Shown here: piece after piece, positions 1 to 64,000 of the stretch
How positions within the stretch are numbered: the first letter of the stretch is position 1
Layout of the letters: every line of letters starts with the position of its first letter
Source: Burkholderia sp. Leaf177
GTDB taxonomy: Bacteria; Pseudomonadota; Gammaproteobacteria; Burkholderiales; Burkholderiaceae
Assembly: GCF_001424345.1 (NCBI RefSeq)
Contig: NZ_LMPF01000012.1
Span: 311,662-375,661, forward strand
Direction of reading: 5' to 3'
Length of the DNA stretch: 64,000 nucleotides
Notes under the pieces: model-generated
Database searches by the model: none
Seen by the model: the letters and a program-made list of their open reading frames with translations, nothing else
Told to the model about the DNA's origin: nothing
Made by a program: the position numbers and the translations under genes

Positions 1-189
1 GTGGTCGCGCCGGAACTTTACATTGCCGTGGGTATCTCGGGCGCGATCCAGCATCTCGCGGGCATGAAAGACTCGAAGGTGATCGTGGCCATCAACAAGG
101 ACGCCGATGCACCCATCTTCAGCATCGCTGATTACGGTTTGGTAGGCGATCTCTTCGATGTCGTGCCGGCGTTGTCCCGGGGGTTGTAA
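1..189 (+). CDS. etfA: Electron transfer flavoprotein alpha subunit, C-terminal 62 residues (5' end outside window)
   Basis: The visible 62 residues match the conserved FAD-binding C-terminal end of EtfA: the VGISGAIQH stretch, then VIVAINKD and APIF, then [14 protein letters not shown] before the stop. EtfA with EtfB accepts electrons from flavin dehydrogenases and passes them to ETF-ubiquinone oxidoreductase. The start lies upstream of the window. A strong hairpin terminator follows at once. The convergent neighbour is an FAD amine oxidoreductase, and flavin demethylases of this kind often use a dedicated ETF, so a link to the betaine-type cluster is plausible but inferred. Identity is secure; only the C-terminal part can be judged. 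Confidence 0.93.
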
Positions 190-195
190 AGAGGC

Positions 196-226
196 AAAAA
201 AACCGGATGTCAGCATCCGGTTTTTA
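196..226. terminator. Bidirectional intrinsic terminator
   Basis: A nine-base-pair perfect stem (201-209 with 214-222) closes a four-base loop TCAG. It has an A-run on the left and a T-run on the right, so it can stop transcripts from both sides. It lies between the convergent etfA and the FAD oxidoreductase gene. Confidence 0.9.
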
Positions 227-248
227 TCCTGCGTATCGCAAAACCACA

Positions 249-1436
249 TCAGGACACGGCGCCCGACCCATATTTCCCGACCAGCAGCGCACCGCTCGCG
301 AAGCGTTCCAACGCATAAGGCGCGAGGGAAACATCGGTCGGAAGACACAGCGCATGCTGCGCCAGAATCTTGCCGATACCCGGAGACAACTTGAACCCGT
401 GTCCGGAAAATCCAAATCCCACAACGAGCCCTTCAATATCGGCAACCGGTCCGAGAACGGGATTCCAGTCGGGCGTGACGTCGTACACGCCCGTCCACGA
501 CGACGCCAGCCCGGCCGCTTCATACGCAGGGAAACGCTCGGCAACCTGCTCGCCCACTTCACCCACGTAGTCGAGGGAGATATCGCCTTGTTCCGTCTCG
601 GGCGAGCTTAACGTTTCACCGACCACACCTTCGGAAACCAGCATCTGCTTGCCGCCATAACTGCGGTAATACAGCATGCCCGGTGATCCGAGATCCTTGA
701 AGGCGGGCATCGTGAACGTGTAGGGCGCTTCGTTGCATTCGAGCGCGAGCACCGTATGACGCTCCGGTTTCACCGGCAACGTCACGCCCGTCCAGCTTTC
801 CAGTTCCGGCGTCCAGATGTTCTGCGTGCTGATCAAGGTGCCGCAAGAAAAATCGCCTGCGCCGGTGGTGACGCCCACGACCCGGCGACCCTCGCGCAGC
901 AGACCGGTAACGTTCACGCCTTCCTTGACCGTCACGCCGCGTCGCCGCGCGGAGCGCGCAAAGGCGGTCGCGACAAGGTATGCATCGGCGAAACCGGCTT
1001 CCGGCTCGTAGCCGATCAGCGCGGCGTCATCGAATTGCGCGATCGGCATCAACTCACGGGCCTCTTCCCGCGACGGCATGCGCACTTCAATACCCATCTC
1101 GCGCTGCGCCTCAAGCGATGAACGCAGCGCATCGAGCTTGTCGCCCTCGGGCGAGACGATCATGTAGCCGCTTTTGACGAGGCCGCACGACGCTTCCTCG
1201 TCGCCGACGTACTCCGCGAAATTATTGAACGCCCACCACGACGAACGCGCGAGTTCCACGTTCTGCCGCACCGAATAATGCGTGCGCAGCAAGCCGGACG
1301 ATTGCGAAGTCGTGCCGGCGCCGATCAGGCCGCGATCGATGACAAGCACGCTGCCCGCGCCAAGCGCGGCGAGATGATGCGCGACCGAGGTGCCGATCAC
1401 GCCAGCGCCGATCACGATGAAGTCGTAGTGGTTCAT
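249..1436 (-). CDS. FAD-dependent amine oxidoreductase (DAO family, sarcosine oxidase beta/DadA-like)
   Basis: This 395-residue protein of the DAO superfamily opens with the dinucleotide-binding motif GAGVIG at residues 11-16 and has the C-terminal GFSGHGF motif that closes around the flavin. It lacks a signal peptide and is probably cytosolic. Length and sequence fit sarcosine or dimethylglycine oxidases/dehydrogenases that oxidise N-methyl groups or secondary amines. It is convergent with etfA and divergent from a LysR gene, and the betaine-type transporter and Rieske oxygenase lie just beyond. A role in a late demethylation step is inferred. D-amino acid dehydrogenase activity is an alternative. 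The start is the ATG at 1436; its ribosome site is weak. Confidence 0.85.
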   Translation of the reverse strand: MNHYDFIVIGAGVIGTSVAHHLAALGAGSVLVIDRGLIGAGTTSQSSGLLRTHYSVRQNVELARSSWWAFNNFAEYVGDEEASCGLVKSGYMIVSPEGDKLDALRSSLEAQREMGIEVRMPSREEARELMPIAQFDDAALIGYEPEAGFADAYLVATAFARSARRRGVTVKEGVNVTGLLREGRRVVGVTTGAGDFSCGTLISTQNIWTPELESWTGVTLPVKPERHTVLALECNEAPYTFTMPAFKDLGSPGMLYYRSYGGKQMLVSEGVVGETLSSPETEQGDISLDYVGEVGEQVAERFPAYEAAGLASSWTGVYDVTPDWNPVLGPVADIEGLVVGFGFSGHGFKLSPGIGKILAQHALCLPTDVSLAPYALERFASGALLVGKYGSGAVS

Positions 1437-1608
1437 GAGTAACCATGCAAAAAGGGACGTGCGTGGATGTTACGAACCAACGCGAGCGCGCAATTTTGTA
1501 TAAGTTAAATTAATGCTGCGCGGTGTGTTTGCTGTTATCGGATGCAATAAGACATGCGCCGGGCACGCTTCGCGACGCAGCAATTTTGCAACGAGCCAAA
1601 AAATCATC
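1437..1608. promoter_or_regulatory. Divergent intergenic region between FAD oxidoreductase and LysR genes
   Basis: This 172-base gap holds both divergent promoters. Its centre (about 1491-1513) is clearly AT-rich in an otherwise GC-rich region, which suits promoter elements and a LysR-type operator. The nine-base direct repeat GCAATTTTG occurs at 1490-1498 and 1580-1588. I could not fix a unique -35/-10 pair. Confidence 0.4.
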
Positions 1609-2592
1609 ATGCCGATACGACGAACCCAATTGCCAATCGATTTGCGTGCGCTGCAGGCGTTCGTTGCCGTATGCAACCTCGGGTCGATGACGGCGGCGGC
1701 CAAACAGCTCGGCGTGAGCCAGAGCGCGGTGAGCCAGGCCGTGGCGGCGCTCGAGCGGGAGCAGGGCGCAAGCCTCTTTGATCGCGACAGCCGCCCGCCC
1801 CGTCCAAACGTCGCCGGCCGAACCTTGCTTGAACTGGCCGGCCCGTTGCTCGACCACGCGCAGCGCGTTGCCACCAGTTTCAGCGACACCACCGATGGCG
1901 CCCAGTTGCCCGTCCGGCTGGGTTGCGTCGATTCGTTCGCCGCGACCGTGGGCGCCGAACTGATCCGGGGATTGTCGGGCTCCGCGCGGCAGATTGCGTT
2001 GTGGTCGGGCCTGACGCCTGGCCTCACGCGTCAGTTGCACGAACGTGAAATCGATCTGGCGGTGTGCACGGAAACAATCGTGACCGATACGCGCATCGGA
2101 GAGAAGCCGCTGTTTTCGGAAGCCTTTGTGGCAGTCGTGGCGCGGCGCCATCTGGAAGATCAGCCGGACCTCGACTGGCGCCGGCTTGCCGATGAGCTGC
2201 CCTTGATCCGCTACACGGCGCATTCGGTTATTGGGCAGCAAGTGGAGCGGTTTGCACGGCACCTGGGTATCGAAAGTCCGCGCCGCTATGAGTTCGATGC
2301 CACCGATCCCTTGCTCAGCCTCGTCGCCGCGCGTCTTGGCTTTGCCATCTCCACGCCGCTTTGCCTCTGGCAGGCGCGCCACTACTTGCCGGAGATCGCA
2401 GTGCTGCCGCTGCCGTCCGGCAAACTCGGGCGGCGCGGCTTCTATTTGCTGCATCGCGAAGGCGAATGGGATGAGTTCGCGCGCGAACTCATAGCGTTGA
2501 CGCGGCGTGTACTCGATCACACCATCCGGCCGGCGCTGACAAAGGCGTTGCCGCGTCTTCCGGGCGACGCAATCCGCCGGCCAAGCCCATGA
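1609..2592 (+). CDS. LysR-family transcriptional regulator
   Basis: This 327-residue LTTR has a typical N-terminal winged helix-turn-helix at about residues 8-67 (LRALQAFVAVCN, then MTAAAKQLGVSQSAVSQAV) and a periplasmic-binding-protein-like effector domain from about residue 95. I chose the ATG at 1609 because it places the HTH at the usual distance from the N-terminus; the frame is open for another 32 codons upstream. The gene is divergent from the FAD oxidoreductase and lies 137 bases before the betaine-type ABC operon, so either or both may be targets. The effector is unknown. Confidence 0.9.
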   Translation: MPIRRTQLPIDLRALQAFVAVCNLGSMTAAAKQLGVSQSAVSQAVAALEREQGASLFDRDSRPPRPNVAGRTLLELAGPLLDHAQRVATSFSDTTDGAQLPVRLGCVDSFAATVGAELIRGLSGSARQIALWSGLTPGLTRQLHEREIDLAVCTETIVTDTRIGEKPLFSEAFVAVVARRHLEDQPDLDWRRLADELPLIRYTAHSVIGQQVERFARHLGIESPRRYEFDATDPLLSLVAARLGFAISTPLCLWQARHYLPEIAVLPLPSGKLGRRGFYLLHREGEWDEFARELIALTRRVLDHTIRPALTKALPRLPGDAIRRPSP

Positions 2593-2729
2593 CGGAAAAC
2601 CCTTAGGCGTCGCGCCGGTGACAGTTGTTGTCGAAAACGTGGCACTGCCCGGGATTTTGAGTCGTTACAGTGCATCGGTAGCCACGAATCCGACCCATCT
2701 TCATCGTCGATGAACACACCGGAGGCCGT

Positions 2730-3470
2730 TTGGAAACACTCGTTTTTATCTGGAACAACGGCCCGTCGATTCTTCGCATGCTCGTCGAGCATCTTGAACT
2801 GGTCGCGGTCGGCGTGGGCTGCGCGATTCTCACGGGCGTGCCGCTAGGCGTCGCGATCAGCGCGCACGAACGCAGCGCGAAGATCGTCCTGTACGTCGCG
2901 GCAATCCTGATGACGATTCCATCGGTTGCGCTCTTCGGCCTGCTGATTCCGGTGTTGTCGCTGATCGGGCAGGGCATCGGTTTCCTGCCGGCAGTGATCG
3001 CGCTGTTCCTCTATTCCCAGTTGCCGATCGTGCGCAACACCTACGCCGCGATCCGCAATCTCGATCCCGCGTTGCGCGAAGCGGCGAACGGCATGGGCAT
3101 GACCACGCGGCAACGGCTCTTCAAGGTCGAAATGCCGATCGCGATGCCGATCATCATGGCGGGCATCCGCATGGCGGTAGTCATCAATATTGGCATTGCG
3201 GCGATCGCCACGTACATTGGCGCGGGCGGTCTCGGCCGGCTGATCAGCCGCGGCATTTCGCAATCGGATTCGCGCCAGTTGATCGCGGGAGCGCTGATTG
3301 TCGGCGGCCTTGCGATTCTTGCGGACTTCGGACTCGCGCTCGTGCAACGCCGCCTCACTCCTGCAGGCTTGCGGACGGTGCGCCTGCCGCTTCTGTCGGC
3401 GCGCTCTGGCCGCGGCCGCCGTGCCAGCGTGTCTGGCCTCGAGCGCCCAACGATCGCGGAGAGCCGATGA
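2730..3470 (+). CDS. ABC transporter permease, osmoprotectant/betaine type (OpuBB/YehW-like)
   Basis: This 246-residue inner-membrane permease has about five to six hydrophobic segments and the ABC permease loop EAANGMGM (about residues 115-122) that contacts the ATPase. It resembles the permeases of quaternary-amine importers (choline, glycine betaine, carnitine). The start is a TTG four bases after GGAGG; no in-frame ATG is better placed. The last 35 residues are unusually rich in Arg and Ser, perhaps a disordered tail. The stop overlaps the ATPase start by four bases (ATGA), so translation is coupled. It is the first gene of a four-gene importer operon. Confidence 0.88.
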   Translation: METLVFIWNNGPSILRMLVEHLELVAVGVGCAILTGVPLGVAISAHERSAKIVLYVAAILMTIPSVALFGLLIPVLSLIGQGIGFLPAVIALFLYSQLPIVRNTYAAIRNLDPALREAANGMGMTTRQRLFKVEMPIAMPIIMAGIRMAVVINIGIAAIATYIGAGGLGRLISRGISQSDSRQLIAGALIVGGLAILADFGLALVQRRLTPAGLRTVRLPLLSARSGRGRRASVSGLERPTIAESR

Positions 3471-4678
3471 TCAACCTTCAACATCTCACCAAGCGCTTCG
3501 AGTCACGTCAGGCACAAGCAGTAGTCGATGATGTATCGATGGACATCGAGGAAGGCGAACTGTGTGTGCTGCTCGGGCCATCCGGCTGCGGCAAGACCAC
3601 GACGCTCAAGATGATCAACCGGCTCGTGCAGCCGACGTCGGGCCGGATACTGATAGGCGGCGAGGATACGTCGAGCTTCGACGTGGTCGAATTGCGCCGG
3701 CGCATTGGCTATGTGATCCAGCAAGTCGGGCTGTTTCCCAACATGACAGTCGAGCAGAATATCGGCCTCGTTCCGCAGATGCTCGGCTGGGACAAGCGCA
3801 AGACGCGTCAGCGCACGGAGGAGCTGCTTGAACTGGTGGCGCTCGATCCGGCCTTGTATCTAAGCTGTTATCCGCGCGATTTGTCGGGTGGTCAGCAACA
3901 GCGTGTGGGCGTCGCGCGCGCGCTTGCGGCCGATCCGCCCGTGATGCTGATGGACGAGCCTTTCGGCGCGATTGATCCGATCAACCGCACATCGATCCAG
4001 GACGAGTTTCGCAAGATTCAAAAGCGGCTGAAAAAGACCGTGGTGTTCGTGAGCCACGACATCGACGAAGCCATGAAGATGGCCGACAAGGTCGCGATCT
4101 TTCGCAACGGCAAGCTCGAACAGTTCGCCGGTCCAGACGAACTGCTGGCGCGTCCGGCGACGCCGTTTATCGCGGATTTCGTCGGCGCGGATCGTGCATT
4201 GAAGCGGTTGCGCTTGCTGCGTGCAGGCGCGGCGATGGTAGCGACCGATGCCATCGTTCGCGCCGGAGACACGAAGAGCGCGGCGCGCGCAGCGCTGGCT
4301 TTGCATCCGCATGGCGAAGCGGTTTTTATCGATACGAACGGCAAGCCCGCGGGTTATTTCACTGCATCGCGGCTTGACGCCGTGCCTGAGAGGCTGGAAG
4401 CGCCAATGGCGTTGCCGTTGCCCGCAACCGTTCGCACTGGCGACGACCTGCGTTCGGTCATGTCGATGATGCTTGCCCATGGCGTGTCGTGGTTTGCCGT
4501 CGTGGACGAGACAGGACGCTTCGCGGGGTACGTCACGCATGCGGGTATTGCCGAGATGGCGCGTGCGTCATGCGCGGGCGGCGCGGCGTTCGCCGGCGCG
4601 CTGGATTTGCCGGCGGCGGCCGAGCGTGATCTCGATGCGGCGCTGCTTGCAAAAAGCCGTGCCGAGGAGGGCGTGTGA
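3467..4678 (+). CDS. ABC transporter ATP-binding protein, osmoprotectant/betaine type with CBS domains (OpuBA/ProV-like)
   Basis: This 403-residue ATPase drives quaternary-amine import. It has Walker A GPSGCGKTT (about 36-44), signature LSGGQQQR (about 138-145), Walker B VMLMDEPFG and the H-loop VSHD. The C-terminal 140 residues look like the paired CBS domains found in OpuA-type transporters, where they sense ionic strength or nucleotides. It overlaps both flanking permease genes by four bases, typical of a tightly coupled operon. The exact substrate is not readable from the ATPase. Confidence 0.92.
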   Translation: MINLQHLTKRFESRQAQAVVDDVSMDIEEGELCVLLGPSGCGKTTTLKMINRLVQPTSGRILIGGEDTSSFDVVELRRRIGYVIQQVGLFPNMTVEQNIGLVPQMLGWDKRKTRQRTEELLELVALDPALYLSCYPRDLSGGQQQRVGVARALAADPPVMLMDEPFGAIDPINRTSIQDEFRKIQKRLKKTVVFVSHDIDEAMKMADKVAIFRNGKLEQFAGPDELLARPATPFIADFVGADRALKRLRLLRAGAAMVATDAIVRAGDTKSAARAALALHPHGEAVFIDTNGKPAGYFTASRLDAVPERLEAPMALPLPATVRTGDDLRSVMSMMLAHGVSWFAVVDETGRFAGYVTHAGIAEMARASCAGGAAFAGALDLPAAAERDLDAALLAKSRAEEGV

Positions 4679-5403
4679 TCATGCGCTTACGCGGGTTCAC
4701 GTGGCGTCTTGGCACATGTTCGGCGATCTCGCTGTTCGCCTCGCAAGCGCGCGCCGCGAACTGGTTCGCGCCGCTCGCGCCTTACAAGGACGACATGCTT
4801 TACCAGGCAGGCCAGCAGATGCTGATGGTCGCCATCGCGGGCGCCTTGGCGATTGCCGTTGCGCTGCCGGCCGGGATCTGGCTCAGCCGTCCGTCGCGGG
4901 GACGCATGGCGCATGGGGTCATGCTCGCGCTCAACGCGGGGCAAGCGGTGCCGAAGCTCGCGTTGCTCGCGCTTGCCATGAGCCTGATGGGCATCGGCGC
5001 GAAGCCTGCGATCTTTGGATTATGGGTGGCGACCCTGCTTCCCATCGCGATGAACACGTACGAAGGCATTCGCGCCGTACCCCCGGCACTGATCGATGCC
5101 GCCACCGGAATTGGCATGACGCCGCGGCAGATCCTGTGGCGCGTTGAACTTCCCAACGCCATGTTCGTGATCTTTGCGGGCTTGCGTACCGCGCTCGCCA
5201 TTACAGTGGGAACAGCGCCGCTCGCGTTTCTCGTGGGCGGCGGAGGCTTGGGCGAGCTGATCTTTACGGGCATCGATTTGAACGATTTCGCCATGTTGCT
5301 CGCCGGCGCCGTGCCGACTGCGCTGCTTGCAATCCTGACCGACATGCTCGTTGCACAGATGCAATACCGGCTCGTGCCGCGCGGCGTGAATCCGCAACGC
5401 TGA
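4675..5403 (+). CDS. ABC transporter permease, osmoprotectant/betaine type (OpuBD/YehY-like)
   Basis: Second permease of the importer, 242 residues from the GTG at 4675 or 240 from the ATG at 4681. GAGGAGG at 4664-4670 is four and ten bases from these starts, so the ATG may be the true one. An N-terminal hydrophobic stretch is followed by five to six membrane segments and the coupling loop DAATGIGMTP. The GTG start overlaps the ATPase stop. Having two different permeases with one ATPase and one binding protein matches the OpuB/OpuC and YehWXYZ systems. Confidence 0.88.
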   Translation: MIMRLRGFTWRLGTCSAISLFASQARAANWFAPLAPYKDDMLYQAGQQMLMVAIAGALAIAVALPAGIWLSRPSRGRMAHGVMLALNAGQAVPKLALLALAMSLMGIGAKPAIFGLWVATLLPIAMNTYEGIRAVPPALIDAATGIGMTPRQILWRVELPNAMFVIFAGLRTALAITVGTAPLAFLVGGGGLGELIFTGIDLNDFAMLLAGAVPTALLAILTDMLVAQMQYRLVPRGVNPQR

Positions 5404-5439
5404 ACGTTTTCTTCCCTTCTTCATTTCACTGGATCTTCC

Positions 5440-6354
5440 ATGCATATCCGGCTATTTTCCCGTGTCTTCGCGCTCCTACCTGCGTTCTGCCTCACGGCAA
5501 GCATGCTCGCGGCTCAACCCGCGCGCGCCGCGGATGCCGCAACCGTAACGGTTGGCGGGAAAAACTTCACCGAGCAAGTGCTGCTCGCGCAGATCACGAC
5601 CGCGTTGCTGCAGGCGAAGGGTTTCAACGTCGTGAAGAAAGACGGGATGGGCAGCACGGTGCTGCGTCAGGCGCAGGAGAATGGCCAGATCGACGTGTAC
5701 TGGGAATACACAGGCACCTCGCTCATCACCTACAACAAGGTGACGGAGCACCTTACGCCTGCCGAAACATATACACGCGTGAAGCAACTCGATGCCGCCA
5801 AGGGAATCGTGTGGCTCGATGCATCGAAAGCGAATGACACGTATGGTCTTGCAATGAATCGCGACGAAGCCGCGAAGCTCGGCATTGCCACGATCAGCGA
5901 TCTCGCGAAGGCGCTCGGCGCCGGGAAGGACCTGACCTTCGCGTGCAACTCGGAGTTCTACGCGCGTCCCGACGGTCTGAAGCCGCTGCAAGCGGCGTAC
6001 GGGTTTTCGTTCTCGCCATCGCAAATCAAGCGGATGGATTCGGGCCTGACCTATCAGGCGCTCAAGGACAAGCAAGTCCAGGTCGCGCTCGTGTTTACGA
6101 CCGATGGACGCGTGCCAGCCTTCAACTTCATTACCTTGCGCGACGACAAGAACTTCTTCCCCGCATACGCGCTCACGCCCGTGATCCGCAAGGCGACGCT
6201 CGATGCCAATCCGAAGCTCGGGCCGCTCCTCAATTCCATTTCGGCGAAACTCGATGACAAGACCATGGCGCGGTTGAACGCCGAGGTGGATGTATCGAAG
6301 AAATCCGTCGATGACGTCGCGAGCGATTTTCTCAAGTCGTCCGGTTTGATGTAA
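5440..6354 (+). CDS. Periplasmic quaternary-amine binding protein of the ABC importer (OpuBC/OsmF-like)
   Basis: This 304-residue binding protein has a Sec signal peptide of about 30 residues (hydrophobic core, then ARA-AD). The mature protein starts with VGGKNFTEQ, a hallmark of the OpuAC/QAT family (PF04069), followed by DVYWEYTGT. These proteins trap betaines or choline-like cations in an aromatic cage. It is the last transporter gene, 36 bases after the second permease, and the downstream amidohydrolase begins 17 bases after it. The Rieske demethylase in the next operon suggests that the ligand is catabolised and not only kept as an osmoprotectant; this is inference. Confidence 0.92.
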   Translation: MHIRLFSRVFALLPAFCLTASMLAAQPARAADAATVTVGGKNFTEQVLLAQITTALLQAKGFNVVKKDGMGSTVLRQAQENGQIDVYWEYTGTSLITYNKVTEHLTPAETYTRVKQLDAAKGIVWLDASKANDTYGLAMNRDEAAKLGIATISDLAKALGAGKDLTFACNSEFYARPDGLKPLQAAYGFSFSPSQIKRMDSGLTYQALKDKQVQVALVFTTDGRVPAFNFITLRDDKNFFPAYALTPVIRKATLDANPKLGPLLNSISAKLDDKTMARLNAEVDVSKKSVDDVASDFLKSSGLM

Positions 6355-6370
6355 CTGTGCGCGAAGAATC

Positions 6371-7198
6371 ATGAACGATGGTTTGATCCTAGCTGCCGCA
6401 CAAGTTGAAACATTGCCCGGCGATATTACCGGCAACGTGGAACGGCATTTGATGTTTATCGCCAAAGCTGCATCGGCGAACGTAAACATGCTCGTCTTCC
6501 CCGAGCTCTCGCTGGTCGGACATGGCGCGGGTGCCGAGACGTTGCGCCTTGCCATGCCCGCTGATCACATGGTCTTGCGGCAACTCGCTGAAGTGTGCGG
6601 GCCGATGCACACGGTGGTTGGTTTTATTGAGGAAGCGCCGGGCGCGCAGTTCTATAACAGCGTGGCGACGCTTGCGTATGGTCGGGTGGTGCATGTGCAT
6701 CGGAAGATTGGGCTCGCGACTTATGGCAAGCTCGACGATGGCAAGTTCTACGCGCCCGGCAATGCGCTGGGTTCGTTCCATCTGGAAGATCCGCGCTGGC
6801 AAGTCGCAACGCCGATCTGTGCGGACTGGTGGAATCCGTCGCTGGTTCACGACGCCGCTTGCGCGGGGATGACGCTTGGCGTTGCGCCGATCAGTTCGGC
6901 GCTGGAAGCGGTCGGCGATCAGTTCGATAACCCGCGCGGATGGGATACGGTGTTGCGGTTTTATGCGCTGGTTTACGGCTTGCCGATCGTGATGGCGAAT
7001 CGTGTGGGGCATGAGGGTGAACTGCATTTCTGGGGTGGATCGCGGGTTGTTGATTCCTACGGAAATGTATTGGCGGAAAGTCGCGAGGCGCGGGAGGAGT
7101 TGGTGATCGCGCGGCTCGATTACGACGATGTCAGGAGGGCGAGGTTTGCGTTACCGACGGTGAGGGATGCCCGGACGCGAGAGGGCTGGCGGGGGTGA
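6371..7198 (+). CDS. Carbon-nitrogen hydrolase of the nitrilase superfamily
   Basis: This 275-residue cytosolic enzyme has the Glu-Lys-Cys triad of the superfamily: Glu45 in FPELSL, Lys112 in HRKIGL and Cys150 in PICADWW. The length and the WWNP context after the Cys suit an amidase or omega-amidase branch more than a true nitrile hydratase-like nitrilase. It lies directly behind the betaine-type binding protein and is probably co-transcribed. It may release ammonia from an amide in the imported compound or from a pathway intermediate. The substrate cannot be read from sequence. Confidence 0.88.
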   Translation: MNDGLILAAAQVETLPGDITGNVERHLMFIAKAASANVNMLVFPELSLVGHGAGAETLRLAMPADHMVLRQLAEVCGPMHTVVGFIEEAPGAQFYNSVATLAYGRVVHVHRKIGLATYGKLDDGKFYAPGNALGSFHLEDPRWQVATPICADWWNPSLVHDAACAGMTLGVAPISSALEAVGDQFDNPRGWDTVLRFYALVYGLPIVMANRVGHEGELHFWGGSRVVDSYGNVLAESREAREELVIARLDYDDVRRARFALPTVRDARTREGWRG

Positions 7199-7202
7199 GG
7201 CT

Positions 7203-7277
7203 GGGTTGCTACTACTCGGGCCTTCGCAGGTTTGCTGCTAGAACTGAAACTGCGAAAGCCTAAGCAGCAACAACCCC
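7203..7277. repeat. Long imperfect inverted repeat (hairpin)
   Basis: An inner stem pairs 7219-7233 with 7246-7260 (15 positions, two mismatches, one wobble). An outer stem of GGGTTGCT-type sequence at 7203-7210 pairs imperfectly with GCAGCAACAACCC at 7264-7276. It sits after the nitrilase-family gene and may act as a terminator or mRNA end stabiliser, or be a REP-like element. There is no T-run directly after it. Confidence 0.55.
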
Positions 7278-7422
7278 GCCCACCCAACCAACCCTTCCCA
7301 CAACTTTCTTAAGCACCCAAAAACGTCGCTTTCGTGTTGACGTACGTCGCGTCCCTGCGGACATACAGTAATTCGTCAGGCGAGAATGGCCTCATTCAAT
7401 CGCCCTCGACGGAGAAAACGCG
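7278..7422 (+). promoter_or_regulatory. Probable promoter region of the Rieske oxygenase operon
   Basis: About 145 bases lie between the hairpin and the oxygenase start. They contain TTGACG at 7337-7342 and a CATACAGT-like -10 candidate about 20 bases later; the spacing is longer than ideal. The ten-base palindrome GACGTACGTC covers 7339-7348 and overlaps the -35 candidate. The GbdR-like AraC regulator at the far end of the cluster is a plausible activator. Confidence 0.35.
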
Positions 7423-8676
7423 ATGCTGGATGCGGCGCACGTCCACGCCCTGCTCGATGAACGGCGCGAAGGTTTTAGCCTGGCGCGGCCGTTCTACGTC
7501 GAACCGGCGTTCCACGATCTCGACATCGACGCAGTCTTTTCCAACGAATGGCTCTTCGCCTGCAACGTGGCGGAGATTCGCGCCCCGGGCGATTACCTGA
7601 CGATGGAAATTGGCGAAACGTCGGTCGTCATCATGCGAACGCAAGACGGCGAGGTAAAAGCGTTTTTCAACACCTGCCGGCATCGCGGCTCACGCATTTG
7701 CACCGAAGCACAGGGCCACGTCCACCGTCTGGTCTGTCCGTATCACCAGTGGGTCTACAACCTCGACGGCGCGTTGCTCCATGCGCGGCAAATGCCTGCC
7801 GGGTTCGATCGCGACGCATATGGTCTCGCGCCGGTGCACGTGGAAGTGATCTGCGGCATGGTGTACGTCTGTATCGCGGAAACGCCGCCGGATATCACGC
7901 GGTTTCGCCAGTCCGTCACGCCGTACATTGCGCCACATGCACCCGAACGCACGAAGGTCGCGCACGTCGAAACGCTGATCGAAGACGCGAACTGGAAGCT
8001 AGTCATCGAAAACAACCGAGAGTGTTATCACTGCAGCGGGAATCACCCGGAACTGCTGGCTACGCTCGTCGAGTTCGCGCTGCCCGACGACCCCGCCGGT
8101 TCCGAGTATTTCCGTGAACTTATGGATGGCCAAGCGCGCCACTGGGACGCGCAAAACCTCGTGCATCTTCCCGCCGATGGCGGTAACGAATTCCGCTGCA
8201 TCCGCTTGCCGTTCCATCGCGGGGCGGTATCGTTCACACCCGACGGATCACCCGCGTGCGCGAAGTTGCTCGGCGACCTGACCGATCCTGATCTCGGGTC
8301 GGTACGGATGTTCAGGGTTCCGAACAACTGGAACCATTTCCTTGCCGATCACATCATTCACTTCCGCATCCTGCCGCTTTCCGCGAACCGTACCGCGCTG
8401 CGCACGACTTGGCTCGTGCACGAAGACGCCGTTGAAGGCGTCGATTACGACATCGAGACGCTTACATCTGTCTGGCGCGCGACCAACACGCAAGATGCGC
8501 GGCTTGCAGCGAACAATCATCTCGGAGTGGCATCGAAGGCGTATGTGCCGGGGCCTTACGCGCCATCGGAATTCATGTTGCGCAATTTCACCAACTGGTA
8601 TGCCGGTAAGCTGGCAGAACATCTTGCGAAAACGGAACCCGCGCGCCGCACTTTCACGTTACACGCTCATGGTTGA
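7423..8676 (+). CDS. Rieske non-haem iron oxygenase, GbcA-type (betaine demethylase-like)
   Basis: This 417-residue oxygenase alpha subunit has the Rieske [2Fe-2S] ligands Cys85-X-His87 and Cys105-X2-His108. The mononuclear iron site lies in IENNRECYHCSGNHPELL (about residues 189-205). Overall it strongly resembles GbcA, which removes one methyl group from glycine betaine as formaldehyde using O2 and reductant. Stachydrine demethylase and carnitine monooxygenase are close relatives, so the exact betaine is uncertain. Its stop overlaps the start of the reductase gene by eight bases, as expected for a two-component oxygenase. A betaine-type importer lies upstream. Confidence 0.9.
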   Translation: MLDAAHVHALLDERREGFSLARPFYVEPAFHDLDIDAVFSNEWLFACNVAEIRAPGDYLTMEIGETSVVIMRTQDGEVKAFFNTCRHRGSRICTEAQGHVHRLVCPYHQWVYNLDGALLHARQMPAGFDRDAYGLAPVHVEVICGMVYVCIAETPPDITRFRQSVTPYIAPHAPERTKVAHVETLIEDANWKLVIENNRECYHCSGNHPELLATLVEFALPDDPAGSEYFRELMDGQARHWDAQNLVHLPADGGNEFRCIRLPFHRGAVSFTPDGSPACAKLLGDLTDPDLGSVRMFRVPNNWNHFLADHIIHFRILPLSANRTALRTTWLVHEDAVEGVDYDIETLTSVWRATNTQDARLAANNHLGVASKAYVPGPYAPSEFMLRNFTNWYAGKLAEHLAKTEPARRTFTLHAHG

Positions 8677-9742
8677 GAATCAATCGATAGTGCAAAGTGC
8701 TGCGACCATCGTGGAAGGTCCGGCAGAGCGGACGCTCGAATGCGTTGAGGTCCGCATCGAAACATCGACGGTGAAGACCTTCGTGTTCCGTGATCTCGAT
8801 GCAAACGGAGCAATGCATTTCCTGCCCGGCCAGTCGATGATGCTGACGCTCGATATCGCCGGCGAACGGTTGCAGCGCACGTTCTCGATTGCATCGGCGC
8901 CATTGGGAAGCGCCACGCTTGAACTGACGATCAAAGCGCCGGCCGATGGCCGCGCCACGCGCTGGCTTCACGATGCATTACGTCCGGGCATGACGCTCGG
9001 CGCACGCTATCCGCTCGGGCAATTCCAGCTCGATCCCGATACGGAGTCTGCGAAACCCGTCGCTCTGGTTTCGGCGGGCTCGGGCGCTTCGCCGTTGATG
9101 TCGATGCTGCGTACGCTCGCGGTGCATCGTCCGGAGGCGGACGTTGCGTGGTTCCATGCGGCGCGCGATATCGGCGACATCCTTTTTGCGCGGGAACTGG
9201 CAACGCTGCAGACCAGCATGCCCAACCTGAAAGTCAGCGTGACATTGAGCGCTCCGGCGGCCGGATGGTTCGGGCTGCGCGGACGCATTTCGCGACGCAT
9301 TATTTCCGCAGCCGTTCCGGACTTCAATCTTCGTGAGGTGTATTGCTGCGGTCCGGCAAGCTTCATGAGTGAGGTCAAGCGCATTCATGCCGCCGACGGC
9401 GCGCGTCATGCGGGCTTTCATACCGAACATTTCGCGCCGGTCGAATTGTTCCCGGACGAGGCGCCACGAGAGATAGACGACGGTGTCACGCATCAAATCA
9501 CCCTCGGCGATAAAACCTTCCAGACGCGTGCGAACGAAACCATTCTGATGGCGGCATCGCGTCAAAACGTGGTGATTCCGTGCGGCTGCGCAAGCGGAAT
9601 TTGCGGCACATGCAAGTTGCGCCGGGTCTCCGGTGTGATCGAAATGCGGCATCAAGGCGGCTTGTCGGAAAAAGAGGAAGCGCAGGGATTTGTTCTCGCG
9701 TGCTCCAGCCGCGCCGCATCCGATGTCACGCTGGAATTCTGA
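8669..9742 (+). CDS. Ferredoxin/FAD reductase of the Rieske oxygenase (GbcB-type)
   Basis: This 357-residue protein delivers electrons from NAD(P)H to the oxygenase. It has an N-terminal FAD-binding barrel with RTFSIAS (about residues 70-76), an NAD-binding fold with VSAGSGASPL, and a C-terminal plant-type [2Fe-2S] ferredoxin with PCGCASGICGTC followed by a distal Cys in LACSS. The order FAD, NAD, ferredoxin matches GbcB and the stachydrine and carnitine oxygenase reductases. The ATG at 8669 overlaps the oxygenase stop; this start lies just ahead of the FAD domain, whereas the frame stays open far upstream inside the oxygenase gene. Confidence 0.9.
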   Translation: MVENQSIVQSAATIVEGPAERTLECVEVRIETSTVKTFVFRDLDANGAMHFLPGQSMMLTLDIAGERLQRTFSIASAPLGSATLELTIKAPADGRATRWLHDALRPGMTLGARYPLGQFQLDPDTESAKPVALVSAGSGASPLMSMLRTLAVHRPEADVAWFHAARDIGDILFARELATLQTSMPNLKVSVTLSAPAAGWFGLRGRISRRIISAAVPDFNLREVYCCGPASFMSEVKRIHAADGARHAGFHTEHFAPVELFPDEAPREIDDGVTHQITLGDKTFQTRANETILMAASRQNVVIPCGCASGICGTCKLRRVSGVIEMRHQGGLSEKEEAQGFVLACSSRAASDVTLEF

Positions 9743-9766
9743 TATCAATTCAAACGGGACTCTGTC

Positions 9767-11137
9767 ATGCAGCAACGCGCCGGACGTTTCATCCATGGGC
9801 TTTGTTTCGATGACTTGCCGCAGGAAGTCGTGGAGCGCGCGCAAAGCCTGATGCTCGATTTGCTGGGCGTGGCGGCGGCCGGCAGCGGCACCGCGCTTGC
9901 ACGCATTGCAAGCGATCACGCCTTCGATTTTTTCGGGGCAGGGCGCGACGCGGTACGGATGCTTTTCGATGGACGCAGTGCCAGTCCGCTCGGCGCGGCG
10001 CTCGCGGGCGGCATGACCATCGACAGCTTCGACGGCCACGATGGTCACGTGCTGACCAAGGGTCACGTCGGCGTTGCCGTGCTACCGGCATTGCTCGCAA
10101 TGGCAGAGCTCGATCCATCGATGGACGGCCGCGAAGCCATCGTAAGCCTCGTGCTCGGCTATGAAATCGGCACGCGTGCGGGCATCGCGCTGCATGCATC
10201 GAGTAGCGAATACCACACGTCCGGCGCGTGGAACGCGCTGGCTGCGGCGGCGCTGTGCGCGCGATCGCTGAAGCTCGATGAACCAACTACGCGCCATGCG
10301 CTGGGTATCGCCGAATATCACGGTCCGCGCAGCGAGATGATGCGATGCATCGACTTTCCGACAATGCTCAAGGACGGTTCCGGCTGGGGCAGCATGGCCG
10401 GAGTGAGCGCCGCGCTCTTCGCGCAGCGCGGTTTCACCGGCGCGCCTGCGCTGACGATCGAGGCGCACGACCCCGCATTGTGGCAAGACCTCGGCGAGCG
10501 CTGGATGATTCTGGAGCAATACGTCAAGCCTTACCCGGTTTGCCGATGGGCGCATCCGTCGATCGCCGCCGCGCTGCAATTGCGCGCTGAACACAATCTG
10601 AGCGTGGAGATGATCGAAAGCGTGACTATCGAAACTTTCCATCAGGCGACGCGCCTGTGCTCGACGTTTCCCGCGAATACCGAGGAAGCGCAATACGGCG
10701 TGCTGTTCCCGGTCGCGGCGGCGCTCGCGGATGGTCGTGTCGATGCCCGCACGATCCAGTCCGAAGGTCTTTCCGACGCGCGCCTTCGCGCGCTGTTGCC
10801 GCGCCTGCGAACTGCCGAGAGCGCGGAGTTCAGCGCCGCGTTTCCCGCTGAACGCTGGGCGCGGATTGTGGTCACGACCCGCGATGGCGCACAGCTCGAC
10901 TCCGGTCCGGTCACGGCTTCGGGCGGTTCGGACAAACCGATGTCGCAGGACGCGCTGTTATCGAAATTTCGATCGCTGACAGCGGCGCGGTTCGGCAACG
11001 GGATTGCGCAGCAAATCGAAAATGATGTCCTTTCGCTGCATGAGTCCGCGAGCGCGCTGCAATCGCTGAAGGAACACGTGCTTATCGCACCTTCGCTGCA
11101 ATCGTCGCGCGATGAGGCGATGACGTCGGTTTTGTGA
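9767..11137 (+). CDS. MmgE/PrpD family protein
   Basis: This 456-residue protein of the MmgE/PrpD fold includes 2-methylcitrate dehydratase, cis-aconitate decarboxylase and iminodisuccinate epimerase among its relatives. Visible family features are the SFDGHDGHVLTKGHVG segment (about residues 86-101), HTSGAWNAL near residue 150 and YVKPYPVCRW near residue 255. It begins 24 bases after the reductase gene and is part of the same operon. A dehydratase or isomerase step on a carboxylic acid freed from the amine is possible. Plain glycine betaine breakdown has no need for such an enzyme. Its substrate is not identifiable here. Confidence 0.88.
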   Translation: MQQRAGRFIHGLCFDDLPQEVVERAQSLMLDLLGVAAAGSGTALARIASDHAFDFFGAGRDAVRMLFDGRSASPLGAALAGGMTIDSFDGHDGHVLTKGHVGVAVLPALLAMAELDPSMDGREAIVSLVLGYEIGTRAGIALHASSSEYHTSGAWNALAAAALCARSLKLDEPTTRHALGIAEYHGPRSEMMRCIDFPTMLKDGSGWGSMAGVSAALFAQRGFTGAPALTIEAHDPALWQDLGERWMILEQYVKPYPVCRWAHPSIAAALQLRAEHNLSVEMIESVTIETFHQATRLCSTFPANTEEAQYGVLFPVAAALADGRVDARTIQSEGLSDARLRALLPRLRTAESAEFSAAFPAERWARIVVTTRDGAQLDSGPVTASGGSDKPMSQDALLSKFRSLTAARFGNGIAQQIENDVLSLHESASALQSLKEHVLIAPSLQSSRDEAMTSVL

Positions 11138-11207
11138 CATGGGTCAGGCATCGCGCCATCCGATAATCCTTGGGACAGCATTGCGAACATCGAAATAAGG
11201 GACGCTC

Positions 11208-12854
11208 GTGGGCCAGCACATTGAATTCGATCCGGCATCGGTTGCGGGCAAGGCGCCGCCGATCGCGCATGAAACCGACTTGCTCATCATCGGGGCGGGA
11301 CCCGCGGGTCTCGCCGCGGCAATGGAAGCGGCAGGGCGCGGCATACGTGTGACGCTCGTCGATGAAAACCCCGTGCCGCTCGAAACCATGGGCGAAGAGG
11401 TGCCGTTGCATTTCGGCGGACGCATGGGCGCAGCGCTGAGCAACCGCAACGCGATGCTTGAAGCAATGCTCGACGCGAATCCCGAACTGGGCGACGTGCT
11501 GGAAGCCGGAGTGGATGTCCGGCTGGGCACGGCAGTCTGGGGCCTGTTTCCGCAACGCCCGACCGCTGCGTGGATCGAAGGCCGCGTGGCCGGACTGGCC
11601 GATGGCGACAGCGCTTATCTTATGCGCTTCGGGCAAGTGATCGTCGCGGCGGGGCGGCGCGACATGGGTCTCGCTTTTGAAGGCTGGCAGCGTCCCGGCG
11701 TGACGGGGGCGAGCGCGGCGTATCGGCTGAGTTCAACTTATGGCGCGTTGGATACGCGTGTCGCGGTGATGCTCGGCAGCGACACGCATGCGCTGCAGAT
11801 CGCCAATGCGTTGTCCGATACGGGCGTGCGGATCGCGGCTATCGTTGAACAGGATACGTCTGTCCCCGGCGACGCAGCCTTGCTCGCGCGGCTGGTCGAG
11901 CGCGGTGCGCACGTGTACACGCAGCATGTCATACGGGAAGCACTGGGCGATGCCTACGGCGTGACCTCGGTGACGCTTTGCGCAATCGATGCGAACCAAC
12001 GGCATCGCGCGGATGCACAGCATTCGATTCAATGCGATACGGTGCTGCTCGGCATTGCTGCCATTCCGGCAATCGAACTGCTGGAAGCGGCAGGGTGCAA
12101 GACGGCATTCGTTCCGGATCGCGGCGGGAATGTGGCCTTGGTAGACGAATTTCAGCGCACATCGCTGCCGTTTGTCTTCGCGGCGGGCGATTGTGCCGGC
12201 GTCTGGGATACAAAACATCTCGCCTCCGATACCGCGCGTCAAGAAGGGCGCATAGCCGCCGTTGCTGCCCTCCGTGCGCTGGGTGTCGAAGCCCCGGCCG
12301 CGCGACCGGCATCCGGAGTCGTGCCCGACACATGCCTGCGGGACCCAGCTGCTTTGCGCGAAGCCTGGGTGCGTGCTTCGGTCATCGAAGCAAAAGGCGA
12401 ACCGTTTGTCTGCCAATGCGAGGAAGTGACGGCCGTCGAAATCCTGACCGTGCGTCCGCCGCGTTATCTCGACTGGAACCGTCAGGCCGATCCTGCAACC
12501 GCACGCAGTCTGGCTTCGCTTGTGGTCGAAGGGCCGCCGAGTCCGGATATCGTCAAGCGCCTGACGCGGGCTTGCATGGGGCCATGCCAGGGACGCCGCT
12601 GCCGCGAACAGGTTGCAACGCTGCTTTCGATCGGCTCGGCAACGCCACTCGGCGCCATGCCGGTTGCAACGTTCCGCTCACCAGTGCGACCTCTGCCGCT
12701 GAGCCAGCTCGCCGCATTGGACGAAGTGCCCGCGTTGGGCGAACACTGGGACAGCTGGTTCGGCATTGCATCGCAATGGGTACCGTTCTGGCGCGCGACG
12801 CCGCTCTACACCGCCGCCGGCCGCGAAACGGGCGTCGTGGTCGCGAGCGAGTAG
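11208..12854 (+). CDS. Two-subunit amine oxidase, FAD/NAD-binding alpha-type subunit with BFD-like [2Fe-2S] domain (OoxA/HcnB-like)
   Basis: This 548-residue protein starts at a GTG. It has an FAD motif GAGPAGLAAA (about residues 29-38), a second flavin motif FAAGDCAGVWD (about 323-333), and a Cys-rich BFD-like domain (CQCEE about residue 402, then CMGPCQGRRC about 456-465) that should bind [2Fe-2S]. This layout matches opine/octopine oxidase subunit A, HcnB and D-hydroxyproline dehydrogenase subunits. The partner beta subunit follows 29 bases later. The small ferredoxin-like third subunit of many such oxidases is not found beside it. Confidence 0.87.
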   Translation: MGQHIEFDPASVAGKAPPIAHETDLLIIGAGPAGLAAAMEAAGRGIRVTLVDENPVPLETMGEEVPLHFGGRMGAALSNRNAMLEAMLDANPELGDVLEAGVDVRLGTAVWGLFPQRPTAAWIEGRVAGLADGDSAYLMRFGQVIVAAGRRDMGLAFEGWQRPGVTGASAAYRLSSTYGALDTRVAVMLGSDTHALQIANALSDTGVRIAAIVEQDTSVPGDAALLARLVERGAHVYTQHVIREALGDAYGVTSVTLCAIDANQRHRADAQHSIQCDTVLLGIAAIPAIELLEAAGCKTAFVPDRGGNVALVDEFQRTSLPFVFAAGDCAGVWDTKHLASDTARQEGRIAAVAALRALGVEAPAARPASGVVPDTCLRDPAALREAWVRASVIEAKGEPFVCQCEEVTAVEILTVRPPRYLDWNRQADPATARSLASLVVEGPPSPDIVKRLTRACMGPCQGRRCREQVATLLSIGSATPLGAMPVATFRSPVRPLPLSQLAALDEVPALGEHWDSWFGIASQWVPFWRATPLYTAAGRETGVVVASE

Positions 12855-12883
12855 GACGGGCGATTCAGCGTAAGCAGACCCAC

Positions 12884-14092
12884 ATGGAAAACGCGATGGA
12901 ACACGGCAAGCAGGAAAGCGTTACCGGGAACGCCAAAGGGGCGTCGGTGATCATCATTGGCGGCGGCGTCACGGGCTTGAGCGCGGGATGGTGGCTCGCC
13001 CGCGAAGGTATCGACGTCCTGGTGCTCGATGCGGGCCTGATCGGCTGGGGCGCATCGGGCCGCAACGGTGGCGGTTGTTCGCATCATCACAGTCCGTTGT
13101 TTCTCGAAGAGCAACGCCTCTGGCCAAAGATGGACGAATTGCTTGGATATCCTACGGAATTCCGCCCGAACCGGATTCGCATTGCGCTGGATGAGCAGCA
13201 GTTCAAGTTGTATCGACGTGCGCTGGATAACGGGGCGCACCACGGATTGCGCTCGGATATTCTCGACGGGAAACAGGTCCGCGAACTCGTGCCCTTTGCC
13301 GGCGACAACGTTCATTCCGGCTACTTCTATCACTTCGGCGGACACGCGAATCCGCATCGCACGTTGCAGGCTTACGCATGGGCGATGCAGGATTGCGGCG
13401 GCCGGTTGATGCAACACACGGAGGTGACAGGATTCGAGCGACGCGCCGGCCGCGTGACCGGCTTGGAGACATCGCGTGGACACTTGGGCTGTGATCATGT
13501 CGTGATCGCGGCGGGCCCGCGCACTGGCGAACTCGCCGCAATGCTCGGCGTGGACGTGCCGCTTGCAAGCGCGCGCGCCGAGATGATCGTGACGGAACCG
13601 CTGCCGTTGATGAACATAGGCGGCGTGGATGGTAACGGCCTCTACGGACGTCAGACGCTGCGCGGCAATCTTGCTTATGGCGGTGGTCCACACGAATGGG
13701 TCGATCTCGCCGATACCTATAAAAACGCAGAAGGCGAGCGAGCGCATTCGACGCCTTTGCAAGGCAGTATCGCCGCGCGCGTGGCGGGACTATTTCCGAA
13801 GGTCGCACACGCGCGGGTGATTCGCAGCTGGGCGGGGTTTATCGAAAATACGCCGGATGGGCGGCCCGTGATCGATCGTCCGTCGCCGATGGAAAACCTG
13901 ACTATCGCCACGCTGTCGAGCGTTGGTTTTGGCTTGTCGCCAGCGAGCGGCCACGCAATCCGCGATCTCGTCGTGGATGGCGCCTGTTCGTTCGCGGACA
14001 TATCGGGATTCGCGCTTTCGCGCTTTGCGCAACTCGAGCCCGACTGGCGCCAGATCCAGGGATGGATGCCGTTGCCGGCTGTCGCTGTCTAG
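12884..14092 (+). CDS. Two-subunit amine oxidase, FAD beta-type subunit (OoxB/HcnC/DadA-like)
   Basis: This 402-residue DAO-family flavoprotein has GGGVTGLSAGWWLA (about residues 26-39) and GASGRNGGG, and a C-terminal SVGFGLSPASGHA flavin-closing motif. It probably forms the catalytic subunit with the preceding protein, oxidising a secondary amine or D-amino acid and passing electrons through the [2Fe-2S] partner. The ATG at 12884 is chosen because it gives the normal distance to the FAD motif; the same frame is open further upstream but antisense-like in composition. Its TAG stop overlaps the stop of the convergent AraC gene by three bases. Confidence 0.88.
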   Translation: MENAMEHGKQESVTGNAKGASVIIIGGGVTGLSAGWWLAREGIDVLVLDAGLIGWGASGRNGGGCSHHHSPLFLEEQRLWPKMDELLGYPTEFRPNRIRIALDEQQFKLYRRALDNGAHHGLRSDILDGKQVRELVPFAGDNVHSGYFYHFGGHANPHRTLQAYAWAMQDCGGRLMQHTEVTGFERRAGRVTGLETSRGHLGCDHVVIAAGPRTGELAAMLGVDVPLASARAEMIVTEPLPLMNIGGVDGNGLYGRQTLRGNLAYGGGPHEWVDLADTYKNAEGERAHSTPLQGSIAARVAGLFPKVAHARVIRSWAGFIENTPDGRPVIDRPSPMENLTIATLSSVGFGLSPASGHAIRDLVVDGACSFADISGFALSRFAQLEPDWRQIQGWMPLPAVAV

Positions 14093-15102
14093 GAACGCGG
14101 CAGCGCGCTGCGCAGATCCGTCGGGCTCGCGTTATAGACACGGCGCACCCAGCGCGCCAGATGCGAAGCCGACGCAAACCCCGTGGCGAGCGCGATGTCG
14201 GCCACGGGCACATTGGAATACACCAGCAGGTCGTGCGCGCGTTCGAGCCGCAATTGCACGTAATAACGCGCGGGCGTCGCATTGAGATGGCGCAGGAAAA
14301 GCCGCTCGAGCTGGCGCGATGTCATGGCAATATCGGTGCCGATTCGTGATATGGGCAAAGGCTCGTCCACATGCGCGCGCATGAGTTCGATCGCGCGCCG
14401 GATACCGCGCGGCAGGCTTTCGTGGTTCTGGTCGCGCCAGCCGCGTTGTTCGTCGTCGCTGTCGCGGATGCGCTCGTGGTGGAACTGGTTTGCTACGCGG
14501 ACGGCAAGCTCAGGACCATGTTGTTCGGATATCAACTGCAGCATCATGTCCATTGCGGCAATGCCACCCGAGCATGTCATGCGGTCGCGATCGATCTCAT
14601 AGATCTTCCCCGAGCACATCAGGCCGCGAAATTCTTCGGTGAAAGCAGAGAGGTTTTCCCAGTGGATCGTGCACTGGTAGCCTTCGAGCAGACCGGCGCG
14701 CGCAAGAAGATAACTTCCCGTCGATAACGAACCGATCACCGCGCCCGTGCGAGCCGCGCGTCGCAGCGCCCGGAGGTATTCCGGCTCGAGCGTGGGATCG
14801 AGGCGCAAGCCGCCGCAAACGAAAATATACTGCGCGTGGGCCATGACATCGTCGAGCTTTTGCGCCTGCAATTCAATGCCGTTCGACGCATGCACCGGAT
14901 TGCCGTCGAGACTTGCAAGCGTCCAGCTATAGAGCGTCCTGTTCATCAGCCGGTTCGCCGAGCGCAGCGGTTCTATGGCTGAAGAAAGACTCATCATGGA
15001 GAGCCCGTCTACCAGCAGGAAAAGGAAAGTGCTTGCGGCATCGGATGAATCTGGCTTGCCGGCAGATGCGTTCGAATGTGCTGGGGAAGTCTGTTTTTTC
15101 AT
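14089..15102 (-). CDS. AraC-family regulator of the GlxA type (GbdR/CdhR-like)
   Basis: This 337-residue regulator has an N-terminal DJ-1/PfpI-like domain (FLFLLVDGLSMMSLSSAIEP, then IGSLSTGSYLLARAG) and two C-terminal AraC helix-turn-helix motifs (about residues 235-330, including ISRIGTDIAMTSRQLERLF). This is the architecture of GbdR, CdhR and SouR, which sense glycine betaine, carnitine or sarcosine breakdown products and activate their catabolic genes. It is convergent with the amine oxidase operon. ATG 15102 is chosen; an upstream TTG at 15147 is possible. The GbdR-like family supports betaine-type catabolism here. Confidence 0.9.
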   Translation of the reverse strand: MKKQTSPAHSNASAGKPDSSDAASTFLFLLVDGLSMMSLSSAIEPLRSANRLMNRTLYSWTLASLDGNPVHASNGIELQAQKLDDVMAHAQYIFVCGGLRLDPTLEPEYLRALRRAARTGAVIGSLSTGSYLLARAGLLEGYQCTIHWENLSAFTEEFRGLMCSGKIYEIDRDRMTCSGGIAAMDMMLQLISEQHGPELAVRVANQFHHERIRDSDDEQRGWRDQNHESLPRGIRRAIELMRAHVDEPLPISRIGTDIAMTSRQLERLFLRHLNATPARYYVQLRLERAHDLLVYSNVPVADIALATGFASASHLARWVRRVYNASPTDLRSALPRS

Positions 15103-15244
15103 CACACCTGGGCGTTGCTCGATGGGCCTTGCCGGCCTGTGATGCAAGCCGGATGTGTCGCACGATCATAGTCGAACTTTATGCCGGCGGCAGGCAAAAA
15201 AAAGCCATGGCAAGTCTCCCCATCCCGCCACATACGCTCCTTTA

Positions 15245-15544
15245 TCAGCCCAAATTGCGCCGATGCCTGATCCAGACGAGGCAGAACAACACCGCACTGA
15301 TGGTGGTGAGAATCGCGCCCGCGACCGCGCAAATGGGCGTGAGCGCGGGGAAGAAGTCGCCGCTTTTGTCGCGCGCGAAAGCCCAGGCGCCGGCATCGAG
15401 CATCAAGCCGCAGAAGCCGGTCGCAACGGCCGGCTCAATGCCACTCGAACCAGTCGGCAGCTTGCGAGGCAAATCTGGAACCGGCTCGCGTTTGAATGGT
15501 GCCGCGTTTTGGTGCGGCTCGTTATTGGGATCTTTTGCAGGCAT
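15245..15544 (-). CDS. Small hypothetical membrane protein
   Basis: This 99-residue protein has a Pro-rich polar N-terminus (about 38 residues) followed by two hydrophobic segments (about residues 40-56 and 67-90) and a basic end (WIRHRRNLG). It is probably a small inner-membrane protein with two spans. It lies between the AraC gene and the porin on the same strand. I do not recognise a family. The hydrophobic pattern, normal start context and lack of any competing gene argue that it is real. Confidence 0.55.
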   Translation of the reverse strand: MPAKDPNNEPHQNAAPFKREPVPDLPRKLPTGSSGIEPAVATGFCGLMLDAGAWAFARDKSGDFFPALTPICAVAGAILTTISAVLFCLVWIRHRRNLG

Positions 15545-15680
15545 GGCGTAGGCAACCTTGGACAGAGCGCCAGTGTATTGCCATTAACCGATCCTTGCGC
15601 GCTTCAAGTTGAGCGCACAGCCGATGTTTCGTCTTGCATGACGCGAGCTTAGCTAAAAGAAAAGTGGCCTTTTACCAGCC

Positions 15681-15709
15681 AAAAAACGCGCATGATCCTC
15701 TCATGCGCG
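15681..15709 (-). terminator. Intrinsic terminator of the porin gene
   Basis: A perfect nine-base-pair stem (15687-15695 with 15701-15709) closes a five-base loop and is followed on the minus strand by six T residues. It lies 30 bases beyond the porin stop. Confidence 0.9.
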
Positions 15710-15738
15710 CTTTAAATAACGGGACCTTTCAGGCCGCC

Positions 15739-16890
15739 TTAAAACCGATGACGCATACCCACCGCAACCACCGTTTGATTCGCGGTCGAAGAAGGCGAGA
15801 GCGTGTTGATCGATGCAACGTTCGCCCCGAAGTTGCCGAGTTCTCCCGATGCATGTTGATACACGCCTTCGAGGTAGACGTCTGTACGTTTGCTCAGCGA
15901 ATAATCGCCTTGCAGCGAGACTGTATGCCACTTTGGATCGCCCGAGCCGTTCGAGCCCGACACTTTGCCGTCGGTGAACGTGTAAGCCGCGGCAAGACTC
16001 ATGGCCGGCGTCAGTGCATAGCGGCCGTTCACTTCGTAGTTGTCCATATGCAGGTTCGTTCCAGCCACGCCGGCAAGCGTCGTGCCGCCGACGTTCACTC
16101 CGGTGATGCCATCCAGTTGAGTATGCGTGTACACGAGTCCGACGTTCGCCGGGCCGTATGCATAGTTGAGCCCTGCGCCATAAGTGCGTTGCTGTTGCGC
16201 GGCGATAGCAGCAGTGCCGTCGCCCTGCGATACAGCGCCGCCGACGTTGTTGCTGCCTGAGTTGTTCAGTTGCAGGTAGGCCGCCGCGACGCTCAACGGG
16301 CCGTTGCCATATGAAGCGCCCGCGCTCCATGCACGGTTGTTCGAGAACTGGCCGGCGGCGTTGCTGAAGCCATACAGACCGCCGAACTTCACGCCGCCGT
16401 AGTTTGCGCTCTGGTACTTCACCGCATTCTTGACCGAGAACGAGTTGTCGAGGTTGTCGTTATCGAATGGGTGAGCGGCGAGATTGTTGCCGTAGCCGCC
16501 GCCCGCAGCAGACAGAGGCCCCAGATAGTCGACCACGGAGTCGTATTGACGGCCGAGTGTGAGCGTGCCGTACTGGTTGCTCTGCAGACCGACGAACGCT
16601 TGGCGATTGAAGACCGTGTTGTTTTCGGTGAACCCGCCGTTGTTCAGGTTGAAGCCGCTTTCCAACGTGAAGATCGCGTGCAGACCGCCGCCGAGGTCTT
16701 CGCTGCCGCGCAACCCGAAGTATGTATTCGATACCGAACCGCTGCCTTGCTGCCAGTTGCTGTGACCGCCCTCGTTGTTTGCAAAGACGAGGCCGGCGTC
16801 GAGCGTGCCGTATAGCGTGACGCTGCTTTGTGCGTGAGCGGTGATGGCGAAAGCGCCCATGAGGCCCGCTGCGATGACAGTTTTCTTCAT
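15739..16890 (-). CDS. Outer membrane general porin (OmpC-type, gram-negative porin 4 family)
   Basis: This 383-residue protein has a 20-residue signal peptide (MKK, hydrophobic core, AHA-QS) and a mature start SSVTLYGTLDAGL, typical of Burkholderia and Neisseria trimeric porins. Repeated GxxxFGGLYG/NAAG-like strands and the C-terminal HRF, needed for BAM-mediated assembly, are present. It should form a 16-stranded channel for small solutes. I start at the ATG at 16890, which has GGAG upstream; the frame is open 12 codons further. It is monocistronic, with its own terminator and a long upstream region. Confidence 0.93.
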   Translation of the reverse strand: MKKTVIAAGLMGAFAITAHAQSSVTLYGTLDAGLVFANNEGGHSNWQQGSGSVSNTYFGLRGSEDLGGGLHAIFTLESGFNLNNGGFTENNTVFNRQAFVGLQSNQYGTLTLGRQYDSVVDYLGPLSAAGGGYGNNLAAHPFDNDNLDNSFSVKNAVKYQSANYGGVKFGGLYGFSNAAGQFSNNRAWSAGASYGNGPLSVAAAYLQLNNSGSNNVGGAVSQGDGTAAIAAQQQRTYGAGLNYAYGPANVGLVYTHTQLDGITGVNVGGTTLAGVAGTNLHMDNYEVNGRYALTPAMSLAAAYTFTDGKVSGSNGSGDPKWHTVSLQGDYSLSKRTDVYLEGVYQHASGELGNFGANVASINTLSPSSTANQTVVAVGMRHRF

Positions 16891-17314
16891 AATCTGTAAT
16901 GCTCCGGAATATTGCGGAAGAAACATATTCGAGTGATAGCCAATGTCTTATTGACGACTCGCTGCGCAGTGTATTCCGGCATGCCAATTCTTTAATGGTG
17001 TCCCAAGCAATAATGCATTCCTGAATTTGGAATAGCGAAAGCATTGACGATTAAGTGCCGATAAACAAAGGAGATTTAAATCCTTTCATCGTAAGATTAC
17101 ATAGGTAATTGGCCAGAAATGTTGCACCCGCACGACGTCGCTTGAAAGCCTTTTGCAGTAGAGATCCGCAGGTTCATGCGCGAAAGAAAATTCGCCGATA
17201 AGTTCCCCGCCGATTAACGCAATTCATTCTTCCGGATATCGAATATGGCTGACAGCGGGCTTAACTTTTAGAATGAACGACCCTCTGACAAGGGCGTCTT
17301 TTTTCATCTTTTTT
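16891..17314. other. Intergenic region upstream of the porin gene
   Basis: About 420 bases with no convincing gene. The left part should hold the leftward porin promoter and 5' leader. The stretch 17067-17086 contains the perfect ten-base palindrome GATTTAAATC. A short hairpin CCCT-CTGACA-AGGG at 17281-17294 is followed by a T-run on the plus strand (17299-17304). The region is clearly lower in GC than its surroundings. Confidence 0.4.
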
Positions 17315-17341
17315 AACGCGGCTTTCAAGCCGCGTTTTTTT
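17315..17341 (+). terminator. Strong intrinsic terminator on the plus strand
   Basis: A nine-base-pair stem (17315-17323 with 17328-17336) is followed by seven T residues on the plus strand. On the minus strand the hairpin is not followed by a T-run. No plus-strand gene is seen between the porin start and this site, so the transcript it ends is unknown. Confidence 0.8.
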
Positions 17342-17401
17342 ATTTCCGATTATTAAAATCAAGAAATACGTCGCGAATCGACATAGTGGCGCCGATCAAA
17401 T

Positions 17402-18757
17402 TTAGTGAATCAGCGCAAATGCCGCAAGTGCCAGCATCACCGTAACGGCGCCGCCAATACGGGTTGCAATCTGCGCGAAGGGCATGAGTTCCATGCGATT
17501 GGCGGCGGTCAGGATCGCGACATCGCCCGTGCCGCCCAAACCGCTGTGCGTCGCGTTGACGATCGCCGCCTCGACCGGATACATGCCGACCAGCTTCCCG
17601 ACAATAAAGCCGGTAACAACGAGCGTCAGGACGGTCGAAACCGCAGTGACGATGTTGACCCATTGAAACGCCGTAACGATTTCTCCCCAGGGCGTCATGG
17701 CGACGCTGATGGCGAACATCAACGGATAGGTAACAGCCGTCGAGAAGAATCCATACATGAAGCGCGCGCCACCGCGAACGCGCGGCGACACGACCTGGAA
17801 CAGCTGCGCCGCAACCACCAGGATCAGCATGACGACCGGCGCCGGCCAGTCGAACAATTGATGACTGAGCACACCGAGCAGATACAGCGCGATCGCCGTG
17901 GCGCCGGCGGCGGCAACTGAACTTACATCGAATTCGAACGATTGAGGCGCGTTGTGGATTGCATCGTCGTCAGCGTGGGTCGTGACAGTCAATTGCCCGT
18001 TGCCGGTCCAGCGCGGCTTGCGTGTGCCGAGGTAATTCAACAGGCCCGCGCAGCAGATCGCAGCGATGTTGCCGAGCATCACGGCGGATAGCGCTTGCGC
18101 GAACAACGGTCCCTGTTCAACGCCCAGGATCTGCGCATAACCGGCCGACAACGGCAATGCACCTTCGCCCACTCCGCCCGCCATGATCGGAACAACGACC
18201 ATGAAGAGCGCGTGCCGGAGGTCCATGCCGAGTGCGACGCCGACCGCGGTGCCAACGCACGCGGCCGCAACGGAACCCGCCGCGACCGGAATGAAGATGC
18301 GCACGAAACCCTTGATCAAGGTCGCGCGGTCCATGCTGAGCACGCTGCCAACAATGATCGCGGCAATGAAGAGATAGAGGAAATTCGACGTCTTGGTGAA
18401 GTCGGTGACGGCTTTGACGACAGGTGCCGGCATCCACTTGTAGTACACGAGCATCGATGGAATGAATGCCGCGAAGATCGACGTGGCGCCGACATGGCGA
18501 ATCCAGGGAATCCGCTTGGCAAGTTCGGCGCACGTGAAGCCGCCCACCGCGACGAGCGCAATACCGGTCGGCAGGTCGGCGGCCAGCTTGCCGCGCACGG
18601 TCATAACCGCCAGCACCGCGAGCAGCACGAAGTAGACCGGCACCGGCAGCGATCCGATGCGTGCATCGAATAATGCCCACCAGCGATCCTTCAATGTCGT
18701 ACGGCCGGGCGGTGAATCTGTCGCGGGCGTTCCGTCATGCGTCGTGACTGCTTTCAT
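17402..18757 (-). CDS. 2-hydroxycarboxylate transporter family symporter (CitS/MleP-like)
   Basis: This 451-residue inner-membrane protein of the 2HCT family is a Na+ or H+ symporter for citrate, malate, citramalate-like or lactate-type hydroxy acids. Both re-entrant loop signatures are present: AGGVGEGALPLS around residue 195 and GLGGTGDVAIL around residue 405, and about ten to eleven hydrophobic spans. I prefer the ATG at 18757, which has GGAGAC seven bases upstream; a start at 18775 would overlap the preceding gene (ATGA). It is the last gene of the leftward operon and suggests that the pathway substrate is a hydroxycarboxylate. Confidence 0.9.
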   Translation of the reverse strand: MKAVTTHDGTPATDSPPGRTTLKDRWWALFDARIGSLPVPVYFVLLAVLAVMTVRGKLAADLPTGIALVAVGGFTCAELAKRIPWIRHVGATSIFAAFIPSMLVYYKWMPAPVVKAVTDFTKTSNFLYLFIAAIIVGSVLSMDRATLIKGFVRIFIPVAAGSVAAACVGTAVGVALGMDLRHALFMVVVPIMAGGVGEGALPLSAGYAQILGVEQGPLFAQALSAVMLGNIAAICCAGLLNYLGTRKPRWTGNGQLTVTTHADDDAIHNAPQSFEFDVSSVAAAGATAIALYLLGVLSHQLFDWPAPVVMLILVVAAQLFQVVSPRVRGGARFMYGFFSTAVTYPLMFAISVAMTPWGEIVTAFQWVNIVTAVSTVLTLVVTGFIVGKLVGMYPVEAAIVNATHSGLGGTGDVAILTAANRMELMPFAQIATRIGGAVTVMLALAAFALIH

Positions 18758-18774
18758 CGAATTGTCTCCGTTCA

Positions 18775-20139
18775 TCAGACGAGCAGCAGCAACGCGGCGC
18801 CATAGACGAGCGCGCCCACCACGAAGGTCATCACGGTGAAACCGAGCACACGTTGCACGCCGATGCCCGCCATGGCGACTACCGGCGCAGCCCAGAACGG
18901 CTGCAGCATGTTTGACACCTGTTCGCCCATGGCAACGGCCATTGTGGTCGCGGGTACCGAGGCGTGCAGCGCGATCGCGGCAGGCACCACGAACGGGCCC
19001 TGAACGGCCCAGTGACCGCCGCCGCTCGGGATGAAAAACGTGACAATCAGCGAGCACACATAGCTCCAGAACGGCAGCGTATGAGCATTCGAAATGGCAA
19101 TGAAGAAATGCGATATCACGTCGGGCAATCCGGTCGCGTCCATCATTCCCATGATCCCGCCGTACAACGGATATTGGAGCATCATCGAGCCGGTCTGCTT
19201 CGCTGCGTTCTTGACGGCGTCCGCGTAGGCGAGCGGATAACCATGCAGGATCACGCCGCCGATAAACATCACGAAGATCACCGCATTGACGCCCGAAAAC
19301 GGCAGATTCTCGATCCGCGCAACGATCAGGAATGCAATTCCCGCAGCGCCGATAAACGCGCTACCGAGCCACGAATATTCGATCCAGCGCGCAAAACTGA
19401 GCTTGCCAGCCGGACGTTCCCGGGCCGGCGCATCAGGATGCTTTTCGGTATCGAGCACGACCGCGTCTTCGTCGGACGGCTTGAGCCACGCGAACACGAA
19501 CGGCATGGCGATCAGCATGACGATGGTCGGCACGAGGTTGAAGCGCGTGAACACCGTGGTGCTGAACGGCAGGACCTGTCCGGTCAGCTTTTGCACAACG
19601 TTCATCGCGCTGCCCGGCGTGGATTGTGCGAGCGCGATCGAACTGGAAATTCCGCTTGCCCACACCACCCAGCCGGAAAATCCCGCCGCTACGATCCATG
19701 CAAAATCCACGCGCATGCGCTTGGCGACTTCCCGCGCGAGCATTGCGCTCACAACGAGTCCCAGGCCCCAGTTGCAGAACGACGCCACGGCCACGAGCAC
19801 GAACGTCAGCGCGGCCGCTTGCACGGGCGTGCGTGCGACCGATACCAGCGTCCTGAACATGCGCTGCACGAGCGGCGCGTGCGCGAACGCGTGGCCCGTC
19901 ACGAGAATGAGCGTGATCTGAAAAGCGAAGGTAAGGATATCGAAGAATCCTTTGTACCATCCGCCGATCAGATGCGACGCCGACGCATGCGGCGCGAACG
20001 CGGCCGACAGCACGGCGACCACGACGGTGATCAGGATGGCAAGCACGAACGGGTCGGGAATGGTCCGTTCGAAAAACCGGATCGTCGCTTCGGTGAAGCG
20101 GGTTTTGTGCACGGTTGGCGTGGTGGCCGGGGGTTTCAT
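18775..20139 (-). CDS. atoE: Short-chain fatty acid transporter, AtoE family
   Basis: This 454-residue membrane protein has about 11-12 hydrophobic segments and matches the AtoE family (RFTEATIRFFERTIPDPFVLAI at the N-terminus, and a SGGGHWAVQGPF loop around residue 375). AtoE imports short-chain fatty acids such as acetoacetate or butyrate. In this operon it sits beside a second carboxylate carrier of another family, so the pair may handle substrate uptake and product exchange; that is inference. The start has CGGAGAC upstream, the same ribosome-site motif used by two neighbours in this operon. Confidence 0.88.
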   Translation of the reverse strand: MKPPATTPTVHKTRFTEATIRFFERTIPDPFVLAILITVVVAVLSAAFAPHASASHLIGGWYKGFFDILTFAFQITLILVTGHAFAHAPLVQRMFRTLVSVARTPVQAAALTFVLVAVASFCNWGLGLVVSAMLAREVAKRMRVDFAWIVAAGFSGWVVWASGISSSIALAQSTPGSAMNVVQKLTGQVLPFSTTVFTRFNLVPTIVMLIAMPFVFAWLKPSDEDAVVLDTEKHPDAPARERPAGKLSFARWIEYSWLGSAFIGAAGIAFLIVARIENLPFSGVNAVIFVMFIGGVILHGYPLAYADAVKNAAKQTGSMMLQYPLYGGIMGMMDATGLPDVISHFFIAISNAHTLPFWSYVCSLIVTFFIPSGGGHWAVQGPFVVPAAIALHASVPATTMAVAMGEQVSNMLQPFWAAPVVAMAGIGVQRVLGFTVMTFVVGALVYGAALLLLV

Positions 20140-20197
20140 CGTATGTCTCCGTTAACGCTAATGGTCGCGTGTTCTATGCACGCTTCTATGTGGAATC

Positions 20198-21076
20198 TCA
20201 GGCTGTCGGGGTGGAAAAGCCGTATAACGCTGCAGCGTTTTCGACCAGGATGCGATCGCGAATGGCATCGTCTCCGGTCCAGGCGCCTAGCAGATCGAAG
20301 AGCCGCGTGTCGTCGGGCTTGCGTGTTTCTGTCGAGTGCGGCCAGTCGCTGCCCCATACGAGCCGCTCGGGCAGCGCATCGACCCAGGCGCACGCGGTCG
20401 GTGCAATATCCGCATAATCCTTTTCGATACCGACCGCCGAGTCGAGGTAAGGTCCCGACAGCTTCACCCATACACGCCCGGAATCCGCGAGATCGCGCAC
20501 GATGTCGAACGCCGGATGCGCCGTGCCATCGGGCATGGGAAGACGCGCGAGATGATCGAACACGATTGCAGATGGCAGGCGCGCGAGCATCGCCCGGTGT
20601 TCGACGATCTGGGCGGCGGTCCAATGCAGTTGCACATGCCAGCCGAGTTCCGCGATGCGTTGCGCGAGCGGCTCGACCATCTCGAACGTGACGGCGGCGT
20701 GCGCGGGTGTGTAGAGCGTGAAGCGGATGCCGCGAATGCCGCCTTCGTGAAGCGCGGCGAGTTGCGGGTCGGTGACATCGGGCGTCAGCACCGCGACGCC
20801 GCGCGTCCGGTCAGGCCCGAGTTGCTGGATTGCGTCGAGCGTGACGCGATTGTCGGTGCCGTAATTGCGCGGCGTCACGACCACCGTGCGCTGCGTGCCG
20901 GTCCTGCGCTGCACGGCAAGATAGTCCGCGACCGTCGCATGCTCTGGGAAATTGGCCCCGCTCGCGTTGTCCGCAAGGAAGCGGCGGTCATAGATGTGCA
21001 TATGTGAATCGCATGCATCCGCTGGCGCCGGGCGTCCTCGCAGCGGGTCGTTGTCATTGCACGGTTGCGTGCTCAT
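20198..21076 (-). CDS. Amidohydrolase (TIM-barrel, LigI/2-pyrone-4,6-dicarboxylate lactonase-like)
   Basis: This 292-residue hydrolase of amidohydrolase family 2 (PF04909) has the DSHMHIYD metal motif near residue 22 and later VFDHLARLP and WGSDWPH, the latter carrying the catalytic Asp. Relatives include 2-pyrone-4,6-dicarboxylate lactonase, 4-sulfomuconolactone hydrolase and galactarolactone isomerase, all acting on dicarboxylic lactones. The ATG at 21076 with GGAGACAACA upstream is the start. Placed between a CoA-transferase and two carboxylate carriers, it could open a lactone to a hydroxy-dicarboxylate that is then activated; this is inference. Confidence 0.87.
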   Translation of the reverse strand: MSTQPCNDNDPLRGRPAPADACDSHMHIYDRRFLADNASGANFPEHATVADYLAVQRRTGTQRTVVVTPRNYGTDNRVTLDAIQQLGPDRTRGVAVLTPDVTDPQLAALHEGGIRGIRFTLYTPAHAAVTFEMVEPLAQRIAELGWHVQLHWTAAQIVEHRAMLARLPSAIVFDHLARLPMPDGTAHPAFDIVRDLADSGRVWVKLSGPYLDSAVGIEKDYADIAPTACAWVDALPERLVWGSDWPHSTETRKPDDTRLFDLLGAWTGDDAIRDRILVENAAALYGFSTPTA

Positions 21077-21127
21077 TGTTGTCTCCGTTTTTATCCGCAC
21101 CGCATGCGTGCGGCATCGAATGCATGT

Positions 21128-22333
21128 TTACAGCACCGCGCGTTTCGCTCGCAGGTTCACGATTTCGTCGTCGCTCAAACCGGCGTCGCGCAGCACGGCA
21201 TCCGAATGCTGGCCGAATGCGGGCGCGGCGATCGGGGCAGGGCCCGCGGAGTCGCCAAAGCGGATTGGCTGACGGAAACCCCGGTAACTTCCCACGCCCG
21301 GATAGTCGTAGTTTGCAATCATGTCTTCTGAAATGACTTGCGGGTCATCGAACATATCTTCAATACTGCGCGCCGCCGCGCATGGCACCGCGTCGCCGAA
21401 CAATGCTTCCCATTCGAGCGCACTGCGCGCCGCAAGCGCTTCGCGAAGTTGCGACACGATCTCGTCGCGATGCAGCGCGCGCTTGCGAACCGAGTCATAA
21501 CGCTCGTTGCTCGCGAGCGAATCGAGACCGGTTTTCTGACATAGCGCCTGCCAGAAATGCGGCGTGTTCGCGGATATATACAGATAGCCGTCGCGGGTCG
21601 GATGAATCCCGGTGATGCCGCCTGAACGCATATCGCGGTTGACGTCTTTCGGTTCGCCTTCGGCCCAGATCATGCGTGCGGACTGCATGGTGAGCGCGCT
21701 GCGCAAAAGCGAGACGCCTACATACTGTCCCACGCCGTTACGCTCGCGCTGGAACAACGCGGACGAGACGCCCGCTGCAACCAGCGCGGCCGCGTAGTAG
21801 TCGACGACCGAACCATAGATGATCTCCGGCGGACCCTCGTGCTTGCCTTGCAGCGTGCACATGCCGCTCATGGTCTGCAGGACCTGATCGTAGCCGGCCT
21901 TGTCCTTGTTCGGACCCGTTTCGCCATAACCCGTCACGGCGCAATAGATCAGGCGCGGATTGATCGCGCGAAGCTGTTCGTAAGCAATGCCCAGGCGCGC
22001 CGGCACGCTCGGCCGGAAGTTGTGCACGAGCACGTCGGCGGTCTTGACGAGTTGCATCAGCACGTCGAGGGCTTCGGCCTGTTTCAGATCGAGCACCAGA
22101 CCGCGCTTGCCGCGATTCACGCCGAGAAAAGCGCGGCTTTCGGCGTCGAGCGTGGACGGATATTTGCGCAGGTTATCGCCGGTGGGCGGCTCGATCTTGA
22201 TGACGTCGGCGCCCTGGTCGGCAAGCAGCGTGCAGCCATATGGACCGGCAATATACGCGCTCAGGTCGAGCACGCGAATCCCTGCCAGCGGACCTCCTGC
22301 GCCGTCTTCGGCTGGGTGGGACGGACGTTCCAT
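21128..22333 (-). CDS. Class III CoA-transferase (CaiB/BaiF family)
   Basis: This 401-residue enzyme starts IRVLDLSAYIAGP after a short N-terminal extension, as the family does, and has the catalytic Asp in IYGSVVDYYAA (about residue 167). Class III enzymes move CoA from a donor such as succinyl-CoA to a carboxylate. GGAG six bases before the ATG at 22333 supports that start; an in-frame ATG at 22345 has no ribosome site. With the CitE-like lyase beside it, the likely sequence is activation of a hydroxy-acid followed by carbon-carbon cleavage of its CoA ester. Confidence 0.92.
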   Translation of the reverse strand: MERPSHPAEDGAGGPLAGIRVLDLSAYIAGPYGCTLLADQGADVIKIEPPTGDNLRKYPSTLDAESRAFLGVNRGKRGLVLDLKQAEALDVLMQLVKTADVLVHNFRPSVPARLGIAYEQLRAINPRLIYCAVTGYGETGPNKDKAGYDQVLQTMSGMCTLQGKHEGPPEIIYGSVVDYYAAALVAAGVSSALFQRERNGVGQYVGVSLLRSALTMQSARMIWAEGEPKDVNRDMRSGGITGIHPTRDGYLYISANTPHFWQALCQKTGLDSLASNERYDSVRKRALHRDEIVSQLREALAARSALEWEALFGDAVPCAAARSIEDMFDDPQVISEDMIANYDYPGVGSYRGFRQPIRFGDSAGPAPIAAPAFGQHSDAVLRDAGLSDDEIVNLRAKRAVL

Positions 22334-22380
22334 GATTTGCTCCATCGATATTTGACTAGGGACAGGCGGGCGGCGCGGGT

Positions 22381-23262
22381 TTAGTGGCCGTTCAGCAGCC
22401 CGAGGCGCTCGGCATCGCGCACAAGCGCACGCGCACGTTCGACAAACGGCGGATCGATCATCTTGCCGTCCACCACATACGCGCCTACGCCGTTTGCATC
22501 GGCTTCCCGGGCCGCTTCGACAACCCGCAGCGCATGGGCGATCTCGTCGTCGGACGGACGGAAGACTTCGTTTGCCAGCGCGATCTGGCTCGGATGAATA
22601 CAGCTCTTGCCGATAAACCCCAGCGACTTCGCAAGTTGCGCCTCGGCACGAAAACCCGCTTCGTCCTTGATGTTGGCAAAGGCCGAGTCGTAGGCGAATA
22701 TGTTCGCTTCCCCAGCCGCGACGCGCAGCGTGAACATGGCCTGCTGGATTGCAGCCTGTTCGCGCCGGGCGATGCCGAGCGGTTCGAACAGGTCGCCAAG
22801 ACCGAGCTGCAAACCGGCGACCCGCGGATGCGCGACCGCGAGTTCGGCGGCGAGACGAAACGCTTTCGGCGATTCGATATTGAGCAGCAATCGGATCGGC
22901 GTCGCGACACCGTTCGCCGCTTCAGCGCGTTCGAGCGCGGCCACGGCGGCGTGCACATCGGCTGCGGATTCGGGCTTGGGAAGATTGATCATGTCGAGGC
23001 CGCGTTGCGCGATGGCGTTGATATCCGCCGTGAAATGCGGCGTGTCGAGTGCGTTCACCCGAACGATCAGCACTTTCTGTTTTTCCGCGCTCGACCCTGA
23101 AAATCCTGAGCGCAGCAGTTCGGACAATTCTGCACGCGCTTGCGGTTTGCGCTCTGGGGCGACGGAATCTTCCAGATCGAAAGACAAGGCATCGGCGGCG
23201 CTTGCGAATGCTTTGGTGAACAACTCGGGCCGCGAGGCCGGCACGAACAGTTTGCTTCTCAT
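22381..23262 (-). CDS. HpcH/HpaI aldolase/citrate lyase family protein (CitE-like CoA-ester lyase)
   Basis: This 293-residue TIM-barrel lyase begins MRSKLFVPASRPE and has DLEDSV (about residues 29-34), LLNIESPKAF with the metal-binding Glu and LGLGDLF with the metal-binding Asp. Relatives cleave citryl-, malyl-, citramalyl- or beta-methylmalyl-CoA to acetyl-CoA or propionyl-CoA and a 2-oxo acid. It lacks the CitD/CitF partners of citrate lyase and is beside a CoA-transferase, so it should act on free CoA esters. ATG 23262 is chosen over upstream codons because it gives the family's usual N-terminus. It is the first gene of the leftward operon. Confidence 0.9.
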   Translation of the reverse strand: MRSKLFVPASRPELFTKAFASAADALSFDLEDSVAPERKPQARAELSELLRSGFSGSSAEKQKVLIVRVNALDTPHFTADINAIAQRGLDMINLPKPESAADVHAAVAALERAEAANGVATPIRLLLNIESPKAFRLAAELAVAHPRVAGLQLGLGDLFEPLGIARREQAAIQQAMFTLRVAAGEANIFAYDSAFANIKDEAGFRAEAQLAKSLGFIGKSCIHPSQIALANEVFRPSDDEIAHALRVVEAAREADANGVGAYVVDGKMIDPPFVERARALVRDAERLGLLNGH

Positions 23263-23322
23263 GTTTGCGCTTTCCGGATTTCTGGTTTTACTGAACGCCC
23301 AGTCTAGGCCTCGCCTGGATTT

Positions 23323-23345
23323 AGATAAACTATCCGGACCTATCT
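23323..23345. promoter_or_regulatory. Candidate LysR-type operator
   Basis: The inverted repeat AGATA...TATCT with 13 bases between the arms lies in the 107-base gap between the divergent lyase operon and the LysR gene. Size and placement fit an LTTR recognition site. The arms are short, so chance is not excluded. Confidence 0.4.
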
Positions 23346-23369
23346 TCAAAAGATGCATAAACTACTTTC

Positions 23370-24251
23370 ATGGACGTCACTTTTCTCGCCAATTTCTTGC
23401 TGGTCGTGGATAACGGATCGATGGCGGAAGCCGCGCGCCGGATCGGCGTGACGCCGGCAGCGATCGCGCAACAAGTCCAGGCGCTCGAGCGCGAGCTTGG
23501 CGCGGAGTTGCTGGTGCGCTCGGGGCGCACCGTCGTGCCGACTGAAGCCGGGCATCGCGTGATTGAACGTGCGCGCGGACTCGTACGCGAGTTTGCGGAG
23601 CTGAGGGCGTTTGCGCTCGAAGGCGACGCGGCGGGCGAATTGCGTATCGGCACGATCACAACCGCGTTGTTGAGCCTCGTGCCCGAGGTGCTGGCCGGTT
23701 TTGCGGCGCTCTTTCCCCAGGCGAAGGTGCTGATTCGCGCGGGGACGTCGATGGAACTTTACGAAGCGCTGCAACGCGGGGACGTGGATGTCGCCGTCTG
23801 CCTGCATCCGGCGTTCGCGTTGCCGAAGGCGTATGAATGGCATCTTCTGCGCGAGGAGCCGATCGTCGTGCTTGCACCGTCGCGTTTCGCCGCGCACGAC
23901 GCTCATGAACTACTGGCCCGCGAGCCGTTCATTCGATATGACCGCTCGCTGGGCGGCGGCAAGCAGGCCGATCAATACCTGCGCGCGGCGAAGATCGCGC
24001 CGCGCGAGTTGTTCGAGCTGAACTCGTTGATGGCGATCGCGATGATGGTCGACCGCGGACTCGGTGTATCGCTCGTGCCGGATATCGTCTCGCCGCTCAC
24101 GACGCAACTGAACGTTGTAAAGCTCGCGCTGCCGGTTCGTACGGAACCACGTCGGTTCGGGGTGTTGTGGCACCGTGCGTCGCCACGAGGCCGCCTGATC
24201 CGCGGTTTTCTTGCCAGCGCCGACGCGGTGCTCGAAACCGAGCGCGAGTAG
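23370..24251 (+). CDS. LysR-family transcriptional regulator
   Basis: This 293-residue LTTR has an N-terminal HTH (FLANFLLVVDNGSMAEAARRIGVTPAAIAQQ, about residues 5-35) and a C-terminal effector domain. The second domain contains RYDRSLGGG and RGLGVSLVPD, usual for ligand-binding folds that sense small carboxylates. It is divergent from the CitE-like/CoA-transferase operon with 107 bases between the starts, the classic arrangement of an LTTR and its target. An intrinsic terminator follows. Probable role: substrate-dependent activator of the leftward operon. Confidence 0.92.
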   Translation: MDVTFLANFLLVVDNGSMAEAARRIGVTPAAIAQQVQALERELGAELLVRSGRTVVPTEAGHRVIERARGLVREFAELRAFALEGDAAGELRIGTITTALLSLVPEVLAGFAALFPQAKVLIRAGTSMELYEALQRGDVDVAVCLHPAFALPKAYEWHLLREEPIVVLAPSRFAAHDAHELLAREPFIRYDRSLGGGKQADQYLRAAKIAPRELFELNSLMAIAMMVDRGLGVSLVPDIVSPLTTQLNVVKLALPVRTEPRRFGVLWHRASPRGRLIRGFLASADAVLETERE

Positions 24252-24289
24252 CGGCCGGGCGTCGCGCTCCATAAAACCATGCATCGACC

Positions 24290-24318
24290 AAAGGCGCTTT
24301 CCCTGCGCCTTTAATTTT
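24290..24318 (+). terminator. Intrinsic terminator after the LysR gene
   Basis: An eight-base-pair stem (24290-24297 with 24305-24312) closes a seven-base loop; the right arm ends in TTT and is followed by AATTTTG. It lies 38 bases after the LysR stop. Confidence 0.75.
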
Positions 24319-24332
24319 GTCCGGTCATGCCC

Positions 24333-24408
24333 GATTTGCCCGATGTTTTGATTATTTTGATAAATATCTTGCGGAATTTTGTTTGCCTACACTGAAACCG
24401 GGCAAATC
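24333..24408. promoter_or_regulatory. Promoter region of the first amide/urea-type importer with a wide inverted repeat
   Basis: The exact ten-base inverted repeat GATTTGCCCG (24333-24342) and CGGGCAAATC (24399-24408) brackets 56 bases of AT-rich DNA just upstream of the operon. The AT-rich core (24343-24398) has several weak -10-like hexamers but no unique promoter. The paired arms may bind a regulator such as the DeoR protein encoded downstream; this is inference. Confidence 0.4.
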
Positions 24409-24435
24409 AAACACAATCGCATGCGGAGCGAATCG

Positions 24436-25677
24436 ATGACTATGGAATCCGGATCTCGTCGTAAAGCGTTGAAATTTGGAGCGGCGGCCGCCGTCGGCGC
24501 ACTGGTGGGGCCGTACGTCACCCGCAACGCGTCGGCGGCCGAGCCGATCAAGCTGGGAAGCCTGCTCGACGGAACCGGCGCGCTTGGCCTCGAAGGCCGG
24601 CGCATGATCCAGGCAACCGAATTTGCCGTCGGGCAGATCAACGACAAGGGCGGCCTGCTCGGGCGACCGGTCAAGCTGATTGCCTACGACACGCAAAGCA
24701 GCATCCAGCTTTACACGCAATACGCGCAGCAACTGGTGCTGCAGGACAAGGTCGATGTGATCCAGGGCGGTATCACGTCGGCATCGCGTGAAGCCATCCG
24801 GCCGATCTTCGACCGCAGCAAGACGCTCTATTTCTACAACACGCAATACGAAGGCGGCGTATGCGACCGCAACGTGTTCTGTACCGGCACGACGCCCGCG
24901 CAGACGGTGGACCACATCGTGGAATATGCGATGAAGAACTGGGGCAAGAAGGTGTATATCGTCGCGGCCGACTATAACTACGGCCACATCACGGCGAGCT
25001 GGATGACGAAGTTCGTGAAGGCGGCGGGCGGCACCGTGGTCAACACGGACTTCTTCCCGCTCGACGTCACCAACTTCTCCTCCACCATCAGCCGCATCCA
25101 GGAAGCGAAGCCGGACATGGTCCTTTCGGCGCTGGTCGGTGCGAATCACGTGGGGTTTTATCGGCAATGGGCGGCGGCGGGAATGAAATCGAAGATCCCG
25201 GTGGGCGCAACCGTGTTCGGTCTCGGCGACGAACTCACGACCATGGACGCTGCAACCACCGACGGCATCATCACGTGCTTCGGGTTCTACAACAATCTCA
25301 ATACGCCGAACGCAAACGCCTTTGTCAAAGGCATGCAGGCGAAGTACGGGCCTAGCCTGACGGACCTCGGCGAGCTCGATACCGCCACGTACGAAGGCAT
25401 CATGCTATGGGCGGAGGCCGTGAAAAAAGCGGGGTCGGTGGAGCAGGCGAAGGTCGTGTCGGCGCTCGAAACCGGCATCACCATTGAAGGGCCATCGGGC
25501 ACGGTCAAGATGGATCCGGCGACGCATCACACCATTCGCAATGCCTATCTCGCGCGGCCGAAAGACAAGGTGTGGGAGATCCTGCAGACCTTCCCGAACC
25601 AGTTCCCGTCCGATACCGGCGGCGCGTGCGATCTCATCAAGTCACCGCGCACGAACAAGCAGTTCACGCCGGCCTGA
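24436..25677 (+). CDS. Urea/short-chain amide-type ABC substrate-binding protein (UrtA/FmdD-like)
   Basis: This 413-residue type I periplasmic binding protein is of the urea/amide class: IKLGSLLDGTGALGLEGRRM at the mature start, then FYNTQYEGGVCDRNVFCTG and AADYNYGH. GGAG lies seven bases before the ATG at 24436. The N-terminus has SRRKALKFG followed by a hydrophobic stretch and SAAE, which looks like a Tat signal rather than Sec. It heads a five-gene importer operon (binding protein, two permeases, two ATPases) and is a paralogue of the binding protein at 34818. The ligand may be urea, formamide, acetamide or another small amide. Confidence 0.9.
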   Translation: MTMESGSRRKALKFGAAAAVGALVGPYVTRNASAAEPIKLGSLLDGTGALGLEGRRMIQATEFAVGQINDKGGLLGRPVKLIAYDTQSSIQLYTQYAQQLVLQDKVDVIQGGITSASREAIRPIFDRSKTLYFYNTQYEGGVCDRNVFCTGTTPAQTVDHIVEYAMKNWGKKVYIVAADYNYGHITASWMTKFVKAAGGTVVNTDFFPLDVTNFSSTISRIQEAKPDMVLSALVGANHVGFYRQWAAAGMKSKIPVGATVFGLGDELTTMDAATTDGIITCFGFYNNLNTPNANAFVKGMQAKYGPSLTDLGELDTATYEGIMLWAEAVKKAGSVEQAKVVSALETGITIEGPSGTVKMDPATHHTIRNAYLARPKDKVWEILQTFPNQFPSDTGGACDLIKSPRTNKQFTPA

Positions 25678-25690
25678 GGAGGCGCAATCC

Positions 25691-26557
25691 ATGGATCTGA
25701 CCGGGCTACTCGCCTTCAACGTGCTGACCGGCGTCGCCACGCTCGTGCTCATCACAATCGGCCTCGGCGTCATCTACGGCATGATGCGCATCATCAATCT
25801 CGCGCACGGCGAGTTCATGATGCTCGGTGCCTACACGGCCGTGACCGCGAGCACGGCAGGCGTCAACATCTGGGTATCGATGCTGATTCTTCCGCCCATC
25901 GTGGTGGGGCTGGTGGGCCTGATCCTGGAGCGCACCATCATCCGCTTTCTCTACGGCCGAATGATGGACACGATGCTCGCCACATGGGGCATCAGCCTGG
26001 GTCTCATCGGCCTGATCACGTCGATATTCGGCAACGTGGTGAAGTCGGTGCAGATGCCGGTGGGCAGTTTTTCGATCGGCCAATACCACGTGAGCGCGTA
26101 TAGCCTGGTCATCATCGGCATTGCGCTGGTCGTGCTCGTCGCGCTGCTGGTGCTCCTGCGCCGCACGCGCTTCGGCCTGATCCTGCGCGCCACCATGCAG
26201 AATCCAGCAATGTCCGCGTCTCTCGGCGTCAGGCCGTCGGCGGTGTACATGGCCACGTTCTCGCTCGGCGCGGCACTTGCCGGACTGGCGGGCGGCGTGC
26301 TGTCGCCAATCTCGGGCGTGTCGCCGGGCATGGGCGGCGCCTACATTGCGAAGGCCTTCATCACGGTGCTCGGCGGCGGCCCTGCGATCATCGCCGGGAC
26401 GGGTCTTGCGGCCGGGTTGTTTGGCTTCATCAACGAGATCGTTTCGTTCCTGTCCACGCCGGTCATTGGCGATATCGCGCTGCTGGCTTCCGCGGTCTTG
26501 CTGATCCGCATCTTGCCGCAGGGCATCACCGGACGTTTCCTCAGGCGCAGCTCATGA
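25691..26557 (+). CDS. Branched-chain/urea-type ABC permease (LivH/UrtB-like)
   Basis: This 288-residue permease has about eight hydrophobic spans and the family's GVIYGMMRIINLAHGEFMMLGAY region (about residues 26-48). The coupling segment and the PAIIAGTGLAAG stretch near the C-terminus are typical. The ATG at 25691 follows GAGGAGG and is 13 bases after the binding protein stop. Its end overlaps the next permease by four bases. UrtB-type sequence rather than amino acid LivH is suggested by the neighbouring urea/amide binding protein. Confidence 0.9.
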   Translation: MDLTGLLAFNVLTGVATLVLITIGLGVIYGMMRIINLAHGEFMMLGAYTAVTASTAGVNIWVSMLILPPIVVGLVGLILERTIIRFLYGRMMDTMLATWGISLGLIGLITSIFGNVVKSVQMPVGSFSIGQYHVSAYSLVIIGIALVVLVALLVLLRRTRFGLILRATMQNPAMSASLGVRPSAVYMATFSLGAALAGLAGGVLSPISGVSPGMGGAYIAKAFITVLGGGPAIIAGTGLAAGLFGFINEIVSFLSTPVIGDIALLASAVLLIRILPQGITGRFLRRSS

Positions 26558-27609
26558 AATCGCTTCGTTCAAGACCTTTTTTGGGCGGCACGATTGCGGT
26601 CGTCGCGATATGCATCGTGATCATGTTCGCCCTGCCGCGCACCATCAGCGCGTTCGGCGTGATGCAGGCAACGCTGTTCGCGGGCATGGCCATCTACGGC
26701 TTGAGCCAGGGTTTCGTATGGGGTTATGCGGGCATCCTGTCGTTCGGGCAGGCCGCGTTTCTCGGCATTGGCGCGTACACGTATGCCATTGCCGCGATCA
26801 ATTTCGGCGATACCACGCTGGCAGCGGCGTTATCGATTGTCGCGCCCATGCTGTTCGCGGCGTTGCTCGGCTACTTCATGTTCTATGGCCGTATCTCCGA
26901 TGCCTACATTGGCGTGATCACGCTGACTGTGTCGGTGATCCTGTTCGAACTGATGAACTCGACTTCGGGCAGCCAGTATCACATTGGTGAAGCGGTGCTC
27001 GGCGGATTCAACGGCATCCCGGCAATCCCCGTGTTCGCGCCGCCGGGAAAACCGGACGAGCAGCTCGACCAGATCGGCGTCTGGTATGTCGCAATGGGCG
27101 CGTTGATCGTGGTGTACGGGTTGTTGAAATGGATCCTTGCATCGCGTTTCGGACGGGTCGTGGTTGCCATCCGCGAGAACGAAACGCGTGCCATGCTGAT
27201 TGGTTACGACCCGCGTATGTACAAGCTGATGTCGTTCGTGGTCGGCGCGGGTATTGCCGGCGCGGCGGGGTGCATCTTCGCGAACTGGGGCGGTTTCATC
27301 AGCCCGACCGTGTTCGCGCTCACCATGTCGGCGCAAGTCATCATCTCCGTGTTGATAGGTGGCCTGGGTACGTTGATTGGACCCATACTCGGCGCGGTCG
27401 CAATCCAGTATCTGATCAACGTAGCGGGAACGCAGCATGTCATCGATCCAAGCCTGGGCCTTGGCATTGTGCTCGTCGCGTTCGTGCTGCTCGTGCCGCA
27501 AGGCGTCGTGCCTGTTGCACGTTCGTTGCTGTTGCGATTGAGTTCGCCGTCGAAAGGAATGGCCGGCTCGCCTTCTTCGTCCGCTACCGCCAAGCCGGAG
27601 TCGCACTGA
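26554..27609 (+). CDS. Branched-chain/urea-type ABC permease (LivM/UrtC-like)
   Basis: Second permease, 351 residues, with a LivM/UrtC fold: GYAGILSFGQAAFLGIGAY (about residues 57-75), IRENETRAMLIGYDPR coupling loop (about 207-222) and FANWGGFISP. About nine to ten membrane spans can be drawn. The start overlaps the first permease stop (ATGA). The last 30 residues are Ser/Pro-rich and probably cytosolic. It forms the heterodimeric membrane channel with the preceding gene product. Confidence 0.9.
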   Translation: MKSLRSRPFLGGTIAVVAICIVIMFALPRTISAFGVMQATLFAGMAIYGLSQGFVWGYAGILSFGQAAFLGIGAYTYAIAAINFGDTTLAAALSIVAPMLFAALLGYFMFYGRISDAYIGVITLTVSVILFELMNSTSGSQYHIGEAVLGGFNGIPAIPVFAPPGKPDEQLDQIGVWYVAMGALIVVYGLLKWILASRFGRVVVAIRENETRAMLIGYDPRMYKLMSFVVGAGIAGAAGCIFANWGGFISPTVFALTMSAQVIISVLIGGLGTLIGPILGAVAIQYLINVAGTQHVIDPSLGLGIVLVAFVLLVPQGVVPVARSLLLRLSSPSKGMAGSPSSSATAKPESH

Positions 27610-28334
27610 TGAACGCTCTCCCTCCGCTTCTACAGGCCAAAAACGTCACCATGCGTTTTGGCGGCGTGACCGCCGTGCGCGCCGTCGATTTCACCTTGCG
27701 CGAAGTCGAGCTGCGCTGCTTGATCGGTCCCAACGGCGCAGGCAAAAGCACCTTCTTCAAGATGCTGACCGGGCAGTTGAAACCAACCGAAGGCAGCATC
27801 CATTTTCGCAGCCATGATGTGACGGGCAGCAACCCGCATCAGATCGCGCGATTGGGCGTTGGCATCAAGACGCAGGTGCCGAACGTGTTCAACGGACTCA
27901 GCGTGCGCGAGAACGTGTTCATTGGCGCGGGGCGGCGCAAGTCGCTGGCGCATGCGCGCCGTATCGTGGATGAAACCCTGACGCGGCTCAAGCTCGATGG
28001 CATCGCCGACCGGATCGTCGGCCAGCTTGCACACGGTCAGCGCCAATGGGTGGAGATTGCAACGGTGCTTGCTCAGGAACCCGAACTGATTTTGCTCGAT
28101 GAACCCGCCGCCGGCATGAACCACGAAGAAGTGCATCGCACGGCGGAGTTGATCCAGGAAATCAACAAGACGCAGGCGCTGGTGGTGGTTGAACACGACA
28201 TGCAGTTCATCCGCATGATCGCGCGCACGGTGACTGTCTTTTCGCAAGGCGCGGTGCTGGTGGAAGGGTCGGTGGATACCGTCTTGTCCGACCAGCGTGT
28301 GAAGGACGTGTATCTCGGGAGGCGTGCGGCATGA
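27609..28334 (+). CDS. ABC transporter ATP-binding protein (LivG/UrtD-like)
   Basis: This 241-residue ATPase has Walker A GPNGAGKST, a LivG-type signature region LAHGQRQW in place of the usual LSGGQ, Walker B LILLDEPAAGM and the H-loop VVEHDM. The change of the signature to AHGQ/SHGK is normal for the UrtD/LivG branch and is shared with the paralogue at 38066. The ATG shares one base with the previous stop codon. It pairs with the next ATPase to form the nucleotide-binding dimer. Confidence 0.92.
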   Translation: MNALPPLLQAKNVTMRFGGVTAVRAVDFTLREVELRCLIGPNGAGKSTFFKMLTGQLKPTEGSIHFRSHDVTGSNPHQIARLGVGIKTQVPNVFNGLSVRENVFIGAGRRKSLAHARRIVDETLTRLKLDGIADRIVGQLAHGQRQWVEIATVLAQEPELILLDEPAAGMNHEEVHRTAELIQEINKTQALVVVEHDMQFIRMIARTVTVFSQGAVLVEGSVDTVLSDQRVKDVYLGRRAA

Positions 28335-29059
28335 GCGGCGATATTGCAGGCGCGGTGCTGTTCGAGGCAACGCAGTTGTGCTCGGGCTACGGGCGCATCC
28401 CGATTCTCAATCAAGTCAGCTTCGCGGTGAAGGCAGGCGAGCGCGTGGGGATTCTCGGCCATAACGGCATGGGCAAGACCACGCTGCTGCGCACGTTGAC
28501 CGGGCATCTGCCAACCACTTCCGGAACGGTGCGCTTCAACGGCGTGGACGTCACGCATTACAGCGCGACGGCGCGCGCCAAAGCCGGCATCGGCTACGTG
28601 CCGCAAGGCCGCGAGATATTTTCCACGCTGAGCGTGATGGAAAACCTGCGCGTGGGATGCCTGCTGTCCAAGCGCGGCGAGGCTGAAACAATCGCGGAAA
28701 TTCTCGAATTGTTTCCACGCCTGAAAGCGTATCTCGACCGACCGGGCGGCGCGCTCTCGGGCGGTGAGCAACAACTGCTGGCACTCGCGCGGTGCCTGTG
28801 CGGTGGCCCGAAAATCGTATTGCTCGATGAACCCACGGAAGGAATCCAGCCTTCGATCATCGATGAAATCATCGACACCTTGAAGAGCGTTGCCGAACAG
28901 CGCAGCCTCACCATCTTGCTGGTCGAGCAGAACCTCAACTTCATCGCCTCGCTGTCGCAACGCATCTTGATTCTGCAGAAAGGCACGGTCACGCGCGAGA
29001 TCCCGCCTGAGATCGTCACCGACCCGGCGATGCTCGACGAGTTCGCGGGCATTGCCTGA
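28331..29059 (+). CDS. ABC transporter ATP-binding protein (LivF/UrtE-like)
   Basis: This 242-residue ATPase has Walker A GHNGMGKTTLL, the family motif IGYVPQGREIFSTLSVMENL (Q-loop region), signature LSGGEQQLL, Walker B VLLDEPTEGIQPSI and H-loop LVEQN. GIQPSI is typical of UrtE/LivF. The start overlaps LivG-like stop by four bases. It completes the five-gene importer; a 26-base gap separates it from the amidase gene. Confidence 0.92.
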   Translation: MSGDIAGAVLFEATQLCSGYGRIPILNQVSFAVKAGERVGILGHNGMGKTTLLRTLTGHLPTTSGTVRFNGVDVTHYSATARAKAGIGYVPQGREIFSTLSVMENLRVGCLLSKRGEAETIAEILELFPRLKAYLDRPGGALSGGEQQLLALARCLCGGPKIVLLDEPTEGIQPSIIDEIIDTLKSVAEQRSLTILLVEQNLNFIASLSQRILILQKGTVTREIPPEIVTDPAMLDEFAGIA

Positions 29060-29085
29060 TCCCCTTTTGATACTGGAATTTTTCC

Positions 29086-30651
29086 ATGACCAACACGACC
29101 AGCGCGACCAGCACGACCAGCACGACCATCGATGTCACCGAACTCACCGTCGAGCAAGTCCAGTCTGGATTCGCCAGCGGCGCGCTCACGTCCGAGTCGC
29201 TGACCGCGGCGTTCCTCGAACGTATTGCGAAGTTCAATCCGCGCTATAACGCGATCATTTTCCTGAACCCCGAAGCGCTCGATGACGCCCGCGCCATCGA
29301 CGCCCGCCGCGCGGCGGGCGAAGCACTCGGGCCGCTGGCGGGCGTGCCGGTCGTGGTGAAGGACACCATGGACATGGCGGGTTTCCCGACCACCGCCGGC
29401 TGGACGCTGCTATACAGCCCGACCGGCGGTGTGGACCTGATGCCTGCCACGGATTCGCCGGTCGTCGCTCGCATGCGCGCAGCCGGCTGCGTGATTCTCG
29501 GCAAGACGAACGTGCCGGTGCTCAGCGCGACGGGTTCGCATGCAAACGATAGCTGGGCAGGCCCCACGCTCAATGCAGTCGATACATCGTTCATGCCTGG
29601 CGGCAGCAGCGCAGGCACCGCGACGGCTGTCGGCACGAGCATGGCCGTTCTTGGTCTCGCCGAGGAAACCGGTGGATCGATCCAGAATCCGGCATCGGCG
29701 CAGGCGCTGGTCGGCATCAAGCCCACCTTCGCACTCGTTCCCAACGCGGGCGTGATGCCGCTTGCAGGCAGCACGCGTGACGTCGTTGGCCCCATTGCGC
29801 GATGCGTTCGCGACGCCGCGCTGACGCTCGACGTGCTCGCGGGTTTCTCCGAAGAGGACCTGAAAACCGTGGCGGGCGTTGGCATGAAACCACCCGGCGG
29901 GTACGCGGCGGGCTTGCGTGACGACGCGCTCAAGGGCAAGCGGCTGGGACTTTACGGTCCGGGCTGGCGCGACCGGGCGTTATCGGCGGAAACCATTGCG
30001 CTTTACGAGCGCGCGCAGAAAGAGCTCGAAGCGCGCGGCGCGATTCTGGTCGCAGACCCCTTCGCGGGCAGCGGTTTCGCGGCGCTCGGCAAGCCCGCGC
30101 CGGGATCGGATCACTTCGATGCGCGCGGCATGGAAAGCCTTCCGTACGACATGCAAAAGTACCTGGAGCGTCTCGGTCCGGGCAACACGATCAAGACGTG
30201 GACGGATTTCGTCGATGCAACCCGCGCCGAAGATCCATTCGGTCCGGGCGGCGTGCTGACGTACATGTCGTCGCTGCCCGACATGGAAGCGAATTTGCGC
30301 GATGCAGCGGCGCCGCCGGTGATCGGCGCGTTCTACGCGCTGCGCGAAACCTACCTTTCGATCTTCGAGGAAGTCATGACGAAGCACGCGCTCGACGGCC
30401 TCGTGTTCCCGCAGTTGCGCGATGCATTGCCACCGCGCGAAGGCACGGAAACGCTGCACGAAACAACGGTGTGCGAGATCAATATCGCCGGCTTGCCGGG
30501 CGTCACGCTGCCGGCCGGATATTACGAATCGGGCTCGCCCTTCAACCTGATTTTCGTTGGCCGCCGATGGAGCGAGCCGGCGCTTCTCGCGATGGCATAC
30601 GATTACGAAACCGCCGGACGTCATCGGCGAACGCCCGTTCTTGCGACATGA
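29086..30651 (+). CDS. Amidase signature family hydrolase
   Basis: This 521-residue enzyme hydrolyses an amide bond with the Ser-cisSer-Lys triad of the amidase signature family: Lys in VVVKDTMD (about residue 92), cis-Ser in PGGSSAG (about 171) and nucleophilic Ser in ETGGSIQNPAS (about 195). It should free ammonia or an amine from an amide brought in by the upstream importer. GatA function is unlikely because there is no gatB/gatC nearby. The first 15 residues are a Thr/Ser-rich run encoded by nine-base tandem repeats. A DeoR gene begins 46 bases after the stop. Confidence 0.92.
   Translation: MTNTTSATSTTSTTIDVTELTVEQVQSGFASGALTSESLTAAFLERIAKFNPRYNAIIFLNPEALDDARAIDARRAAGEALGPLAGVPVVVKDTMDMAGFPTTAGWTLLYSPTGGVDLMPATDSPVVARMRAAGCVILGKTNVPVLSATGSHANDSWAGPTLNAVDTSFMPGGSSAGTATAVGTSMAVLGLAEETGGSIQNPASAQALVGIKPTFALVPNAGVMPLAGSTRDVVGPIARCVRDAALTLDVLAGFSEEDLKTVAGVGMKPPGGYAAGLRDDALKGKRLGLYGPGWRDRALSAETIALYERAQKELEARGAILVADPFAGSGFAALGKPAPGSDHFDARGMESLPYDMQKYLERLGPGNTIKTWTDFVDATRAEDPFGPGGVLTYMSSLPDMEANLRDAAAPPVIGAFYALRETYLSIFEEVMTKHALDGLVFPQLRDALPPREGTETLHETTVCEINIAGLPGVTLPAGYYESGSPFNLIFVGRRWSEPALLAMAYDYETAGRHRRTPVLAT
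29092..29127 (+). repeat. Nine-base tandem repeat inside the amidase N-terminus
   Basis: Four tandem copies of a unit close to AGCACGACC, the last two identical, encode a (Ser/Asn/Thr/Ala)-Thr-Thr run just after the start codon. Slippage would change the length by three residues per unit and stay in frame. Confidence 0.8.
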
Positions 30652-30697
30652 AGACGAGGACGGCTGCCATCGTAAAAGAGCAGGAACACAACACGTT

Positions 30698-31447
30698 ATG
30701 TCCGAGCACAGATATCAGGAGATCTTGACCCGGCTTCGCGATAACGGGCGCGTCACGGTAACGCCCCTCGCCAAGCTCTTGAGCGTTTCGGAGGAAACCA
30801 TCCGCCGCGACCTGAAGGAACTGGAGCAAAGCGGCATGTTGCGGCGCATCTACGGCGGGGCCGTGCCGCCGCGTCTCGACGTCGAACGTCCCGTGACCGA
30901 GCGCGGCAAGGTCAATGTGCGTGGCAAGGCGCGTGTTGCGGAGCTCGCGCTGGCGTTAGTGGAAGACGGCATGTCGGTGTTCATCGACTCGGGAACGACT
31001 ACCGTTGCGTTCGCGCGCCGGCTGATCGGGCGCAACGTCACGGTGACCACGAACTCTATCGACATTGCCTTGCTGCTCGGCACGAGCGTGACCCGCGTGA
31101 ACCTGACGCCGGGCATGCTGCGGGGCAAGGACAACGCATTGGTGGGCTACGAAACGCTTTCCTACGCACGACGTTTTTTCTACGATGCCGCGTTCATGGG
31201 AATCGCCGCCTGCGACCTGAAACACGGCTGGATGGATTATGAGGAACACGAATCAAACCTGCGCGGCGTGCTGAAGTTGCAGACGCGCTTGTCGGTGATC
31301 CTGGCCGACATCGACAAATTCGGGCGCGAGGCGTACCTCAATACTTTTCCGATCACGGAAAAGGTGACGGTGGTTTGCGACCGTGCGCCGCCCGCGCCAT
31401 TCAAGGATATATTTGCTGAGCATGACATCGAACTCATCCATCCCTGA
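30698..31447 (+). CDS. DeoR-family transcriptional regulator
   Basis: This 249-residue regulator has an N-terminal winged HTH (RYQEILTRLRDNGRVTVTPLAKLLSVSEETIRRDLKELE, the DeoR signature around residues 5-43) and a C-terminal DeoRC sugar-phosphate-isomerase-like sensor domain (SVFIDSGTTT near residue 90, then NSIDIA). Family members usually sense phosphorylated metabolites. It lies between amidase and hydrolase genes, and two kinase-like genes follow, so a phosphorylated effector made by those kinases is an attractive inference. I start at ATG 30698, which places the HTH at the N-terminus; the frame is open further upstream. Confidence 0.9.
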   Translation: MSEHRYQEILTRLRDNGRVTVTPLAKLLSVSEETIRRDLKELEQSGMLRRIYGGAVPPRLDVERPVTERGKVNVRGKARVAELALALVEDGMSVFIDSGTTTVAFARRLIGRNVTVTTNSIDIALLLGTSVTRVNLTPGMLRGKDNALVGYETLSYARRFFYDAAFMGIAACDLKHGWMDYEEHESNLRGVLKLQTRLSVILADIDKFGREAYLNTFPITEKVTVVCDRAPPAPFKDIFAEHDIELIHP

Positions 31448-32711
31448 TGCATCCGAAACCGGCAAGCTCGCGAGCCTGCTTGCGCGGTTCGCGCAGTTCG
31501 GCGGTCTTGAAACCGGTGGCGTGACGCGGCTGTGCGCGAGCGTGGCAGACGGCGAAGCACGCGATGCGTTTGCCACGTTGCTGCGCGACGCGGGCGCCGA
31601 AGTCTTGGTCGATGGCGTCGGCAATCAGTTCGGCATTTTCCGCCTTGCAGATCAGGCCGACGCGCCGCTCGTGATGATGGGCTCGCATCTCGACAGCCAA
31701 CCGCGCGGCGGGCGCTTCGACGGCGTGCTCGGCGTCCTTGCAGCGCTCGAAGCGGGGCGACGGTTGATGCTCGAAAAACGCGCGGGGGTATCGTTCGACA
31801 GCGACTTTTGCGCGGTGAACTGGACCAACGAAGAAGGCGCGCGGTTTCGTCCGAGCCTGCTCGGCAGCGGGACGTTCGTAGGCAAGACAAGCATGGACGA
31901 GGCGCTCGCGAGCCGCGATGACGACGGCGTGACGCTCTCGGAAGCGCTCGCGGCGATTGGTTATCGTGGCACGGATACGCCGCCTCGCGCGCCGTCCTGC
32001 TATGTGGAATTGCACGTGGAGCAGGGCGCGTTGCTTGAAGCGGACGACGTGCCTATTGGTATCGTCACGCGCAACTGGGGCGCGGCGAAAATCGACGTTT
32101 CGTTCAAGGGCGAACAGGCGCATACGGGTCCCGCGAAAATGGGCGCGCGCCGCGATGCCTTGCTTGCTGCGGCGCAGTTGATCTGCGACGTGCGGGCAAT
32201 TGCAGACAAGTGGCCAGACCGGATTCATACGTCGGTGGGAAGGCTCGTCGTGCAGCCCAATTCGCCGAATGTGGTGCCGTCGCAAACGGACTTGTCGATC
32301 GAACTGCGCGCGTTCGACAACAGCATTCTCCTCGAAGCTGAGAGCATCGCGATGCAGGCAATCGATAGCGCCGCGCAGCGTGCCAACGTCGCCGTCGAGA
32401 TCGGCAATCGCACGAGCCGGCCGATTCGCGTGCTGCCGCCGGCGGTGGGGGAACTCGTGAAGCTGTGTGCATTGGAGGCGGGCGTGCGCAGCCGGGAGAT
32501 CGATACCGTGTCCGGTCATGACGCGCTCAGCCTGCTCGACACCTGTCCTACGGGACTTGTGTTCGTGCCGAGCGTAGGCGGTATTGCGCACAACGAGCAT
32601 GAAGATACGCACTCGGACGATCTCGATACGGGCATGACGGTGTTGCTGCACGTGGCGACCCGCCTGTGCCAGTCGGGCGGCGATCCGGTTGCAGCGGCGA
32701 AGGGAGCTTGA
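31422..32711 (+). CDS. Zn-dependent N-carbamoyl amino acid hydrolase/allantoate amidohydrolase family (HyuC/AllC-like, M20)
   Basis: This 429-residue amidohydrolase of the M20 dizinc group has GSHLDSQPRGGRFDG (about residues 84-98, His and Asp metal ligands), TNEEGARF (about 128-135, catalytic Glu pair), VELHVEQG, and late AHNEHEDT. Known members hydrolyse N-carbamoyl-L-amino acids, beta-ureidopropionate, allantoate or ureidoglycolate with release of NH3 and CO2. The start overlaps the DeoR gene by 26 bases. Its partner hydantoinase or allantoinase is not in the window. It fits an operon that strips nitrogen from ureido or amide compounds. Confidence 0.9.
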   Translation: MTSNSSIPDASETGKLASLLARFAQFGGLETGGVTRLCASVADGEARDAFATLLRDAGAEVLVDGVGNQFGIFRLADQADAPLVMMGSHLDSQPRGGRFDGVLGVLAALEAGRRLMLEKRAGVSFDSDFCAVNWTNEEGARFRPSLLGSGTFVGKTSMDEALASRDDDGVTLSEALAAIGYRGTDTPPRAPSCYVELHVEQGALLEADDVPIGIVTRNWGAAKIDVSFKGEQAHTGPAKMGARRDALLAAAQLICDVRAIADKWPDRIHTSVGRLVVQPNSPNVVPSQTDLSIELRAFDNSILLEAESIAMQAIDSAAQRANVAVEIGNRTSRPIRVLPPAVGELVKLCALEAGVRSREIDTVSGHDALSLLDTCPTGLVFVPSVGGIAHNEHEDTHSDDLDTGMTVLLHVATRLCQSGGDPVAAAKGA

Positions 32712-32715
32712 CATC

Positions 32716-33651
32716 ATGGAGCTCGCACCGAATGTAGACGCCGCCATCCGATCAATCGATGCCTGGGCGACTGCGCAGATCAGCTGCGAAGCCGCGCTGA
32801 CGCCGGTCATGTCGCCGATGCATCGCGGTGTATCGAGCGAATGCTTTCGCCTGGGTATCGACGGCGCGCCGCCGTCGTTATTCGTCAAGATCGTGCATCG
32901 CGATCTGGCCGAGGCGGTGGACGTTGGCGCGTCGTTTCGTGCCGCCGCGGCTGTGGCCACGATCGGTCTCACGCCGAGTCCGCGTCATCTGAATGAATCG
33001 TTCGGCCTGACTGCGTTCGATCTTCTCGAAGACACCTGGCGCACCGCGCATCTCGACGATCTGGCCGTCCCCGCAACGCTCGAAAAGGTGTTGGCTGCGA
33101 AGCGGGCGATTCACGCGCTCCCGCCGTTCGAGCGTGATTCAAACGTGTTTGATCGGATCGGACGTCTCGCTGCGGCCATGACGCTGACTGCAGACCTCGC
33201 GCCACTGGTCGCGACCGCGTCGCGCATGAGCGCCGCCATCGGCGCGTCGGGTTACGATACACGCCCATGTCACGTGGACGGCGTGACATCGAACGTGATG
33301 CTGCATGGCGAAGACTCGAATAGCGCGCTTCAACTCGTCGACTTCGATGAAGCCGCCAACACCGACCCTGCATTCGATATAGCCGTAACGCTGAACGAAG
33401 TCTTGCCCGAGCTTTCTACGTGGCCGGCAGCGCTGGAAATGGCGAACGGCCACGTGACAGATGCCGCGCTCGCGCGTACCCGTTGCTACGCTTTCGCCGA
33501 TGACCTGCGCTGGGGTTTATGGGGATTGAAGATGAACGCAACCTCGCCGCGCCTGCACATCGAGTTCCTGAAATACGCGCAATGGCGTTTGCTGCGCTGC
33601 TCGATGGCTGCATCGCGCATGGATATCGATCATTTGCTCACGCTGATCTGA
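32716..33651 (+). CDS. Aminoglycoside phosphotransferase (APH)/choline kinase-fold protein, first of two
   Basis: This 311-residue APH-family protein has an ATP-binding N-lobe (SLFVKIV with the conserved Lys near residue 59) and a catalytic loop CHVDGVTSN (about residues 190-198), matching HxDxxxxN, followed by LVDFDEA with the metal-binding Asp. It starts five bases after the HyuC-like stop and is followed ten bases later by a second APH-fold gene. True antibiotic resistance is unlikely in this setting; a small-molecule kinase acting on an amino alcohol or sugar-like intermediate is more plausible. The substrate is unknown. Confidence 0.82.
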   Translation: MELAPNVDAAIRSIDAWATAQISCEAALTPVMSPMHRGVSSECFRLGIDGAPPSLFVKIVHRDLAEAVDVGASFRAAAAVATIGLTPSPRHLNESFGLTAFDLLEDTWRTAHLDDLAVPATLEKVLAAKRAIHALPPFERDSNVFDRIGRLAAAMTLTADLAPLVATASRMSAAIGASGYDTRPCHVDGVTSNVMLHGEDSNSALQLVDFDEAANTDPAFDIAVTLNEVLPELSTWPAALEMANGHVTDAALARTRCYAFADDLRWGLWGLKMNATSPRLHIEFLKYAQWRLLRCSMAASRMDIDHLLTLI

Positions 33652-33660
33652 AAAGGGGCA

Positions 33661-34608
33661 ATGACGATGCCGACAAAAATGCTGGGTACGGCCTCAAGCG
33701 ACGCCGAACGCGAAATTGAAACCGTCTTGCGCAGCGTCCAGCCCTGGCGCGGCCGCGCGATGCAATACGCACCCGTTCCCGGCGGGATCAGCAACAGAAA
33801 CTGGCGAGTCTGGCTGGACGGCGAATCGAGCAGCTACTTCGTCAAGGTGCCGGGCCGCGGAACGGAGCAGTTCATCGACCGGAAGGTAGCGTTCGCGGCG
33901 AGCAAGCAAGCCGAAACCATTGGCATTGGTCCGCGCCTCTACGACTATGCCGCGGAACTGGGTGTGGAGATCAACGACTTCGTGGAAGGGCGCGCGACGT
34001 GCTCGAACCGCGATTTCCTCGATGCACCTGTTCGCGCTGCCATTGTCGCGGCGTATCGCGCGCTGCATGCTTCGCCCTTGTTGCCGCTGACCAAGACCAT
34101 CTTCAATCTGATCGATGAACACGTGGAACAGGTGCGACAGGCCGGCGGCAAACTTCCTGCCGATTTCCCGCGTTTGCATGCCGAATATGTTCGCGCACGC
34201 GCAGCGCTTGAAGCTTCGGGTCTGGATATTGTCGCGTGCTTCAACGATCCCATGCCCGGGAATTTTCTCCGCGATGAAGCCGGGACGGTGCTGTTGATCG
34301 ACTACGAGTACGCATCGAACAATGACCGTTGCTACGACCTCGGTGCGTTGAGCGGCGAGATGTTTTTTACGCGCGAGGTCGAAGAGGAGATGGTCGAGTC
34401 CTATTTCGGCAGCGTCAGTGAAGCGAACATGGCGCGTGTCACCGTGCACAAGGCGCTCGCCGATCTGAAATGGGCGACCTGGTCCATGCTTCAGAATGAA
34501 ATATCGACGCTCGACTTCGACTACTTCAAATACGGCGCATGGAAATTCATGCGCGCGCGTTCCGTGATCGACTCTCCTGCATGGAACACGCTCTTGGGCA
34601 GCGTTTAA
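33661..34608 (+). CDS. APH/choline kinase-fold protein, second of two
   Basis: This 315-residue protein resembles LicA/choline-ethanolamine kinases: GGISNRNWRVW for the nucleotide loop (about residues 41-51), SYFVKVPG with the ATP-contacting Lys, and LIDYEYASNNDRCYDLG with the metal Asp. The catalytic loop reads CFNDPMPGN, so the usual His of HND is Phe while the catalytic Asp and the distal Asn remain. AAAAGGGG precedes the ATG at 33661. The pair of kinases at the end of an amide operon with a DeoR regulator suggests a phosphorylated amine intermediate, which is inference. Confidence 0.82.
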   Translation: MTMPTKMLGTASSDAEREIETVLRSVQPWRGRAMQYAPVPGGISNRNWRVWLDGESSSYFVKVPGRGTEQFIDRKVAFAASKQAETIGIGPRLYDYAAELGVEINDFVEGRATCSNRDFLDAPVRAAIVAAYRALHASPLLPLTKTIFNLIDEHVEQVRQAGGKLPADFPRLHAEYVRARAALEASGLDIVACFNDPMPGNFLRDEAGTVLLIDYEYASNNDRCYDLGALSGEMFFTREVEEEMVESYFGSVSEANMARVTVHKALADLKWATWSMLQNEISTLDFDYFKYGAWKFMRARSVIDSPAWNTLLGSV

Positions 34609-34655
34609 ATGCTTTATTCCAAAGGGCTAATTTAAGGCTCCTGAAGCAAAGAGCA

Positions 34656-34685
34656 TTGACACCGCGTTTTTTGGCGTCCTAAGAT
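34656..34685 (+). promoter_or_regulatory. Sigma-70-type promoter of the second amide operon
   Basis: A consensus -35 TTGACA (34656-34661) lies 18 bases before TAAGAT (34680-34685), which matches the -10 consensus at four to five positions. The expected transcript start is near 34692, just before the first hairpin of the leader. It is the best promoter match I found in the window. Confidence 0.75.
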
Positions 34686-34691
34686 TGCTGC

Positions 34692-34790
34692 AAGATTCCT
34701 CGTGCCGCCAACGATGCCGGCACGAGGACACGGCACCGAAGCCCTTCAACGAACCCTGGTTCGTCGGAGGGCTTTTTTTCGTCTTTTTTT
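34692..34790 (+). ncRNA. Leader RNA with ANTAR-type dual hexaloop motif and overlapping terminator
   Basis: Hairpin P1 pairs 34697-34707 with 34718-34728 (11 perfect pairs), then a C-C mismatch and a C-G pair close the six-base loop AACGAU (34710-34715). Hairpin P2 pairs 34732-34734 with 34741-34743, has a C-C mismatch below, and closes the six-base loop ACCGAA (34735-34740). Both loops carry A at position 1 and G at position 4, the hallmark of RNAs bound by ANTAR proteins such as AmiR, NasR and EutV. The P2 right arm shares bases 34739-34747 with the left arm of the terminator, so P2 and terminator are mutually exclusive. An ANTAR regulator is encoded at 41683 in this operon. The stems are seen directly; regulation is inferred. 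Confidence 0.8.
34739..34779 (+). terminator. Regulated intrinsic terminator ahead of the second amide importer
   Basis: A long stem pairs 34739-34747 with 34766-34774 and 34749-34754 with 34759-34764, with one mismatch (34748/34765) and one wobble, around a four-base tip. Seven T residues follow (34773-34779) and another T-run at 34784-34790. It lies between the promoter and the first gene, so read-through is required for expression. Confidence 0.88.
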
Positions 34791-34817
34791 CGATCGATGA
34801 ATCCAAGGAGATAACGC

Positions 34818-36050
34818 ATGCTGGCTGACAAGTCATCCTGGTTGCGCATGGCCGCTGTGGTCGCGCTTGCCTGTTCTTCCGCAGCCGCAATTGCAGCGGA
34901 CCCGATCAAGCTTGGGTTGCTCGAAGATGCATCGGGGAATTTTGCGTTGGCCACCATTCCGAAGATTCACGCGACCGAACTGGCCGTGGACGAGATCAAC
35001 GCCAAGGGCGGGATCATGGGACGGCCGATCAAACTGATTGCGTACGACACGCAATCGGACAACACCAAGTTCCAGGAGTTGTCGCGCCGTCTGATTCAGA
35101 CCGACAAGGCCGACGTGATCTTCGGCGGATTCTCGAGCGCGTCGCGCGAAGCGATCCGGCCGATCATGGATCGTGCGCATCAGCTCTACTGGTACAACAA
35201 TCAGTACGAAGGCGGCGTGTGCGACTCGAATGTTTTCGTGACGGGCGCCGTCCCCGAACAGCAATTCTCGACGCTGATTCCTTGGATGATGCAGAAGTAC
35301 GGCAAGAAGGTTTACACGATCGCGGCCGACTATAACTTCGGCCAGATATCGGCGGAATGGGTCCGCAACATCGTCAAGGAGAATGGCGGGACGATGGTCG
35401 GCGAAGAGTTCATTCCGCTCAGCGTTTCGCAGTTTGGCCAAACGATCCAGAACATTCAGAAGGCAAAGCCGGACTTCGTGATGACCTTGCTGGTCGGCGC
35501 TAATCAGGCGTCTTATTACGAGCAGCAAGCGTCGGCGCATTTGAATCTGCCGATGGGAAGTTCCGTGAACGTCGGCCAGGCGTATGAGCACAAGCGCTTC
35601 AAGGCGCCCGCGTTGAAGGACATGTTCGTGACGGCGAACTATGTGGAAGAGGTCGATTCGCCAGCGAGCAACGACTTCAAGAAACGCTTCCACGCGAAGT
35701 ATCCGAACGAGCCGTACATCAACCAGGAAGCTGCGAACGCATACGACGCGGTCTATCTGTACAAGGAAGCGGTGGAGAAGGCGAAGTCGACCAACCAGGC
35801 GGCAGTCGAGAAGGCGCTGGATGGCGGCGGCATTTGCACGGATGGACCTTCAGGGAAGGTGTGTATCGACCCGAAAAGCCATCACCTGAGCCACACCATC
35901 TACCTCGTGCATGTGAAGGAAGATCACTCGGTCGAGATTCCGAAAGTATGGAACGACGTGCAGCCGTACTGGCTCGGACAAGTCGGGTGCAATCTTCCAG
36001 TGAAGCCGGATCATCGTCAGTACACGCCGTCGAGCCTGCCAAAGTCCTGA
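34818..36050 (+). CDS. Urea/short-chain amide-type ABC substrate-binding protein (UrtA/FmdD-like), ANTAR-leader controlled
   Basis: This 410-residue binding protein has a Sec signal peptide (residues 1 to about 28, ending AAAIAA-DP). The mature part parallels the protein at 24436: IKLGLLEDASGNFALA, LYWYNNQYEGGVCDSNVFVTG, AADYNFGQ. It belongs to the urea/amide type I periplasmic binding proteins. AAGGAG lies seven bases before the ATG. It is the first gene after the terminator-bearing leader and heads an operon that also encodes formamidase, AmiC and AmiR, which makes a short amide such as formamide or acetamide the likely ligand. Cytosolic AmiC at 40527 is a related fold without a signal peptide. 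Confidence 0.92.
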   Translation: MLADKSSWLRMAAVVALACSSAAAIAADPIKLGLLEDASGNFALATIPKIHATELAVDEINAKGGIMGRPIKLIAYDTQSDNTKFQELSRRLIQTDKADVIFGGFSSASREAIRPIMDRAHQLYWYNNQYEGGVCDSNVFVTGAVPEQQFSTLIPWMMQKYGKKVYTIAADYNFGQISAEWVRNIVKENGGTMVGEEFIPLSVSQFGQTIQNIQKAKPDFVMTLLVGANQASYYEQQASAHLNLPMGSSVNVGQAYEHKRFKAPALKDMFVTANYVEEVDSPASNDFKKRFHAKYPNEPYINQEAANAYDAVYLYKEAVEKAKSTNQAAVEKALDGGGICTDGPSGKVCIDPKSHHLSHTIYLVHVKEDHSVEIPKVWNDVQPYWLGQVGCNLPVKPDHRQYTPSSLPKS

Positions 36051-36055
36051 TGTGA

Positions 36056-36094
36056 TGGCGCGAACGTCCAACGCTTCTGACGGCGATCGCGCCA
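36056..36094 (+). repeat. Intercistronic hairpin between binding protein and permease genes
   Basis: An eight-base-pair perfect outer stem (36056-36063 with 36087-36094) and a four-base-pair inner stem (36065-36068 with 36079-36082) sit six bases after the binding protein stop. No T-run follows. Such hairpins often protect the upstream message and lower downstream expression, giving excess binding protein over membrane parts. Confidence 0.65.
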
Positions 36095-36122
36095 ATCCAC
36101 GAGCTTCAACGAGATCCCCGCG

Positions 36123-36992
36123 ATGACAGCATTCTCCACACTGTATTCGGTCATCTATCAGTTCGGCGATAACTTCGCCTACCTCGTGCTTGCCGCGCTC
36201 GGACTGGCCGTCATCTTCGGCATGATGGGCATCATCAACCTCGCGCATGGCGAGTTCATCATGTGCGGCGCGTACGTGACCATCATCTGCGCGAAGCGTG
36301 GCGTGCCTTTGCCCGTTGCAATGTTGCTCGGCGCATTGGCGGCGGCCATTGCAGGGGTCGCGATCGAGCGGCTGGTGATACGTCACCTCTATAACCGGCT
36401 TTACGATTCGGTGGTGGCGACCTGGGCAATCAGCCTGATTGTGCAACAGACCATGCTGCTGGTCGCGGGACCTTCAATGGAAGGCATCAGCACGCCTTTT
36501 GGTTCGTTCAGTTTCGGCGAGTATTCGTTCTCCACTTATCGTGCAGTGCTGCCCGTCATCGCGCTGATTGTTCTCGGCTTGCTCTACTTGCTGTTTTTCA
36601 AGAGCAACTACGGCGTGTGCGCGCGAGCCACGATTCAGAACGCGAACATGGCGCAGTCGCTAGGGCTGCGAACCGACCGGCTCTATACGCTGACGTTTGC
36701 GCTCGGCGCCGGGCTTGCAGGGCTCACCGGCGCTTTGTACGCGCCGACCATGACCGCGGTTCCAACCATGGGCACGAACTTCATCGTGCAGGCGTTTGTG
36801 TCGGTGGTCGTAGGCGGCGCCAATGTCATTGCTGGAACCACGCCGGCCGCCGCTGCGCTCGCGGTGATCCAAACTGCGTTGACTGCATCGTACGGACAAC
36901 TGTTCGGACAGATCGGCTTGCTGCTGACAGTGATCGTGGTGATTCGTCTGATGCCGCAAGGCCTCGGCAATCTGTTCAGTCGCGCCCGCTAG
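36123..36992 (+). CDS. Branched-chain/urea-type ABC permease (LivH/UrtB-like), second importer
   Basis: This 289-residue permease has about eight spans and the family region GLAVIFGMMGIINLAHGEFIMCGAY (about residues 27-51), close to the paralogue at 25691. A 72-base gap with a hairpin separates it from the binding protein, unlike the 13-base gap in the first importer. It forms the membrane channel with the next gene product. Confidence 0.9.
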   Translation: MTAFSTLYSVIYQFGDNFAYLVLAALGLAVIFGMMGIINLAHGEFIMCGAYVTIICAKRGVPLPVAMLLGALAAAIAGVAIERLVIRHLYNRLYDSVVATWAISLIVQQTMLLVAGPSMEGISTPFGSFSFGEYSFSTYRAVLPVIALIVLGLLYLLFFKSNYGVCARATIQNANMAQSLGLRTDRLYTLTFALGAGLAGLTGALYAPTMTAVPTMGTNFIVQAFVSVVVGGANVIAGTTPAAAALAVIQTALTASYGQLFGQIGLLLTVIVVIRLMPQGLGNLFSRAR

Positions 36993-37001
36993 GAATCGCC
37001 G

Positions 37002-38069
37002 ATGAATCAATCAACTTCCAATCTGCCCGCGCGACGTTTCGTTCCAATAGCAATCCGGCTCGTGCCGTGGCTGCTTGCTCTATGTTTGCCGCTGGTGGTC
37101 GATAGCACCGCGAGCGGCAACTTTGCCTATTGTCTCGTCTGGTCGTTTTCGGCAATCGGGCTTGCCGCAATGTGGGGCCAGGGCGGCATTCTCTCGTTTG
37201 GTCAAACTGCGTTCTTCGGATTGTCCGGCTACACGTACGGAATCGTGACCATCAATCTCGGCGATGGCTGGGTATCGTCCTGGAGCGGACTGCTGATCGG
37301 ACTTGCAGTGAGCGTGGCCGTAGCAGCGCTCCTCGGGTACATGATCTTCTACGGCAAGATCAAGGGCGTGTTTATAGGGATCGTGACGCTTTCTGTGACG
37401 CTCGTGCTGGAAACGTTCATGGCGCAAACTGCGGGACCGCAATGGGCCATTGGTGAGGCGCGGCTCAACGGTTACAACGGCATGTCCGGCATGCCGCCGT
37501 TATCGATTCCCTGGATCGGCGGTGAAGTCACGCTGGAAAATACACGGTTCTATTATCTGGTCGTCGTGCTGCTCGCGCTTGTCTATGCGATCACCCGGCG
37601 CCTGCTTGATTCGCCCTTCGGGCTGACGCTCGTCGCCATCCGCGAAAATCCGCAGCGCGCCGAAATGCTTGGCGTGGATATCCGCCGGCATCAACTCCTG
37701 ATCTTCGTGTTCGGCTGCGCACTCGGCGGCCTCTCGGGCGCGCTCTATACCATCTGGGGATCGTACATCACGCCTTCTGCAATGGGGCTGACGTCCGCCG
37801 CCATGCCGATCATCTGGGTCGCGACCGCAGGACGCCGGAGCATAGGCGGGGCGATCATCGGCACAGCGCTGCTAGTGTGGCTCTCGCAATGGCTCGCCAT
37901 TTATGGAAGCCAGTACGCGCTGATCCTGATGGGCGCCATTCTGCTGTTCGTGGTGCTTGTGGCGCCCGAAGGATTGCTGCCTTTGGTATCGAAACTTGTG
38001 CGGCGCGGCACTTCACGCAAGGCGCATTCACCGCGCTCGTTCAAAACCCGCACGAGGAGCGAACCGTGA
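37002..38069 (+). CDS. Branched-chain/urea-type ABC permease (LivM/UrtC-like), second importer
   Basis: This 355-residue permease has GQGGILSFGQTAFFGLSGY (about residues 60-78) and the coupling loop IRENPQRAEMLGVDIRRH (about 210-227). About ten hydrophobic spans can be drawn, with a basic C-terminal tail. It begins nine bases after the first permease and its stop overlaps the GTG start of the ATPase. It is the paralogue of the permease at 26554. Confidence 0.9.
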   Translation: MNQSTSNLPARRFVPIAIRLVPWLLALCLPLVVDSTASGNFAYCLVWSFSAIGLAAMWGQGGILSFGQTAFFGLSGYTYGIVTINLGDGWVSSWSGLLIGLAVSVAVAALLGYMIFYGKIKGVFIGIVTLSVTLVLETFMAQTAGPQWAIGEARLNGYNGMSGMPPLSIPWIGGEVTLENTRFYYLVVVLLALVYAITRRLLDSPFGLTLVAIRENPQRAEMLGVDIRRHQLLIFVFGCALGGLSGALYTIWGSYITPSAMGLTSAAMPIIWVATAGRRSIGGAIIGTALLVWLSQWLAIYGSQYALILMGAILLFVVLVAPEGLLPLVSKLVRRGTSRKAHSPRSFKTRTRSEP

Positions 38070-38779
38070 GCACGACCTTACTCGAGACCCGTGCGCTCGC
38101 GAAGCATTTTGGCGGCGCGCACGTGATCAATGGCATCGACTTTGCAATCGGTGAAGGCGAGATCCGATGCGTGATCGGACCGAACGGTGCGGGGAAAAGC
38201 ACCTTTTTCAAGCTCATTACGGGCGAGCATCGGCCGAGTGCCGGTTCTGTTTCGTTTCTCGGCCGCGATCTGAATCATGTGCTGCCGCACGAACGAATCC
38301 GCATGGGGATGAGCATCAAGTTTCAGATTCCGGGCATTTTTCCGGAGCTCACCGTGCGCCAGCATTTGCAGCTCGGTTTGCATCGCGTGAAAGACGATAG
38401 CGCCGAGTCGCTCGAGCAACTGCTACATCAGTTCCTGCTGGACGAGGAAGAGCACGTACTTGCAGGCAACCTGTCTCACGGTAAAAAACAGTGGCTCGAG
38501 ATTGCAATGGCTGTGTCGCTCAAGCCAAAACTTCTTTTCCTCGATGAACCCGTCGCCGGCATGTCCGCCGAAGAAACGCACGCAACGGGCGAGCTGATCA
38601 TGGGCTTGCGCGAGCGTGGACTGACCATCATGGTGGTCGAGCATGACATGACGTTCGTGCGGCAAGTGGCGACGCGCGTGACGGTGTTGCACGCCGGCCG
38701 TCTTTTCGCCGATGGCCCGCTCGAAGAAATCCTCGCGCGCGACGACGTTGCCGAAATTTATCTGGGCAAGAAGAAATGA
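38066..38779 (+). CDS. ABC transporter ATP-binding protein (LivG/UrtD-like), second importer
   Basis: This 237-residue ATPase starts at a GTG that overlaps the permease stop (GTGA), with GAGGAG about ten bases upstream. It has Walker A GPNGAGKST, signature LSHGKKQWLEIA as in UrtD, Walker B LLFLDEPVAGM and H-loop VVEHDM. The SHGKKQ signature is nearer to UrtD than the paralogue at 27609. The next ATPase overlaps it by four bases. Confidence 0.92.
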   Translation: MSTTLLETRALAKHFGGAHVINGIDFAIGEGEIRCVIGPNGAGKSTFFKLITGEHRPSAGSVSFLGRDLNHVLPHERIRMGMSIKFQIPGIFPELTVRQHLQLGLHRVKDDSAESLEQLLHQFLLDEEEHVLAGNLSHGKKQWLEIAMAVSLKPKLLFLDEPVAGMSAEETHATGELIMGLRERGLTIMVVEHDMTFVRQVATRVTVLHAGRLFADGPLEEILARDDVAEIYLGKKK

Positions 38780-39483
38780 CGACTCTGCTCGAAATCTCCG
38801 GCGTTGAATGTGGCTATGCGGGCGGCAAGGTCCTGAACGGTGTATCCATGACCGTCGAGCGCGGCGAGATCGTCGCTTTGATCGGACGAAACGGCGTTGG
38901 CAAGACCACGTTGATGCGCGCGTTGATTGGCCTCGTTCCGTTGATGGCCGGCAGCATTGCGCTGAACGGCGAGGAAATTGGCGACACGCGGCCCTATTCG
39001 CGGGCACGGCATGGCGTGGGTTACGTGCCGCAGGGCCGCGAGGTGTTTCCGGCGTTGACAGTGCGTGAAAACCTGCAAGTGGGTGCCCAGTCGAATCGCG
39101 CGCGCCTGACGGAAATGCTCGACAAGGTCGTGGGTTATTTTCCCGTGCTCGGTGCACGTTTTCAACAAAAGGCGGGTACGTTGAGCGGCGGCGAACAGCA
39201 GCAACTCGCCATTGCGCGTGCGTTAATCGGCTCGCCAAAGATCCTGTTGCTCGATGAACCGTCAGAAGGAATCCAGCCGTCCATCGTGGATCTGATTGGC
39301 GAGACATTAATTCGGATCGCTGATGAAACGGGTATCGGCGTGTTGTTGGTGGAACAGAACATGGGTATGGTTGAAAGCGTCGCCGCGCGCTGCTGCGTGA
39401 TGGACAAGGGGAGGATTGTGAGCTCCCTGAACCGCGCGCAACTCGCCGACGAAGAACTGATTCGCCAGTATCTGGCACTTTAG
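38776..39483 (+). CDS. ABC transporter ATP-binding protein (LivF/UrtE-like), second importer
   Basis: This 235-residue ATPase has Walker A GRNGVGKTTLM, GVGYVPQGREVFPALTVRENL, signature LSGGEQQQLA and Walker B LLLDEPSEGIQPSI. The GIQPSI motif is typical of the UrtE/LivF group. It completes the second five-gene importer and lies 12 bases before the formamidase gene. Confidence 0.92.
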   Translation: MTTLLEISGVECGYAGGKVLNGVSMTVERGEIVALIGRNGVGKTTLMRALIGLVPLMAGSIALNGEEIGDTRPYSRARHGVGYVPQGREVFPALTVRENLQVGAQSNRARLTEMLDKVVGYFPVLGARFQQKAGTLSGGEQQQLAIARALIGSPKILLLDEPSEGIQPSIVDLIGETLIRIADETGIGVLLVEQNMGMVESVAARCCVMDKGRIVSSLNRAQLADEELIRQYLAL

Positions 39484-39495
39484 AAAGGACCCGGC

Positions 39496-40482
39496 ATGCA
39501 ATGGCTTAACGACTCGATCATGATGCAACGCGGCGTGGGCGCGAATCGGGAAGGCACGACCCATCAACTGACTGAAGCGTTGCAGGACACGTTTCACTAC
39601 ACCATTGGTCCGTATTCCACGCCGGTCCTGCACGTTCAACCGGGCGACACCGTCGTGGTCGAAACACGCGATGCGTTCGAGGGGAAGATCACCTCCGAGA
39701 CCGACAAGCCGTCGCAGATCCTGAAGATGCCGTTCCTGAATCCACAGAACGGGCCGATCATGATCGAAGGTGCGGAGAAGGGCGATGTGATTGCGGTGTA
39801 CATCGAAAAGATGGCGCCGCGTGGCGACGATCCGCACGGTTTTTGTTGCATGATCCCGAACTTCGGCGCGCTGACAGGGACGGACTATACGGCCTTGCTC
39901 AACGAACCGCTTCCCGAGATTGTCCGCAAGATCAAGATCGACGAGGACAACGTCTACTGGAGCCGGCGCAATACGTTGCCGTACAAACCGCATATCGGCA
40001 CGTTGAGTCTTTCGCCGGAAATCGACTCCATCAATTCACTGACGCCGGATTCGCATGGCGGCAATATGGATGTGCCCGACATGGGTCCGGGCAGCATCAC
40101 TTATTTGCCGGTTCGTTCACCGGGCGCACGCTTGTTCATTGGCGACGCTCACGCGTGCCAGGGCGACGGCGAGGTTTGCGGAACGGCGGTTGAATACGCG
40201 AGCACGACCACCATTCGCGTGGACCTGATCAAGAACTGGGCCATTGCGTGGCCGCGTCTGGAGAACGAAGACGCGCTGATGAGCATTGGCAGCGCGAGGC
40301 CGCTGGAAGATGCAACGCGGATTGCGTATCGCGAACTGGTGCTGTGGATGGCGGCTGAATACGGATTCGACAAATGGGACGCGTATATGATGCTCAGTCA
40401 ATGCGGCAAGGTTCGCCTCGGCAATTTTGTCGATCCAAAATATACGGTCGGCGCCATGATCGCGAAGCATTATCTGAAGTGA
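39496..40482 (+). CDS. fmdA: Acetamidase/formamidase (FmdA/AmdA family), short form
   Basis: This 328-residue enzyme of PF03069 splits formamide or acetamide to ammonia and the acid. Family marks include the VQPGDTVVVETRDAF strand (about residues 47-61), EGAEKGDVIAVYIEK, and the GDAHACQGDGEVCGTAVE motif (about 216-233) with the probable metal-binding His and acidic residues. It is much shorter than the 414-residue paralogue at 61983 and belongs to another subgroup. It follows the importer genes directly, so uptake and hydrolysis are co-expressed under the ANTAR leader. Confidence 0.92.
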   Translation: MQWLNDSIMMQRGVGANREGTTHQLTEALQDTFHYTIGPYSTPVLHVQPGDTVVVETRDAFEGKITSETDKPSQILKMPFLNPQNGPIMIEGAEKGDVIAVYIEKMAPRGDDPHGFCCMIPNFGALTGTDYTALLNEPLPEIVRKIKIDEDNVYWSRRNTLPYKPHIGTLSLSPEIDSINSLTPDSHGGNMDVPDMGPGSITYLPVRSPGARLFIGDAHACQGDGEVCGTAVEYASTTTIRVDLIKNWAIAWPRLENEDALMSIGSARPLEDATRIAYRELVLWMAAEYGFDKWDAYMMLSQCGKVRLGNFVDPKYTVGAMIAKHYLK

Positions 40483-40526
40483 CGCGCCAATGCCGTCCCA
40501 CGAATGCATGACCTGAAAAGCGCTCC

Positions 40527-41681
40527 ATGTCTCTATCCGAACCTGTCAAGATCGGGCTGCTGTGCTCCACGACCGGCGCGACTGCGCCGCTGGAGATGTC
40601 TCAATGGCGGGGTTCAATCCTGGCTGTCGAGGAGATCAATCAGCTCGGCGGCGTGGCGGGGCGGGAACTGTCGGTCGTGCATTACGATCCGGGCTCGGAT
40701 TCCACACGCTTTCGAGCGCTCGCGGAAAAGCTCATTCTCGACGACGGCGTGAATGTGATCTTCGGCGGATACACGTCGTCGAGCCGCAAGGCGATGTTGC
40801 CTGTTGTAGAAAAACATAATCGTCTGCTGGTTTATTCGCAGCAATACGAAGGTTTTGAGTTTTCCGAGAACATCATCTATAGCGGTGCGTCGCCAAATCA
40901 AAATGGCTTGCAGCTTGCGGAATTTATGACGTCCACTTACGGCGCGCGCTGTTACATGGTGGGCTCGCGCTACGTGTACCCGTACGAGTGCAACCGGACC
41001 ATGCAGGAGCTGTTGCTGCAACATCCCGACGGCGCGATCCTTGGCGAGCGGTATCTGGATCTCAACGCACCGTTCGAGCATTTCGCCGATGTCGTCGCGG
41101 ACATACAAAAGAAACGGCCCGACTTCATTTTCTGCACGGTGATAGGCCGCACCGTGCCGTATCTCTATCAGGCGTTCGCGCACGCGGGTCTCGATCCGGC
41201 GCGCATGCCCATTGGAAGCCTGAATACTTCGGAAACCGAAATATCGTTGATGGAGCGTGGCGTCGCAACCGGGCATATCACCGCTGCGCCGTATTTTCAG
41301 AGCATCGGCACGCCGGAGAACCGCACGGCCCTCGCGCGTCACGTGGAACGATTTGGACGTCAGCATCCAACCGACATGAACTGGGAAGCCGCGTACTACC
41401 AGATGCACATGTATGCGAACGCTTTCAACAAGGCAGGCTCGGACGATATCGGCACGATCATGCCGCATTTGCTGGGAGCGGAATTCGCGGCGCCGCAAGG
41501 GCGCGTGCATATCGATCGCGTCAATCACCACATGGCGTTGTATCCGCGGATTGGCCGCGCGGGAAGCGACGGGCAGTTTTCCATCCTGCGTGAGTCGGCG
41601 CATGCGGTCGCGCCGGATCCTTACATGGCGTCGCAGAGTCTGGGCGACTGGGTGACGAAGCTCAGCACGCGGGAGCACTGA
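40527..41681 (+). CDS. amiC: AmiC-like cytosolic amide sensor
   Basis: This 384-residue type I periplasmic-binding fold protein has no signal peptide (MSLSEPVKIGLLCSTTGATAP), which fits AmiC: a cytosolic amide receptor that holds AmiR inactive until an amide binds. The YSQQYEGFEFSENIIYSGA segment (about residues 105-123) parallels the YNNQYEGGVCDSNVFVTG region of the exported binding proteins in this window, showing descent from them. The amiR gene follows with two bases between stop and start, as in the Pseudomonas ami operon. Function as ligand-gated inhibitor of antitermination is inferred from family and order. Confidence 0.9.
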   Translation: MSLSEPVKIGLLCSTTGATAPLEMSQWRGSILAVEEINQLGGVAGRELSVVHYDPGSDSTRFRALAEKLILDDGVNVIFGGYTSSSRKAMLPVVEKHNRLLVYSQQYEGFEFSENIIYSGASPNQNGLQLAEFMTSTYGARCYMVGSRYVYPYECNRTMQELLLQHPDGAILGERYLDLNAPFEHFADVVADIQKKRPDFIFCTVIGRTVPYLYQAFAHAGLDPARMPIGSLNTSETEISLMERGVATGHITAAPYFQSIGTPENRTALARHVERFGRQHPTDMNWEAAYYQMHMYANAFNKAGSDDIGTIMPHLLGAEFAAPQGRVHIDRVNHHMALYPRIGRAGSDGQFSILRESAHAVAPDPYMASQSLGDWVTKLSTREH

Positions 41682-41682
41682 C

Positions 41683-42348
41683 GTGACGCCACAACGCGAG
41701 GGTCGACAACGCAGTCTGACCGGTTCGGTATTGAACCGGGGGCTGTCCGTTGTCGTCTTTCATCCGGACGACAACGACGGCGCGACGCTCACCAATCACC
41801 TGAAACGCATGGGTTTTCAGGTCGCCGCGTTCTGGCCGCCTCTTGAAGTGTTGCCCGACAAGGTCGATCTGGTTTTCCGCGCGTTGATTCCGGAAGAACA
41901 GGCGCCTCGCGATGCATGGCTCGGCCCTGACGGCCCGCCGGTGATATCGATCATCTCCTACGAGAATCCCACGTTTATCGACCAGGCATTGAAGATGGGA
42001 TCGAACGCGATCATCACAACGCCGATCCGCGCTTCCGGCTTGCTGGCAACCGTTGTGTTTGCAATGCAGAACGCCCGGCAGAACCGGCAGATGACGGAAC
42101 GCATCGCGAGTCTGGAGCAGAAGGTGAATGGAGCACGCCATCTCAACGAGGCCAAATCCATCCTCATGGCAATGCATCAGATATCGGAAGCCGAGGCCTA
42201 CGAAATCTTGCGCGGCCAGGCAATGGCGAAGCGCGTCAGCGTCGACGACATGTGTCATTCGATCATCCAGGCAGGCGAACTCCTCAAGGTAAAGCGCGCG
42301 GTGCCCAAGCCCTGTGCCGACGATACACATTCCCAGCCGGACCTTTAA
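41683..42348 (+). CDS. amiR: AmiR-like ANTAR transcription antiterminator
   Basis: This 221-residue RNA-binding regulator has an N-terminal pseudo-receiver (about 18-128, including the AmiR-like AFWPPLEVL) without a usable phospho-acceptor: the expected position reads VDLVFRAL. A coiled coil (about 128-155) and a C-terminal ANTAR domain (about 146-202) follow, with NEAKSILMAMHQISEAEAYEILRGQAM carrying the conserved Ala-Lys and Ala-Met residues. ANTAR domains bind paired hexaloop hairpins and stop terminator formation. The matching RNA lies at 34692-34747 upstream of this same operon. Translation starts at a GTG. Overlap of control and target makes positive feedback likely. Confidence 0.9.
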   Translation: MTPQREGRQRSLTGSVLNRGLSVVVFHPDDNDGATLTNHLKRMGFQVAAFWPPLEVLPDKVDLVFRALIPEEQAPRDAWLGPDGPPVISIISYENPTFIDQALKMGSNAIITTPIRASGLLATVVFAMQNARQNRQMTERIASLEQKVNGARHLNEAKSILMAMHQISEAEAYEILRGQAMAKRVSVDDMCHSIIQAGELLKVKRAVPKPCADDTHSQPDL

Positions 42349-42359
42349 AGGACTCTCAC

Positions 42360-43124
42360 ATGGACTTGCAGCTGAAGGGATTGAAGGCGATTGTCACGGG
42401 CGGAACGAAGGGCATTGGCCTCGCGATTGCGCAAACATTAGCGAAGGAAGGTGCGGCCGTAGCGATCTGCTCGCGCGACACGCATGCGGCCGGGCAGACG
42501 GCGGCATCGTTAAGCGCGTTGAGCGGGACCGAAGCGTTGGGCGCGGGCGTCGACGTGGCTGATGGCGCTGCGCTGAAACAATGGGTGGAAGACATCGCGA
42601 AGCAATGGGGCGGCCTCGATATCGTCGTTGCGAACGTGAGTGCGCTTTCCATTTCGAACGACCTGGAGTCGTGGCGCAAGCAGTTCGAAACGGACATGCT
42701 CGGAACCGTCAATCTCGTCGATGCCGCCATGCCATATCTGGAAGCGAGCAAAGCCGGATCGATTGTTGCGATCTCCAGCGTGTCGGGACGCGAAGTGGAC
42801 TTCGCTGCGGGGCCATACGGCACGTTCAAGGCTGCGCTGGTTCATTACGTGCAAGGGCTTGCTTATCAGCTTGCGCCGAAGGGGATTCGCGCGAACACGG
42901 TATCTCCCGGCAACGTGTACTTCAAGGGCGGCGTATGGGACTGGATCGAGACCAATAATCCGACGCTTTACGCGGAAGCGCTCGCATTGAATCCGACCAA
43001 GCGCATGGCAACGCCTCAGGAGATCGCAAATGCGGTTGCGTTCATTGCGAGCCCCGTTGCGAGTTTTGTCAGCGGCACGAATCTCGTGGTCGATGGCGCG
43101 CTGACTCGCGGCGTTCAGCTATAA
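42360..43124 (+). CDS. Short-chain dehydrogenase/reductase (SDR)
   Basis: This 254-residue classical SDR has the cofactor motif GGTKGIG (about residues 15-21), the Ser of ISSVSG (about 140) and YGTFK (about 154-158) as catalytic Tyr and Lys; the usual NNAG is replaced by VANVS. It starts 11 bases after amiR and appears to be the last gene of the amide operon. Its substrate cannot be told; oxidation of an alcohol formed from a hydroxyalkyl amide is one possibility. Cofactor choice is unclear. Confidence 0.88.
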   Translation: MDLQLKGLKAIVTGGTKGIGLAIAQTLAKEGAAVAICSRDTHAAGQTAASLSALSGTEALGAGVDVADGAALKQWVEDIAKQWGGLDIVVANVSALSISNDLESWRKQFETDMLGTVNLVDAAMPYLEASKAGSIVAISSVSGREVDFAAGPYGTFKAALVHYVQGLAYQLAPKGIRANTVSPGNVYFKGGVWDWIETNNPTLYAEALALNPTKRMATPQEIANAVAFIASPVASFVSGTNLVVDGALTRGVQL

Positions 43125-43346
43125 GCCGGGAGCTTCGTCAAATTACACGTGGCGCGACGAACGACAACCCTGGCTTCGTTGCCATCTACTACCCGCGCTG
43201 ATACGTCCCCCGTTTTCCTATCCCAAACCCGTTTCATGCCCGGTTTCATATACCGGGGATTCGTTTTGAAGAAATCCTGACCGCGGGTCGTTAAGCGGGC
43301 ACGTTCGTCGAATCCATCGGCGGAGATTTGCGTGAAGGATGCTTAA
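43125..43346 (+). promoter_or_regulatory. Intergenic region between SDR and chemotaxis receptor genes
   Basis: About 220 bases. A hairpin of six pairs (43239-43244 with 43252-43257) followed by ATTCGTTTTG may be a weak terminator for the amide operon. A short direct repeat of CCCGTTTCAT/CCCGGTTTCAT type lies at 43229-43249. I did not find a clear sigma-28 promoter for the receptor gene. Confidence 0.35.
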
Positions 43347-44909
43347 ATGAATCGATTTGACCGGCTGTCTGTATTGCACAAGCTGCTGCTGTCGTTCGCG
43401 TGTTTGATCATGTTCGGCGCATGTCTGGGCGCCACGGGAATCGGGGCGCTTGCCAAGATGCACGGCATCGCAGCCGAGATCGGCGCGCAACATCTCGATG
43501 GCATCTACTACCTCGGCGAAGCCACGCGCAATAAGCTGAACACCGACCTTGCCGCAGCCAACCTGAGCTTCGCGGACAACGCCGGCCGGGAAAAGCTGAA
43601 GGAAGGCATCCGCGAATCGCTCGCGAACATGCATCGGGCGGTCGATCAGGCGCGCACCACCATCGCCAAGCAGGACGGACAAACGCTTTTCGATGAAATC
43701 GCCGCGCGTGCCGCCGAGTGGGAATCGATCGTGCAAATTGAAGTGGGAGCCCGACCGATGCCCGCCGGCATGGATCAAGCGGAACTCGTGCGCCAAGCGA
43801 TCGGCGCGAGCGAAAAGCTGCGCGATTCGATGATGCGTCTCGGCGATCAAAAACGCGCACTTGCAGTCGACGCGCAACATCGTGCCGCGAACGAATACGA
43901 AACGATGCGCTGGGTCATGATCGCGCTGGTCGTTGGCTCGATAGCGACGGGCGGCGCATTGGCGGTCGTGATCGCACGGCGCCTTGCGGCGCAGCTCGGC
44001 GGCGAGCCCGCTTACGCTGTCGAGGTGGCCAATCGCATCGCGGCGGGCAACCTCGCCGGCGGCGTCTGCGTTCGCCCCGGCGACAGCGACAGCATGCTTC
44101 ATAGTCTTGCAAACATGAGCGGCAGGCTCGCCGATATAGTCGGCGGAATCCGGACATCGAGCGAGTCGATCCTGCATGCGTCGCGGGAAATCGCACAGGG
44201 AAATACAGACCTCTCGCAGCGCACGGAAGAACAGGCGGCGTCGTTGCAGGAAACAGCGTCGAGCATGGAAGAGCTGACTTCGACCGTGCGTCAGAATGCC
44301 GAAAACGCGCAGCAGGCAAGCGGGCTTGCGCGCAGTGCATCGGAGGTATCGGCGAAAGGGGGCGAACTGGTCGACGGAGTGGTCGAAACCATGCGCGATC
44401 TCGCCGCGGGTTCGAAGCGCATGATGGACATCATTGCAGTGATCGAAGGCATTGCGTTCCAGACCAACATTCTCGCGCTCAATGCGGCAGTCGAAGCGGC
44501 GCGCGCGGGCGAGGAAGGGCGCGGTTTCGCCGTGGTCGCGGGCGAAGTCCGTTCGCTGGCGCAACGCAGCGCTTTGTCGGCGAAAGAGATCAAGGAGCTC
44601 ATCGACAATTCGACCGCGCGTGTCACGAGCGGCGCGCTGATCGCCGAGCAAGCGGGCGAGACGATGGCCCAGGTCATGCACGCGGTTGAGCGTGTGACGA
44701 GCATGATGACCGAAATTTCGGCTGCATCGAACGAGCAGAGCACGGGTATTGAACAGGTCAATCTGGCGGTCGCGCAAATGGACCGGGTCACGCAGCAAAA
44801 CGCGGCGCTGGTCGAACAGGCCGCTGCGGCAGCGGGCGCAATGGCGGATCAGGCGGCGCACTTGAAGTCGACCGTCGCGGTGTTTAAGCTGGAAGCGAGC
44901 AGCGTTTGA
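43347..44909 (+). CDS. Methyl-accepting chemotaxis protein
   Basis: This 520-residue receptor has an N-terminal membrane span (about 11-33), a periplasmic four-helix-bundle type sensor (about 34-188), a second span (about 190-212), HAMP, and a long cytosolic signalling helix pair. The hairpin tip carries [30 protein letters not shown] (about 370-400), the most conserved MCP motif. There is no C-terminal NWETF-like pentapeptide for CheR. It stands downstream of the amide operon with its own upstream region, so amide or amine chemotaxis is possible but unproven. Confidence 0.93.
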
Positions 44910-44960
44910 GATGAGCCGCGCGCGGCAGCCGGTTCACTCGCAAACTCCAGGGAGAACCGT

Positions 44961-45506
44961 ATGCGTCATGTGCGATGGAAGATGCTTTCCGGATTGGGTA
45001 TCGAGCATCTCGTGCTTCAGGACCGACCGGACGGGCATTCCGTGGAAAGTGTGCTGACCGGGGAGAGCGATGATCTCCCCTACGCCATGCAATACACGCT
45101 CCGGTGTGACGAAAGCTGGCGTACACGTTTTCTATCGATAAAAGTCCTCGGCGGCGCCACGTTGGTTATTCACGGGGACGGCGAAGGCCATTGGACAGAT
45201 GAAGAGTCGAACGACATTCCGGAAATTGAAGGATGCCTCGACGTCGATATAGTCGCGACGCCTTTCACGAATACCTTGCCGATCCGTCGATTGACATGGC
45301 ATGAAGGAATGCGAGAGCGAATCTCCGTTGCGTGGATTTCAGTACCTGATTTGCAGGTGGTTCGCGCGAACCAGATCTATACCTGCATCGAACCAGGTGT
45401 TCGATACAAGTATGAAAACGCCGACGACGATTTCTCGGCGGAGCTTAGCGTGGATAGCGACGGAGTGGTCATCGATTACCCGGGTCTGTTCGAACGACTG
45501 AGATAG
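44961..45506 (+). CDS. Putative glycolipid-binding domain protein (DUF1089-like)
   Basis: This 181-residue soluble protein resembles the PF06475 putative glycolipid-binding family: an N-terminal RHVRWKMLSGLGIEHL region and alternating beta-strand pattern through the core (SIKVLGGATLVIHGDGEGHW, DVDIVATPFTNTLPIRRL). The C-terminal YKYENADDDFSAELSVDSDGVVIDYPGLFERL is a usual ending of the family. No signal peptide or membrane span. GGAG lies upstream of the ATG. Function is unknown and the assignment is by memory of the family. Confidence 0.7.
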   Translation: MRHVRWKMLSGLGIEHLVLQDRPDGHSVESVLTGESDDLPYAMQYTLRCDESWRTRFLSIKVLGGATLVIHGDGEGHWTDEESNDIPEIEGCLDVDIVATPFTNTLPIRRLTWHEGMRERISVAWISVPDLQVVRANQIYTCIEPGVRYKYENADDDFSAELSVDSDGVVIDYPGLFERLR

Positions 45507-45578
45507 AGGCTTGGCGATCAGGAATCTCAGTGTTTGGACAGGGGTAGAATTCCGTTTTAAGGTCCGCCTGAATCGCGC

Positions 45579-46373
45579 ATGCTTACGCTCAAACTGACGC
45601 TGGTCCCGCTGTTCTTGCTGGTCGTTTCCATGTCAGGCAAATGGTGGGGACCATCGATTGCGGGCTGGCTGGCGGGTTTGCCTGTAGTCGCAGGGCCAAT
45701 TCTTTATCTTTTAGTGCTCGCGCATGGTCCTCTCTTCGGCGCGCGTGCCGCTACGCTTTCACTCTCCGCGATCCTCGCGTCAGAGGCATTCAATTTTGCA
45801 TACGCATGGACCTGCCGCTCGTGGTCCTGGCAGGTCGCACTCGTTGCCGGCCTTGTTGCGTGGTTCATATCCGCGTGCGGCCTGTCGTTGTTGCCAACTT
45901 CACCTTTATGCGCCGCGACCGTTGCTCTCGTTGCGGTGTGTTTTGGCCAAGCTTTCCTGCCGCGCAGCGAGACGGTCGCGGCTGGTGCGCCGCTTTCTCG
46001 TTCCGATCTTATCGGCCGGATGGTTGCGGGCGCGGTGCTAACCGTTTTGGTCACGTCTTTGTCTGGATGGGTCGGAGCTACATGGAGCGGTTTGCTCGCG
46101 GTTTTCCCGCTGCTTGGGATCGTCTTGTCTGTCTCGTCTCACCGTGCACATGGGCCTGTTTTTGTCATATCCTTGCTTCGCGGCATGGTCCTTGGCAGGT
46201 TCTCGTTCGCTGCCTTTTGTTTGCTGCTTTCGTTCACACTCCCCAACCAGCGCCCAATCGTGGCGTTTGCAGAAGCAGTGTTAGTAGCAATGTTCGTTCA
46301 ATGGGCCGTCAAACAGCTCGCGTCTACGCGACGCTTCAAAGTTGCTAACTCGAGCAGCGGCGCTGCGGATTGA
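45579..46373 (+). CDS. Hypothetical multi-pass membrane protein
   Basis: This 264-residue protein is almost entirely hydrophobic with about eight spans, from LTLVPLFLLVVSMSG at the N-terminus to IVAFAEAVLVAMFVQWAV near the end, and a short polar tail (RRFKVANSSSGAAD). I do not recognise its family. An inner-membrane transporter or export-associated role is possible. It stands alone between a glycolipid-binding-like gene and a small unknown gene, and all lie on the plus strand. Confidence 0.75.
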   Translation: MLTLKLTLVPLFLLVVSMSGKWWGPSIAGWLAGLPVVAGPILYLLVLAHGPLFGARAATLSLSAILASEAFNFAYAWTCRSWSWQVALVAGLVAWFISACGLSLLPTSPLCAATVALVAVCFGQAFLPRSETVAAGAPLSRSDLIGRMVAGAVLTVLVTSLSGWVGATWSGLLAVFPLLGIVLSVSSHRAHGPVFVISLLRGMVLGRFSFAAFCLLLSFTLPNQRPIVAFAEAVLVAMFVQWAVKQLASTRRFKVANSSSGAAD

Positions 46374-46532
46374 CCTTAACGCTTCGTCATGGGTTTGGAT
46401 CAGAAATCGCGCAATGCCAGCACGCGTAATCCGCCTGATCGCGCCCGCGCGGCTGTATAGTGGCTTCGTGCCGTCAAATCGAACCGGATAAAGCGTGACG
46501 GTTTCCGGTCTTGTTGCGAGGAGGGAAGCGAA

Positions 46533-46871
46533 GTGACTAACAACACTGAACTGGTCGATGGACAATCGGGGCTGGTCCCGAACTCGTTGCAAACACTTGC
46601 TGAATATCTTGAGCTATCGCTGGATAAAGCCGCAAGCATTGTGATGCTGCGGGACGCGGGCGGCGTTTGTCTGGTGTATCTGGGTGACCCTTCCGGTCCG
46701 CGCGAAGACCTGAAGCAAATAGCCAGCATAAATTCGTCGCTGGCAAATGAGATGCTCGAGTTGACACGGTCTGGAGCAAATCACATGGCGATTGGCGACC
46801 AGGATTACCGGTTCGTACGTAGCTTCACAACGGTCGGCGTAACAGCGGCCATCGTGTTCTCTACAGACTGA
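46533..46871 (+). CDS. Hypothetical small protein
   Basis: This 112-residue soluble protein is likely to fold as a mixed alpha/beta domain: helices in LQTLAEYLELSLDKAA and LKQIASINSSLANEMLELT, strands in GGVCLVYLG, YRFVRSF and TAAIVFST. The pattern recalls roadblock/profilin-like small domains but I cannot assign one. It starts at an ATG or GTG context after GAGGGAAGCGAAG. No membrane segments or signal peptide. It is just upstream of the LprI-like gene. Confidence 0.6.
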   Translation: MTNNTELVDGQSGLVPNSLQTLAEYLELSLDKAASIVMLRDAGGVCLVYLGDPSGPREDLKQIASINSSLANEMLELTRSGANHMAIGDQDYRFVRSFTTVGVTAAIVFSTD

Positions 46872-46931
46872 TCAGCGTCGCAAAAGATGCGAGAAGCGCG
46901 GATTCATAACGCAAAAAACTCAGGAGAATCG

Positions 46932-47573
46932 GTGCATCTGAAGCGGCATTGGACGTTGGCGCTCGCACTCGCTGCGCTGAGCTCGGTGGAAGCGCGAGCG
47001 AGCGACATTTCATGTGCAAGCACGCGACAGCCGGCCGAGCGCGTCATTTGCGATCACGCAATCCTGAACAATGAATACGACGATATCGTCGCGCAGCAAC
47101 AGTCTCTCCTAAGCGCCGGGAAACTCTCGCCCAGCCAGTTGTCTCAGTGGCGACAGTCACGCAATGCCTGTAATGACGTCCGCTGCATCGACACAGTATT
47201 TGCACAGTGGAACGCGATTGCCAAGTCTGCTGTTGCATCACCTAGTGCCGCCATTGCTTCTGATTTTGCATCGACGACCGACGCGGCGCCCGTGGGACCC
47301 AACCCGGATGCTATTCCTGCTCTTGCGTCCGAGACAACAGCAACATCGGATGCGTTTGTCGTGCAGAAAGGCAGCGCCGCGGGCGTTGCGTTGCCGCAGC
47401 CTGTCGCGAGTCAAGCCTCTGCGCCCGCCGTGTCCGCCGCATCCAGTGCAAGCGAATCCCGGAGTATGACCGGCATGAGCGGCGGCCTGCTAGCGGCAAT
47501 ATTGATCGCTATTGGGTGCGGTGCGCTCGTTAGCCGAAGAAGAAAAAACGTCAGGCACATCGAAAGACCATGA
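46932..47573 (+). CDS. Secreted or membrane-anchored protein with an LprI-like N-terminal Cys domain
   Basis: This 213-residue protein starts at a GTG with AGGAG five bases upstream. It has a signal peptide (about 1-23, ending ARA-SD), then a Cys-containing domain with ISCASTRQPAERVICDHAILNNEYDDIV and WRQSRNACNDVRCID, the pattern of LprI-like lysozyme inhibitor/DUF1311 domains. A long Ala/Ser/Thr/Pro-rich linker leads to one membrane span (GGLLAAILIAIGCGALV) and a basic end (SRRRKNVRHIERP). The form suggests a protein tethered to the inner membrane with its Cys domain in the periplasm. Confidence 0.72.
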   Translation: MHLKRHWTLALALAALSSVEARASDISCASTRQPAERVICDHAILNNEYDDIVAQQQSLLSAGKLSPSQLSQWRQSRNACNDVRCIDTVFAQWNAIAKSAVASPSAAIASDFASTTDAAPVGPNPDAIPALASETTATSDAFVVQKGSAAGVALPQPVASQASAPAVSAASSASESRSMTGMSGGLLAAILIAIGCGALVSRRRKNVRHIERP

Positions 47574-47909
47574 AGCGAAAGTTCGCTAAGCTTAAGAGCG
47601 CTTAAGTCGACTCATTAGCCATTGCGCGATGAGTTTTGTCTAAGGCACTAGCGCCATTCCCCAAGCCGTTCCAAACCTTTTTTCGAAGGCCTGCCGAACG
47701 CGTATCGCTAGCGGCTTTACGCCGGAATATTCCCCGATATTCCCGCGTTTATTCAAGCGCCTTCAAGACGTGTTAGCTTAGTGAACCGTCGACCCGGTTT
47801 AGCTGTATTGACCGGATGTCGAAGAAGTCCGTTTGAAAACCTCTGGTGCGCGGCGTTTATTAGCAAGTGTCGTGAGATTGGTAGGCGCTCGTCACGCAGG
47901 GATATCGTT
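47574..47909. other. Intergenic region
   Basis: About 335 bases of lower-GC DNA. The LprI-like gene is followed by a small hairpin (GCGAA-AG-TTCGC at 47575-47586) and by two CTTAAG palindromes (47591-47596, 47601-47606). A GTG at 47781 opens in frame with the acyltransferase but the added 43 residues look non-coding. I see no other gene. Confidence 0.4.
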
Positions 47910-48785
47910 TTGAAAATACTTTGGTTTGCCGTAATCGTCGGGCTGCTGCGTGTGCTGTCCGTGCTTCCTTATTCGTGGGTCGCCCGCTTTGGCAGTGGGC
48001 TCGGCGGTGCTCTTTTCCTGATTCCAAGCCGGCGAAAACATATCGTTCTGGTGAATCTGCGTTTGTGTTTTCCGTTAAAGAGCGAAAACGAACGCAATAC
48101 GCTTGGCCGCGAACATTTTCGACAAGTCATTCGAAGTTATTTCGAGCGCGGCATTCAATGGTACGGAAGTGTGCAGTCACTTACTAAGCGTGTCACGATC
48201 GAAAGCAGTATCGATCTGGACGATGCCGACGCACCGCCTACCATTTTCATGGACTTCCATTTCGTCGGACTAGAGGTTGGCTGTCTGCTCTACTCGACGC
48301 GCCAGCCAGTTGCTGCCTTGTATTCGCGGATGTCGAATGTGCGTTTATGCGAACTCGCACGCAAGCAGCGAGGCCGGTTCGGCGCAGAAATGGTCGAACG
48401 CGGTGCGAGCGCAAGGAAAATCCTGGGTTTGCTGCGCGCTGGAACGCCGGTAATGCTTGCAGCCGATCTCGATCACGGCGCGGCCAACTCGGTCTTCGTT
48501 CCTTTTTTCGGCATACCCGCATGCACGCTCACTTCGGTATCGCGCTTGGCCAAGGTGGCCGGTGCGCGAGTGGTGCCGTTCGTCACGGAAGTGCTGCCGG
48601 ACTTCAAGGGCTACAAGCTGACGATTTTCGAGCCGTTGGCCGACTTTCCATCGGGCAACGATACAACCGACGCATGCAGGATGAACGCCTTTCTCGAGGC
48701 CCAGATCCTTCGATTCCCGGAGCAATATTACTGGGTGCATCGTCGCTTCAAGAATCGTCCTGCCGGAACGCCTGGCGTGTATTGA
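47910..48785 (+). CDS. Lipid A biosynthesis acyltransferase family protein (LpxL/HtrB-like)
   Basis: This protein of about 291 residues is of the lysophospholipid acyltransferase fold used for late acylation of lipid A. It has an N-terminal hydrophobic anchor (LKILWFAVIVGLLRVLSVLP), the HX4E catalytic motif in DFHFVGLEV, VMLAADLDHG with the partner Asp, and a C-terminal QYYWVHRRFKNRP, a strong family hallmark. I place the start at the TTG at 47910 with AGGGA seven bases before it, which gives the usual N-terminus; a GTG at 47781 would add 43 unlike residues. It is not in an lpx cluster. Confidence 0.85.
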   Translation: MKILWFAVIVGLLRVLSVLPYSWVARFGSGLGGALFLIPSRRKHIVLVNLRLCFPLKSENERNTLGREHFRQVIRSYFERGIQWYGSVQSLTKRVTIESSIDLDDADAPPTIFMDFHFVGLEVGCLLYSTRQPVAALYSRMSNVRLCELARKQRGRFGAEMVERGASARKILGLLRAGTPVMLAADLDHGAANSVFVPFFGIPACTLTSVSRLAKVAGARVVPFVTEVLPDFKGYKLTIFEPLADFPSGNDTTDACRMNAFLEAQILRFPEQYYWVHRRFKNRPAGTPGVY

Positions 48786-48929
48786 TGCATCTTTATGTTC
48801 CAGATTAGAATTGCTCGCCAACAAACGAGGGCCGAAATCCGCGCGTCTGAAAGGGTAAGCCAATCGGCGGTGTAATATTTCGGCATGACGCGTCTGGCGT
48901 CGCGGTGTGCAGATTTATTGGAATACGTC

Positions 48930-49331
48930 ATGTCAGTTGAGTGGAAGCGCCGCTTCCGGCTGTTTATCCAGCGGTTCTGGCAGCCGACCAGCGCATGCAT
49001 GACCTGCATGCCAGGCAGTTGGGGCAATATCATGAGCCTCGGCCACTGGACCATCGCATTCCATACGGGTTTGCTCACCGGACTGCTGGCTGTACTTCTG
49101 ACTTTCACGCCTGCGGCTAAGCTCTATTCGAATCGATACGGCAACGCGCTGCTCGTCGGCATCCTGACCGCAATAGGCGACGTCTACTCGCATGCGAGTC
49201 ACTACCGCAATCCCTACCTCGAGCACATCGTGACGGGCGCAATCTCAGGCCTGCTCGCGCTGGCTGCCTCATATCTTTTCGAAGACCGCGCGCGTCGCGT
49301 TCGAACAGTATGGAGCCGGATCTTCCGATAA
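48930..49331 (+). CDS. Hypothetical membrane protein with two to three spans
   Basis: This 133-residue protein has a basic N-terminus (WKRRFRLFIQRF), CMTCMPGSWG, then hydrophobic segments FHTGLLTGLLAVLLTF and ALLVGILTAIGDVYS and IVTGAISGLLALAASYL, ending in a basic tail. The last two segments are joined by HASHYRNPYLEHI. GGAA lies seven bases before the ATG at 48930; an in-frame ATG at 48885 is less well placed. Family not recognised, but the membrane pattern looks real. Confidence 0.65.
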   Translation: MSVEWKRRFRLFIQRFWQPTSACMTCMPGSWGNIMSLGHWTIAFHTGLLTGLLAVLLTFTPAAKLYSNRYGNALLVGILTAIGDVYSHASHYRNPYLEHIVTGAISGLLALAASYLFEDRARRVRTVWSRIFR

Positions 49332-49515
49332 CTCGTGCGAAGCTCAGCCGAGCACACAAAAATTATGTGCTCTCTAAAGTTTCAGGATTCGCCGCCGATA
49401 TTCAATGAGTGCGCTGAACAAAATCCATCGAGAAGCGTCGTGTCCACCGTTCTTGCACCGAACACTCCGGACAAAGCCGTAAAATCATGGCGCAAGCATT
49501 CACAGCGGAATAAAC

Positions 49516-49707
49516 ATGCGTAAAGTCAGTGAGTCAAAAGCTTTCGACCTAAGTATCGCGGTCGTCCGGAAGGCTCAAGGGAAAGGCATTCCAGACGACT
49601 TTGTAGCAGGCACGCCGGAATGGCAAAGAGCGCAACTCGAGGTCATGCAAGACACCATGCGGATCATTGGCCTGCTCCGGAACGAACTGAACGAGACGGG
49701 GCGCTGA
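49516..49707 (+). CDS. Small hypothetical protein
   Basis: This 63-residue charged protein (MRKVSESKAFDLSIAVVRKAQGKG, then DTMRIIGLLRNELNE) is probably alpha-helical. GGAA lies six bases before the ATG. It has no signal peptide or membrane span. I do not recognise it; the codon use is normal and the position between unrelated genes leaves no competing gene. Confidence 0.5.
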   Translation: MRKVSESKAFDLSIAVVRKAQGKGIPDDFVAGTPEWQRAQLEVMQDTMRIIGLLRNELNETGR

Positions 49708-50054
49708 AGAACTTCAAGGGCGTTGTCAAGATTGAAGCGCTTCTTGGTCAATGCATGCAAGGTCCGTTGCAGGTCTTGGCAGTTCCTGTCCATCCATCCC
49801 CATCGATCACAACGCGACCTAATACGTCCGCGATTCCATTCGCTAAGTCGACCTGTTCCGCACATTAGCGTTAATAGTAAGCCAGCTTAGCAAACAACGA
49901 CACGGCAGTAGCTGGCGTTCCACGCGTTAGCACACTCGCTTGGGCATTTTCTGCTTGAGCGAAGAACGCGCGTTCATTCGGCGAGTAAGTGAGCAGTAAG
50001 TCAGTGGGTCTTAGAGTCGGGTCCGTCCAAACCCTTCCCAATCTAGGAACTACT
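49708..50054. other. Intergenic region upstream of the MipA/OmpV and two-component genes
   Basis: About 350 bases. One open frame (49620-49868) overlaps the small gene in another frame and has no family features. The right part should contain the promoter of the MipA/RR/HK operon, but no clear -35/-10 pair stands out. Confidence 0.35.
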
Positions 50055-50873
50055 GTGAGAAAGCTACTTTGCCGTGATCAACGCGTGTTGCTGGTCATTG
50101 CATCAGTGTTGGTGTACTCCGCCGCCGCGCGGGCGGAAGGTGTCGTAACCGATCTATCCGATTCGGACGATACGGGATTTACAGTGTTGAACAACGCGAC
50201 CAACGTCACGCACTGGGGTCTCGGCGTGGGCGTAGGCTACGAACAGTCGCCTTACAAAACCTACGGCGCGCGATTTTCCCCGCTCCCGTTGTTCTACTTC
50301 GACGATAAATGGGTGCACGCCGCGGGCACGACCATCGATCTGAAGATCGGCAAGTGGAGTAACGTGCTGTTTTCGCTGCGCGGCCAGTATGCTCTCGGCG
50401 ATGGTTACAAGGGTTCCGACGCATCGTCGCTCAACGGCATGCAAACGCGTAAAGGCGGGTTCTGGTATGGTCCGGCGCTGTCGTGGCACACCGCTTACGG
50501 CACGCTCTCGGGCGAATTCCTTACCGCAGGAAACAAAGGGCAGAAAGCGGGCGTGGAATTCGGCAAGGCCTTCGAGTTCAGGAACGTATCGATTGAGCCG
50601 CATGTGAGCGTGGACTGGCTAAGCCAGAAATATGTTGATTATTATTACGGCGTAAGGTCCAGCGAAGTGCGGCCCGGGCGGGATCAATACACCGGCAGGG
50701 CTGCCTACAATGTTTCCATCGGCACGAAATTCGACTATCAGATCACGCGTCATCAACTGGCAACGCTTGATCTGGGCGTGTCGCATTTGAGCAGCGGCAT
50801 TACAGACAGTCCAATCATCGGCAAGCGGTTCGTTCCCGAGGTCAAGCTGGGTTATCTCTATCAATTCAAATGA
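50055..50873 (+). CDS. MipA/OmpV family outer membrane protein, first of two
   Basis: This 272-residue protein starts at a GTG with AGGAA five bases upstream. A signal peptide of about 27 residues ends ARA-EG. The mature part has alternating amphipathic strands (GLGVGVGYEQSPYKTYG, FSPLPLFYFDDKW, GKWSNVLFSLRGQYALGDGYKGSD) and ends in YLYQFK, the beta-barrel pattern of MipA/OmpV scaffolding or porin-like proteins. It starts the operon with the response regulator (ten bases on) and histidine kinase. Confidence 0.87.
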   Translation: MRKLLCRDQRVLLVIASVLVYSAAARAEGVVTDLSDSDDTGFTVLNNATNVTHWGLGVGVGYEQSPYKTYGARFSPLPLFYFDDKWVHAAGTTIDLKIGKWSNVLFSLRGQYALGDGYKGSDASSLNGMQTRKGGFWYGPALSWHTAYGTLSGEFLTAGNKGQKAGVEFGKAFEFRNVSIEPHVSVDWLSQKYVDYYYGVRSSEVRPGRDQYTGRAAYNVSIGTKFDYQITRHQLATLDLGVSHLSSGITDSPIIGKRFVPEVKLGYLYQFK

Positions 50874-50883
50874 GCAGCGCATC

Positions 50884-51588
50884 ATGTCGCGAGTCGCACT
50901 GATCGAAGACCACGCGCGTCTGGCGGAGATGATCCGGCAAGCATTGTCGGCGGCGGGTGTGGAGACCGATATTTTCTGCACGCTCTCGGAAGCATCGTAT
51001 GGCTTGAGCCACGGAGAGTACGTGGTGATGATCGTCGATCGCGGCTTGCCCGACGGCGACGGACTCGCGTTCCTTCGCAGCTTGCGTGCAAGCGGAAACA
51101 TGACCGCTTGCCTCATGTTGACGGCGCGCGACGCGTTGCATGACCGGATCGACGGGCTCGAAACCGGCGCGGACGATTACGTGACCAAACCCTTTGCCAT
51201 GAGCGAGCTGGTTGCGCGCGTGCGTACGCTGATGCGCCGGCCGGCTGTCCTGACCAATCTCGTGCTGCGTTTCGCCGATATCTCACTCGATCCGCAACAA
51301 CGCACGCTGGTTTGCCGCGATCAACTGGTCCAGCTTGCGCCTGCGGAAACGCAGATCATGTCCGTGCTGCTGAAGGCGGAAGGGCAGACCGTCCGGCACT
51401 CGGCGCTCGAACATTCCGCCTGGGGACTGGCTGAAGCGGTGACTCCGAACGCGCTGGAAGTGACCATTCATCGCTTGCGCAAGAAAATGCTGGCGATCGG
51501 CTCGACAACGCGGCTTGCCAATGTGCGCGGCGCGGGTTTCGGGTTGCAGGCATCGGAGCCATCGGAGTTATCGAAGGAATCGGAGTAA
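50884..51588 (+). CDS. OmpR/PhoB-family response regulator
   Basis: This 234-residue regulator has a receiver domain (about 1-120) with acidic residues EDH at 8-10, phospho-acceptor Asp in MIVDRGLPDGDG (about residue 52) and Lys in VTKPF, followed by a winged-helix DNA-binding domain. The C-terminal ends in a simple Ser-Glu run encoded by short ATCGGAG-type repeats (51552-51588). It lies between the MipA gene and the histidine kinase and probably controls both MipA genes that border the pair. Confidence 0.93.
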   Translation: MSRVALIEDHARLAEMIRQALSAAGVETDIFCTLSEASYGLSHGEYVVMIVDRGLPDGDGLAFLRSLRASGNMTACLMLTARDALHDRIDGLETGADDYVTKPFAMSELVARVRTLMRRPAVLTNLVLRFADISLDPQQRTLVCRDQLVQLAPAETQIMSVLLKAEGQTVRHSALEHSAWGLAEAVTPNALEVTIHRLRKKMLAIGSTTRLANVRGAGFGLQASEPSELSKESE

Positions 51589-51657
51589 TCGAAGTAAAGC
51601 AAAGCGCGCGACGCTGTTGTCCGGCGGCCGTCACTAGCGAATGGGGAAAGCAGCATC

Positions 51658-53013
51658 ATGCTCAATTACTGGATCCGAAGTCTGTCGGCACGCTTGTGGA
51701 TCACGAGCGTCGCGGCGCTGGCGGTGAGTCTGACGCTCATCGCCGGCCTGGCATTTTATGGGCTGACGCACATGCCGCCCGAGCACTTCCGTCACGCTGA
51801 CGACATTCGCATTGCGCAACGTGTGGCAACGTCGATGGAATTCGACGCAAGCGGCCGGCCGGTATCGGTCAAGTTCGACGAGAAAGCCGCGTGGATGTTC
51901 GAAGCCTTGCCGACCGAACTTCTGTATCGCGTGCTCGACGAGTCCGGGAATACCTTGCTGGCGTCGAAGGGCGTGACAAACGGTATCGGGTGGGACACAA
52001 CCGGTTTCAGCAGGCAGATTGGCGTGCGCCACGCCGTGACGATCGGCAACAAGCCGTTCGAGATGATCACGCTGAAAGTCTCTCATCAGCAGCACTGGCT
52101 GTATGTGCAAAGCGCGACAAGCGTTGCGTTCAACCGCGCCGTACTGGGCGAAAAGATCGAGCCGTTGCCCAAGATCGTGGCCATCACATTGTTGACCGCG
52201 ACCATTGTCTTCAGCCTGACGCTGACCTTCACCGTGCGCCGTGTGCTCAAGCCGCTCAGGGATGCATCCAGCGCTGCGGCGTCGATCACGCCACGCAACC
52301 TCCGAACGCGTTTGTCCGTTAAAAGCGTGCCCAGCGAACTCAAGCCGCTGCTCACCGCTTTCAACGACGCGCTGTCGCGACTCGAAAACGGCTTCGCGGT
52401 ACAGCAGCAGTTTCTTGCATCCGCCGCGCACGAATTGCAGACGCCGCTGACCTTGATACGCGGGCAGATAGAAATGCAGCCGGAGATCCAGGACAAGCAC
52501 CAGTTGTATCGGGAAATCGATTTGATGGCGCGGCAGGTTCGGCAGTTGTTGCATCTCGCCGAAGTCAGCGAATCGCAAAACTTCAACTTCGGTGAGGTTG
52601 ATCGCGTGGATGTCGCGCAGGACGTCGTGGGTTATCTTGCGCGCAAGGCCGATCAAAAGCGCGTGACGCTGCATGTGGACGCGCCAAGTGCGCCGCCCTC
52701 CATGAAAGCGGATCGCAGCGCGCTTTTTATTTTGCTCAAGAATATTGTAGAGAATGCGATCAACGCTACGCCCTCGCACGGGATGGTGGTTGTATCGGTA
52801 GACTGCGACTCCATCCGCGTCTCCGACGAAGGTCCGGGCATCAATCCGGATCATGTGCCGCGCCTTTTCGACCGCTTCTGGCGTGCGCCCGATTCACGTC
52901 ACGATGGCGCTGGACTAGGTCTCGCGATCTGCAGGGAAATAGCGCTTGCACACGACTGGCGGCTTTCGGTCAGGCCGGCGCCGTCGGGCACGCAATTCGT
53001 GGTGTCGTTCTGA
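51658..53013 (+). CDS. Sensor histidine kinase of the two-component system
   Basis: This 451-residue membrane kinase has two spans (about 14-36 and 176-196) around a periplasmic sensor of about 140 residues, a HAMP region, the H-box AAHELQTPLTLIRGQIE with the phospho-His (about residue 257), N-box NIVENAINATP, G1 DEGPGINPD and G2 GAGLGLAI. It is the cognate kinase of the preceding regulator; 69 bases separate them. QseC/TctE-like in type; the stimulus is unknown. Confidence 0.93.
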   Translation: MLNYWIRSLSARLWITSVAALAVSLTLIAGLAFYGLTHMPPEHFRHADDIRIAQRVATSMEFDASGRPVSVKFDEKAAWMFEALPTELLYRVLDESGNTLLASKGVTNGIGWDTTGFSRQIGVRHAVTIGNKPFEMITLKVSHQQHWLYVQSATSVAFNRAVLGEKIEPLPKIVAITLLTATIVFSLTLTFTVRRVLKPLRDASSAAASITPRNLRTRLSVKSVPSELKPLLTAFNDALSRLENGFAVQQQFLASAAHELQTPLTLIRGQIEMQPEIQDKHQLYREIDLMARQVRQLLHLAEVSESQNFNFGEVDRVDVAQDVVGYLARKADQKRVTLHVDAPSAPPSMKADRSALFILLKNIVENAINATPSHGMVVVSVDCDSIRVSDEGPGINPDHVPRLFDRFWRAPDSRHDGAGLGLAICREIALAHDWRLSVRPAPSGTQFVVSF

Positions 53014-53029
53014 TGCGTCGACGCTTGGG

Positions 53030-53821
53030 CTAGAAGCGGTATAGAACCGATGCCACGCCGTTGAGGTCGAGCCGGCGCTCGGTGATTGGACTGCCGGCGG
53101 CGTAACGTTCCAGGCGACCCACGACGGCCGATACGTTCGCCGACCAGTGCTGACTGATCTTGTAGTTCGCGTTCACGTTGAAGTGGACGTCGCGCAATCC
53201 CGAAGCGGTATCGTAATGGGACAATCCCGATGTCGCGCTTTCCTGCGGCGAGATGCCGAACAAGGTACGGGTATAGGTCGCGTTCGCCCAGGTGAGTCCC
53301 GGACCCACCGAAATAAGCATGTTGCCGATAGGTGCCGACACGAACATATCGGCCATTGCCGTCAGACCTTGTCCGGTTCCCGCAATGTCCTGATAGACCG
53401 CCGCCGCGCCGGTGAACGCCCACCACGTGTAATCGGCAAAGAGCCGCAGTTTTGGACCATAGTGCACGTCGGGCAAACCTTTCAACCGTGAGTCGTCCGA
53501 CGCCGATCTCGACTGGAAGTCAAAGCTCACGGACATGCCCACGTGATAATCCTCACCGCGCAGTACATTGACGCCGAGGACATCGGGACCCTGCGAAAAT
53601 ACGCGGTCCTTCCATGAAATGTCCTGCACCGGGAAGGGAAGCACCTGGAGTTGCGAGGAGCCTGGAAATTTCGGGAACACGTACAGGCCCGGCCCAATCG
53701 AGATTTTCCAGTCGCTGTCTGCCGTCGGTTCGCCGGCGTGAGCGGCGCCCGTTGCAAGGCACGCACTTGCCGCCACGAGCGGAATGCAACGGCGAAAAAT
53801 AATCGCAATATAGAGCTTCAT
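53030..53821 (-). CDS. MipA/OmpV family outer membrane protein, second of two
   Basis: This 263-residue protein has a signal peptide ending GAAHA-GE (about residue 29), and a mature region typical of MipA/OmpV: ISIGPGLYVFPKFPGSSQLQVLPFPVQDISWKD near the start, SVSFDFQSR and a terminal Tyr-Arg-Phe (VLYRF), the usual outer membrane assembly signal. It is the last gene of a leftward three-gene operon and is convergent with the kinase, 16 bases away. The operon partners are an esterase and a DUF4118 protein, which is unusual. Confidence 0.87.
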   Translation of the reverse strand: MKLYIAIIFRRCIPLVAASACLATGAAHAGEPTADSDWKISIGPGLYVFPKFPGSSQLQVLPFPVQDISWKDRVFSQGPDVLGVNVLRGEDYHVGMSVSFDFQSRSASDDSRLKGLPDVHYGPKLRLFADYTWWAFTGAAAVYQDIAGTGQGLTAMADMFVSAPIGNMLISVGPGLTWANATYTRTLFGISPQESATSGLSHYDTASGLRDVHFNVNANYKISQHWSANVSAVVGRLERYAAGSPITERRLDLNGVASVLYRF

Positions 53822-54699
53822 GTCTTGTGCGCCACGTTTGCGACTTGCCTCAGACGCCGGGCAAGCGCGCGTGAGACAACCGGCGTTGGATTATTGCCGG
53901 AGACCGACGTGGCAGCGCTTTCGCGCAGGAACAGTGCGCATTCCCGCGCGACGACTTCGCGTTCGTTGTCCGACGTGATCATATGGTACGAGTCGTCAAG
54001 CCAGATAGTACGAAGGAACGACGCCCCAACGTTTGCCGCGACAAAGCGGGCGTTATGAGGGCTTGATGTTTCGTCATCGATTGCGTGAATGATGAGGCAA
54101 TCGGTGCTGATGCTCTTCAGCTTCGTGCGCACCGAACGCGCAAGCCGGCTTGCTTCGTGGAGTGCGGGCATGGATATGAACGCGGGCCCGACTTCGCTTA
54201 TTTCGTCTCGCTGCATGGCGCGCGCGATCTTCGAGCGCAGCGCCTCATTGCGCAGCCCGTACGGCTCGTGTTCGCGATAGCGGTAGCGCGAGCGCATTGG
54301 CGTGTAATAGACGTAGTCGAGCAGGAATCGATACCACGGAATTGCCCAGCCGTCGTAGTTGAGTGTGACCGAGAGCAGCAGCAATGCACGCGCGGCAGGA
54401 CGTTGCTGCGCGACGGCTGCGGCGAGTGTCGCGCCCATCGAAAGGCCGCAAATGGAAACGTGCTTGTGCCGGGCAGCGAGCGCATCGAATTCGGCGAGCG
54501 CCGCGCTGATCCACTGCTCCATGGGCGCGTGTCCCGTGCCCGCGCTGTAGCCGCGCAGTTCCGGCGTGTGGGTCGCAAATCCTTCTCCCGCCAGAAAGCG
54601 CGCAAGGAAGCGCAATTCAGTCGCGGAACTCGACAGCCCATGCAGGAGCAGAACAGCGTGGTCGTTGCCTTGTGCGGGCAAAATTGAAGGTGCGTTCAC
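53818..54699 (-). CDS. Alpha/beta hydrolase (carboxylesterase-like)
   Basis: This 293-residue hydrolase has the oxyanion HGLSSS, nucleophile elbow GLSMG (about residue 93), Asp in IDDETSSP and His in DSYHMITSD, matching the Est30/YvaK carboxylesterase branch and monoacylglycerol lipases. The start is a GTG at 54699 that overlaps the DUF4118 stop by four bases; its own stop overlaps the MipA start by four bases. The coupled order implies shared expression. Substrates may be short acyl esters. Confidence 0.87.
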   Translation of the reverse strand: MNAPSILPAQGNDHAVLLLHGLSSSATELRFLARFLAGEGFATHTPELRGYSAGTGHAPMEQWISAALAEFDALAARHKHVSICGLSMGATLAAAVAQQRPAARALLLLSVTLNYDGWAIPWYRFLLDYVYYTPMRSRYRYREHEPYGLRNEALRSKIARAMQRDEISEVGPAFISMPALHEASRLARSVRTKLKSISTDCLIIHAIDDETSSPHNARFVAANVGASFLRTIWLDDSYHMITSDNEREVVARECALFLRESAATSVSGNNPTPVVSRALARRLRQVANVAHKT

Positions 54700-55499
54700 G
54701 GTCGGTCTTCCGCCCGCAAGATAAGAAATTCGCCAGACGGCGTGGTGAAGCGTTCGCACATGCATTCGACTGCGTGCCAATCCTCTTCACCCGATAAAAA
54801 CCGCATGCGGTGGTGGCCCGGCACCAGCCGGTCACTCACGCGCGCAAGGTCTTCCTGATGCACCTGCGAATGCCTTGCGCCGTAAGCAATGCCCGCGCGG
54901 AACGATTCGTCGTCGGTCATGCCGCCCGGCGCCGAGCTCATTGCCGCAGCGACGAAGCTGCTGGGCGGCGCGCTCGTGGAAGGATCGAGCGCCTTGATGA
55001 GAATGAGCGAACGCGTGTGTTGCGCGATGTGATGCAACATGCGATGCATTTCATCCGTTGCACGACGCACGAGCAAGCGTTCGTTATCGCCGCGAAGCAG
55101 CATCTCGTAGCGCGAGTGCGCGACCGCCGCCAGCAGTTCGGCGCGGTATTGCGCGCGCCTCAGACGCTCGACCAGCGTGATGACGAGCATGGTGATGAGC
55201 GGATACGAAACCAGCAGTCGGATATCCGCGGAATCGATGATGTCGATGCGGCCGTAAGGCGGGACGAACAGGTAATCGGCGAGACAGAGTCCTGCCAGCA
55301 TCACGCAGAACGCGGGCGCAAGGCCGCAGTAATACTCCACCAGCACGGCAGCGATAAGAAATGCGGTTCCCGGCATGATGGGACCGAGCAACGGGTGAAG
55401 TATCGATCGGATGACGGCGGCGGTAACGAGCGCCGCTGCCGCAATGAGCCACCGTCTGCGACCGCGCGGAGCCCATCGTCGAGAATTCCTGACTTCCAT
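54696..55499 (-). CDS. DUF4118 (KdpD-like transmembrane) sensor protein without kinase
   Basis: This 267-residue protein has an N-terminal KdpD-type four-helix membrane module (WLIAAAALVTAAVIRSILHPLLG, AFLIAAVLVEYYCGLAPAFCVML, LLVSYPLITMLVITLVERL, with DYLFVPPYG as the DUF4118 loop) followed by a cytosolic region of about 140 residues that has no histidine kinase motifs. Such proteins may act as sensors coupled to other partners. It is the first gene of the leftward operon with an esterase and a MipA protein. Confidence 0.82.
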   Translation of the reverse strand: MEVRNSRRWAPRGRRRWLIAAAALVTAAVIRSILHPLLGPIMPGTAFLIAAVLVEYYCGLAPAFCVMLAGLCLADYLFVPPYGRIDIIDSADIRLLVSYPLITMLVITLVERLRRAQYRAELLAAVAHSRYEMLLRGDNERLLVRRATDEMHRMLHHIAQHTRSLILIKALDPSTSAPPSSFVAAAMSSAPGGMTDDESFRAGIAYGARHSQVHQEDLARVSDRLVPGHHRMRFLSGEEDWHAVECMCERFTTPSGEFLILRAEDRP

Positions 55500-55721
55500 T
55501 CATGTTCCAAACGAGGTGACGTACGTCGTTTATATCGGCAATTGTGCACAACACTTTAATGACGCAATCATCGGGTCGATCGAGGGTTTGAAAGATCGTC
55601 CTGCAAGATCGGCTTGCACGAGTGAAAGCCTGCAAGAGAACGCCGCCGCTTATGCGTTGCATAGGGGATAGTCCGTATACTGGCACAGACATTCATCGAG
55701 TCCATTGCGCGAGACCCAAGC
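55500..55721. promoter_or_regulatory. Divergent promoter region
   Basis: This 222-base gap separates the leftward DUF4118 operon from a rightward hydrolase gene, so both promoters lie here. TATACT near 55675-55680 could be a -10 for the hydrolase. The palindrome GACGTACGTC occurs at 55518-55527, the same ten bases as at 7339-7348. Confidence 0.35.
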
Positions 55722-56528
55722 ATGCGTTTTCTTGACTATACCCTACGTTTTCTTGTCGCCGCTTACCTCGTCGCGGCGCTCGCGCTTTATCTGATGCAAG
55801 ACAGCATGCTGCTTCCGTCCACACCCGCCGTACCCGGCTTGAACACCGTCACGCACGCAGGCGACAACATAAACGTGTGGAAGGTGCGGGATGAATTCGC
55901 GGGTTATGTCGTCACGCCGGTGGCGCGCGATTCACGGGGAACGTTCGTGGTCTATCACGGCAACGAAGAGTCGGCGGACACGAAGTTGCCTCTCGCCGAT
56001 ATCTTCGTGCGCGCGGGGTATCGGGTTGTCATTGTGGAATATCCGGGGCATGGCAGACGTAACGGCGAGCGCACCATGAAGGCGGCGGTTCAGGCATCGC
56101 GTGAGGCTTTCGCTGCGGCACGCTCGCAGTGGAACGGGCCGTTATATCTGGCAGGCGAATCGCTGGGCGCCGGCATGGCATCGCAAGTGGTGAAGGGCAA
56201 CGAGCCGGCGATCTCGGGCGCCGTGCTCATCACGCCTTGGGATTCGCTGGCCGACGTGGCAGGGGAAAAGTACCCGATATTTCCGGTGAGATGGATGCTG
56301 CACGACACGTTTGATTCTATCGGCGCCGTCTCGCGTTATGAAGGGCCGCTGGTCATAGTCGGTGCGCAGCAGGACACCCTGATTCCGGTCGCGCACGCGC
56401 AGCGTTTTGCGAGCGAACATAATCATGCACGGCTTTTGCTGTTGCCTACGGCCGATCACGACACCTGGAGCGACGCCATGACCGCGCAAGACTGGCAACG
56501 CATTTTGCAGTGGTTGAACGCCGCTTGA
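55722..56528 (+). CDS. Alpha/beta hydrolase with N-terminal membrane anchor (BEM46/ABHD-like)
   Basis: This 268-residue hydrolase starts with one hydrophobic anchor (TLRFLVAAYLVAALALYLMQ), then YHGNEESAD, nucleophile elbow GESLGAG (about residue 144), Asp in GAQQDTLIP and His in ADHDTWSD. The DUF-like PVARDSRGTFVVYHGN start is typical of the small membrane-anchored serine hydrolases of the BEM46/YfhR branch. The enzyme should sit on the cytosolic or periplasmic face of the inner membrane. Function unknown. Confidence 0.87.
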   Translation: MRFLDYTLRFLVAAYLVAALALYLMQDSMLLPSTPAVPGLNTVTHAGDNINVWKVRDEFAGYVVTPVARDSRGTFVVYHGNEESADTKLPLADIFVRAGYRVVIVEYPGHGRRNGERTMKAAVQASREAFAAARSQWNGPLYLAGESLGAGMASQVVKGNEPAISGAVLITPWDSLADVAGEKYPIFPVRWMLHDTFDSIGAVSRYEGPLVIVGAQQDTLIPVAHAQRFASEHNHARLLLLPTADHDTWSDAMTAQDWQRILQWLNAA

Positions 56529-56580
56529 GCCGGAGCGCAAACAGGTCGTGCCGGCGCACGATATCTCCACGCATTCGGCT

Positions 56581-59028
56581 TCATGAGCCGGACGTGAACA
56601 GCGCCTTGCGGATGATCGCATGCACGCCCCAGTTTCCATCGACCACTTGAGTGACGCCGAAATCCACCGCGACGGACATCAGCGAGATCGCCTCGTCTTC
56701 GGAAAGGCCCTTCGTGGACATCAGGAATCGGCGCGTCTTGATGAACGCGTCGCGCATTGCCTGGTCGAGCGTGGATTTCTGGTAGACCTCGCTCTGTGCG
56801 CTCGTGCCGAACTCAGCCAGATAGTTAGGATGGCTGAATCCATGCAAAACCCATTCGTCTGCCGTTTCTACCAGCGGGTACGTGAGGTCCGCGAAGGGCT
56901 GGTCGGCGAGCGTCTTTTTCTTATGGAGAATGAGTTCGAAATCGCCCGTCAACGAGCATTCGATTGCCGTTCCGCATAACTCCGAATCGCCTTGCGATGC
57001 ATGGGGATCCCCGATCGAAAGCAACGCGCCAGTTACGCCCACTGGAAGATAAACGCTTGCGCCGCGCCCGACGCGCCAGTTGTCCAGGTTGCCGCCGAAA
57101 GCCGAAGGCGGAATCGAATCGATCAAACCATCCTGCTGCGGCGCGACCGCGATCACGCCGAAATGTGGCCGCACTGGAATGGTCACGTTCTTCAGGATGT
57201 TGTGGTTCTCCACGACGGTCGAATGGTCGACCGGCACGCCCGGGTAATCGATCGTCGGATGAACCACGCCGAACGGGTCGCGCTGAGGCGTCCATCTGTA
57301 GTTGTAGACGGCACGTGCGTGGGCGGTGACACCGTCGTCGGCGGCTTGTGCATCGATCTCGTAGATGGTGACGACTTCACGCGGCTTGGGCTCGGTCAGC
57401 AACTCGCGGTAATGAAAGCCCCACCATGCAGCCGCGTTGCTGCCGAACGCGCGTCCGTGGAAGTTCGGGTTGGCGCAAGGTCGTGCGTGGATATCGACAA
57501 TGCGAACTTCGAGGACGTCGCCCGGCTCGGCATCGCGAACGGCGATCGGGCCGGTGCAGATATGCACGCCGAAACCTTCGCCCGCGCCGCGGCCATAAAT
57601 GGATGCGTCCATGGGGCCGGCGCCGCGCCGGTTGACGTTCTTGCGTTCGGACGTCCAGTGGAACACGCTCTCGGCGCCGGGGTCTCCCGCGACCATGCGT
57701 TCCCAGTCGTCGGCGGCATGCTGGGTCAGGGCTTCTATGGTGACCGTGTCGCCACTTTGCACTTCCAGCACCGGCTTCAGGTCGTGGCTGAAATAGCCCC
57801 AATGCACGGTGTTGGCGGTTGCGCGCAGCAAATGATGGCGCGGCTTGTCCCGTTGCACGGGCGGTTCGGTCAGTACTGCGTCTAGGCCGATATCGAGCGC
57901 CACCAGCGTATCCGCATCGGCTTCTATGCCGGCGCGTTTTGCTTGCAAAAGCAGGGCCGGCGCGTTGACAGGCAATCCGCGCGAGATGCGCCGCACCAGA
58001 TGCCGCGCAATTTCAAGGCTCGCTTCATGGCGGAACGTGCGGGGTGACGCGCCGTATCGTTCGCGAAAGACGCGGCTGAAATGCGCGGGATCGTTGAAGC
58101 CCCACCTGAAACAGATATCGGAGACGGAAACTTTTTCGTACAACGGGTCGACGAGTTCCGCACGGCAGCGTTCGAGCCTGCGCGAGCGCAAGTAAGTGGA
58201 GAAGCTTTGCCCTGCGCTTTCAAAAAGCTTCTGCACATAGCGCGGCGAGACGCGTTCTTCCTTGGCAAGTGTCGCGACGCTGAGCGTGGGATCGCCGAGG
58301 TTTGCTTCTATCGATCTGCACACGCGCGAAAAAATCGCCGCCTGAGAAGGCGTCAGTCCGCCGAACGAACCTTTGCGCTCGTGTCCCGCGAGGCTGGCGA
58401 CCAGGAATTCGGCCAGCGCCAGTTCGAGCGGGCGCAATTCTCCCGCTGACAAGGTCTCGACGCTTTCCGCGACTGATCGAAGAAAGCCCGAGAAAACGTG
58501 GCCGATGCCGGCTTCGCCCGAGAGCCGCGCCGCTCTCAGTGAAAACGGCGACAACAGCCGCGCGTTGACGGCATCGCGCGGAACCCGCACGACAAACACG
58601 CGAAAGCTGGAAGCAAACGCAATCGACGCCGCTTGTTGAGAAGACGCATAGATGATGTCGTGCACGCTAACGAGCTCGCGCTCGTCGTCGGCGATCAACG
58701 TGGCGTCGCCGTCCAGCAGCAGCACGATCATGAGGCTGTCGGCGTGGTCGGCCTTGAGTTCCAGCGTCTGCGCCACTGACGCGAGCGATGTGAGCTCGAA
58801 CCCGCCAATAGACGTCTGCGATACCAGCGTGCCATGCAGCGTGCGATCGGCGTTGATCCTGCTGCACCAGCCGAGCTTGTCGAGCACCGTGCTCCATTCG
58901 CGCAGGCGTTCGACTTCAGGATATGACTCGGTGGTGAAGCGCAACAGGTCCAAGCAGAACTCCACAAAAAAAGCGGCGAGACGTGAAGCTTTGAAAGCAA
59001 CCTTCGCGCCATCGGCGGCACCAGACAT
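56581..59028 (-). CDS. Fusion of an AraC-type transcription regulator and an acetamidase/formamidase
   Basis: One uninterrupted frame of 815 residues. Residues about 25-225 form an AraC-binding-like sensor domain (FeaR/NitR type); 232-335 hold two AraC helix-turn-helix motifs (LSVATLAKEERVSPRYVQKL, and VSVSDICFRWGFNDPAHFSR). A linker of about 60 residues leads to a full acetamidase/formamidase domain (about 397-815) that aligns over its whole length with the separate enzyme at 61983, including DWERMVAGDPGAESVFHW, SIPP and GDPHASQGDSELCGTAIE. Putative catalytic residues appear intact. It is divergent from a polar amino acid importer followed by that paralogue, so enzyme and gene control are joined. 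Residue ranges are counted; function of the fusion is inferred. Confidence 0.88.
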   Translation of the reverse strand: MSGAADGAKVAFKASRLAAFFVEFCLDLLRFTTESYPEVERLREWSTVLDKLGWCSRINADRTLHGTLVSQTSIGGFELTSLASVAQTLELKADHADSLMIVLLLDGDATLIADDERELVSVHDIIYASSQQAASIAFASSFRVFVVRVPRDAVNARLLSPFSLRAARLSGEAGIGHVFSGFLRSVAESVETLSAGELRPLELALAEFLVASLAGHERKGSFGGLTPSQAAIFSRVCRSIEANLGDPTLSVATLAKEERVSPRYVQKLFESAGQSFSTYLRSRRLERCRAELVDPLYEKVSVSDICFRWGFNDPAHFSRVFRERYGASPRTFRHEASLEIARHLVRRISRGLPVNAPALLLQAKRAGIEADADTLVALDIGLDAVLTEPPVQRDKPRHHLLRATANTVHWGYFSHDLKPVLEVQSGDTVTIEALTQHAADDWERMVAGDPGAESVFHWTSERKNVNRRGAGPMDASIYGRGAGEGFGVHICTGPIAVRDAEPGDVLEVRIVDIHARPCANPNFHGRAFGSNAAAWWGFHYRELLTEPKPREVVTIYEIDAQAADDGVTAHARAVYNYRWTPQRDPFGVVHPTIDYPGVPVDHSTVVENHNILKNVTIPVRPHFGVIAVAPQQDGLIDSIPPSAFGGNLDNWRVGRGASVYLPVGVTGALLSIGDPHASQGDSELCGTAIECSLTGDFELILHKKKTLADQPFADLTYPLVETADEWVLHGFSHPNYLAEFGTSAQSEVYQKSTLDQAMRDAFIKTRRFLMSTKGLSEDEAISLMSVAVDFGVTQVVDGNWGVHAIIRKALFTSGS

Positions 59029-59309
59029 GTGGGCGATTCAGTGCAAATCCGGGCATCGATTGTCGGCTCGCAGTGCATGCATGCGCCATTGCAGCGCACG
59101 CATGCACGACGAAGCGCTCTTCACCGCATGTAGTCGTGAGCCGCTCACGATCAAGCCACGAGAGACTCGCACCCGCGTTCACGTCTGTACCAGCAGTTGT
59201 GCGCGCGCAGACAAGTCTTGCTGATTTCGTTCGCATACGCTCGATCTCGTGCGATGCAAAAGGCGTGCGTCGTGCAAGCCATTGTCATCAGCCGCATAGG
59301 AGCGTTTCA
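59029..59309. promoter_or_regulatory. Divergent control region with two inverted repeats
   Basis: This 281-base gap lies between the AraC-formamidase fusion and the importer operon. One inverted repeat has 13-base arms with a single mismatch (59073-59085 and 59095-59107, nine bases between). A second has perfect seven-base arms TCGTGAG/CTCACGA (59134-59150, three between). Either could be the operator of the fused AraC protein. No clear promoter hexamers were fixed. Confidence 0.5.
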
Positions 59310-60263
59310 ATGAACAAGAATATTTTTGGCCGGGGTCTGCAGCGCCTGACTGAATGCCTGGTCACCAAGATGAGCACCTACAAGAGCGCAAGCTGCGCGC
59401 GCCTGGCGTTGCTCGGCGGCGTTTGCTCCGTATTGTTTTTGATCTCGGGAACCGCGAGTGCCGCAGGCCCGGCCACGCCTGCAGCGTGCACCGCGTTGCA
59501 AGCCAAGTATCCGCAATTCAAGGGCAAGACGCTCGTCAATGCAATCAATCCGCATACGCCGGGGTATGAGGCGCTGGACCCGAATGATCCGAGCAAATAT
59601 ATCGGCTTCGATATCGATCTCGGCGAACTGATCGGCAGTTGTCTCGGGTTCACGATGACCTACAAACCCGTCACCTTCGCCGCACTGCTGACCACCTTGC
59701 AAAGCGGCCAGGCGGATATTGTCATCTCCGACATCTACGCGACCGAAGAACGTGCGAAGGCTGCCGACTTCATCACCTACTCGAAGGTGTTCGACGGCGT
59801 GCTGGTCGTCAAGGGCAACCCGAAGAAACTCACCGGCATCAATACGTCGATGTGCGGCACTACCGCCGCTGAAAACACAGGGTACGTAGAGGTTCCGCTG
59901 ATCCAGAATCTTGGGCCGGCATGCAAGGCTGCTGGCAAACCGGAAGCAACGGTACAGCTCTACGACAACAACGCGAACTGCATCCAGGCAATTCTGGCCG
60001 GTCGCGCCGACACTTATATCAACGATGTGAATACCGTCGATCAGGCGGTCAAGGCGTTCCCGGACAAGCTCGAAAAGGCGACTGCGGTGACGCTGCCGTA
60101 TTCGGTCGGCATTGGCGTACCGAAGGGCAAGACCGAGTTCCGCGACGCCATCATGGCCGCGCTGGTCGCGATCCAGAAGAGCGGAGCGCAGACCGAGCTG
60201 CTCAACAAGTGGCAACTCGGCGCGGGCAATCTCGAACCGGCCAAGCTGATCGTATCGAACTGA
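59310..60263 (+). CDS. Polar amino acid-type ABC substrate-binding protein
   Basis: This 317-residue type II binding protein has a long signal peptide (hydrophobic LALLGGVCSVLFLISGTASA, cut near residue 52) and mature features of the PAAT family: GFDIDLGELIGSCLGF, LQSGQADIVISDIYATEERAKAADFITYS, and DTYINDVNTVDQAV. AGGAG lies eight bases before the ATG at 59310. It is the first gene of the importer operon; its stop shares a base with the ATG of the fused permease-ATPase. An amide-bearing ligand is suggested by the formamidases on both sides. Confidence 0.9.
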   Translation: MNKNIFGRGLQRLTECLVTKMSTYKSASCARLALLGGVCSVLFLISGTASAAGPATPAACTALQAKYPQFKGKTLVNAINPHTPGYEALDPNDPSKYIGFDIDLGELIGSCLGFTMTYKPVTFAALLTTLQSGQADIVISDIYATEERAKAADFITYSKVFDGVLVVKGNPKKLTGINTSMCGTTAAENTGYVEVPLIQNLGPACKAAGKPEATVQLYDNNANCIQAILAGRADTYINDVNTVDQAVKAFPDKLEKATAVTLPYSVGIGVPKGKTEFRDAIMAALVAIQKSGAQTELLNKWQLGAGNLEPAKLIVSN

Positions 60264-61867
60264 TGGATCTTTTTCTCCATTACCTTCGCTTGCCGTATCT
60301 GCTCGAAGGCATCAGCTTCACGATCGCGGTCACGGCGCTAGGCCTCGCAGGAGGCCTCGTCGTGGGGCTCGTGCTGGCCGCCATGCAGCTGAGCCGCATC
60401 GGACCGCTGGCGGCCATCGCGCGCGGCTACACGGTCATCTTCCGGGGCACGCCGCTGATCCTGCAGCTTGTCTTTGCATACGATGCACTGCCGCACATAG
60501 GCCTGAAACTGAGCGCGATAGGTGCGGCGGGACTTGCGCTGGCATTGAACGAAGGGCCGTTCATAGCGGAGATATTGCGCTCGGGCGTGCTCGGGGTCGA
60601 TCGCGGCCAGACCGTTGCGGGTCAGGCGCTCGGCATGACACCGGGCGTGCTGATGCGGCGAATCATTGCTCCGCAGGCAATCCGCACGATGGTCCCCGCG
60701 CTCGGAAACGAGTCCGTCAGCGCGCTGAAAAACTCATCGCTGGCGTCGGTGATATCGGTCGGCGAACTGACGTTGCGCAGCACGCAACTGGCATCGTCGA
60801 CGTTCGATTTCTTCTCGATCTTCTTTGCCTCCGGTTTGCTCTACTTGTGCCTGACCGGTGCAATCGCGGCGATCCAGCTTTCCATAGAGCGCGCGCTCGA
60901 TCTCGACAAGCCGGCTTCGTCCAATGGCTTTATGCGCTTGCTGCCGTGGTACCGGTCAACGCTGCCGCCGAAACTCGGCCCGGGCGGCGCGGCGGTCGAA
61001 TCTCCAGCCGACACACCACCTGCGTTCCTGCCCATAAGTGCTTCGGAGCGCGCGACCCGATACGACGCGCTGGCGCGCAACGGCGCAGCGGTGCAAATCA
61101 GCGGGCTTCAAAAACGCTACGGAGAACAGACCGTTCTCGATGGCTTCGACCTGACGATCCGCTCCGGCGAAGTCGTGGCGCTGCTCGGTCCGAGCGGCTC
61201 GGGAAAAAGCACGCTGCTGCGCTGTATCAACCATCTCGAACACTGGGACGCAGGCGAGATTCGCGTCGGTGGCCGGCGCCTCGGCTTTCGCGACGACGGC
61301 CGGCGTCTGAATCCACACGATCTCGCCAACGAGCGGGCAAGCGTGGGTGTTGGCATGGTGTTCCAGCAGTTCAACCTCTTCAGTCATCTCAGCGCGCGCG
61401 AAAACATTGCGGGACCGTTGCGCTGGGTGCATGGCATGGCGCCCGCGGACGCGGACCGGCGGGCACGTGAGCTTCTTGAGCGCGTGGGCCTGAGTCATCG
61501 CGCCGATGCACTGCCGCGTCACCTGTCCGGCGGCCAGCAACAGCGCGTGGCGATTGCACGCGCGCTGGCGCCCAATCCGCGCGTGCTGCTACTCGATGAA
61601 CCCACGTCGGCGCTCGATCCCGAACTGGTCGGCGAAGTGCTGGAAGTGATCCGGCGCCTTGCATTCGAGGACGGCCTGACGATGATCATCTCCACGCATC
61701 AATTGCGTTTCGCCGATGAAGTCGCCGACCGCGTCGTGTTTCTCAGCGGCGGCGCGGTGGTGGAGGAGGGGCCGGCGCACGAGGTGTTGACGCGCCCTCG
61801 GCATCCGCTTACCGCACGCTTCCTGAGCGTCATGGGCGCGGACAGCCGCGTGGAAGTCATGTCGTGA
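60263..61867 (+). CDS. Fused ABC transporter permease and ATP-binding protein, polar amino acid type
   Basis: This 534-residue protein joins a HisM/GlnP-type permease (residues 1-215; five spans, coupling loop AGQALGMTPGVLMRR) to a full HisP/GlnQ-type ATPase (about 273-534) with Walker A GPSGSGKSTLL, signature LSGGQQQR, Walker B VLLLDEPTSALDP and H-loop STHQ. The linker is about 55 residues and Pro-rich. ATPase features all look intact. Such fusions are known in beta-proteobacteria and imply a homodimer with both parts. The ATG overlaps the binding protein stop by one base. Confidence 0.9.
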   Translation: MDLFLHYLRLPYLLEGISFTIAVTALGLAGGLVVGLVLAAMQLSRIGPLAAIARGYTVIFRGTPLILQLVFAYDALPHIGLKLSAIGAAGLALALNEGPFIAEILRSGVLGVDRGQTVAGQALGMTPGVLMRRIIAPQAIRTMVPALGNESVSALKNSSLASVISVGELTLRSTQLASSTFDFFSIFFASGLLYLCLTGAIAAIQLSIERALDLDKPASSNGFMRLLPWYRSTLPPKLGPGGAAVESPADTPPAFLPISASERATRYDALARNGAAVQISGLQKRYGEQTVLDGFDLTIRSGEVVALLGPSGSGKSTLLRCINHLEHWDAGEIRVGGRRLGFRDDGRRLNPHDLANERASVGVGMVFQQFNLFSHLSARENIAGPLRWVHGMAPADADRRARELLERVGLSHRADALPRHLSGGQQQRVAIARALAPNPRVLLLDEPTSALDPELVGEVLEVIRRLAFEDGLTMIISTHQLRFADEVADRVVFLSGGAVVEEGPAHEVLTRPRHPLTARFLSVMGADSRVEVMS

Positions 61868-61929
61868 GGACGTCTGTTATCACACCGCCTTTCAGCCGCC
61901 TGGCAGCAGCCACCCGTCCGGTCTCCAGC

Positions 61930-61960
61930 AAAAAAAACCTGCAGGCACATTACCGCCTGC
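61930..61960 (-). terminator. Terminator-like hairpin for leftward transcripts
   Basis: A six-base-pair stem (61941-61946 with 61955-61960) is flanked on the left by eight A residues on the plus strand, giving a T-run for leftward transcripts. No leftward gene is seen to the right in the window, so its purpose is unclear. Confidence 0.4.
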
Positions 61961-61982
61961 GGTTGTTCTACGAGGTCAGAAC

Positions 61983-63227
61983 ATGAAGCATCACATTCTC
62001 CCCGTGTCACCGGAAACCGTGCATTGGGGATATTTCAGCAAACAGGTTGCACCGGGTCTGACGCTGAAATCCGGCGACCGCGCCACGATCGAAACGCTCA
62101 CGCATCATGCCAATGACGACCACGAACGGATGATCGCAGGGGACCCGGGCGCAGAAAGCGTCTTTCACTGGACACGGGAGCACAAGGCCGTGTCGCGGCG
62201 CGGCGCGGGTCCGGTGGACGGTCCCTTCAAACTGGGCTCCGGAGAGGGCGTCGGCGTGCATCTTTTGACGGGGCCAGTGGTCATCGAAGGCGCCGAACCC
62301 GGCGATGTACTCGAAGTCCGTATCCTCGATGTTCGCCCGCGGCCAAGTTGCAGCGCGTGTCACCGCGGCCGTTGCTTCGGCTCCAACGTGGCGGCGTCCT
62401 GGGGTTTTCAATATCACGACCTGATAGAAGAGCCGAAGTCCCGCGAAGTCGTCACCATCTTCGAACTCGATACCACCGGCGAACCTTTTGCGCGCGCCGT
62501 CTACAACTATGTCTGGACGCCGCAAACCGATCCGGATGGCATCGTGCATACGAACATCGACTATCCGGGCGTGAAGGTCGATCACACGCTCGTCAAGCGC
62601 CGCGAAAACATTCTCCCCGACATCAAGGTGCCGGCGCGGCTGCATTTCGGCACGATGGGACTGGCGCCATCGGAAGCGGACTATGTCAGCTCGATCCCTC
62701 CCAGCTACACCGGCGGCAACATCGACGACTGGCGCGTGGGCAAGGGCGCGACGATGTATTACCCGGTCGCGGTCGAAGGCGCGTTTTTCTCCGTCGGCGA
62801 TCCGCACGCGGCACAAGGCGACAGCGAACTCGGCGGCACAGCGATCGAGACGTCGCTGACGGGCGACTTCGAATTCGTCTTGCACAAGAAAGCAGACCTC
62901 GGCGGAACCGTGCTCGAAGGCCTGACTCATCCGATGCTGGAAACCGATCAGCAATGGTCCATGTACGGTTTCACGTTCCCCAACTATCTGGCCGAACTCG
63001 GACCCAATGCGCAGCTCGAAATCGCGCAGCATTCGAGCCTCGACAAAGCCATGCGCGATGCATTCCGCAAATTGCGGCGGTTCCTCATGACCGTGCATAA
63101 GCTGAGCGAGGACGAAGCGATCGCACTGATGTCGGTCGCGGCGGACTTCGGCGTGACCCAGGTTGTCGATGCGAACTGGGGCGTGCATGGTTCCATTCGC
63201 AAGGACGTGTTCGCGGCGTACAGATAA
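61983..63227 (+). CDS. Acetamidase/formamidase (FmdA family), long form
   Basis: This 414-residue stand-alone enzyme starts MKHHILPVSPETVHWGYFS, with GAGG eight bases upstream. It has DDHERMIAGDPGAESVFHW, ASWGFQYHDL, SIPPSYTGGN and GDPHAAQGDSELGGTAIE. It matches the C-terminal half of the AraC fusion at 56581 over its full length, with more than half of the positions identical by eye. It hydrolyses a small amide to ammonia and acid. It follows the fused ABC importer by 115 bases, and an ABC ATPase gene follows by 44 bases. Confidence 0.92.
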   Translation: MKHHILPVSPETVHWGYFSKQVAPGLTLKSGDRATIETLTHHANDDHERMIAGDPGAESVFHWTREHKAVSRRGAGPVDGPFKLGSGEGVGVHLLTGPVVIEGAEPGDVLEVRILDVRPRPSCSACHRGRCFGSNVAASWGFQYHDLIEEPKSREVVTIFELDTTGEPFARAVYNYVWTPQTDPDGIVHTNIDYPGVKVDHTLVKRRENILPDIKVPARLHFGTMGLAPSEADYVSSIPPSYTGGNIDDWRVGKGATMYYPVAVEGAFFSVGDPHAAQGDSELGGTAIETSLTGDFEFVLHKKADLGGTVLEGLTHPMLETDQQWSMYGFTFPNYLAELGPNAQLEIAQHSSLDKAMRDAFRKLRRFLMTVHKLSEDEAIALMSVAADFGVTQVVDANWGVHGSIRKDVFAAYR

Positions 63228-63271
63228 GCGCGCCGCCCGGTTGTTCTTTGTTCTGACACGAGGAAATCCGC

Positions 63272-64000
63272 ATGTCCGTGCAGCTTGCGTTACGCAACAT
63301 TCGTAAGTCGTTTTCCAACAAGCTCGGCACCGTCGATGTGCTGGGCGGTCTCACCTTCGATATCAACGAGCGCGATTTTGTGAGCATCATCGGTCCGTCC
63401 GGATGTGGCAAAACCACGGTCTTCAACGTGATCGCCGGTCTGCTCGAAGCCGATAGCGGAGACATTGTGTACAGAGGGCAAACGGTCGACGGATTGCGTG
63501 GCAAGGTGGGCTACATGATGCAACGCGACCTGCTGCTGCCGTGGCGTACCGTATTGCAAAACGTCTTGATAGGACCCGAGCTCTCGCGCATGCCGGTTGC
63601 GCAAGCGCGTGACATGGCGATGGAATATCTCAATACGTACGGCCTCGCCGGTTTCGAAAACGCCTACCCACGCATGCTTTCAGGCGGCATGCGCCAGCGC
63701 GTTGCGTTGATCCGCACCTTGATCAACGACCCCGACATCATCCTGCTCGACGAACCGTTCTCCGCGCTCGATTACCAGACTCGCTTGTACCTGGAAGGCG
63801 TTTTGATGGAAGCCGTGGAGACGTTTCACAAGACCGTGGTGCTCGTGACACATGACATTGATGAAGCCGTCGCACTCTCGAAGCGTGTGGTCGTGCTCGG
63901 AGGGCGTCCTTCACAGGTCAAGAAAATCTACGACATCGACATCGAGGCGCGCTCGCCGATCGGTGCACGCAGCGATCCGAATTTTTCCGGCTATTTTCAC
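63272..64000 (+). CDS. ABC transporter ATP-binding protein, nitrate/sulfonate/taurine type (3' end outside window)
   Basis: At least 243 codons, open to the window end. It has Walker A GPSGCGKTT, MQRDLLLPWRTVLQNV (typical of SsuB/TauB/NrtD), signature LSGGMRQRVAL, Walker B IILLDEPFSALD and H-loop LVTHDIDEA. AGGAAA lies before the ATG. It follows the long formamidase, so an importer for an amide, cyanate-like or pyrimidine compound is possible; the permease and binding protein should lie beyond the window. Confidence 0.9.
   Translation, partial: MSVQLALRNIRKSFSNKLGTVDVLGGLTFDINERDFVSIIGPSGCGKTTVFNVIAGLLEADSGDIVYRGQTVDGLRGKVGYMMQRDLLLPWRTVLQNVLIGPELSRMPVAQARDMAMEYLNTYGLAGFENAYPRMLSGGMRQRVALIRTLINDPDIILLDEPFSALDYQTRLYLEGVLMEAVETFHKTVVLVTHDIDEAVALSKRVVVLGGRPSQVKKIYDIDIEARSPIGARSDPNFSGYFH

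Follow-up and report, generated by a model that had tools for sequence, protein, structure and literature searches.

The window, the whole stretch of 64,000 nucleotides of Burkholderia sp. Leaf177 DNA that was analysed, carries a gene in which an AraC-type regulator is joined in frame to an acetamidase/formamidase, divergent from an operon that includes a stand-alone acetamidase/formamidase. The features of the locus are:

56581..59028, minus strand: AraC-FmdA fusion gene (P0001), 815 aa
58384..58941, minus strand: AraC_binding_2 sensor, residues 30-215, the fast-evolving part, with cupin-like strands in the structure model
58021..58335, minus strand: AraC-type double HTH, residues 232-336, well conserved (SxRYxQKLFE ... 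GFNDxAHFSR)
57853..58008, minus strand: residues 341-392, invariant R350 G351 P353 followed by a linker whose length varies and whose model confidence is low
56593..57843, minus strand: complete acetamidase/formamidase domain, residues 396-812, with the family motif GDPHASQGDSE intact
59189..59217, plus strand: predicted operator, ACCAGCAGTTGTGCGCGCGCAGACAAGTC, a direct repeat of ACAAG-type boxes with a 22-bp period, 92 bp before the start of the binding-protein gene
59310..60263, plus strand: SBP_bac_3 solute-binding protein, divergent operon
60263..61867, plus strand: fused ABC permease/ATPase
61983..63227, plus strand: stand-alone acetamidase/formamidase, the operon enzyme and third gene of the divergent unit

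When translated, 56581-59028 on the minus strand is one frame of 815 codons with a single terminal stop and none internal. The preliminary description of the locus, an AraC sensor and HTH in frame with a full amidase, is borne out by this translation, by Pfam, and by alignment with the solved amidase 3b9t. Matches above the Pfam gathering cut-offs are present for AraC_binding_2 (residues 70-212, 36 bits), HTH_18 (residues 254-334, 75 bits, with HTH_AraC also matched), and FmdA_AmdA (103 bits over two stretches, the best at 638-797). The amidase domain is complete, since residues 394-812 align end to end with 3b9t, the nearest solved structure (E about 1e-192), and span its length. In the predicted structure (mean pLDDT 76, pTM 0.54), where the orientation of the domains is unreliable, the C-terminal half is similar to 3b9t (Foldseek TMt 0.90), the N-terminal half to the AraC regulators CuxR and ToxT, and the linker (about 343-393) is of low confidence. 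Just after the HTH, the linker is headed by an RGxP motif at residues 350-353 (57970-57981, minus strand) that is invariant in 32 of 32 members; the stretch that follows it varies by member from 32 to 70 residues. Conserved homology in the alignment of members begins near residue 28 and therefore the true start codon may be downstream of the ATG at 59028.

Searching for the same architecture in other genomes, as had been proposed, found the fusion in 13 of 58 congeneric genomes, with that of Leaf177 counted, and in 79 of the 80 best loci from a scan of other genomes that took one genome per species. With the fusion recurring in the genomes of relatives, neither of the refutations put forward at the outset, a hidden stop or frameshift or an absence from relatives, holds. 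The hosts are soil, plant-associated, and marine alpha-, beta-, and gammaproteobacteria, those in the scan being Burkholderiales, Parvibaculum, Ancylobacter, Rhodospirillales, Beijerinckiaceae, Rhodanobacter, Halopseudomonas, and Aliiglaciecola, and in Rhizobium, Neorhizobium, and Novosphingobium there are plasmid-borne copies. A sample of 399 genomes from the order has the full fusion in two (Leaf177 itself and G189) and an unfused relative only (E <= 1e-100) in a further 19. The fusion is widespread but patchy, which would suggest horizontal transfer.

In a diverse alignment, the AraC_binding_2, HTH_18 and HTH_AraC, and amidase models are all matched in 32 of 32 members, which thus have both the double HTH of about 100 residues and the N-terminal effector/dimerisation domain of AraC/XylS transcription factors. 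In the tree a supported branch (SH-aLRT 97) sets the fused amidases apart as a single clade, consistent with one fusion event. Mean pairwise identity among members is 0.70 in the amidase, 0.54 in the HTH, and 0.32 in the sensor, with dN/dS over five comparisons of 0.02-0.06, 0.03-0.08, and 0.09-0.36, respectively; strong purifying selection acts on both halves. That a frame error or assembly artefact has joined two genes is ruled out by the congeneric genomes and fetched loci above, by the same fusion being present in dozens of independent assemblies, and by the low dN/dS of both halves. Losses of the fusion do occur: there are decayed copies with stops at L023, L033, and L083, and one at L061 with a break in the frame near the end of the amidase, L061 and L083 being among the fusion loci counted above. 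The copy in Rhizobium johnstonii (L117) is annotated as two ORFs.

A stand-alone FmdA lies within the fetched stretch in 80 of 86 fusion loci of other genomes, and a related permease/ATPase in 62 of the 86. The layouts vary, being divergent as in Leaf177, convergent, codirectional with the fusion at the end (binding protein, permease, FmdA, fusion, and in rhizobia then RidA), or with the fusion immediately preceded by an FmdA that belongs to another class. The association survives this rearrangement, which points to a shared function. Other neighbours include nitrile hydratase in C. zhejiangensis, RidA in rhizobia, dihydropyrimidinase and polysaccharide-deacetylase-like genes in P. aromaticivorans, and Rieske oxygenases and LigB in alpha- and gammaproteobacteria. 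These suggest amide or N-heterocycle catabolism, with no single substrate following from the neighbouring genes across the fusion loci. Elsewhere in the window, at 34818-42348 on the plus strand, there is a second amide cluster with branched-chain-type ABC transporter genes, a 328-aa acetamidase/formamidase (39496-40482), an AmiC-like sensor (40527-41681), and an ANTAR/AmiR-like gene (41683-42348), all named by resemblance only. The Leaf177 genome therefore seems to have two amide systems, each under a different kind of regulator.

The predicted operator, a conserved element newly identified here, is inside 59029-59309, ahead of the divergent transporter-amidase operon, and has the consensus ACAAG-N5-GTGCGC-N5-GACAAGT. 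Of 50 regions ahead of the binding-protein gene, 45 have a match to a matrix seeded on the conserved block from an alignment of upstream regions, where the best of 250 shuffles gives 2.9 bits. Across all loci there are 73 matches of more than 18 bits in 2.8 million positions, against 0 in the reversed sequence. Loci from different orders and of different layouts have the site ahead of their FmdA or transporter operon. Outside the training set it is found before FmdA in loci of the P. xenovorans type and of Aquabacterium/Oxalobacteraceae, before a porin gene in Oxalicibacterium, and before a Rieske oxygenase gene at L082. The loci L041, L061, and L089, each with two divergent transcription units, have two sites each. 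In marine gammaproteobacterial loci L086, L087, and L090, and in L069, L075, L092, and L118, the matrix scan found no good operator, which would mean that the site or its position differs there. In the Leaf177 genome the operator is unique at 0 mismatches, and matches with 2 mismatches equal the control. Within the genus the exact motif is present in 9 of 13 genomes with the fusion and 1 of 45 without (Fisher p = 6e-7, a value inflated by common descent), and it goes with the whole cluster, so that on its own the comparison does not tell an association with the fusion from one with the genes beside it.

With their spacing of 22 bp, the ACAAG-type boxes look like tandem AraC half-sites, and a 22-bp direct repeat is a typical form of AraC-type sites. 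At activated AraC/XylS promoters the downstream box is near the -35. Here, taking TACGCT of the conserved block as the -10 would put the downstream box approximately at the -35; a scan of 59000-59330 for the sigma-70 consensus found one weak site on the minus strand and nothing for the operon promoter.

There are further operator-like sites in some loci. Second copies of the operator are present after the fusion in Oxalobacteraceae (L095 at 10175, L096 at 9759, L098 at 10248), and that of L095 precedes a porin gene, such that the regulon may include outer-membrane uptake. At least one operator-like site of 15-24 bits is present in each of L066, L085, L104, L071, and L082, some of those in alphaproteobacteria being near Rieske oxygenase and divergent genes, where the local regulon is possibly larger. 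Sites of 14-21 bits are common to three Caballeronia loci (L034 14081, L035 14065, L036 11462, and L034 2300, L035 4898, L036 5347), one set being upstream of a second transporter of the same type.

The operator might belong to another regulator, with the fusion controlling something else. Some loci have no clear site and the link between fusion and operator is a predicted one, yet the site, which has the 22-bp direct repeat typical of AraC-type sites, is kept across layouts, orders, and types of FmdA and transporter, and the element common to all of these is the fusion. This alternative is unlikely, and from the sequence evidence the fusion very probably regulates the adjacent operon.

The fused amidase was described at first as parallel to the separate enzyme of the operon. 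That enzyme is indeed encoded nearby, but the fused domain is not its copy, belonging to the separate clade already noted and having fixed residues of its own; both the tree and 20 diagnostic columns rule out a recent duplication of the operon enzyme. The fused domain is approximately 60% identical to the stand-alone FmdA of the operon and 63-69% identical to 3b9t-like stand-alone amidases, of which one relative (L112, 70%) has a twin-arginine-like leader. The FmdA_AmdA motifs GGN(L/M)D and GDxHAxxGDxE are present and the domain is full-length, the GDPHASQGDSE stretch corresponding to a motif that 2f4l, 5ubu, and 2ii1 have in common. Almost all of the residues that are near-invariant in two classes of stand-alone enzyme, within the family motifs, are retained (H437, H489, D504, E507, H622, N647, D649, D674, H676, D681, E683, E690). 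Against the NCBIfam FmdA formamidase equivalog NF045496 the score is 59 bits, with a cut-off of 500, which by sequence places the amidase of the fusion in the superfamily and not among the formamidases of that model. Over the same 780 pairs, mean identity is 0.745 for the fused amidase and 0.794 for the operon enzyme; the fused domain evolves only a little faster than the enzyme of the operon.

It might be that the amidase half is an ordinary second catabolic enzyme, cotranslated with the regulator for co-expression or fixed stoichiometry and having no regulatory effect. The intact family motifs, a rate slightly above that of the operon enzyme, and the long and variable linker of 32-70 residues would fit with this. 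Regulators are usually made in few copies, however, so the flux gained from a fused enzyme would be small. Those 80 of 86 loci already have a dedicated enzyme nearby, and among the fetched loci an amidase with the D637/L661 signature is never stand-alone. Such a role is unlikely, and the amidase part of the fusion probably has a regulatory one.

A regulatory role might also be filled without catalysis, the amidase half serving purely to bind and sense the amide, as the aminotransferase-like domain does in MocR. Residues that are fixed in the enzyme classes are replaced in the fused class, with Q in place of H436 (in 93%), D in place of S637, and L in place of Y661, among others, and the AraC sensor is poorly conserved while the amidase is conserved. 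Against this, the GD-HA-GD-E motif is intact, L661 is present also in the solved family members 2f4l and 5ubu, and position 436 is not a conserved His outside the classes compared. The class-specific changes mean that the substrate or activity of the fused domain may differ, and because positions 661 and 436 vary elsewhere in the family they favour altered specificity at least as much as lost catalysis. An enzyme made dead by H436Q and Y661L is not supported, both positions varying among solved FmdA family members. A wholly non-catalytic sensor seems rather unlikely; judged from its sequence, the fused domain is on balance more likely catalytic than not.

The explanation preferred here for the whole, with a probability of roughly 0.6, is that the fusion is a local AraC regulator of the amide operon to which an amide-binding amidase domain has been coupled. 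The protein would be of the AraC/XylS type and most likely an activator of the adjacent operon for amide uptake and hydrolysis, and in relatives it would also control other operons bearing the operator. It would bind the repeat of 22-bp period at 59189-59217, probably as a dimer. The C-terminal amidase, on its flexible linker and related to 3b9t-like amidases, would be a working amide-binding domain that links the switch to the amide or to its hydrolysis. Its occupancy or turnover may alter the activity of the HTH part, as in a trigger enzyme, with which the architecture of the fusion would fit, or the amidase may clear the inducer and so act as a brake that ends induction. As put forward at the outset, the fusion may also sense by catalysis or bring the enzyme to its genes. 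A more tentative proposal, with less than even odds, is that turnover of the amide by the regulator itself sets the on-time of the operon, making it a catalytic sensor or timer with detection and destruction in one AraC protein. If true, this would be a widespread and undescribed class of trigger enzyme.

For AraC regulators, 106 companion domains have been reported in a study in which the word amidase is absent (PMC5882156). A search of the open-access literature, mostly without subscription papers, found no description of an AraC-amidase combination. The combination, which had been called unfamiliar, is so to the extent that no paper describing it was found, but it is already in the sequence databases under enzyme and regulator names, as "acetamidase/formamidase family protein" or "AraC family transcriptional regulator". 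This suggests that, in many genomes, genes with the annotation "acetamidase/formamidase family protein" are in fact regulators. The class is wide in the Proteobacteria and apparently of single origin. Its conserved operator makes the regulon directly testable and the solved full-length homologue 3b9t is a guide to active-site mutants, and therefore the fusion can be used to test binding against turnover sensing by enzyme-derived domains.

The amidase is homologous over its full length to 3b9t (FmdA_AmdA, PF03069), from Methylobacillus, at 63-64% identity in the structural alignment, and the two have the fold and the motif residues in common. The 3b9t protein is stand-alone and, deposited as a "twin-arginine translocation pathway signal protein", is named as Tat-exported, whereas the amidase here forms the C-terminal part of a regulator predicted to be cytoplasmic and has the class-specific Q436, D637, and L661. 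AraC regulators of the FeaR/XylS type (AraC_binding_2 and HTH_18) match the sensor and HTH of the fusion over residues 70-336, but in the fusion approximately 480 residues follow the HTH, which normally ends the protein. The best solved relative of the AraC part is CuxR (5nla), and the score against the NCBIfam FeaR equivalog NF007243 is 118 bits with a cut-off of 199. In Ada of E. coli an AraC-type HTH is followed by a methyltransferase. The fusion is similar in having an AraC-type HTH and then an enzyme of the controlled pathway, although in Ada the enzyme is unrelated, the signal is DNA alkylation, and there is no AraC_binding_2 sensor. The trigger enzyme PutA is a catalytic protein that binds the DNA of its own pathway genes. 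The fusion, to judge by its architecture, would likewise combine enzyme and DNA binding at pathway genes in one protein; PutA is the main enzyme of its pathway and has a small DNA-binding domain, whereas the pathway of the fusion has a separately encoded enzyme. The MocR/GabR regulators (PMC5320631) have a GntR HTH joined to an aminotransferase-like domain and control metabolic genes. They share with the fusion an enzyme-derived domain joined to a DNA-binding domain, but the HTH family and the enzyme are others and in MocR the enzyme-like domain is the sensor, while the fusion has an AraC sensor too. Fusions of regulator and enzyme are thus a known kind, and the AraC-amidase adds another class to the few regulators that incorporate an enzyme of the type found in their own pathway.
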